Assembly: GCA_003250275.1 (NCBI GenBank)
Contig: QKGW01000561.1
Coordinates: 1 to 33,416, forward strand
DNA: 33,416 nucleotides
Source: Alphaproteobacteria bacterium
Lineage (GTDB): Bacteria > Pseudomonadota > Alphaproteobacteria > Rhodospirillales > Rhodospirillaceae
Reading direction: 5' to 3'
The notes beneath the pieces were generated by a model. It did not search any database, had not been told where the DNA came from, and saw only the letters and a program-made list of their open reading frames with translations. A program made the position numbers and the translations under genes. The stretch's first letter is position 1; each line of letters opens with the position of its first letter. Positions 1 to 33,416 of the stretch are shown here, piece by piece.

Positions 1-9
1 CAAACACAC

Positions 10-45
10 CAAGCGCCCGAACCCTCTCGTCCGGGCGCTTTCCTC
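10..45 (+). terminator. Intrinsic terminator-like hairpin upstream of the tRNA
   Basis: AAGCGCCCG-aaccctctcgtc-CGGGCGCTTTcctctt: inverted repeat followed by a T-rich tail. Confidence 0.7.
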
Positions 46-63
46 TTCAGCATAGACCCTTCC

Positions 64-140
<77 letters not shown>

Positions 141-148
141 AATATATC

Positions 149-185
149 AACGCCTTAGCTGAGAAATCGGCTGAGGCGTTTTTCG
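149..185 (+). terminator. Intrinsic terminator downstream of tRNA-fMet
   Basis: AACGCCTTAGC-tgagaaatcg-GCTGAGGCGTTTTTcg hairpin with T-tract. Confidence 0.8.
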
Positions 186-333
186 TTGCGGAAGCACAGC
201 GGAAGCAGCGGCGGCGGGGGACGAGGAGCCCCCTAGCGCAACGCTGCTCCATCGCCGTCAGCGAGGCAGTTTGAGGTGGATTGAAAAGAAGGGGCGGGAG
301 GTTTCAGGAGTTGCTTCCGGGCACCAGCAACAG

Positions 334-2451
334 CTATTCGCCGCCTTTGGCTGTGACGACCTCGTCGGGAGTGATCCCATCGAAGAAGAACTTGACGACG
401 TACCTATCGAACGGCCCGAGCGACTTGATTGCGAGAACCGCCTCTAGGCCGAGGCGATTGAAGCGTTCGAGCGCTGCTAAGAGATCCATCTCTGGATCAA
501 GGAAATTGATGAGCCCTGCCGCGTGAATTTTCTTCGAGATCATGCGCGGAAGCCCGTACTCCTCAAGATGATAGACGGCGCTCGGCAAAAATGCCCGACT
601 CATGCGTACGATAAAGGGAGAGATATCGACTGACGAATTGACGATCATTTTATGAAGCTCGTTTGCGTCGCTAAGAAGGGCTGACAGCTTGAACGTGATC
701 GTTCGCTCTAGCTTGAAAAAGTCGTCAATGTCGATATCGCGCCGCTTTAGGCGGGAGAGAAGACTGGGGAGGTCTATCTCCCAATTGTAGGCAATAACCT
801 TCGTGGCCTCTACGAGCTTGCTGAATTGAGTTTCCCAATTACCCGGTTTAAGTCTAAGTATTTTATAGAGCATCGTGCCCCAATGTTCGGGGTTATTCGA
901 ATTCAGATACCCAAATCCGCGCCAGTCGTCGCGGTTCTTATTCATGTCATTCGCGAGGCGCAGCAAAAAATCTGCATCGCTATCTTGCAGCAAATTTTCT
1001 CGCCGAACGCGTTCAAAGTTGTCCGCGCCGATGATCGATGACATCTGGGTTCTGTACTCAATGATTCGTTCGATTTGCCTATCGGTGAGCGAATCCGCGT
1101 CTTGATATTCGTCCAATGTGCCCAGGAGTTCTTCAGGAAATTCGATCTCCAGTTGGGTGTCTTCAGATGTAGGAGGGGTGTCGAGAAGGAATATATTCCC
1201 GACGAAGTATTTAAACATCCGTCCTCCTCGGCCGATAATATTTTTATACGTAAAATTCTTCAGGTTTGATTGTCCGAGCTTGCTTTTCCAAATTATTACG
1301 TTCTGAGCGGACGTATTTACGCCCTCGATAATTGATGATGTGGATACAATGCTATCAAAGCCATCAGGATACTCAAAAAGACGTATTTGGAGCTGGCTCA
1401 GACACCGATGCATGCGTCCATTATGGACGCCGATCGCTCGGTCAACTAAATCGGCCAAAATCCAGTCTGGTTGATAGTTGTGGCGTAGCCATTTCGCGAA
1501 GGCGCTGGTGTATAAGCGGTCAACGGGGGCGATTTTAGAAATGGCGATTGTGGAGATTTTCGCGATCTCGGTGTAGGTGCCCGCATATACCAACGATTTC
1601 TGATTTCCGGATGAAATCAGATCGATGAGTATGCGGCCCTTCTTCTCCTCGTTTCCATTAATATCCTTGTAGAGTTCTTTGATGTCCAGATAAACAGTGT
1701 TGAAATCAAGTAGCTCAACGAACTCCATATCTCGCGTAAACGCGTTATCACCGAGCGTCTTTATATTGGGGGCTAGGTAGTAGCGTTGCTTCGCTTTCTT
1801 TGATAGCCGCAGGATTGCCTTGATGAGCGAGGGGGCGCGATCTCGATCATGTGCTTGGCTTGCCTTGTAGAATTCATCGACAACCAGTAAGTCTATCGTC
1901 TGAAGTGCGGAGATGTATCCAAAGGCACGCTCCTGCGGGAATATCAGGATGTTCTTTGGTCCGAGGCGCGTTTCTGGCGCGGTGACGATTGTGTACTGTT
2001 CGGAGAATTTCTTGAATATCCGTCGACGTGTTTCATCCATTAGGGCGATAGTAGGGACGATGATCACGACATTGTCGGGCTGCTTTGCTGCGATGAATGC
2101 ATCAATGATAAAGCTCTTGCCAAAGCTGGTCGGAGCGCTTACGGCGATGCTTTTCCCATCGAGAAGTTTAGCGAGAACACTCGACTGTTCGCGATGCAGG
2201 GTTGCGACGCGTCTCCCGACATCGACCGCGAACGCCTGATGAACAAATTTCTGATCCCATGATGCATTCGAGAGCTGTAAATAAGGAAATAATCCGGTCG
2301 CCCGGATCATCTGATTTACAACCGGAGGATAGGCGGTCTCCGTGAGGGCGAGATCGGCAAGGAGACGTATCAGGAGATTTCTCGCCTCAACTTCGTTTTT
2401 CGATGAGAGGAGGTGATTTATTTCATGGCAAGTTTCAAAAGCGTCCATCAT
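334..2451 (-). CDS. hamB: Hachiman defence HamB-like superfamily 2 helicase
   Basis: 705 aa; Walker A-like SAPTSFGKS, motif II-like LLVVDEFYKAS, motif VI-like IIGRGGR; overlaps the upstream HamA-like gene by 4 nt. Confidence 0.85.
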   Translation of the reverse strand: MMDAFETCHEINHLLSSKNEVEARNLLIRLLADLALTETAYPPVVNQMIRATGLFPYLQLSNASWDQKFVHQAFAVDVGRRVATLHREQSSVLAKLLDGKSIAVSAPTSFGKSFIIDAFIAAKQPDNVVIIVPTIALMDETRRRIFKKFSEQYTIVTAPETRLGPKNILIFPQERAFGYISALQTIDLLVVDEFYKASQAHDRDRAPSLIKAILRLSKKAKQRYYLAPNIKTLGDNAFTRDMEFVELLDFNTVYLDIKELYKDINGNEEKKGRILIDLISSGNQKSLVYAGTYTEIAKISTIAISKIAPVDRLYTSAFAKWLRHNYQPDWILADLVDRAIGVHNGRMHRCLSQLQIRLFEYPDGFDSIVSTSSIIEGVNTSAQNVIIWKSKLGQSNLKNFTYKNIIGRGGRMFKYFVGNIFLLDTPPTSEDTQLEIEFPEELLGTLDEYQDADSLTDRQIERIIEYRTQMSSIIGADNFERVRRENLLQDSDADFLLRLANDMNKNRDDWRGFGYLNSNNPEHWGTMLYKILRLKPGNWETQFSKLVEATKVIAYNWEIDLPSLLSRLKRRDIDIDDFFKLERTITFKLSALLSDANELHKMIVNSSVDISPFIVRMSRAFLPSAVYHLEEYGLPRMISKKIHAAGLINFLDPEMDLLAALERFNRLGLEAVLAIKSLGPFDRYVVKFFFDGITPDEVVTAKGGE

Positions 2452-3371
2452 TTTTGCCCCTTGTAGAAGGTCACGGCCTTCACGAAGGCATCGACAATCT
2501 TCTCTTTGCTAGGGACGGGAAAGAGAATTATATGAAAGTTGATGTCACTGTATTTGTGAACGGCGCCAGACGCGGAGATTTGCTTTAAGAAATAGGCTTG
2601 TGCTCGCTCTTTGTGAAAGGCGATTATCTCGGCTTTATATGACTCAGTGAGGTCCTTCGCTTTAGACGTAAGCGCACATTCGTGTAATAATAGAATGGGT
2701 ATATGGATCTTGGGTTTTAGGCCGTCGATGGATTCTCTGTTGTCCAAAGCGGCCTTAATCTTGGTTCGTAGAGCGGTCGTGAGAGGTAAGCCATCAAGGT
2801 CTGAAACGCTCGTAATAATAGCGTTTTCCTTTTTGAGCTTATCTGTCGTTAACGAGTTGATTACCGACGTTACAATGGAATCGAGGCGATAGTCGGAGAT
2901 TGAATTGTAGAATTTAGCTTCACCGAACCACAGTGTGAAGTCATCTCCATCTACAACGATGTGAACACTGTCAGCGCCTTTGGCGTTATCTTGGGCGTTC
3001 TGCTTGTAGAAAATCTTCGGGACAACGGGGAGTGCTCCGAAGTGATGTCGCATTAAGCCGTAGAGAAAAACCTCGGCTATCTCACTTCCCTGGCCAATCG
3101 TATCGTTATCCGTAAGCCGGAGGTTTTGAGCCGCAGCAATGAGGGTGCTGTGGCTCTGGTCAACGAGAGCTGAGCGCTCTCTCTCAGACAACGCTGTCTG
3201 GGCGATATTGTCCCACAAATAGCTTTGGAACTTTGGGTAGCGCCAATTTGAATCTTCAAAGTCATTGATTAGGCTGAGAATTCGCTTCTTGACTACGCCA
3301 ATCAGCTCGGGCGCAGAAGAGATGCTAGCGAGTGTGTCGTCAACGAGAACTTCGAATGATAGTCCGGCCAT
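2448..3371 (-). CDS. hamA: Hachiman defence HamA-like protein (DUF1837 / PD-(D/E)XK-type)
   Basis: 307 aa; GSEIAEVFLYGLM...KGADSVHIVVDGDDFTLWFGEAKFY: D...ExK nuclease-type core; partner of the adjacent helicase. Confidence 0.85.
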   Translation of the reverse strand: MAGLSFEVLVDDTLASISSAPELIGVVKKRILSLINDFEDSNWRYPKFQSYLWDNIAQTALSERERSALVDQSHSTLIAAAQNLRLTDNDTIGQGSEIAEVFLYGLMRHHFGALPVVPKIFYKQNAQDNAKGADSVHIVVDGDDFTLWFGEAKFYNSISDYRLDSIVTSVINSLTTDKLKKENAIITSVSDLDGLPLTTALRTKIKAALDNRESIDGLKPKIHIPILLLHECALTSKAKDLTESYKAEIIAFHKERAQAYFLKQISASGAVHKYSDINFHIILFPVPSKEKIVDAFVKAVTFYKGQK

Positions 3372-3641
3372 GATGCCGATCCCCCCGAACCGACGTGTGC
3401 TTATTCAACCTACCGCTTGGGGGAGTGCGTGTCTAGATAGCGAGCGCTGGATGGCGGCACGCAAGGGTGGCGCAACCACCAAGCCTCTTGAGGAACGGGT
3501 CACATTGATTACGGCGCGATCGCAGTCGGCTTATTTCGTGCGATATTGGCTGGTTCTAAGAATGTTGTCGTCGTTCGATCGCGCCGGTCTGTTCTGAGAG
3601 TGCCGGATTTTGCGGAATCCCGGGCAAGTGGCACTTAAGTT

Positions 3642-4349
3642 TCAGGCTATGAAATGTAGTCGCTGCTCCGCGCGCTCCCGGCTTTCGTGGAAGGTGTTGC
3701 CGGGTTCGGTGATCCTCCGGGCAAGGATGCCCGCGAGCTTCCTGGGGAAATCCACAAGCTCGGCTTCCGGGACGCCCATGGCAACCGATAGGCCAGCCAT
3801 CAATCCCTGGGTCTGCTGGAGGTAGATTTCGCACTGTTGGTCGCGGAACACCTCCCTCACTTGATCCGCACAGAGTCCCGAGCGGAACGCGAATAGACGC
3901 TCTTGGAGCGTTGCCTGTGCGGCATCCCAAAGCGGGTGTTGGGTCTGTCTGCTCACGTTGCTGTCTGTCTGGTGATGCTCGTGATAGCGGACCGTTTCCG
4001 CGATGTCCGTGTAAACGTCGCCGATTGCGCATTCAAAGTCTGCGAACGTGGTGATCAGTCTCCGCTCTTTCAGTTCTTTCTTTCCTGCGCGAAGCTCTAC
4101 CCGCCAAACGTTCGGCTTGGTGTGTCGGTTGATCCCCCAGACGTCGAACCAGAAGAACGCCTTCTTATCGATGGCCGCTTTGCGCTTGTCGTAGATGATG
4201 ACTTGGCGCCCCGGCATTTTGCCGACGGTCACGGATTCCAACCGGCGCCCGCGAATGACGGCGGAAGGCTGCATGTCCTTGGTTGAGGCGTTGCTTATCT
4301 CCCCAATGCGGACTGACTTTGGATCGGCTGGGCGCGACCACGTTTTCAA
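3642..4349 (-). CDS. Replication-initiation-like protein (Rep_trans/RstA-like), probably missing its N-terminus
   Basis: 235 aa with [25 protein letters not shown]...[33 protein letters not shown]; the track start is a TTG, no clear N-terminal domain upstream, and the frame remains open across the junction. Confidence 0.5.
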
Positions 4350-4385
4350 GATCGAGCGTGAAACCTCCCGGCATGAGGAAATCCA

Positions 4386-4711
4386 TGGCGAAGTCGGCGC
4401 GGCGCTACCCCGACGAGTTTTCCGGCGGCCAGCGCCAGCGCATCGGCATCGCCCGGGCGCTGGTGCTGCGGCCCTCGTTGGTGGTGTGCGACGAGCCGGT
4501 TTCGGCGCTGGACGTTTCCGTCCAGGCGCAGATACTCAATCTCCTCGCCGAACTGAAGGAGGACTTCGGCCTCTCCTATCTGTTCATCTCCCACGACCTC
4601 GCGGTGGTGCGGCACATTTCCGACCGGGTGCTGGCGATGCGCGCCGGGCGGCTGGTGCCCGCCGATGATCCCGCCAGCCTCTGGCGGCCGCGCGCGGCGG
4701 CGCAAAACTAG
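4386..4711 (+). pseudogene. 5'-truncated Opp/Dpp-type ABC transporter ATPase
   Basis: Retains ABC signature ([17 protein letters not shown]), Walker B ([14 protein letters not shown]) and H-loop ([10 protein letters not shown]) but lacks Walker A; homology begins at about 4390 next to the island junction. Confidence 0.85.
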
Positions 4712-4723
4712 GACGATGCAGCG

Positions 4724-5917
4724 ATGACCATGAAAACCGCGACCCAGGCGATCCACGCAGGCGATGCGGAGGCGCGGCCGGGCGAGCCGATGGGCAGCCC
4801 GCTGGTGCCCGCCACCAGCTTCTTCGCCGATCCGGATGCCGTCGGCTTTTCCGCCAACGACCTCGGCGCGGCGATGCCGCACTTCTACTCGCGCTGGAGC
4901 AATCCCACGGTCGATCTACTGGAACGCCGCCTCGCGGCTCTCGACGGCGGCGAGGCGGCGCTCGCCTTCGCCAGCGGCATGGCGGCGGTGACCGGGCTGT
5001 TCCTCCACACCCTCGGCGCGGGAGACCATCTGGTGGTCTCCGACGTCTGCTACGCCGGGGTGGCGGAGCTGGCGCACGATATCCTGCCGCGCTACGGCAT
5101 CGCGGTGACGGCGGTGGACACCTCCGACCTTGCCGCGGTGGCGGCGGCGTTGCGGCCGGAGACCCGGCTGGTGCATATCGAGACGCCCGCCAACCCGATC
5201 CTGCGTCTCGCCGACATCGCCGCGATCGCGCGCCTTGCCCACGAGGCCGGGGCCAAACTCTCGGTGGACTCGACGATGGCAACGCCGGTCGCCACCCGGC
5301 CGATCGACTTCGGCGCCGATTTCGTCGTCCATTCCCTCACCAAATACGCCTGCGCCCACGGCGACGCCCTCGGCGGCGCGGTGATCGGCGGAGGGGAGGA
5401 GATCGCGGCGCTGCGCAAGGTCGCGGCGATCCACTTCGGCGGCGTCATCAACCCGTTCGCCGCGTGGCTGATCCTGCGCGGCCTCGAAACCCTGCCTCTG
5501 CGGATGGCGGCGCATCAGGCCAACGCGGCGGCGGTGGCGGAATTTCTCGGCAACCACCCGCGCGTGCGCCGGGCGTGGTGGCCGGGCTCGCCCGACCACC
5601 CGCAGCACGATCTCGCGCGTCGCCAGATGCGCAACTTCTCGGGCATGGTGGCGTTCTCCGCCGCCGACGGCGCGGCGCTGGCGCGGCAAATCGCCGACCG
5701 GGTGAAGGTGTTCGCCTACGCGGTCTCGCTCGGCAAGACCCGCAGCCTGATCTTTCACATTCCCGCCGAGGATCTGCTGCGGTCGTCCTTCCGTCTCGAA
5801 GGGCGTGCGGCGCAGGCCTATCGCGACTGGACGGGGGAGGGGACGTTCCGCGTCTCGGTGGGGCTGGAGGATCCGGCGGACCTGATCGCCGACCTCGACG
5901 CCGCCCTTTCCGGCTGA
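4724..5917 (+). CDS. Cys/Met-metabolism PLP enzyme (cystathionine beta/gamma-lyase-like)
   Basis: 397 aa; YSRWSNPTVDLLERRLAALDGGEAALAFASGMAAV, DSTMATPVATRPIDFGADFVVHSLTKYACAHGD (PLP Lys context). Confidence 0.88.
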   Translation: MTMKTATQAIHAGDAEARPGEPMGSPLVPATSFFADPDAVGFSANDLGAAMPHFYSRWSNPTVDLLERRLAALDGGEAALAFASGMAAVTGLFLHTLGAGDHLVVSDVCYAGVAELAHDILPRYGIAVTAVDTSDLAAVAAALRPETRLVHIETPANPILRLADIAAIARLAHEAGAKLSVDSTMATPVATRPIDFGADFVVHSLTKYACAHGDALGGAVIGGGEEIAALRKVAAIHFGGVINPFAAWLILRGLETLPLRMAAHQANAAAVAEFLGNHPRVRRAWWPGSPDHPQHDLARRQMRNFSGMVAFSAADGAALARQIADRVKVFAYAVSLGKTRSLIFHIPAEDLLRSSFRLEGRAAQAYRDWTGEGTFRVSVGLEDPADLIADLDAALSG

Positions 5918-5932
5918 GCGAGGAGAGCCACC

Positions 5933-7522
5933 ATGGAGTATGCGCTTCCCTACGTTTCCGGCCGCCAGCCGGTGCTGGCCGCCAACGCCGTCGCGGCTTC
6001 GCAGCCGCTGGCGGCGCAGGCGGGATTGCGAATGCTGCTCAAGGGCGGCACCGCGGCCGACGCGGCGCTCGCCGCGGCGATGACCCTGACGGTGGTGGAG
6101 CCGACCGGCTGCGGCCTCGGCAGCGACGCCTTCGCGATCGTCTGGGACGGGTCCGAACTTCACGGCCTCAATGCCTCGGGCCGCTCCCCCGCCGGGTGGA
6201 CGCCCGAGCGCTTCGCCGGACTCGCGGCAATGCCCGAACGCGGCTGGGAAGCGGTGACGGTACCGGGCGCGGTCTCGGCTTGGGCGGCGCTGTCGCGCCG
6301 GTTCGGGCGTCTGTCCCTCGCCGAGGTCGCCGAGCCCGCGATCGCCTACGCGCGCGATGGCTTTCCGGTCTCGCCGACGATCGCCGGGTTGTGGGAGCGG
6401 GGTGGCAAGCTGCTCGCGGGTCAGCCCGGTTTCGCGGCCACCTTCCTGCCCGGCGGCCGTGCGCCGCGTCCGGGGGAGGTTTTCCGCAATCCCGACCTCG
6501 CCCGCAGCCTCGATGCGATCGCCGCGAGCGGCGGCGAGGATTTCTACCGCGGCGAACTGGCGGCGCGGATCGTCGCATCCGCCGCCGAGCACGGCGCGGC
6601 GTTGGACTCCGCCGATCTCGCCGATCACCGCGCCGATTGGTGCGGCACCTTGTCGCAGAGCTTCGGCGATGCCGAACTGCACGAAATCCCTCCCAACGGC
6701 CAGGGCCTCGCGGCGCTGATCGCGCTCGGCATCCTCGAACGCCTCGGTGCGCGGGATCTGGATCCGGACGGTGTCGAGAGCCTGCACCTGCAGATCGAGG
6801 CGATGAAGCTCGCCTTCGCCGACGCCGAGCGTTACGTCGCCGATCCGGAAGCGATGGCACTTCCCGCCGCCGCGCTTCTCGATTCCGCCTATTTCGACGC
6901 CCGCGCCGCGTTGGTCGACCGTCGCGCCGCCGGGTTGCCGAGCTTCGGCGCACCGCGGCCGGGCGGCACGGTCTATCTCACCGCCGCCGACGCCTCGGGG
7001 ATGATGGTGTCGTTCATCCAGTCCAACTACATGGGTTTCGGCTCCGGCGTGGTGGTGCCGGGCACCGGTATCTCGTTGCAGAATCGCGGCAACGGGTTCG
7101 TGTTGGCGGAAGGGTATGCCAACCGCGTCGGTCCGCGCAAACGGCCGTTCCACACCATCATCCCCGGTTTCCTGACGCGCGGCGGCGCCCCATGGGCGAG
7201 CTTCGGCCTGATGGGCGGAGCGATGCAGGCGCAAGGCCACGTGCAGATGGCGCTGCGCCTGGTCGGCGCCGGGCAAAATCCGCAGGCGGCGATCGACGCG
7301 CCGCGCTGGCGGGTGACCGGCGGGCTGGCGGTGGCGGTGGAGGCGGGTCTCCCCGCCGCCACCGTCGCCGCGCTCGCCGATCTCGGCCATCGGCTGACGG
7401 TCGAGCCGATGGTGCCGCAGAGCCCGTTCGGCGGCGCCCAGGCGGCGGTGCGGCTGCCCGGAGGCGGCGGCTACGTCGCCGGTTCCGACTGGCGCAAGGA
7501 CGGCGGCGTAGCTGGGTTCTGA
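5933..7522 (+). CDS. ggt: Gamma-glutamyltransferase family protein
   Basis: 529 aa; KGGTAADAALAAAMTLTVVEPTGCGLGSDAF; catalytic-Thr region GGTVYLTAADASGMMVSFIQSNYMGFGSGVVVPGTGISLQNRG. Confidence 0.9.
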   Translation: MEYALPYVSGRQPVLAANAVAASQPLAAQAGLRMLLKGGTAADAALAAAMTLTVVEPTGCGLGSDAFAIVWDGSELHGLNASGRSPAGWTPERFAGLAAMPERGWEAVTVPGAVSAWAALSRRFGRLSLAEVAEPAIAYARDGFPVSPTIAGLWERGGKLLAGQPGFAATFLPGGRAPRPGEVFRNPDLARSLDAIAASGGEDFYRGELAARIVASAAEHGAALDSADLADHRADWCGTLSQSFGDAELHEIPPNGQGLAALIALGILERLGARDLDPDGVESLHLQIEAMKLAFADAERYVADPEAMALPAAALLDSAYFDARAALVDRRAAGLPSFGAPRPGGTVYLTAADASGMMVSFIQSNYMGFGSGVVVPGTGISLQNRGNGFVLAEGYANRVGPRKRPFHTIIPGFLTRGGAPWASFGLMGGAMQAQGHVQMALRLVGAGQNPQAAIDAPRWRVTGGLAVAVEAGLPAATVAALADLGHRLTVEPMVPQSPFGGAQAAVRLPGGGGYVAGSDWRKDGGVAGF

Positions 7523-7528
7523 AAGGTA

Positions 7529-8710
<1,182 letters not shown>

Positions 8711-8805
8711 CTTCAGGCTCCTGTCGGTCGTTCCTGCGGCGAGGCGGCAATGGAGCGTCGCGCTTTCCGCAGGGTCATCGGGGGGACCACATCGCGAAAA
8801 GCTCT

Positions 8806-8860
8806 GTGGCGCTTTAGCATTGGTGACGCGGTGCAAGCTGCTCCCATCAAATCCCGCGGG
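8806..8860 (-). promoter_or_regulatory. SAM-II-class riboswitch candidate in the metB 5'UTR
   Basis: Minus strand CCCGCGGGATTTGATGGGAGCAGCTTGCACCGCGTCACCAATGCTAAAGCGCC: P1 CGCGG/CCGCG encloses GATTTGA...GCTTGCA, followed by AATGCTAAAG; matches the recalled SAM-II core and lies about 95 nt upstream of metB. Confidence 0.75.
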
Positions 8861-8902
8861 CCCGTTGCGGTGGGCCGGTCCGATGCGGTTCCCTGTGCGG
8901 CT

Positions 8903-9355
8903 TCAGATCTCCCAGGTCAGGCGGGACTGGGCGGCGCTCAGGATGCCGGCATGGGCGGTGCGCTTGCAGAGAGTCTCGACGCTCAGCGTGCTGAGCTGTT
9001 CGTCGAGCGTGGCTTCGAGCGCGGCCCACATCGGGCGAATTACCTGCGCGCCGATCTGTGAGATGGGGTCCTCATCTCCGGCGTCGGCTTTTTCATCCTT
9101 CTGCGCCGCGCGGACGATGTCGCCGACCGAAATCCGGCGGCGCTCCCGCGTCAGTCGATAACCGCCGCGCGGGCCGCGCACGCCCTGGAGGATGCCGTTG
9201 CGCACCAAAGCCTGCAAAGTCTGTTCGAGGTATCGGGCCGGAATGCCCTGGCGCTGGGTGATATCACGGCTCTGCACCGGCTCGCCGCCGCCGTTGAAGG
9301 CAATGTCGAGAACCGCCTCGATGGCGAACAGCGTCTTTTTCGATGGCTTCAGCAT
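8903..9355 (-). CDS. Rrf2-family transcriptional regulator
   Basis: 150 aa MLKPSKKTLFAIEAVLDIAF...QRQGIPARYLEQTLQALVRNGILQGVRGPRGGYRLTRERRRISVGDIV; only one Cys, so no obvious 3-Cys Fe-S motif. Confidence 0.9.
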   Translation of the reverse strand: MLKPSKKTLFAIEAVLDIAFNGGGEPVQSRDITQRQGIPARYLEQTLQALVRNGILQGVRGPRGGYRLTRERRRISVGDIVRAAQKDEKADAGDEDPISQIGAQVIRPMWAALEATLDEQLSTLSVETLCKRTAHAGILSAAQSRLTWEI

Positions 9356-9409
9356 GTGGCGCGACGATCCCGATGTATATTGCAGAATCAACTTTACAGA
9401 TGATACAGT

Positions 9410-9428
9410 GTTGAAATGAATTATCAAC
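9410..9428. promoter_or_regulatory. Inverted repeat GTTGA-N9-TCAAC in the Rrf2/aminotransferase intergenic region; operator candidate
   Basis: GTTGAaatgaattaTCAAC directly upstream of the divergent aminotransferase gene. Confidence 0.35.
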
Positions 9429-9445
9429 GCTAAAAACAGGTGAAA

Positions 9446-10627
9446 ATGCCCTCCACCAGCGAACGTATTCGGGGATTCGGGGAATCGGTGATCCGCCGTA
9501 TGACCCGCGTCGCCAACGCCCACGGCGCCATCAACCTCTCCCAAGGCTTTCCGGATTTCGACCCGCCCGCCGAGTTGCTGGCGGCGGGAGAGCGGGCGAT
9601 GCGCGAGGGGCCGCATCAATACGCGATCACCTGGGGCGACGCCGGTCTGCGCCGTGCCATCGCCGAGAAGCAGAGTCGCCTGATGGGCATTGAGATCGAC
9701 CCGGACCGGCACGTCGTCGTCACCTGCGGCAGCACCGAGGCGATGATGGCGGCGATGATGACGGTGTGCAATCCGGGCGACGAGGTGGTGGTGTTCTCGC
9801 CGTTCTACGAGAACTACGGCGCCGACGCGATCCTCTCCGGTGCGGTGCCGGTGTTCGCGCCGCTGGTGCCGCCCGGCTTCGGCTTCGACCGTGCGGCGCT
9901 CGAGGCGGCGATGGCGCGGCGGCCGAAGGCGCTGATCCTCTGCAACCCATCCAATCCCTGCGGCAAGGTGTTCGATGCCGACGAACTCCGGTTCATCGCC
10001 GACCTTGCGATCCGCTACGACGTGTTCATGATCGCCGACGAGGTCTACGAACACATCGTCTTCGCGCCCCACAAGCACGGCTACATCGCCGCGCTGCCGG
10101 GGATGGCGGAGCGGACGATTTCGTGCTCGTCGCTGTCCAAGACCTATTCGATCACCGGCTGGCGGCTGGGCTATGCGATCGCCTCGGCGGAGGTGGTGGA
10201 CGGTATGCGCAAGGTCCACGACTTCCTCACCGTCGGCGCCGCCGCGCCGTTGCAGGCGGCGGCAGTGACGGCGCTGCGCTTCCCGCCCGCGTACTACGAC
10301 GAACTCGCCGCCGCCTACGCCGAAAAGCGCGAAATCTTCCTCGCCGGCCTCGATGCGGCGGGGTTGGTCTATACCCCGCCGCAGGGGGCATATTACGTGC
10401 TGGTGGATATTTCCGGGTTCATCGACGGCACCGATTGGGATGACGCCCGCTTCGCCGAATGGCTGGCGCGCCGCGTCGGCGTTGCGGCGGTGCCGGGATC
10501 GAGCTTCTTCCGCGAGCCGGTGCGCCACCTGATCCGCTTCCACTTCGCCAAGAAACCCGAAACCCTGCGCGCGGCGGGCGAACGCCTGCTGCGGGTCGAC
10601 GAACTGTGGCGGCAGGATCGCGGCTAA
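9446..10627 (+). CDS. PLP aminotransferase class I/II (aspartate/methionine/kynurenine-type)
   Basis: ATG at 9446 (alternative GTG 9440); INLSQGFPDFDPP, CNPSNPCGKVF, SCSSLSKTYSITGWRLGY. Confidence 0.88.
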   Translation: MPSTSERIRGFGESVIRRMTRVANAHGAINLSQGFPDFDPPAELLAAGERAMREGPHQYAITWGDAGLRRAIAEKQSRLMGIEIDPDRHVVVTCGSTEAMMAAMMTVCNPGDEVVVFSPFYENYGADAILSGAVPVFAPLVPPGFGFDRAALEAAMARRPKALILCNPSNPCGKVFDADELRFIADLAIRYDVFMIADEVYEHIVFAPHKHGYIAALPGMAERTISCSSLSKTYSITGWRLGYAIASAEVVDGMRKVHDFLTVGAAAPLQAAAVTALRFPPAYYDELAAAYAEKREIFLAGLDAAGLVYTPPQGAYYVLVDISGFIDGTDWDDARFAEWLARRVGVAAVPGSSFFREPVRHLIRFHFAKKPETLRAAGERLLRVDELWRQDRG

Positions 10628-11175
10628 CGCAGCCAGTTGCGAGTGTCGAGGAAGGCATCGGTGCGCCGGGAGACCTCGCGCATCGGCAGGCCGCGCGCCC
10701 GCAGGCGGTTGCGCAGGGTCGCCACCGCCTCCAGCCTGCCGCCCCATTCGGGGCCGATCAGGCGCTCGATCGCGCGCCGCACCCGGGCCGCCAGCGCGGG
10801 GCTTTTGCCCGAGGTGGAGATGGCGACCAGCAGGTCGCCGCGCCGCACCGTCGCGGGTACGTGGAAGTCGCACCACGGCTTCCGGTCCTCGACGTTGACC
10901 AGAGCCCCCTGCGCCCGCGCCTCGGCGGCGATGTTGCTCGCGAGGCCGTCGGCCACCCCGGCGACGAACAGCAGCGAGCCGGGCGCGTAGACGTTCGGCA
11001 GGCCGTGGCGGTAGCGCTCGCCCGCGCGGCGCCGCAGCGCTTCCGAGGCGCCGGTGTCGTAGACGGTCGGGCGCGCGCCCGCGGCGTCGAGGGTGGCGAG
11101 CTTGCGCACCGCCGCCGCGCCGGTGCCGACCAGCGCCACCGTCACCTTGTCGAGATCGAACACGACCGGCAGCAT
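10624..11175 (-). CDS. Precorrin-2 dehydrogenase/sirohydrochlorin ferrochelatase-like (Met8/CysG N-terminal domain)
   Basis: 183 aa MLPVVFDLDKVTVALVGTGAAAVRKLATLDAAGA...VNVEDRKPWCDFHVPATVRRGDLLVAISTSGKSPALAARVR. Confidence 0.88.
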   Translation of the reverse strand: MLPVVFDLDKVTVALVGTGAAAVRKLATLDAAGARPTVYDTGASEALRRRAGERYRHGLPNVYAPGSLLFVAGVADGLASNIAAEARAQGALVNVEDRKPWCDFHVPATVRRGDLLVAISTSGKSPALAARVRRAIERLIGPEWGGRLEAVATLRNRLRARGLPMREVSRRTDAFLDTRNWLR

Positions 11176-11177
11176 CG

Positions 11178-12905
11178 TCAGTCCTCCTTCCGGCCGCGCA
11201 ACGGCCCGGTGCGGGCGTGGAAATCGGCGCCGTTGGCGGTGGCGGCGACGATTCCGGCGCGGATCGCGTAATCTCCGAAGCGCTCTTCCGGCGCGCGGCC
11301 GGCGGCGTACTCGGCGAACAGCGGATCGAGGGCGGCGAGGATGCCTGCCTCGTCGAGATCGGCGGCGTAGAGCTTGGACAGCCGCGAGCCGTCGGCCGCG
11401 CCGCCGAGGTAGAGGTTGTAGTGCCCCGGTCCCCTGCCGACGAAGCCGATCTCGGCGAGATAGGGGCGGGCGCAGCCGTTCGGGCAGCCGGTCATCCGCA
11501 CCACGATCTCGGTCTCGCCGAGGCCGTGGGCGGCGAGCCGCGCTTCGAGCGCGGTGACGAGGTCGGGCAGGTAGCGCTCGCTTTCCGCCAGCGCCAGGCC
11601 GCAGGTCGGCAAAGCCACGCAGGCCATGGCGTTGCGCCGCACCGGCGTCGCATTCTCCGCCAGCCGATGCTCCGCGGCCAGTGCCGCGATCGCGTCGCGG
11701 TTTTCCGGCCGGACGTCGGCGACGATGACGTTCTGGTTGGTGGTGAGGCGGAACAGGCCGTCGTGGACTGCGGCGATCGCCCGCAGGCCGGAGAGCAGTT
11801 GCGGGCCGCCGGGGATGTCGCGGATCCTGCCGTTCTCGACGAACAGCGTGAGGTGCTCGCGGCCATTCTCGCCCGCGACCCAGCCGTAGCGGTCGGCGTT
11901 GTTGGCGAAGCGTACCGGCCGCGGCGGCGCGAGGCGCACCCCGGAGCGCCGCTCGACCTCCGCGCGGAAGGCGTCGAGGCCACGGTTCTCGATGGTGTAC
12001 TTGAGGCGCGCGTGCTTGCGGTTGCCGCGGTCGCCCCAGTCGCGCTGCACCGTCACCACCGCCTCGGCGATGGCGAGGACGTCGGCGGTGCGGCAGAAGC
12101 CGAGATCGTCGGCGGTGCGGGGGTAGGTCTCCGGCTCGCCGTGGGTCATTCCCATGCCGCCGCCGACGGTGACGTTCCATCCGGAGAGACGGCCGCGGGC
12201 GTCGGCCGCGGCAATGAAACCGAGATCCTGGGCGTAGACGTCGACATCGTTGTCGGGCGGCACCGCCACCGCGATCTTGAACTTGCGCGGCAGGTAGGTG
12301 CGGCCGTAGATCGGCTCCGCCTCTGCCTCCTCCTCGCCGCCGGCAATGCGCTCGCCGTCGAGCCAGATCTCCCGATAGGCGCCCGTCTTCGGCAGCAGGT
12401 GCTCGGAAATCCGGCGAGCTAAGTCGGCGGCGGCGCGGTGCAGAGCCGAGAGATGGGGGTTGGCGGCGGCGACGACGTTGCGGTTGACGTCGCCGCACGC
12501 GGCGATGCTGTCGAGCAGGGCAGCGTCGATCGCCTTGATCGTGGTCTTGAGGTTGGACTTGATCACCCCGTGGAACTGGAAGGTTTGACGGGTGGTGAGC
12601 CGCAGGGTGCCGTTGCCGTAGTCGGTGGCGAGGCGGTCGAGCGCCAGCCACTGCTCGGGGGAGCACTCCCCGGCGGGCAGGCGCAGCCGCACCATGAAAC
12701 CGAACGCCGGTTCGAGCTTCTTGCGGCCGCGCTCGGGGCGCAGGTCGCGGTCGTCCTGAAGATAGATGCCGTGGAATTTGACCAGTTGCTGGTCGTCTTC
12801 CGAGATCGCGCCGGTGGCCGTCTCGGCGAGGCCCTCTTTGAGGGTGCCGCGCAGGTAGGCGCTCGCCGCCTTGATGATCTCGTTGCGGGACAGGGATTCC
12901 GTCAT
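11178..12905 (-). CDS. cysI: Assimilatory sulfite reductase hemoprotein beta subunit
   Basis: 575 aa; KFHGIYLQDDRDLR, LRLTTRQTFQFHGV, siroheme/4Fe-4S motifs CVALPTCGLA and MTGCPNGCARP. Confidence 0.95.
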   Translation of the reverse strand: MTESLSRNEIIKAASAYLRGTLKEGLAETATGAISEDDQQLVKFHGIYLQDDRDLRPERGRKKLEPAFGFMVRLRLPAGECSPEQWLALDRLATDYGNGTLRLTTRQTFQFHGVIKSNLKTTIKAIDAALLDSIAACGDVNRNVVAAANPHLSALHRAAADLARRISEHLLPKTGAYREIWLDGERIAGGEEEAEAEPIYGRTYLPRKFKIAVAVPPDNDVDVYAQDLGFIAAADARGRLSGWNVTVGGGMGMTHGEPETYPRTADDLGFCRTADVLAIAEAVVTVQRDWGDRGNRKHARLKYTIENRGLDAFRAEVERRSGVRLAPPRPVRFANNADRYGWVAGENGREHLTLFVENGRIRDIPGGPQLLSGLRAIAAVHDGLFRLTTNQNVIVADVRPENRDAIAALAAEHRLAENATPVRRNAMACVALPTCGLALAESERYLPDLVTALEARLAAHGLGETEIVVRMTGCPNGCARPYLAEIGFVGRGPGHYNLYLGGAADGSRLSKLYAADLDEAGILAALDPLFAEYAAGRAPEERFGDYAIRAGIVAATANGADFHARTGPLRGRKED

Positions 12906-12918
12906 CGTCCGGTCCTCC

Positions 12919-14658
12919 TCAATAGACGTCCTGGAGATAGCGGCGCTCCCGCTCCAGCCGCCGCACCGCCTGTTCGGCGGCGTCGGGCGAGAGTGTCCGG
13001 GCTTCGGCGAAGGCGTCGACCACCGCGCGGCGGACGTCCTTCGCCATCGCCGCGGCGTCGCCGCAGACGTAGAGCCGCGCACCGCCTTCGATCCAATCGA
13101 CGAGATCGCGGGCGCGCTCGCGGATGCGGTGCTGCACGTAGATCTTCTCCGGCTGGTCGCGCGAGAACGCGAGGTCGAGCCGATCCAGCGCGCCGTCCTG
13201 CAGTGCCCGCCGCCATTCGGTCTGATAGAGGAAGTCGTGGGTGAAGCGGCGATCGCCGAAGATCAGCCAGTTGCGTCCGGCGGCCCCGGCGGCGGCACGC
13301 GCCTGCACGAAGGCGCGAAACGGCGCGATGCCGGTGCCCGCGCCGATCATGATCGCGTCCGTGCCGGGCTCGGGCGGGCGGAAGTGGCGGTTGGGGCGCA
13401 GACGCACCGTTACCCGCGCTCCCGGCTTGAGGCGGTCGGCGACGAAGCCGGAGGCGACGCCGACGCGGTCGCGGCCGTGGGCGTGCCAGGCGGTGCGTCC
13501 GACCAGCAGGTGAATGGCGTCGGGCTCGGCGCGCCGCGACGAGGCGATCGAGTACGCCCGCGGCGCGAGCGGCCGGGTGAGTGCGGCGAAGTCGTCGGCC
13601 GAAAGCCGCGCCGGGAATGCCTCCAGCAGGTCGATCAGTTGCCGTCCCGCGAGCCACTCCCGCGCGCCGTCGGCGAGCTGGGCGCGCGCCGCGGCGTGGC
13701 CGGTGCGGGCGACGAAGGTTTCGAGGGTGGCGAGCGACAAGGTGGTGACGTCGCGATCGGCGACGCAGGCGCGGCGCAGCGCGTCGTCGCCGTTCAGCCC
13801 GGCGGCGGCGAGCACCGCGTCGACGGCTGCGGGATCGTTCTCGGGGAAGAGGTCGAGCGCGTCGCCCGGCTCGAACCCCGGCAGAGGACCGTCGAAGCCG
13901 AGTTCGAGGTGCCAGGTCTGCTTGTCGGAACGCGATGAATTGAGGTTGATCCGCTCCAGCACCTCGGCGGCGCGCGGCGCGGCGTCGTCGGTGGCGGCGG
14001 GTTCGGGGATCGCGGACGGCGCGGCGGCGACCGGCGGCGCCAGGGCGGCGAGCGCCTCGCCGGTCCAGCGCGCCGCGGCCTCGGCGTAGTCGAGATCGCA
14101 CTCGGCCCGCTCCACCGCGCGGCGGCCGCCGAGCGCGGCGAGGCGCTCGTCGAGGGCGCGGCCGGCCGCGCAGAAGTTGACGTAGGCGCGGTCGCCGAGG
14201 GCGAGTACGCCGTAGGCAACGCCGTCGAGGCGCGGCGCGGCGTCGGACATCAGGTCCTGAAACGCCGGGACGGCGCGGGCGGGCGGGTCGCCCTCGCCCC
14301 AGGTGCTGGCCACGACGACGAGGCGGCGGGTCGCGGCCAGCTCGGCGAGGTCGAGATCGGCGAAATCGACGACCCGCGGGCGGAAGCCGCGACCGCGGGC
14401 GGCGCGGGCGATCTCTGCGGCGAGGCGTTCGGCGTTGCCGGATTCGCTGGCGTAGAGAACCAGGAGCGGCTCGGCTGCGGATGCGGCAGGCACGGCGAGC
14501 GGCGCTTCGGCCGTCCGTTCGGCCGAGGCGGCGTCGAGGCCGCTCAGGAACCCCGCCAGCCAGGCGCGCTGCAGCGGTGTCGCGCGGCTGAGGATGCGGC
14601 CGAGCTCGACCAACTCGTCGGGTGCGAACGGCGCGCCCGGGGGCAGCATCGCGGTCAT
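12919..14658 (-). CDS. cysJ: Sulfite reductase flavoprotein alpha subunit
   Basis: 579 aa from MTAMLPPGAP; flavodoxin LLVLYASESGNAERLA, FAD RAYSIASSR, NADPH MIGAGTGIAPFRAFVQ; C-terminal ERERRYLQDVY. Confidence 0.95.
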   Translation of the reverse strand: MTAMLPPGAPFAPDELVELGRILSRATPLQRAWLAGFLSGLDAASAERTAEAPLAVPAASAAEPLLVLYASESGNAERLAAEIARAARGRGFRPRVVDFADLDLAELAATRRLVVVASTWGEGDPPARAVPAFQDLMSDAAPRLDGVAYGVLALGDRAYVNFCAAGRALDERLAALGGRRAVERAECDLDYAEAAARWTGEALAALAPPVAAAPSAIPEPAATDDAAPRAAEVLERINLNSSRSDKQTWHLELGFDGPLPGFEPGDALDLFPENDPAAVDAVLAAAGLNGDDALRRACVADRDVTTLSLATLETFVARTGHAAARAQLADGAREWLAGRQLIDLLEAFPARLSADDFAALTRPLAPRAYSIASSRRAEPDAIHLLVGRTAWHAHGRDRVGVASGFVADRLKPGARVTVRLRPNRHFRPPEPGTDAIMIGAGTGIAPFRAFVQARAAAGAAGRNWLIFGDRRFTHDFLYQTEWRRALQDGALDRLDLAFSRDQPEKIYVQHRIRERARDLVDWIEGGARLYVCGDAAAMAKDVRRAVVDAFAEARTLSPDAAEQAVRRLERERRYLQDVY

Positions 14659-15902
14659 GCCCCTGCCACCGCCAGCGCGGGGGCCGGGCGCAGGTCCGCG
14701 ACCGCTGCGGCGATGCGGCGCAGGGCTTCGGTCACGGTTGCGGCGTCGGTGGCGAAGGAGATGCGGAAATACGGCGACAGGCCGAACGCCGCCCCCGGCA
14801 TCGCGGCCACGCCCGCCTCCTCCAGCAGATATTCGGTGAAGTCGGCGTCGCTGGCGATGATGCCGCCGTCGGGCCGTTGCGTGCCGATCAACGCCGCGCA
14901 TCCGGGAAAGGCGAAGAACGCCCCGGCGGGCGCGGCGAGGGTGAGGCCGGGGGTCGCCGCGATCCCCTCGGTCACCAGCCTGCGGCGCTCGGCGTAGGCC
15001 GCGCGCGTCTCGGCGACGAAGTCCTGCGGCCCGGTGAGGGCGGCGAGCCCGGCGGCTTGCGCCACCGTCGAGACCCCGGCGGTGAACTGCGACTGCACCA
15101 CCGTCATCGCGCGGATCAGCGGCTCCGGCCCGGCGGCGTAGCCCAGCCGCCAGCCGGTCATGGCGTAGGTCTTGGAGGCGGCGTTCACCACCAGCACGCG
15201 GTCGCGCAGATCCGGGGCGATCGCGAGCAGGTGCGGTGGCGGCACATCGTAACGGATCTGCTCGTAGACCTCGTCGAGCAGCACCAGCACCTGGGGGTGG
15301 CGGCGCAGCACCCGGGCGATCGCTTCGAGGTCGTCGGCGGGATAGTCCGCGCCGGTGGGGTTGGCGGGCGCGTTGAGCACCAGCCAGCGGGTGCGCGGTC
15401 CGAGAGCGGCGTCGAGGCCGGCGGCGTCGAGTCGGAAACCGCGCGCCTCGGCGGTGGCGACGAACACCGGCCGCGCGCCGGTGTAGAGCGCCGCATCCGG
15501 GAACGACGGCCAGTAGGGCGCGGGTATCGCCACTTCGTCGCCCGGCTCGACGGTCGCCGAAAACGCGTTGGCGATCAGTTGTTTCGCGCCGTTGCCGATG
15601 AGAATCTGTGTGGGCGAGTAGACGAGGCCGGTCGCGGTCGAGGTCTTGGCGGCCACGGCTTGGCGCAGCGCCGGGGTGCCCTCGGTGGGTGGATACTTGG
15701 TGTCGCCGCGCGCAAGCGCCTCGGCGGCGGCCGCCTTGATGTGCTGCGGCGTGTCGAAGTCGGGCTCGCCGATGGTGAGGTTGATGATGTCGCGCCCCGC
15801 GTCGCGCAGCGCCTTGGCGCGGGCGTTGGCGGCGGCGTTGGGGGAGATGCGCACCCGGGCGACGCGCGCCGACGGGCGGAATTCGGAAACCGGGAGGATC
15901 AT
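14655..15902 (-). CDS. Aspartate aminotransferase-like PLP enzyme
   Basis: 415 aa; INLTIGEPDFDTPQHI, LNAPANPTGADY, NAASKTYAMTGWRLGY; 4-nt overlaps with both neighbours. Confidence 0.9.
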   Translation of the reverse strand: MILPVSEFRPSARVARVRISPNAAANARAKALRDAGRDIINLTIGEPDFDTPQHIKAAAAEALARGDTKYPPTEGTPALRQAVAAKTSTATGLVYSPTQILIGNGAKQLIANAFSATVEPGDEVAIPAPYWPSFPDAALYTGARPVFVATAEARGFRLDAAGLDAALGPRTRWLVLNAPANPTGADYPADDLEAIARVLRRHPQVLVLLDEVYEQIRYDVPPPHLLAIAPDLRDRVLVVNAASKTYAMTGWRLGYAAGPEPLIRAMTVVQSQFTAGVSTVAQAAGLAALTGPQDFVAETRAAYAERRRLVTEGIAATPGLTLAAPAGAFFAFPGCAALIGTQRPDGGIIASDADFTEYLLEEAGVAAMPGAAFGLSPYFRISFATDAATVTEALRRIAAAVADLRPAPALAVAGA

Positions 15903-17353
15903 CGTGCGAGCACCTTGCCGGGGTTGAGGATGCCGTGCGGGTCGAGCGCCGTCTTGATCCGGCGCATCAGCGCCAGTTCCAGAGGCGGCTTGTAGTCGGG
16001 CAGGGCATCGACCTTGAGTTGGCCGACCCCGTGCTCGGCGCAGATCGAGCCGCCGCGCGCCGTCACCGCGCGATAGACCAGGGCGCGCAGCGCGTGTTCG
16101 TGGGTCTCCCAATATTCAGGGCCGACACCTTCCGGGCGGGCGACGTGATAGTGGAGATTGCCGTCGCCCGCGTGGCCGTGCACCAGCACCCGGACACCGG
16201 GGAATTCCGTTTGCAATGCCGCGCCGGTCTCGGCGATGAAATCCGGAATCCGCGAGATCGGCAGCGAGACGTCGTGCTTGGCGTTCCAGCCGTCGCGCTT
16301 CTGCGCCTCGCCCAGGCCGTGCTCGCGCACCGCCCAGAACGCCTCGCGTTGCGCCAGGCTTTCGGCCACCACCGCATCGTCGGCAAGTTCGGCTTCGAGT
16401 GCCGCGCCGATCACGGTTTCCAGGCGCTCGCGGCCGTGGGCCTCGCTGTCCTCGTCGGCGGTTTCGATCAGCACGTACCAGTGGTCGTCGTCCGCTTCCG
16501 CCGCGAACGGCAGCCGGTATTCCGGGGCGTTCGCCGCCACCAGTCGCCAAGTCGCCGCCGAGACGATCTCGAACCCGGTGAGCGCCGCGCCGAAACCCTG
16601 ACGGGCGTGCCGCAAGAGCGCGATCACCGTGGCGATGCCGGAGACCTTGAGAAACGCGGTCTGATGCGCGGCGGGGAGGGGGAAGAGCTTGATCGTCGCC
16701 GCGGTGACGATGCCGAGGGTGCCCTCGCTGCCGATGTAGAGATCGCGCAGGTCGTAGCCCGCGTTGTCCTTCCGCAGTCCGCGCAGACCGTTCCAGATTT
16801 CGCCTTCCGCCGTCACCACCTCGATGCCGAGGGTGAGCGCCCGGGTGTTGCCGAAGCGCACCACCTGAGTTCCGCCCGCGTTGGTGGCGAGGTTGCCGCC
16901 CACCGTGCAACTGCCACCCGAGGGCAGGCTCAAGGGGAACCAACGGTCTGCCGCCAGCGCCGCTTCGCGCACGGTGTCGAGAATCACCCCGGCCTCGACG
17001 GTGACGGTGTCGTTGTCGCGGTCGAGATCGCGGATGCGGTTGAGGCGCGCGAGCGACAGCACCACCGCCGCGCCGCTGGAGTCCGGCGTGCCGCCGCCCG
17101 CGAGGCCGGTATGGCCGCCCTGGGGCACGATCGGCACCCGCTCCGCCGCCAGCAATCGCACCACCGCCGCGACCTCCTCGGCGTTCGCGGGGCGTACCAC
17201 CGCGCGGGCGCGGCCGGGGTGGCGCTGGAGGATATCCACCAGCGCGCCGGGCGCATCCTCGCCGCGCATGGCGTGGTCGGGGCCGACGATCGCCCGGAGG
17301 GCGTCGAGCAGCGGATCGGTGGCAAGGGGGCGGAGAGCGGTGGCGTTACGCAT
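15899..17353 (-). CDS. FAD-linked D-2-hydroxyacid dehydrogenase (GlcD / D-2-hydroxyglutarate dehydrogenase-like)
   Basis: 484 aa; VPIVPQGGHTGLAGGGTPDSSGAAVVLSL, PSGGSCTVGGNLATNAGGTQVVRFGNTR, C-terminal HGVGQLKVDAL...ALDPHGILNPGKVL. Confidence 0.88.
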   Translation of the reverse strand: MRNATALRPLATDPLLDALRAIVGPDHAMRGEDAPGALVDILQRHPGRARAVVRPANAEEVAAVVRLLAAERVPIVPQGGHTGLAGGGTPDSSGAAVVLSLARLNRIRDLDRDNDTVTVEAGVILDTVREAALAADRWFPLSLPSGGSCTVGGNLATNAGGTQVVRFGNTRALTLGIEVVTAEGEIWNGLRGLRKDNAGYDLRDLYIGSEGTLGIVTAATIKLFPLPAAHQTAFLKVSGIATVIALLRHARQGFGAALTGFEIVSAATWRLVAANAPEYRLPFAAEADDDHWYVLIETADEDSEAHGRERLETVIGAALEAELADDAVVAESLAQREAFWAVREHGLGEAQKRDGWNAKHDVSLPISRIPDFIAETGAALQTEFPGVRVLVHGHAGDGNLHYHVARPEGVGPEYWETHEHALRALVYRAVTARGGSICAEHGVGQLKVDALPDYKPPLELALMRRIKTALDPHGILNPGKVLAR

Positions 17354-17647
17354 CGGTTGGCCTCGTGCGGTGGCGACGAGCTTCCTTCCATAACACTGCT
17401 GCCGGGAAAATACACATAGATTCGATGTAGGTGATAAAAATTTACATAACGTGTGTTGATTTCCGGGCGCTATTGCGGTCGGTTGCTGTCCATCTAAAGC
17501 GTCGGAAGGTTTGTATCATATTGAAAATAACTATGAAAAATATAAGCTACATATACAACATCGAAAAAGTGTTAATCAAAATGAATCACTTGACTATCCA
17601 TTCTGTGTCGGGCTGAATGACCATCCGTTCCCTTTGAGGAGGTTGTC

Positions 17648-17704
17648 ATGAGGCGGTTTGACGCGTTGGGGCGATGTTGTCGCTCCGTGTGTATCGGGTT
17701 CTGA
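17648..17704 (+). CDS. Candidate Cys-rich leader peptide upstream of the metQNI-type operon
   Basis: SD gaggagg followed by ATG; translates to MRRFDALGRCCRSVCIGF* (18 aa, 3 Cys including a CysCys pair), ending 72 nt before metQ. Confidence 0.45.
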   Translation: MRRFDALGRCCRSVCIGF

Positions 17705-17722
17705 CTGCGCGCGTTCGGGAAT

Positions 17723-17759
17723 CTCCGCCCCGTCCGGCGTCGCGAAATCGTCGGCGGAG
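17723..17759 (+). promoter_or_regulatory. Hairpin overlapping a Shine-Dalgarno-like GGAGG near metQ; possible attenuator
   Basis: CTCCGCC (17723-17729) complements GGCGGAG (17753-17759); GGCGG in the leader ORF (17652-17656) can alternatively pair with CCGCC (17725-17729). Confidence 0.35.
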
Positions 17760-17776
17760 GATGGAGAAGACGAAAC

Positions 17777-18580
17777 ATGATGAAGATTTTTGGACGAATC
17801 ATCGCGGCGGCGGCACTGCTGACGGCGAGCGCGGCGCACGCGGCCGAGCCGGTGCACCTCAAGGTCGGCATCCGCGGTGGCATCGGCGAGGATGTGTGGG
17901 CGGTCGCGGCCAAGGTCGGCGAGCGCTACGGCCTCGCCATCGAGCCGGTGGTGTTCGCGGGCACGCTCAGCCCCAACGAGGCCCTCAACACCGGCGAGAT
18001 TCAGGCCAATTCGTTCCAGCACGTGCCGTTCTATCGCGATCAGGTGAAGCAGCGCGGCTACAAGCTCGCGATCGTCGGCAACACCTACCTCTCGCCGGTC
18101 GCGTTCTATTCCAAGAAATACAAGTCGCTGAACGACCTGCCCGTGGGCGCCAAGGTCGGCGTGCCGGATGATCCGAGCAACGAAAGCCGCGCCCTGGTGA
18201 TTTTGCGCGACGCGGGGCTGATTACCCTGCGCGACGGGATCGACACCTACAACGAGACCGTCGGCCTCAAGGACATCAAGGACAATCCGCGCAAGATCGA
18301 AATCGTCGAGGCGAAGTCGGTGGTGCTGGCGCGCGCCTATCAGGACGTCGATGCGGCGGCGGTGATCTCGTCGTTCGGGTCGCAGGTGGGGCTGAACGCG
18401 GCGCGCGACGGCATCGCCCAGGAGAAATTCGAGGGTAACCCCAACGTCAACATCATCGTCGTGCGCGAGCAGGACAAGGACGCGCCGTGGGTGAAGCCGC
18501 TGGTGAAGTCGTTCCAGTCGCCCGAGGTCAAGGACTACATCGAGACGCACCTCAAGGGCGTGCTGATCCCGGTGTTCTGA
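17777..18580 (+). CDS. metQ: MetQ/NlpA-family substrate-binding protein
   Basis: 267 aa; [13 protein letters not shown]...[19 protein letters not shown]...[17 protein letters not shown]; signal peptide ends AHA-A with no lipobox Cys. Confidence 0.88.
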
Positions 18581-18602
18581 GACGAACGGCGAGGAGGTCG
18601 AG

Positions 18603-19697
18603 ATGGTCCGCGAATTCGCCGCCGTTCCGGCGGTCGTCGATGAAATTCCCGAGGCCGCTCCGGCGGAGGCGCACGTCGTCTTCGACGGCGTCGGCAAGAC
18701 TTACGCCGGAGGGGTGCGGGCGCTGAACGGGGTGTCGTTCGGTATTCGCCGGGGCGGCGTGTTCGGCATCATCGGCCGCTCCGGCGCGGGCAAGTCGACG
18801 CTGCTGCGCGCCATCAACATGCTGGAGCGCCCCACCGAGGGCCGGGTGCTGGTGGACGGCGTCGACGTGGCCCGCCTCTCCGAGGCCGACCTGATGCGGC
18901 TGCGCCGCCGCATCGGCATGATCTTTCAGCACTTCAACCTGCTGGCAGCGAAGACGGTGCGCGAAAACATCGGCCTGCCGCTCAAGGTCGCCGGGGTTCC
19001 CGCCGCCGAGGTCCGCCGCCGGGTCGAGGCGCTGCTGGACCTGGTGGGGCTTTCCGACAAGGCCGACGTCTACCCGGCCAAACTCTCGGGTGGGCAGAAG
19101 CAGCGGGTCGGCATCGCCCGCGCGCTGGTCCACGATCCGGAAATCCTGCTGTGCGACGAGGCGACCTCCGCCCTCGACCCGGAGAGCACCGCCTCGATCC
19201 TCGCGCTCCTGCGCGACATCAACGCCAAGCTCGGTCTCACCGTGGTGCTGATCACCCACGACATGGCGGTGATCCGCGCGATCTGCGACGAGGTGCTGGT
19301 CCTCGACGGCGGCGACATCGTCGAGCAGGGGCCGGTGTGGAAGGTGTTCGGCGACCCGAAAGGCAACGCCACCCGCGCGCTGCTGTCGCCGTTGCGTCAT
19401 GGTCTGCCCGCCGACCTCGCCGCCCGCCTGCAACCCGAACCGCCGCCCCACGGCGGCCATGCGGTGCTGGCGCTGCGGTTCACCGGCGAGAGCCATCCGG
19501 ACGGCGTCTCTCTCGCCAATCTGCTGGCGTTGGCGCCGGATGCCAAGCTTCTGCACGGTGGCGTCGACCGGATCCAGGGCCACGCCCAGGGCGACCTGAT
19601 CGTCTCGGTGCCGGTGGCGGCGATGCGCTCCGCCGTCGGCGCGCGATTTTCCCCCGATTCCCTGAAGGTGCTCGGCTATGTCGCCCACGATGTTTGA
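18603..19697 (+). CDS. metN: MetN-type ABC transporter ATPase with C-terminal NIL domain
   Basis: Walker [10 protein letters not shown], signature [15 protein letters not shown], Walker [14 protein letters not shown]-terminal ~75 aa resembles NIL. Confidence 0.92.
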
Positions 19698-20334
19698 CCG
19701 CTACCTCCGCGCGTTTTCCGAAACCCTGACGATGGTCTCGATCTCGGTGGCGATCTCGATCTTCATCGGCCTGGTTCTCGCCGTCACCCTGGTCGCCACC
19801 GCGCCCGGCGGGCTTTACCCGCGGCCCAGGTTCAACAAGGCGGTGTCGGTGGTGGTGAACGTGTTCCGCGCCATCCCCTTCATCATTCTGCTGGTGGCGC
19901 TGCTGCCCTTCACCCGCCTGATCGTCGGCACCACCCTCGGCACCTGGGCGGCGATCGTGCCCTTGAGCATCCATCTGATCGCCTTCTACACCCGCATCGC
20001 CCAGGTCAGCCTCAACGAGGTCGATCACGGCCTGATCGAGGCGGCCCATGCGATGGGGTTCCGCCGCTGGCACATCGTCCGCCACGTGATGCTGCCCGAG
20101 GCGCTGCCCGGCATCGTCGGCGGCATGACGGTGTGCGTGATCGCGATGATCAACTCTTCGGCGATGGCCGGGGCGGTGGGCGCGGGCGGCCTCGGCGACC
20201 TCGCGATCCGCTACGGTTACGAGCGCTACGAGACCGAGGTGCTGTTCCAGATCATCGTCATCCTCGTCGCCCTGGTCACCACCGTACAGTTCGGCGGCGA
20301 ATGGCTCTCCCGCCGCGTCGACCACCGCCGCTGA
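19690..20334 (+). CDS. metI: MetI-type ABC transporter permease
   Basis: [32 protein letters not shown]...[25 protein letters not shown]; overlaps the metN end (alternative start 19678). Confidence 0.92.
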
Positions 20335-20353
20335 TACTCTTCCGGAGAAGCCC

Positions 20354-21313
20354 ATGTCCCGTACCGTTTCCATCGACGCCGCCCGCTACCTCGGCGTCGC
20401 GCGCCCCGAGCGGGTGCGCGACGACCTCGCCATCGAAGTGACGCCCAAAAGCTTTCCGCCCTATCTCGACGATCTTGCCGCCGACTGGGTGGCGAGCGTC
20501 GCGCTGCCCGCGTTCAAGCTGGTGAAGCAGCGGCGCGGCGAGACCCGGGGCTTCTGCGCGATCGGCACCGGCACCGGCCTCGACGCGCTCGGCGCGATCG
20601 AGGTGTTCGCGCCCGAGGTGGTGGGCGTCACCGACGTCCACGACGAGATCGTCGCTTCGGCGCGCGACAACATTCTCCGCAATCTCAATGCGCCCGAGGG
20701 CATCCGCTTGCTCTCCGGCACCGGCGACCTCCTGTCGCCGCTCGCCGGGGTCGCGCCGCGCTTCGACGTGATCTACGAAAATCTCCCCAACGTACCGACC
20801 AACGCCAGCGTCGCCCTGGCGGGGGAGCGGGCGAGTTCGAGCTTCTTCGGGCCGCGGCCGGAAGATGTGCCCGCCCCGGTGCAGGCGGCGCTGCTCACCC
20901 TCCACTACCTCGCGCTGGTGCAGGCGCGCGAGTATCTGGTTCCGGGCGGGGTGATGCTGTCGATGCTCGGCGCGCGGGTGCCGCTGCAGAGCTTCCTCGA
21001 CATGGCGGCGCTGGCGGGCTACCGGCCGTCGTTCCTCACCTATGGCTGGAAAATCCAGGCCGAGGCGGTGGAAATGCTCAACGGCCATGCCGAATGGCAG
21101 CGCCGCGGCATGGGACCGTTCCACTTCTACCGCATCGAGGATCTGGAGGCGGCGTTTGCCGATCTTGAGCCCGAGGCGGCCGCGCCCCGTGCTCTCGAAA
21201 TCGAGGCGGAACTGGCCTCCCGCGCGCTCGATGCCGACGCCGCCCTGGCGCTCCACCAACGGGGCACGCGCATCGGCCACACCTACGCGGTGCTGCATTC
21301 GGAGCTGCCGTGA
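20354..21313 (+). CDS. Class I SAM-dependent methyltransferase, HemK-like layout with atypical motif IV
   Basis: 319 aa; CAIGTGTGLDALGAIE (SAM loop), VVGVTDVHDEIVASARDNI, FDVIYENLPNVP in the NPPY position. Confidence 0.75.
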   Translation: MSRTVSIDAARYLGVARPERVRDDLAIEVTPKSFPPYLDDLAADWVASVALPAFKLVKQRRGETRGFCAIGTGTGLDALGAIEVFAPEVVGVTDVHDEIVASARDNILRNLNAPEGIRLLSGTGDLLSPLAGVAPRFDVIYENLPNVPTNASVALAGERASSSFFGPRPEDVPAPVQAALLTLHYLALVQAREYLVPGGVMLSMLGARVPLQSFLDMAALAGYRPSFLTYGWKIQAEAVEMLNGHAEWQRRGMGPFHFYRIEDLEAAFADLEPEAAAPRALEIEAELASRALDADAALALHQRGTRIGHTYAVLHSELP

Positions 21314-21909
21314 CGGTGGAAAGCCCCCTCGACCGCCTGCTGGCGCTGATGCGCGCGAGCTTCGTCAAGGCCGGGGCGGATGCGGCGGCGGCGGAAAGCG
21401 CGCGGGTGCTGGCGGCGTTGCCCGCGCCCGGTGCGCCGCTCGCGGCGCCGCTGACGGAGTCCGCGCATCCGCTGCTGGCGGAAGTGCCGGAGGCGGCGCG
21501 GGCGGCGGGCGGAGCATGGGCGGTAGAGTTGCTGCCGCTGGCGGCATGGCTGCCGTGGCGCTATTCCTACACTCCGAGGCCCGACGCGCCGGGCCTGGAA
21601 AACCGCATGGCGTGGGCCGAACTGGTGGGGCCTGCGGCGCCGATCCGTTCGGATGTCGTCGGCTTCGGCCTTACCGTCATCACCCGGAGTACCTTTTATC
21701 CGCCGCATCGCCATCCGGCGGTGGAACTCTACGCGGTGGTGGCGGGAGCTTCCGAATGGACGCTCGACGGCGTGACGCGCTCGTGCCGGGCAGGGGATTT
21801 TATCCTCCACCCGTCGGACGTGCCGCACGCGATGCGCGCCCTCGATGCGCCGTTGCTCGGGATCTACTCCTGGACCGGCGATATCGTCTCGGCCACCGCT
21901 TACCTCTGA
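21310..21909 (+). CDS. DMSP-lyase-like cupin (DddL/DddQ/DddW superfamily candidate)
   Basis: 199 aa; STFYPPHRHPAVELYAVVAGASEWTLDG...GDFILHPSDVPHAMRALDAPLLGIYSWTGDI: HxH...ExY...H metal-site pattern; 4-nt overlap with the methyltransferase. Confidence 0.65.
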   Translation: MTVESPLDRLLALMRASFVKAGADAAAAESARVLAALPAPGAPLAAPLTESAHPLLAEVPEAARAAGGAWAVELLPLAAWLPWRYSYTPRPDAPGLENRMAWAELVGPAAPIRSDVVGFGLTVITRSTFYPPHRHPAVELYAVVAGASEWTLDGVTRSCRAGDFILHPSDVPHAMRALDAPLLGIYSWTGDIVSATAYL

Positions 21910-21919
21910 AGAGCCGACG

Positions 21920-21945
21920 AAAAAAAACCGGCGAGGAATCGCCGG
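21920..21945 (-). terminator. Intrinsic terminator for the minus-strand operon
   Basis: Minus strand CCGGCGA-ttcc-TCGCCGG then T8 (A8 at 21920-21927 on +), about 20 nt past the 21966 stop. Confidence 0.75.
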
Positions 21946-21965
21946 GGCACGGCTCGGGAGGAACA

Positions 21966-22352
21966 TCAGTCATGGTCGACAAAGACGCTGCTGGCGACGG
22001 TGTCCACCCCGAACGCCTCCAGGGCCGCGTCCATCACCATGTCGAACTTCAATGCCGAATTGCAGGCGACGCACGGGTTGGGCGTGCGACCGTGGGCGTA
22101 GGCGGCGCGGAAGGGTTCGATTATGCGCCGGGTAAAGGCTTCGGCGGTGTCGAGGAAATAGTGGGCGATGCTGAGGTCGCGACATACTGCCGCCGCCTCG
22201 AAGCCGCAGCAGGGACGGGTGTTGCCGCAGGACTGTGGGATGCGCATCGTGACCCCGAACGCATCCCAGCCCCGGTTCAGCAAAAGCCGGGCGGTGGCGC
22301 TGGAATCGACGCCTCCGCTCATCAACACCGCCACTTTGCGCGGCCGTGACAA
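21966..22352 (-). CDS. Short PP-loop protein equivalent to the N-terminal part of MnmA (tRNA 2-thiouridylase)
   Basis: 128 aa; VAVLMSGGVDSSATA, PCCG, GRTPNPCVACNSALKF; stops at AFGVDTVASSVFVDHD where MnmA would continue (ATGHYAR region); TTG start. Confidence 0.65.
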   Translation of the reverse strand: MSRPRKVAVLMSGGVDSSATARLLLNRGWDAFGVTMRIPQSCGNTRPCCGFEAAAVCRDLSIAHYFLDTAEAFTRRIIEPFRAAYAHGRTPNPCVACNSALKFDMVMDAALEAFGVDTVASSVFVDHD

Positions 22353-22381
22353 AGGCAGGCGGCCTCATGGCATCGTTCTCT

Positions 22382-23458
22382 CTAGTCCGCCAGAAGCGTA
22401 TCGAGGTCGAATCCCTGGCCGGTCGCGGCGGTGCGCAGCGCGGACAGCGTTTCCGGGGCGATCTTGAGGCCGGTACGGGCGGCGTGCAGGCGGTTTCCGC
22501 GTTCCGGGTCGCCGGGCAGCAGCACCCGTTCGACACCATGTGCGGGCGGCGTGCCGGCGACGTAGCCGTAGACCTCGTCGGCGAGGCCCGTCCAGTCGCC
22601 GTCGGCGATCCGGGCCGGATCGAAGACGAAGGCGAGGACGTTGTTGACGATCCGTCCCGGGCGGAGATTGGCGGGCAGCGACGGTAATCCCGCCGCGATC
22701 ACGCCGCCGAGGATCTCGCAGACGAGCGCGAGGCCCGAGCCCTTATGCCCTCCGAACGGGAGGATCGCGCCGGTGGGCTCCGAGAACATCACCGAGGGGG
22801 CGCGGGTCGCTTCGCCCCGTGGGCCGATCAGTTGGCCGTCGTCCATCTCCTCTCCGCGGTTCATCGCCACCCGGCATTTGTTGGCGGCGACCGCGCTGGT
22901 GGCGAAATCGAGCAGCAGAGGCGGATGTGCGGGGGTGGCCGGCAGGGCGACGCAGATTGGATTGGTGCCGAGGCGCGGACGGATGCCGCCGAACGGCGCC
23001 TGTTGCGGCCGGCTCACGACGTTGACGAAGAATACCGCCGCCAGCCCGGCGCGGATCGCCTGTTCGCCGTAGCTGCCGACGCGGCCGATGTGGTGGGCGT
23101 TGCGGATCGCGAGGATCGTCGCGCCCTTCGTCTTCGCACGCGCGATCGCAAGGTCGGCGGCCTCGCGGGCGATCACTTGGCCGTAGCCGAAGTCGCCGTC
23201 CACCACCAGGAACGGCGGTTCGTCGCGCAGGATGCGGGCGTGGCGGTCGGGCTGGAGGTGGTCGAGCGCAAGGCTGTTGAGGTAGATCGGCACCTGGCAG
23301 AGGCCATGGCTGGCGTGGCCGGTGGCTTCCGCGTCGACGAGGTTGCGGGCGACGATGCCCGCCTCTCCGGGAGAGCTGCCCGCGCGGACGAAGATTTCGG
23401 TGACGGCGGCGGTGACGCGGTCGAGGGCGAAGGTGGTGGTGGCGGCCGGTTCGTGCAT
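22382..23458 (-). CDS. Ldh2/MDG-family malate/L-lactate (or sulfolactate ComC-type) dehydrogenase
   Basis: 358 aa; ATGHASHGLCQVPIYL, VRNAHHIGRVGSYGEQA-like IRNAHHIGRVGSYGEQA, LDFATSAVA, FGGHKGSGLALVCEILGG. Confidence 0.88.
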   Translation of the reverse strand: MHEPAATTTFALDRVTAAVTEIFVRAGSSPGEAGIVARNLVDAEATGHASHGLCQVPIYLNSLALDHLQPDRHARILRDEPPFLVVDGDFGYGQVIAREAADLAIARAKTKGATILAIRNAHHIGRVGSYGEQAIRAGLAAVFFVNVVSRPQQAPFGGIRPRLGTNPICVALPATPAHPPLLLDFATSAVAANKCRVAMNRGEEMDDGQLIGPRGEATRAPSVMFSEPTGAILPFGGHKGSGLALVCEILGGVIAAGLPSLPANLRPGRIVNNVLAFVFDPARIADGDWTGLADEVYGYVAGTPPAHGVERVLLPGDPERGNRLHAARTGLKIAPETLSALRTAATGQGFDLDTLLAD

Positions 23459-23465
23459 CGTCCCC

Positions 23466-24707
23466 TCACAGGCTGGCGTAGTCGATGGGGGCGAGGCGGT
23501 CGAGGCTGCGCGTCACCGGCGGCAGCGGATACTTGAGGCCGCTCGCGCAGTTGAACAGCACCACCCGCTCGGCGGCGGAGACCAGCCCGTCGGCGAGTGC
23601 CTGCTCGTAGGCCGCGACCGTCGCCGCGCCTTCCGGGCAGAGCAGCAGGCCGTCGTCCTTCGCGGTGCGGTCGAGGGCGGCGCGGATCGCGTCGTCGTCC
23701 ACCGCGATCGCGAAGCCGCCGCTTTCCCGCACCGCGCGCAGGATCAAAAAGTCGCCAACAGCTTGCGGCACGCGGATTCCGGCGGCGAAGGTGTGGGCGT
23801 TTTCCCAGCGCGGCGCGTGTTCGACACCGGTCTTCCAAGCCTCGACCATCGGCGCGCAGCCGCTCGCCTGGACCGCTACCATCCGGGGCAGTTTGCCGGT
23901 GATGAAGCCGATTTCGCGGAGTTCGGCGAACGCTTTCCACATGCCGATCAGGCCGGTGCCGCCGCCGGTGGGGTAGAAGATGACGTCGGGAAGCTTCCAG
24001 CCGAGCTGTTCCGCGAGCTCCAGGCCCATAGTCTTCTTGCCCTCGATGCGATAGGGCTCCTTGAGCGTCGAGACGTCGAACCATCCGGCCTCCGTCTTGC
24101 CTGCGCCGACGATCTTGCCGCAATCGTCGATCAGGCCGTTGACGCGATAGACGGTGGCGCCCTGGAGTTCGATTTCGGAGACGTTCACTTCCGGCGTATC
24201 GGCGGGGCAGAAGATCGTCGAGCGGATGCCCGCGCGGCTGGCGTAGGCGGCTAGGGCCGCACCCGCATTGCCGTTGGTGGGCATGGCGACGCGGGAAATC
24301 CCGAGCTCCTTCGCCATCGCCACCGCGAGGGCGAGCCCGCGCGCCTTGAACGAGCCGGTCGGCAGCCGGCCTTCGTCCTTCACCAGCGCCGGAGCCGCCC
24401 CGAGGCGCTTCGCCAGCGCCGGCAGGCTCACCAGCGGCGTTTCCACCTCGCCGAGGCTGACGATGTTCGCCGTGCGCCGTACCGGCAGCAACTCGCGGTA
24501 ACGCCACAAACCGGAGGGGCGCGCCGACAGGGCGTCCTTGGTGAGGGTCCGGCGAACGCCGTCGAGGTCGTAGCGCACCAGCAGCGGCTTGCCCGCTTCC
24601 GAAAGATTGTGAACGGTATCGGCGGGATAGGCCTTGCCGGTATAGGCGCACTCGAGGTGAGTGACGAAGGTCGGCCGCTCGGTGGCGAGATTGGCATCGA
24701 AGGACAC
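23466..24707 (-). CDS. Threonine synthase-like fold-type II PLP enzyme
   Basis: 413 aa; LVKDEGRLPTGSFKARGLA (PLP Lys), PTNGNAGAALAAYASRAGI, FYPTGGGTGLIGMWKAF. Confidence 0.85.
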   Translation of the reverse strand: MSFDANLATERPTFVTHLECAYTGKAYPADTVHNLSEAGKPLLVRYDLDGVRRTLTKDALSARPSGLWRYRELLPVRRTANIVSLGEVETPLVSLPALAKRLGAAPALVKDEGRLPTGSFKARGLALAVAMAKELGISRVAMPTNGNAGAALAAYASRAGIRSTIFCPADTPEVNVSEIELQGATVYRVNGLIDDCGKIVGAGKTEAGWFDVSTLKEPYRIEGKKTMGLELAEQLGWKLPDVIFYPTGGGTGLIGMWKAFAELREIGFITGKLPRMVAVQASGCAPMVEAWKTGVEHAPRWENAHTFAAGIRVPQAVGDFLILRAVRESGGFAIAVDDDAIRAALDRTAKDDGLLLCPEGAATVAAYEQALADGLVSAAERVVLFNCASGLKYPLPPVTRSLDRLAPIDYASL

Positions 24708-24728
24708 GATGAAACTCCGAATGAAGGG

Positions 24729-25562
24729 TTAGCGGACCATGCCCCAGCGGCGCACGGTGCGGTCGGCGATGGCGCGGAACACCACCGCCTCGACGAGGAG
24801 GCCGATGACGATCACCGCGATCAGCCCGGCGAAGACCTTGTCGATGTAAAGCTCGTTGCGGTTCTGGAAGATGAACCACCCGAGCCCGCCCTTGCCCGAC
24901 GACACCCCGAACACCAGTTCGGCCGCGATCAGGGTGCGCCAAGCGAACGCCCAGCCGACCTTGAGGCCGCTCAGGATCGCGGGAAACGCGGCGGGGATCA
25001 GGATCAGCCAGACGTAGCGCAGGCCTCGGAGGCCGTAATTCCGGCCGGTCATCCGCAGAGTTTCGGATACCGCGGTGAAACCGGCGTGGGTGTTGAGCGC
25101 AAGCGGCCACAGCACCGCGTGGACCAGCACGAACATGAGGCTGACCTCGCCGAGGCCGAACCACAGCATCGCGAGCGGCAGCAGCGCGATCGCGGGTAGC
25201 GGGTTGAACATTGCGGTGAGCGTGGCGAGGATATCGTTACCGATGCGGGTGGAGACCGCGAAGGCGGTGGCGAACATCGCCAGCGCCACCGCGACGGCAT
25301 AGCCCTTGAGCAGCGTGGCAAGGGAAACCCACGCCATGCCGAGCAGGTTGTCGCGCGTCACGCCTTCCCACAGTGCCGCGGTGGTGGCGGCGAAGGTGGG
25401 GAACATTAGCGGATTGTTTTGCCAACGTGCGGCGATCTCCCATGCCAGGGCGACGCAGGCGAGCACCAGCACCCGGCGCAACGGGGTGTTGCGCGCGAGG
25501 CGGGCGGCGAGTGGCAGTGGCCGCGCCACCGTATCGGCGGCGGTTTCGGCGATCTCGCTCAT
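24729..25562 (-). CDS. SsuC/TauC-type ABC transporter permease
   Basis: 277 aa; LLPLAMLWFGLGEVSLMFVLVHAVLWPLALNTHAGF, LIPAAFPAILSGLKVGWAFAWRTLIAAELVFG. Confidence 0.88.
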   Translation of the reverse strand: MSEIAETAADTVARPLPLAARLARNTPLRRVLVLACVALAWEIAARWQNNPLMFPTFAATTAALWEGVTRDNLLGMAWVSLATLLKGYAVAVALAMFATAFAVSTRIGNDILATLTAMFNPLPAIALLPLAMLWFGLGEVSLMFVLVHAVLWPLALNTHAGFTAVSETLRMTGRNYGLRGLRYVWLILIPAAFPAILSGLKVGWAFAWRTLIAAELVFGVSSGKGGLGWFIFQNRNELYIDKVFAGLIAVIVIGLLVEAVVFRAIADRTVRRWGMVR

Positions 25563-26356
25563 ATCTGGAAATCTCCTTGCGCGGCCTCGCGCGTGGCGAA
25601 GAGCATGTCGTGGATGCGCGAGGCGGTGTCCTGGAACACGCGGCTGCCGATCGCGGCGCGGCCGAACTCGCGGCAGTCGATCTCGGCCCTGACCCGTCCG
25701 GGATGGGGCGAGAGCACGAGGATGCGGCTGCCGACGATCAGCGCTTCCTCGATCGAATGGGTGACGAACAGCATGGTGAAGCGGATGTCTTCCCACAGTC
25801 GCAGGAGGTCGTCCTGCATTTGCTGGCGGGTGAGGGCGTCGAGCGCAGCGAAGGGTTCGTCCATCAGGAGAATGTCGGGTTCCATGGCGAGCGCGCGGGC
25901 GATCGCGACGCGCTGCTTCATGCCGCCCGAGAGCATGTGCGGATGGACATCGGCGAATTTTGCGAGGCCGACGCGGGCGATCGCCTCCTCCGACCGGAGT
26001 TCCGCCGTGGCGCGATCGACGCGGCGGCTGGCGAGCAGGGGAAAAGTCACGTTCTGTCGCACCGTTTTCCACGGCAGCAACTGGTCGAATTCCTGGAACA
26101 CCATCATCCGGTCCGGTCCGGGTCCGGTCACCGCTTTGCCGCGCAGCCGCACCTCGCCCGCCTCGGGCTTGAGAAAACCGCCCACCGCCTTGAGAAGCGA
26201 CGATTTGCCGCATCCCGAGGGGCCGAGAAGGACGAAGCGCTCGCCCGCGCGCACCGAGAAGCCCACGCGCTCGGTGGCGGTGATGACGTGGTCGCGGGCG
26301 GCGTAACGCAGGGTTACGCCGTCCGCGAGCAGAAGGGGGTTCGTGCCGCCGCTCAA
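25559..26356 (-). CDS. SsuB/TauB-type ABC transporter ATPase
   Basis: 265 aa from a TTG overlapping the upstream stop; LLGPSGCGKSSLL, HMLSGGMKQRVAIARAL, ILLMDEPFAALDALTR. Confidence 0.88.
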   Translation of the reverse strand: MSGGTNPLLLADGVTLRYAARDHVITATERVGFSVRAGERFVLLGPSGCGKSSLLKAVGGFLKPEAGEVRLRGKAVTGPGPDRMMVFQEFDQLLPWKTVRQNVTFPLLASRRVDRATAELRSEEAIARVGLAKFADVHPHMLSGGMKQRVAIARALAMEPDILLMDEPFAALDALTRQQMQDDLLRLWEDIRFTMLFVTHSIEEALIVGSRILVLSPHPGRVRAEIDCREFGRAAIGSRVFQDTASRIHDMLFATREAAQGDFQI

Positions 26357-27354
26357 TTGCCGCCTCCGGCGTAGACGTCCTCGAAGAAAACGTCCTTCCA
26401 CGAGGTCACCGGATGCTTGATGGCTCCGACCTTGAACATGAACGCTCCGAACTTCTCCAGCCCGCGCGGTTGGGTGGTGAACTTGATCTCCGGGTCGGCG
26501 AGCAGGCGATCGAGCAGGGCGCGATCCAGGCTGCCCTTGTTCTGCGCCTGATAGATGTCCGCCGCCGCCTTGGGGTCCGCGCTGATCAGGTCCATGGCTT
26601 CCCGGAGTGCGGCGAGGAACGCCTTGTAGGTCTTCGGGCTGTCCTTGCGGTAGGCCTCGCGCGTCCAGATCAGGTTGAAGGTGTGCGGCCCGCCGAAGAC
26701 GTCGTAGGAACTCAGGACCTTGTGGATCTTCGGATCCTGAAGTTGCTGGTACTGGAACGGCGGACTGCCGAGGTTGGCGGTGATGTCGGTGCTCCCCGCG
26801 AGTAGCGCCGCGGTGGCGTCGGGGTGCGGCAGCGCGACGGTGTGCTTGTCGAGGATGTCGTACTTGTTCTCGCCGAACGCTTGCTCTGCAGCCATCTGAA
26901 GGATCCGCGCCTGGATGCCCACCTTGGGTGCGGGCAGGGCGATCTTGTCCTTGTCGGTGAAGTCCTTGATCGTCTTCACCGCCGGGTTGGTGGTGGTGAG
27001 GAACAGCGGCATGGTGTTGAGCGCCGCGATCGCCTTGACGTTGGCGTTGCCGTGAGTGCGGTCCCAGATCGTCAGCAGCGGGCCCACGCCGGCGGACCCG
27101 AGGTCGATGCTGCCGGAAAGCAGCGCGTCGTTCATCGCCGCCCCGCCCGAAAGCTTGACCCACTCGACCGAGATATCGATTCCCTCGGCCTTGCCATGCT
27201 TTTCGATCAATCCATGCTGGCGGATGACGTGGAGCGGCAGGTAGCCGAGGCCGTATTGCTCGGCGATGCGGATCGTTCCCTCGGCGTGTGCGGGAGCCGC
27301 CGCAGCGAGCAGGCTGCCGAGTGCCAATCCCGCGAAAAGCTGTTTCAGTCTCAT
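26353..27354 (-). CDS. SsuA/TauA-like periplasmic substrate-binding protein
   Basis: MRLKQLFAGLALGSLLAAAAPAHAEGTIRIAEQYGLGYLPLHVIRQHGLIEKHGK...NDALLSGSIDLGSAGVGPLLTIWD. Confidence 0.85.
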   Translation of the reverse strand: MRLKQLFAGLALGSLLAAAAPAHAEGTIRIAEQYGLGYLPLHVIRQHGLIEKHGKAEGIDISVEWVKLSGGAAMNDALLSGSIDLGSAGVGPLLTIWDRTHGNANVKAIAALNTMPLFLTTTNPAVKTIKDFTDKDKIALPAPKVGIQARILQMAAEQAFGENKYDILDKHTVALPHPDATAALLAGSTDITANLGSPPFQYQQLQDPKIHKVLSSYDVFGGPHTFNLIWTREAYRKDSPKTYKAFLAALREAMDLISADPKAAADIYQAQNKGSLDRALLDRLLADPEIKFTTQPRGLEKFGAFMFKVGAIKHPVTSWKDVFFEDVYAGGGN

Positions 27355-27406
27355 GCGTCTTCCCCCTTGTGGCAATGGACGGCGAACCAGCGCCGACAGC
27401 CAAAAA

Positions 27407-27435
27407 CGCTAGGTGCGGCAAAATGCCATGTCAAA
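27407..27435 (-). promoter_or_regulatory. Sigma70-like promoter candidate for the SBP operon
   Basis: Minus strand TTGACA-N17-TAGCGT; AT-rich upstream tract. Confidence 0.45.
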
Positions 27436-27436
27436 T

Positions 27437-27455
27437 TATTTAATAAACAAATAAA
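27437..27455. promoter_or_regulatory. AT-rich palindrome in the divergent SBP/hcyS intergenic region
   Basis: TTATTT-aataaac-AAATAA, adjacent to the -35 TTGACA. Confidence 0.35.
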
Positions 27456-27666
27456 TTACGTGAAATAAGAGCATTGCGCATAACACATTGATATCAAGTC
27501 TATCATTCGTGCGAAAATGGCGGCCGCGCTTGTGGTGGAGCTGCTGTCCTTTCGCGGAATTTTGCGAGATTCATGTAAAAAATCGTCTAACAACAAAAAA
27601 ATTGTGGGAATCGGGATGGGGGTATCGTATAGCTCGTGTGGAACATGAGCCAGTCAGGGGGAGGCG

Positions 27667-27876
27667 ATGAGCATTACCGTCAATGGAGAGATCGCTCCGT
27701 TCACACCGGAGCAAACGATCGCGGAGCTTCTCGACGACCGCGGCGTCGGCGCCGACGCGCCGGTCGCGGTGCAGCGCAACGGAGCGTTCGTCGCGCCCGG
27801 AGCCTTCGCGGAAACCGTGCTCGCGGACGGCGACGTCGTGGAATACCTGTTCTTTCTCGGAGGAGGGCGGCCGTGA
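27667..27876 (+). CDS. ThiS/MoaD-like sulfur carrier protein with C-terminal -GGGRP (HcyS-type candidate)
   Basis: 69 aa MSITVNGEIAPFTPEQTIAELLDDRGV...VLADGDVVEYLFFLGGGRP; beta-grasp ThiS pattern; first gene of the coupled operon. Confidence 0.85.
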   Translation: MSITVNGEIAPFTPEQTIAELLDDRGVGADAPVAVQRNGAFVAPGAFAETVLADGDVVEYLFFLGGGRP

Positions 27877-29138
27877 GCCGCGGGTTCGCCACCCTCGCGG
27901 TGCACGGGCCCGTGCCAGGCCGGGCCGGGCAGGAGGGGACGTTGCGGCCGCCGGTCTACGACAACGCCGCTTTCGCCTTTGCCTCCGCCGCCGACATGCA
28001 GGCGGCGTTCGAGGGACGGCTGGCGGCGCACGCCTATTCGCGGGTATCCAACCCCACGGTACAGGCGTTCGAGGAGCGGGTCGCGGCCCTGGCCGGAGCG
28101 CGCGGCGCGCTCGCGGTGGCTTCGGGCATGGCGGCGATCGCCAACGTCGTTCTGGCGCTGGGGGAGAGCGGTGCGAACGTCGTCACCACCCGTCACGTGT
28201 TCGGCAACACCGCCTCGCTGTTCGCGCAGACGCTCGCGCCCTGGGGGCTCGAGGTGCGGTTCGCCGACTTCACCGCACCGGAGGCGGTGGCCGCGGCGAT
28301 CGACGGGCGCACGTGCGCGGTGTTCTTCGAAACCATCACCAATCCACAGATGGAGGTGGCCGACGCCCGCGCCATCGCTTCGGCCGCCCACGCGCGCGGC
28401 GTGCCGGTGGTGGCCGACGGCACCGCCACGACGCCCTACCTTTTCGACGCCAAGACGTTCGGCATCGACGTCGAGGTGATCTCCTCGACCAAATACATGT
28501 CGGGCGGCGCCACTTCGATCGGCGGCGTGATCCTCGATTACGGCAGCTTCGACTGGAGCAGATCGCCGCGCCTTGCCGAATCGGCGCGGCGCTTCGGTCC
28601 CCATGCGCTGCTGTTCGCATTGCGGCGCGAGGTCTATCGCAACCTCGGCGCCTGTCTCGCCCCCCATGCCGCGTTCCTTCAGACCCTCGGTCTCGAAACC
28701 CTGGCGCTGCGTGTCGGTGCGAGCTGCGCCAACGCGCGTAGCCTCGCCAACTGGCTCGAAGGCCGCCCGGAGGTGCTGAGGGTCAACTATCCCGGACTCG
28801 CAAGCTCGGCGTTCCACGCGCTTGCACGGGCACAGTTCCCGCGCGGCACCGGCGGCATTCTGACGTTCGACCTCGGCGGCAAGGCGGAGGCGTTCGCGTT
28901 CATGGATGCGCTGACGCTGATCCGCCGCGCCACCAACGTCCACGACAACAAGACGCTGATCATTCATCCGGCGAGCACGATCTTCTGCGACTACGGGCCC
29001 GAGGAGCGGCTGGCGATGGGAGTCTCCGACGCCACTCTGCGTCTTTCGACGGGCATCGAGGACGGCCCCGATCTGATCGCCGATCTCGAACGTGGGCTCG
29101 CGGCGGTCGCGGCCGTGCGCTTGGGGGGTGCAGCATGA
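27873..29138 (+). CDS. metY: O-acetylhomoserine sulfhydrylase-like PLP enzyme (MetY family)
   Basis: 421 aa from a GTG overlapping the carrier stop (GTGA); YSRVSNPTVQAFEERVAALAGARGALAVASGMAA, ISSTKYMSGGATSIGG, HDNKTLIIHPASTIF. Confidence 0.88.
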   Translation: MSRGFATLAVHGPVPGRAGQEGTLRPPVYDNAAFAFASAADMQAAFEGRLAAHAYSRVSNPTVQAFEERVAALAGARGALAVASGMAAIANVVLALGESGANVVTTRHVFGNTASLFAQTLAPWGLEVRFADFTAPEAVAAAIDGRTCAVFFETITNPQMEVADARAIASAAHARGVPVVADGTATTPYLFDAKTFGIDVEVISSTKYMSGGATSIGGVILDYGSFDWSRSPRLAESARRFGPHALLFALRREVYRNLGACLAPHAAFLQTLGLETLALRVGASCANARSLANWLEGRPEVLRVNYPGLASSAFHALARAQFPRGTGGILTFDLGGKAEAFAFMDALTLIRRATNVHDNKTLIIHPASTIFCDYGPEERLAMGVSDATLRLSTGIEDGPDLIADLERGLAAVAAVRLGGAA

Positions 29139-29953
29139 TCGATTTCACCGACGAGCGGCTGGAGCGCTACAGCCGACACATTCTTCTGAGGGACGTGGGC
29201 ATCGCCGGACAGCAGCGGCTCTGGAATGGCCGGGTGCTGGTGGTCGGCGCCGGCGGGCTCGGCGCTCCTGTCGCGCTTTATCTCGCCGCCGCCGGGGTCG
29301 GCACCCTCGGCATTGCCGACGCCGATGCGGTGGATCTTTCCAACCTCCAGCGCCAGGTGATCCACTTCACCCCCGACGTCGGCAAGCCGAAGGTCCGCTC
29401 GGCGGCGGAGAAGATCGCGCTCCTCAACCCGGATGTGACGGTGCGGCAGCACCATGAATTCCTTACCGCCGACAATATCCTCGACACCATCGCCGATTAC
29501 GACTTCGTCATCGACGGCACCGACAGCTTCGGTGCCAAGTTCCTGATCAACGACGCCTGCGTGATCGCCGGCAAGCCGTTCTCCCACGGCGGCATCCTGC
29601 GCTTCCGAGGCCAGACGATGACGGTGCTGCCGGGGAAGTCCGCCTGCTATCGCTGCGTCTTCGGCGCGCCACCGCCGCCCGGAACCGCGCCGACATGCTC
29701 GCAGGCCGGGGTGCTGGGCGCGATCGCGGGAATGCTCGGCACCATCCAGGCCGCCGAGGCGCTGAAGTTCTTCACCGGTGCCGGCACGCCGCTCGCCGAC
29801 GCGCTGCTTACCTTCGATGCGCTCGACATGAATTTCCGCAAGGTGCCGCTGAAGCGTAACGCCGCCTGCCCGGTGTGCGGGGCGCGCCCGACCATCCTGA
29901 CGCCCGAGGACGCCGCACCGGAAGTCTGCGATCTCGAGGGGGTGCGCGCATGA
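29135..29953 (+). CDS. ThiF/MoeB/HcyF-like E1 adenylyltransferase
   Basis: 272 aa; RYSRHILLRDVGIAGQQRLWNGRVLVVGAGGLGAPVALYLAAAGVGTLGIADADAVDLSNLQRQ, CYRC / CPVC Zn-type pairs. Confidence 0.92.
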   Translation: MIDFTDERLERYSRHILLRDVGIAGQQRLWNGRVLVVGAGGLGAPVALYLAAAGVGTLGIADADAVDLSNLQRQVIHFTPDVGKPKVRSAAEKIALLNPDVTVRQHHEFLTADNILDTIADYDFVIDGTDSFGAKFLINDACVIAGKPFSHGGILRFRGQTMTVLPGKSACYRCVFGAPPPPGTAPTCSQAGVLGAIAGMLGTIQAAEALKFFTGAGTPLADALLTFDALDMNFRKVPLKRNAACPVCGARPTILTPEDAAPEVCDLEGVRA

Positions 29954-30351
29954 GCTTGACGGTTTCCCGTGCGGCGCTCGCCGAGATGATCGCCCACGCC
30001 CGCGCCGACTTGCCCAACGAAGCCTGCGGCTATCTCGGCGAGAAGGGCGGCGTGGTCGGCCGGGTGATCCGCCTCACCAATGCCGACGCGTCGCCCGAGC
30101 ACTACAGTCTGCTTCCTGCCGAGCAATTCGCGGCGGTGCGGGCGTTGCGCTCCGAGGGCTTCGTCTTGCGTGCGGTCTACCACAGCCACCCGGAAAGTCC
30201 GGCGCGGATGTCGGCGGAGGACCTGCGTCTCGCCGCCGATCCAGGTCTCAGCTACGTCATCGTTTCGCTGGAGGCGGCGGAACCGGTGATCAAATCTTTC
30301 AGAGTCGACGGGACGGCGGGGGAGGAAGAGCTCCACGCCGCCGAGGAGTGA
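29950..30351 (+). CDS. JAMM/MPN-family metalloprotease (Mec/QbsD/HcyD-like)
   Basis: 133 aa; PNEACGYLGE, VYHSHPESPARMSAED = E...HSHP...S..D JAMM motif; ATGA overlap with the E1 gene. Confidence 0.88.
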   Translation: MSLTVSRAALAEMIAHARADLPNEACGYLGEKGGVVGRVIRLTNADASPEHYSLLPAEQFAAVRALRSEGFVLRAVYHSHPESPARMSAEDLRLAADPGLSYVIVSLEAAEPVIKSFRVDGTAGEEELHAAEE

Positions 30352-32657
30352 ATGCGATGTTCTACCAGATACCCGACAACCTCGCCGCCGAATTGGCGGA
30401 ACTCGAAAGTCACGTGGAGCGCTTCCGCGCGGGCGAGCTGGACGCGGCGTCGTTCAAGGCGCGGCGGGTGCCGTTCGGCTGCTACGAGCAGCGCCGCGAC
30501 GACACCTACATGGTGCGCATCCGCGCCACCGGCGGCGCGGTCACGCCCGCGCAGCTCCGCGCCATCGGCGAGATCTCCGAACGCTACCGTTCACCCTCGA
30601 TCCACGTCACCACCCGGCAGGAGTTTCAGATTCACGACCTCGACCTCGAAAGCGTGGTCCCGGCGATGCGAGACCTCCTTGCAGCCGGACTTTCCACGCG
30701 TGGCGGCGGCGGCAATACGGTGCGTAACATCATGATCTCACCCGGCGCCGGGGTGGAAGCCGACGAGGTTTTCGATCCCTCGGGTCACGCCTTCGCGCTC
30801 ACCGACCGCCTGATCGCCGAGGGCGATTCCTGGAACCTGCCGCGCAAGCTCAAGATCGCTTTTTCCAACTCGGATGCCGACACCGCCTATGCCGAGTTCA
30901 ACGATCTCGGTTTCGTTGCGCGCATCGAGAATGGCGTGCGGGGATTCCGGGTGTTCGTCGCCGGCGGGCTCGGCACCAAGCCGGAGGTCGGCCACCTGCT
31001 GCACGAGTTCGTCCCCGAAACCGACGTCTACCTCGTTGCCGCGGCGGTCAAGCGTCTGTTCGACAAGAACGGCAACCGCAAGAACCGCAATGCCGCGCGC
31101 CTGCGCTTCCTCTGGCGCAAGATCGGCGCGGAGGCGTTTCGTGCCCTCTACGAGGCCGAGCGCGCCGCCCTCGCCGCCGGGAATCCGCCGCCGCTGGTGG
31201 CGAAGACTTTTCCGGAGAGCGCCCGTCCGGCGGTCGCCGCCGCCTGCGATCCCGACGATGCCGAAGCCTTCGGTCTGTGGCGGCGGAGATACGTCCAACC
31301 CCAGCCGCAGCCTGGGCTGGTTTCGGTGGTGTTGCCCGCTTCCCTCGGCAACCTCGGCAACGCCGACATGGTTCGTCTTGCCGGGTTTCTCGAATCTCTG
31401 GGCCCGCACACCGTGCGCGCGACCTTCGGCCAGAATTTGCGGCTGCGGAACATCCCCGAGAGTCTGCTGCCCGATCTCTGGGCCCTGGTGCGCGGGTTCG
31501 ATCCGTTGGCGTCTCGGCCGCGCACGCTCGCCGACGCGATCGCCTGCACCGGCGCGGACACCTGCAAGCTCGGCATGTGCCGTCCCAAGGGCGCGCTCGC
31601 CGCGATCACCGGCGCGCTCGCCAAATCCGGCCTGGGGCTCGACGAAATTCCCGGTTTCCGCCTCAACGTTTCCGGCTGCCCCAACACCTGCGGTCAGCAT
31701 ATGCTTGCCGATCTCGGCCTGTTCGGGGGCGCGGGGCGCAAGGGGCAACGCCTTTATCCCGCCTACATGGTGGTGGCGGGGGCGGAGATCGGGGCGGGCA
31801 GGGCGCGTCTGGCGCGGAGCTTCGCGCGCGTTCCCGCACGCGATCTGCCGAAGTTCGTCGTCGACGTGGCGCGCACCTGGCTGGCCAAGCGCGGTGCCTA
31901 CGCCTCGTTCGCCGACTACGTGGACGGTGCGGGCGCAGACGATATCCGGGCCGCAGTGGCGCGCTTCGCCGACGTGCCCGCCTTTGAGGACGACAAGAAC
32001 TATTATTACGACTGGGGCGACGACGAGGTGTTCTCGTTCGTCGGGCGTGGGAGCGGCGAATGCTCGGCAGGCCTGTTCGATCTCATCGACGTGGATCTCA
32101 AGGGCGCCCGCGCGTTGGTCGCCCTCCCGCCGGAGCAGGAAACCCTGCGGGAACTGGCGCTGCGCTGCGCCCGCGCGCTCTTGATCTCCCGGGGGGTCGA
32201 GCCCGCCGACGATGGCGAGGTGTTCGCCTATTTCACCAAGCACTTCATTTCCGCCGGACTGATCCCCGAGCGCTTCCGCGCGGCGGTGGTGGCGGCGCAA
32301 AAGGGTGCTCCCCTGGGGGAGCACCACGGCGATCTGGTCGCGCTGCTACGCGTGGTGGAGGAACTTTACGACAATATGGACGCCTCGCTCCGTTTCCCCG
32401 GCGAGAGCGGAGCGGTGGCGTTCGCCGTGCCTGTCGCGGCTTTGGAGCGTGACTACAGTACCGTTGCCTGCCCCCTCAATTTCGTGAAGGTCAAGTTTGA
32501 TCTGGAAACCATCCGGGCGGGGGAGACCCTCAAAGTCATTCTCGGAGATGGTGAACCTATCCGCAACGTCCCGCCCTCGATCGCGTCGGAAGGACACAAG
32601 GTGCTCAGCCAGACCCGCACGGGCGATGTTTGGGAAGTTCTGATCGAGAAGGTCTGA
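30348..32657 (+). CDS. Sulfite reductase (siroheme/4Fe-4S) with helical insert and C-terminal TusA-like domain
   Basis: 769 aa (GTG; alternative ATG 30357); TTRQEFQIHD, ACTGADTCKLGMCRPKG, NVSGCPNTCGQH; C-terminus ACPLNFVKVKFDLETIRAGETLKVILGDGEPIRNVPPSIASEGHKVL. Confidence 0.88.
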   Translation: MNAMFYQIPDNLAAELAELESHVERFRAGELDAASFKARRVPFGCYEQRRDDTYMVRIRATGGAVTPAQLRAIGEISERYRSPSIHVTTRQEFQIHDLDLESVVPAMRDLLAAGLSTRGGGGNTVRNIMISPGAGVEADEVFDPSGHAFALTDRLIAEGDSWNLPRKLKIAFSNSDADTAYAEFNDLGFVARIENGVRGFRVFVAGGLGTKPEVGHLLHEFVPETDVYLVAAAVKRLFDKNGNRKNRNAARLRFLWRKIGAEAFRALYEAERAALAAGNPPPLVAKTFPESARPAVAAACDPDDAEAFGLWRRRYVQPQPQPGLVSVVLPASLGNLGNADMVRLAGFLESLGPHTVRATFGQNLRLRNIPESLLPDLWALVRGFDPLASRPRTLADAIACTGADTCKLGMCRPKGALAAITGALAKSGLGLDEIPGFRLNVSGCPNTCGQHMLADLGLFGGAGRKGQRLYPAYMVVAGAEIGAGRARLARSFARVPARDLPKFVVDVARTWLAKRGAYASFADYVDGAGADDIRAAVARFADVPAFEDDKNYYYDWGDDEVFSFVGRGSGECSAGLFDLIDVDLKGARALVALPPEQETLRELALRCARALLISRGVEPADDGEVFAYFTKHFISAGLIPERFRAAVVAAQKGAPLGEHHGDLVALLRVVEELYDNMDASLRFPGESGAVAFAVPVAALERDYSTVACPLNFVKVKFDLETIRAGETLKVILGDGEPIRNVPPSIASEGHKVLSQTRTGDVWEVLIEKV

Positions 32658-32705
32658 GAGTTGCCCCGTATGGAAGTGGATACCGGAAGGCCGTGCGGGA
32701 CCGGA

Positions 32706-32810
32706 TCAGACCATCGGCACGCCGCCGCACACCGGTAGATACGCGCCGGTGATGAAGCTGGCCTGATCGGAGCAGAGGAGGAGCGCCGCGACGTTGTTCG
32801 TCAGCATTTC
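32706..32810 (-). pseudogene. Short-chain dehydrogenase (SDR) C-terminal remnant
   Basis: EMLTNNVAALLLCSDQASFITGAYLPVCGGVPMV* resembles the SDR C-terminus (LaSDeASFiTGaxxxVDGG); preceding sequence has no SDR core. Confidence 0.6.
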
Positions 32811-33141
32811 GGTTCCTCCTCGTGAACACTGTCCAGATAGAAGCGCTTCGGTTTTCTCAGGGGGCGGCCGACGCGCGAACGACTGCGCGACCATGTTGCG
32901 CAGGTGGCAGGAAACGCCGAACTGCCACGGTGTGTTGAATGCGGCGCGGTCGGTCGAGCTGGTCACCGTCCGCCCGAGAATGTTGTCGCCGCCCTTGTTG
33001 CGGGTCAGGCGCGCGATGCTTTCGATCGCCCGGTCGACGATCGCGAGGAAGGCGCTGGGGAAGAACCCTCCGACGAGAAATCGTTAGGCCGCTGTTTCGA
33101 AGATCAGTTTGAGGTGGTTGCGCGCCCCCCAACCAAAACAA

Positions 33142-33177
33142 AAAGACCCGCCTCCAACGGCGGGTCTTTCTGTTTTT
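33142..33177 (+). terminator. Strong intrinsic terminator (potentially bidirectional)
   Basis: AAAGACCCGCC-tccaac-GGCGGGTCTTTctgttttt. Confidence 0.85.
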
Positions 33178-33223
33178 GGCTACGTGGGGCGATTGGGCGC
33201 CTCGCTCATAACTTGAAGGCTGA

Positions 33224-33416
33224 TCACTTTCCCATCGGCAATTGAATGGAATTCGCCACCTCGGTAACGCGCGGCGCGATTTCCGCGCGCATCCGCGCTT
33301 CGCTCATCTTGAGGCTAGAGGTGGCGCATTGCACCGCCGCGACCGGCCGCCCATGGCGGTCGTAGATGGGCGCGGCGAGCGCGATTTCGTTGAACGAGTT
33401 CTGATGCTCGGTGATC
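33224..33416 (-). CDS. Partial IclR-family transcriptional regulator (C-terminal end, runs off window)
   Basis: Minus strand translation ITEHQNSFNEIALAAPIYDRHGRPVAAVQCATSSLKMSEARMRAEIAPRVTEVANSIQLPMGK*: IclR effector-domain C-terminus pattern. Confidence 0.75.
   Translation of the reverse strand, partial: ITEHQNSFNEIALAAPIYDRHGRPVAAVQCATSSLKMSEARMRAEIAPRVTEVANSIQLPMGK

Follow-up and report, generated by a model that had tools for sequence, protein, structure and literature searches.

A short upstream reading frame with cysteine codons, retained in part of a genus, before a metQNI-type transporter operon of an alphaproteobacterium: a candidate regulatory leader

The classical attenuators of proteobacteria (trp, his, leu, ilv) combine a leader peptide with alternative pairings in front of an amino-acid-related operon. 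Cysteine leader peptides of actinobacteria are reportedly termed leaderless in the title of a publication by Canestrari et al. of 2020. In the leader peptides of actinobacterial cys operons, runs of Cys codons are located near the stop and are conserved among relatives (PMC1262725, PMC4633059); several Cys-rich leader peptides were reported from mycobacteria (PMC4633059, PMC9094748). A different type is CutF of the cutFOG genes of Rhodobacter capsulatus, an exported protein with a signal sequence, a copper-binding CxxxC motif and a proline-rich stalling end, which is followed by a stem-loop shielding a Shine-Dalgarno (SD) sequence (PMC9973294). CutF shows that alphaproteobacteria can combine an upstream peptide containing Cys with a stem-loop that shields an SD, although it senses copper and is exported (PMC9973294). 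A copper-responsive upstream ORF with Cys is also described for Bordetella (PMC9426467). The Cys-responsive leader peptides in the publications consulted are all actinobacterial; an alphaproteobacterial case before a transporter for sulfur compounds, if true, would extend them.

The DNA analysed here (the window) is the whole stretch of 33,416 nucleotides from a member of the Rhodospirillaceae; features are on the plus strand unless stated otherwise. An upstream ORF (uORF) of 18 codons, MRRFDALGRCCRSVCIGF*, extends from 17648 to 17704, with ATG at 17648–17650 and TGA at 17702–17704, and the SD sequence GAGGAGG (17636–17642) is located 5 nt 5' of the ATG. Its three Cys codons, all TGT, lie within 17675–17692, namely a tandem (17675–17677 and 17678–17680) and a single codon (17690–17692). 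The first-pass annotation, made from the letters of the window, had pointed out the 18-codon ORF after a strong SD and its three Cys codons including the tandem, and all of these were found at the positions given there. The first TGT follows a CGA, and this pair (Arg-Cys, 17672–17677), nine codons 5' of the stop, is a rare one and a candidate pause site: in a sister genome, CGA accounts for 3% of the Arg codons and TGT for 7% of the Cys codons, and the genes of the window contain TGC 51 times and TGT once. Rare codons of this kind could indicate pausing, or they may simply reflect the composition of non-coding DNA. A putative sigma-70-like promoter (17590–17618) was read by eye, consisting of TTGACT (17590–17595), a spacer of 17 nt and CTGAAT (17613–17618); the parts TTGAC and ..AAT recur, with a 17-nt spacer, in two related loci (L011 and L013, see below). 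Since a consensus promoter scan did not call the TTGACT/CTGAAT pair, we infer this promoter; given it, transcription would start near 17625.

The uORF shares with the actinobacterial leaders its shortness, the Cys codons and the position before sulfur genes, and an intrinsic terminator was found in neither. Unlike these, it possesses an SD, occurs in an alphaproteobacterium before a gene for part of a transporter, and shows no conservation of its Cys run; and if it does sense Cys, it is the only such leader in its genus as far as examined, whereas several are reported from mycobacteria. The annotation had compared the uORF with actinobacterial attenuation, which is apt for the type of mechanism, but the conserved Cys runs of those peptides are missing here. 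A leader peptide, alternative pairings and an amino-acid-related operon are common to this locus and the classical attenuators; in contrast to these, the window leader has no terminator hairpin with a U run and few regulatory codons, and the sensor codons are not conserved. Both CutF and the Bordetella uORF are likewise proteobacterial upstream ORFs containing Cys, and in CutF a stem-loop masking the SD of the following gene is present as well, but its signal sequence, CxxxC motif and proline-rich end are no conserved feature of the window uORF.

The first gene of the operon, metQ (17777–18580), encodes a substrate-binding lipoprotein of the MetQ/NlpA family (PF03180, E = 3e-67; TIGR00363, 228.7 bits versus a cut-off of 228.85). 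It is followed by metN (18603–19697) for an ABC ATPase, whose top NCBIfam match is TIGR02314 (MetN), under the cut-off, and metI (19678–20334) for an ABC permease (PF00528; top match NF008049, MetI, with 198 bits versus a cut-off of 212). A putative methyltransferase (20354–21313; weak NCBIfam match to NF011529), which adjoins metI in the related loci L011–L013 as well, and a DMSP-lyase-family cupin (21310–21909; PF16867, E = 5e-18) complete the operon. Best family matches would make metQ, metN and metI methionine-type genes; this assignment of the substrate is tentative, because metN and metI score under the curated cut-offs and metQ falls just short of its own. The cupin and the putative methyltransferase in the same operon suggest that the substrate may be other than methionine itself. 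The placing of the ORF before metQNI in the annotation agrees with family matches and orthologs, which indicate a retained uORF before a transporter operon of the sulfur-amino-acid type.

Close MetQ orthologs were obtained, with a divergently oriented FAD oxidase gene on the upstream side and metN, metI and the methyltransferase gene on the other as in the window, from L011 (genome G026), L012 and L013 (genome G023). At metQ of two congeners a uORF is present, MRRIEATGRCRRPLSTGF in L011 and MPLVQTPSFRCRCGSPSRF (19 codons) in L013, preceded by the SD sequences GAAGGAGG and CAGGAG, respectively, and the distance between the uORF stop and the metQ ATG is 72 nt in the window, 70 nt in L011 and 73 nt in L013. 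L012 has neither the start nor the stop at the corresponding place, and the ORF is lost. The record containing L012 (NZ_NRRU01000061.1) is titled Rubrivivax gelatinosus, a betaproteobacterium, and shows the same operon and synteny, with a MetQ of 86% identity; the operon being otherwise alphaproteobacterial, the record is possibly mislabelled. The same search of L014–L019, which are more distant orthologs from Telmatospirillum, Azospirillum and Arenibaculum, yielded no uORF with SD ending before metQ; L017 has a Cys-less frame of 10 codons with GTG start, which overlaps the metQ start.

The uORFs of the window and L011 share 75% identity, compared with 82% at the four-fold sites of metQ, and eight amino acids are changed in 18 codons; the peptide as such therefore drifts and is not conserved. 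From the uORF stop to the end of the hairpin described below, identity is 89%. The two sequences are too close to be informative, and because divergence in this pair is near neutral, retention of the uORF between them is by itself weak evidence. The leader of L013 is 45% identical to that of the window, which is no better than shuffled sequences (mean 42%, maximum 51%), and a uORF of such length and place arose in 0.16% of shuffles of the L013 leader. The numbers of Cys codons are three (window), one (L011) and two (L013), the only shared position being one TGT, always after CGA and at an identical codon distance from the stop; it is the first Cys codon of the window. The tandem is private to the window genome, and the nearest ortholog, L011, lost two of the three Cys codons. 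Measured against the refuting condition of the annotation, an ORF that is not conserved, the answer is divided: the ORF holds up, but the Cys codons largely fail. The CGA-TGT segment belongs also to a hairpin within the uORF (17668–17686), in which GGGGCGA (17668–17674) is paired with TCGCTCC (17680–17686) according to fold and alignment, one G-U pair being G-C in L011; for this reason, its conservation could have a structural cause.

Searching 297 genomes of the order with the leader DNA produced strong matches in the window and in G026 only, and MetQ proteins at E ≤ 1e-95 were found, among 317 genomes, in three members of the genus and two of another family of the order. A degenerate pattern (SD-ATG-...-RCCR) was applied to 73 genomes of the family; six in-frame matches were followed among those listed, with gene context listed for two, and were judged to be due to chance. 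At loci of the MetQ/NlpA, cysteine synthase (cysKM) and SsuA families in eight congeners, no other Cys-rich uORF with SD was judged credible. A Cys sensor, if real, would thus be solitary within the genus as far as examined.

The leader contains several segments which compete for the same partner. An inverted repeat covers the metQ ribosome-binding region, CTCCGCC (17723–17729) with GGCGGAG (17753–17759); the annotation had reported this pairing together with a complementarity of GGCGG (17652–17656) to CCGCC (17725–17729), and both are present. Its SD-like GGAGG exists as well (17756–17760), but is 16 nt from the metQ ATG at 17777, a long distance for an SD; GGAGA (17763–17767), paired with TCTCC (17722–17726) in the minimum-energy fold, is the likelier metQ SD. 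In predicted folds, the 5' arm of the SD-masking hairpin, AATCTCCGCCCCGTCCGGCG (17720–17739), has an alternative pairing of AATCTCC with GGAGGTT (17638–17644) of the uORF SD, and the 3' arm (17749–17767) comprises GGCGGAG and GGAGA. The CTCC segment (17723–17726) of the window has three partners with similar predicted energies, of -12.8 kcal/mol with the uORF SD, -14.7 kcal/mol with the uORF codons and -15.4 kcal/mol with the metQ SD. As read by eye, GGAGGTT/AATCTCC is replaced in L011 by GGAGGCT/AGCCTCC, the uORF SD retaining its partner with one pair altered on both sides, which has no statistical weight with two sequences. The CTCCGCC/GGCGGAG repeat is mostly retained in L011; the hairpin was not seen in the L013 leader. 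Folds are not unusually stable, neither for the full leader (z = -1.07) nor for its 3' part (z = +0.39), and stability alone thus provides no support for the hairpin.

Ribosome stalling was modelled by placing a footprint of 28 nt at each codon, with static folds and ignoring co-transcriptional order. Accessibility of the metQ SD stayed at 0.28–0.35 in the window and at 0.25–0.31 in L011 for all stalls, including those at Cys codons; for the metQ SD region of L013, with a starting value of 0.34, stalls at the two Cys codons gave 0.52 and 0.58, and stalling between them gave 0.65. No intrinsic terminator (GC-rich hairpin plus T run) was found before metQ in 17354–17790, and the leader does not qualify as a transcription attenuator on this count. 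Rfam searches of the window at the gathering score returned a tRNA (64–137) only and no riboswitch (SAM, cobalamin, others) in the leader.

In the mechanism which we infer, from translation of the uORF and the ribosome pause to the cysteine input and the induction of transport as output, the metQNI transcript would begin with about 150 nt of leader carrying the translated uORF, and the progress of ribosomes through the uORF would set the accessibility of the metQ start region. When charged Cys-tRNA is scarce, decoding at CGA-TGT, nine codons before the stop, would become slow and the ribosome would be held on the uORF; CTCC could then change partners between the metQ SD and the SD and codons of the uORF, metQ translation would be altered, and transport would presumably be induced under sulfur shortage. 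The observed basis comprises the uORF and its SD, both retained in two congeners at a fixed spacing, together with the conserved CGA-TGT and the competing complementary segments. From the comparisons of sequences, the uORF is highly probably a real one, as judged by its retention within part of the genus, and a regulatory role is probable. Among possible inputs, cysteine is the best guess, which fails the main comparative test and is correspondingly tentative; the model as a whole, with uORF pausing, SD masking and charging of Cys-tRNA as the leading input, should likewise be regarded as provisional. Rather unlikely is the narrow version, in which one conserved slow pair, CGA-TGT, in an otherwise freely evolving uORF reads Cys-tRNA charging and switches CTCC between masking of the uORF SD and masking of the metQ SD. 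The uORF is not a demonstrated Cys attenuator. Of the Cys sensing proposed in the annotation, there remain the repeat which masks the SD and a single Cys codon whose distance from the stop is equal in the three species, whereas Cys richness varies, the uORF is absent from L012, no credible counterpart was found at the other sulfur loci examined in the genus, and a modelled Cys stall does not free the metQ SD of the window. If the model is true, selection can keep a uORF for its spacing and the position of a codon although the peptide drifts, and this bears on the detection of leader peptides by conservation.

To estimate the expectation by chance, the leader was shuffled 20,000 times at constant dinucleotide composition; the figures refer to one leader and are uncorrected for how many leaders were inspected in the annotation. 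An ATG uORF of 8–40 codons preceded by an SD occurred in 2.7% of shuffled leaders, with at least two Cys codons in 0.37% and at least three in 0.075%; 0.2% had a uORF of 15–22 codons with its stop 65–80 nt 5' of the gene. A seeded codon model served to call genes in 1.2 Mb of the congener G027; 15 ATG uORFs with SD were counted among the 559 leaders obtained, and a single one, before a doubtful gene, had at least three Cys codons. Because of this rarity in shuffles and in G027, the uORF is unusual, beyond chance. A non-functional SD-like stretch with a short ORF, noticed since sulfur genes prompt a search for Cys codons, would be in keeping with the frequency of any SD-ATG uORF in shuffled leaders, with the lack of an ORF in L012 and with the weak, near-neutral retention in L011; this explanation is improbable in view of the L013 leader, which has diverged strongly and yet shows the same arrangement, with Cys at an equal distance from the stop.

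Conservation of SD, start, stop and spacing, but not of the peptide, would also be expected if the uORF were regulatory or structural without reading cysteine, ribosome loading at the strong SD being what matters, whatever the peptide. The leader could be shielded from decay or Rho and CTCC kept off one or the other SD, or initiation at the uORF could compete with that at metQ. This is quite conceivable, if short of probable: CTCC is able to pair with either SD, and the pair altered on both sides in L011 fits as well, but the unchanged codon position of CGA-TGT in L013 would not be explained, and the SD-CTCC pairing was found in two species only. Very improbable is a uORF of the CutF/Upf type, which would sense a metal or act through its nascent peptide and in which Cys residues (CCxxxC) bind a ligand and an SD-masking stem-loop follows. 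The window peptide has C-x3-C (C11, C15) and an SD-masking stem, but with 18 codons it has neither a signal sequence nor a proline-rich stalling end, the peptides of L011 and L013 (18–19 codons) lack CxxxC and do not qualify as CutF/Upf-type, and the metQNI operon is not metal-related.

The metQNI-type operon adjoins several sulfur genes. On the minus strand, 22382–27354 encodes an SsuA-type binding protein, an ABC ATPase, a permease, a PLP enzyme (PF00291) and a dehydrogenase of the Ldh_2 family (PF02615), a cluster which looks like one for uptake and use of sulfonates. On the plus strand, 27667–32657 contains genes for a ThiS-like carrier (PF02597), ThiF (PF00899), a JAB protease (PF14464), an O-acetylhomoserine-sulfhydrylase-like enzyme (best match TIGR01326, under the cut-off) and a sulfite-reductase-like protein that ends in a TusA domain (PF01077, PF01206); this set resembles the protein-thiocarboxylate route to homocysteine known from Wolinella. 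An ORF of 128 amino acids at 21966–22352 (minus strand) matches positions 2–125 of the 202 of the tRNA_Me_trans HUP domain (PF03054) and is possibly a truncated MnmA-like gene. Elsewhere in the genome (G000:C202:1676–4056), three MetQ/NlpA-family genes are arranged in tandem, and the seven congeners have two or three such copies as well.
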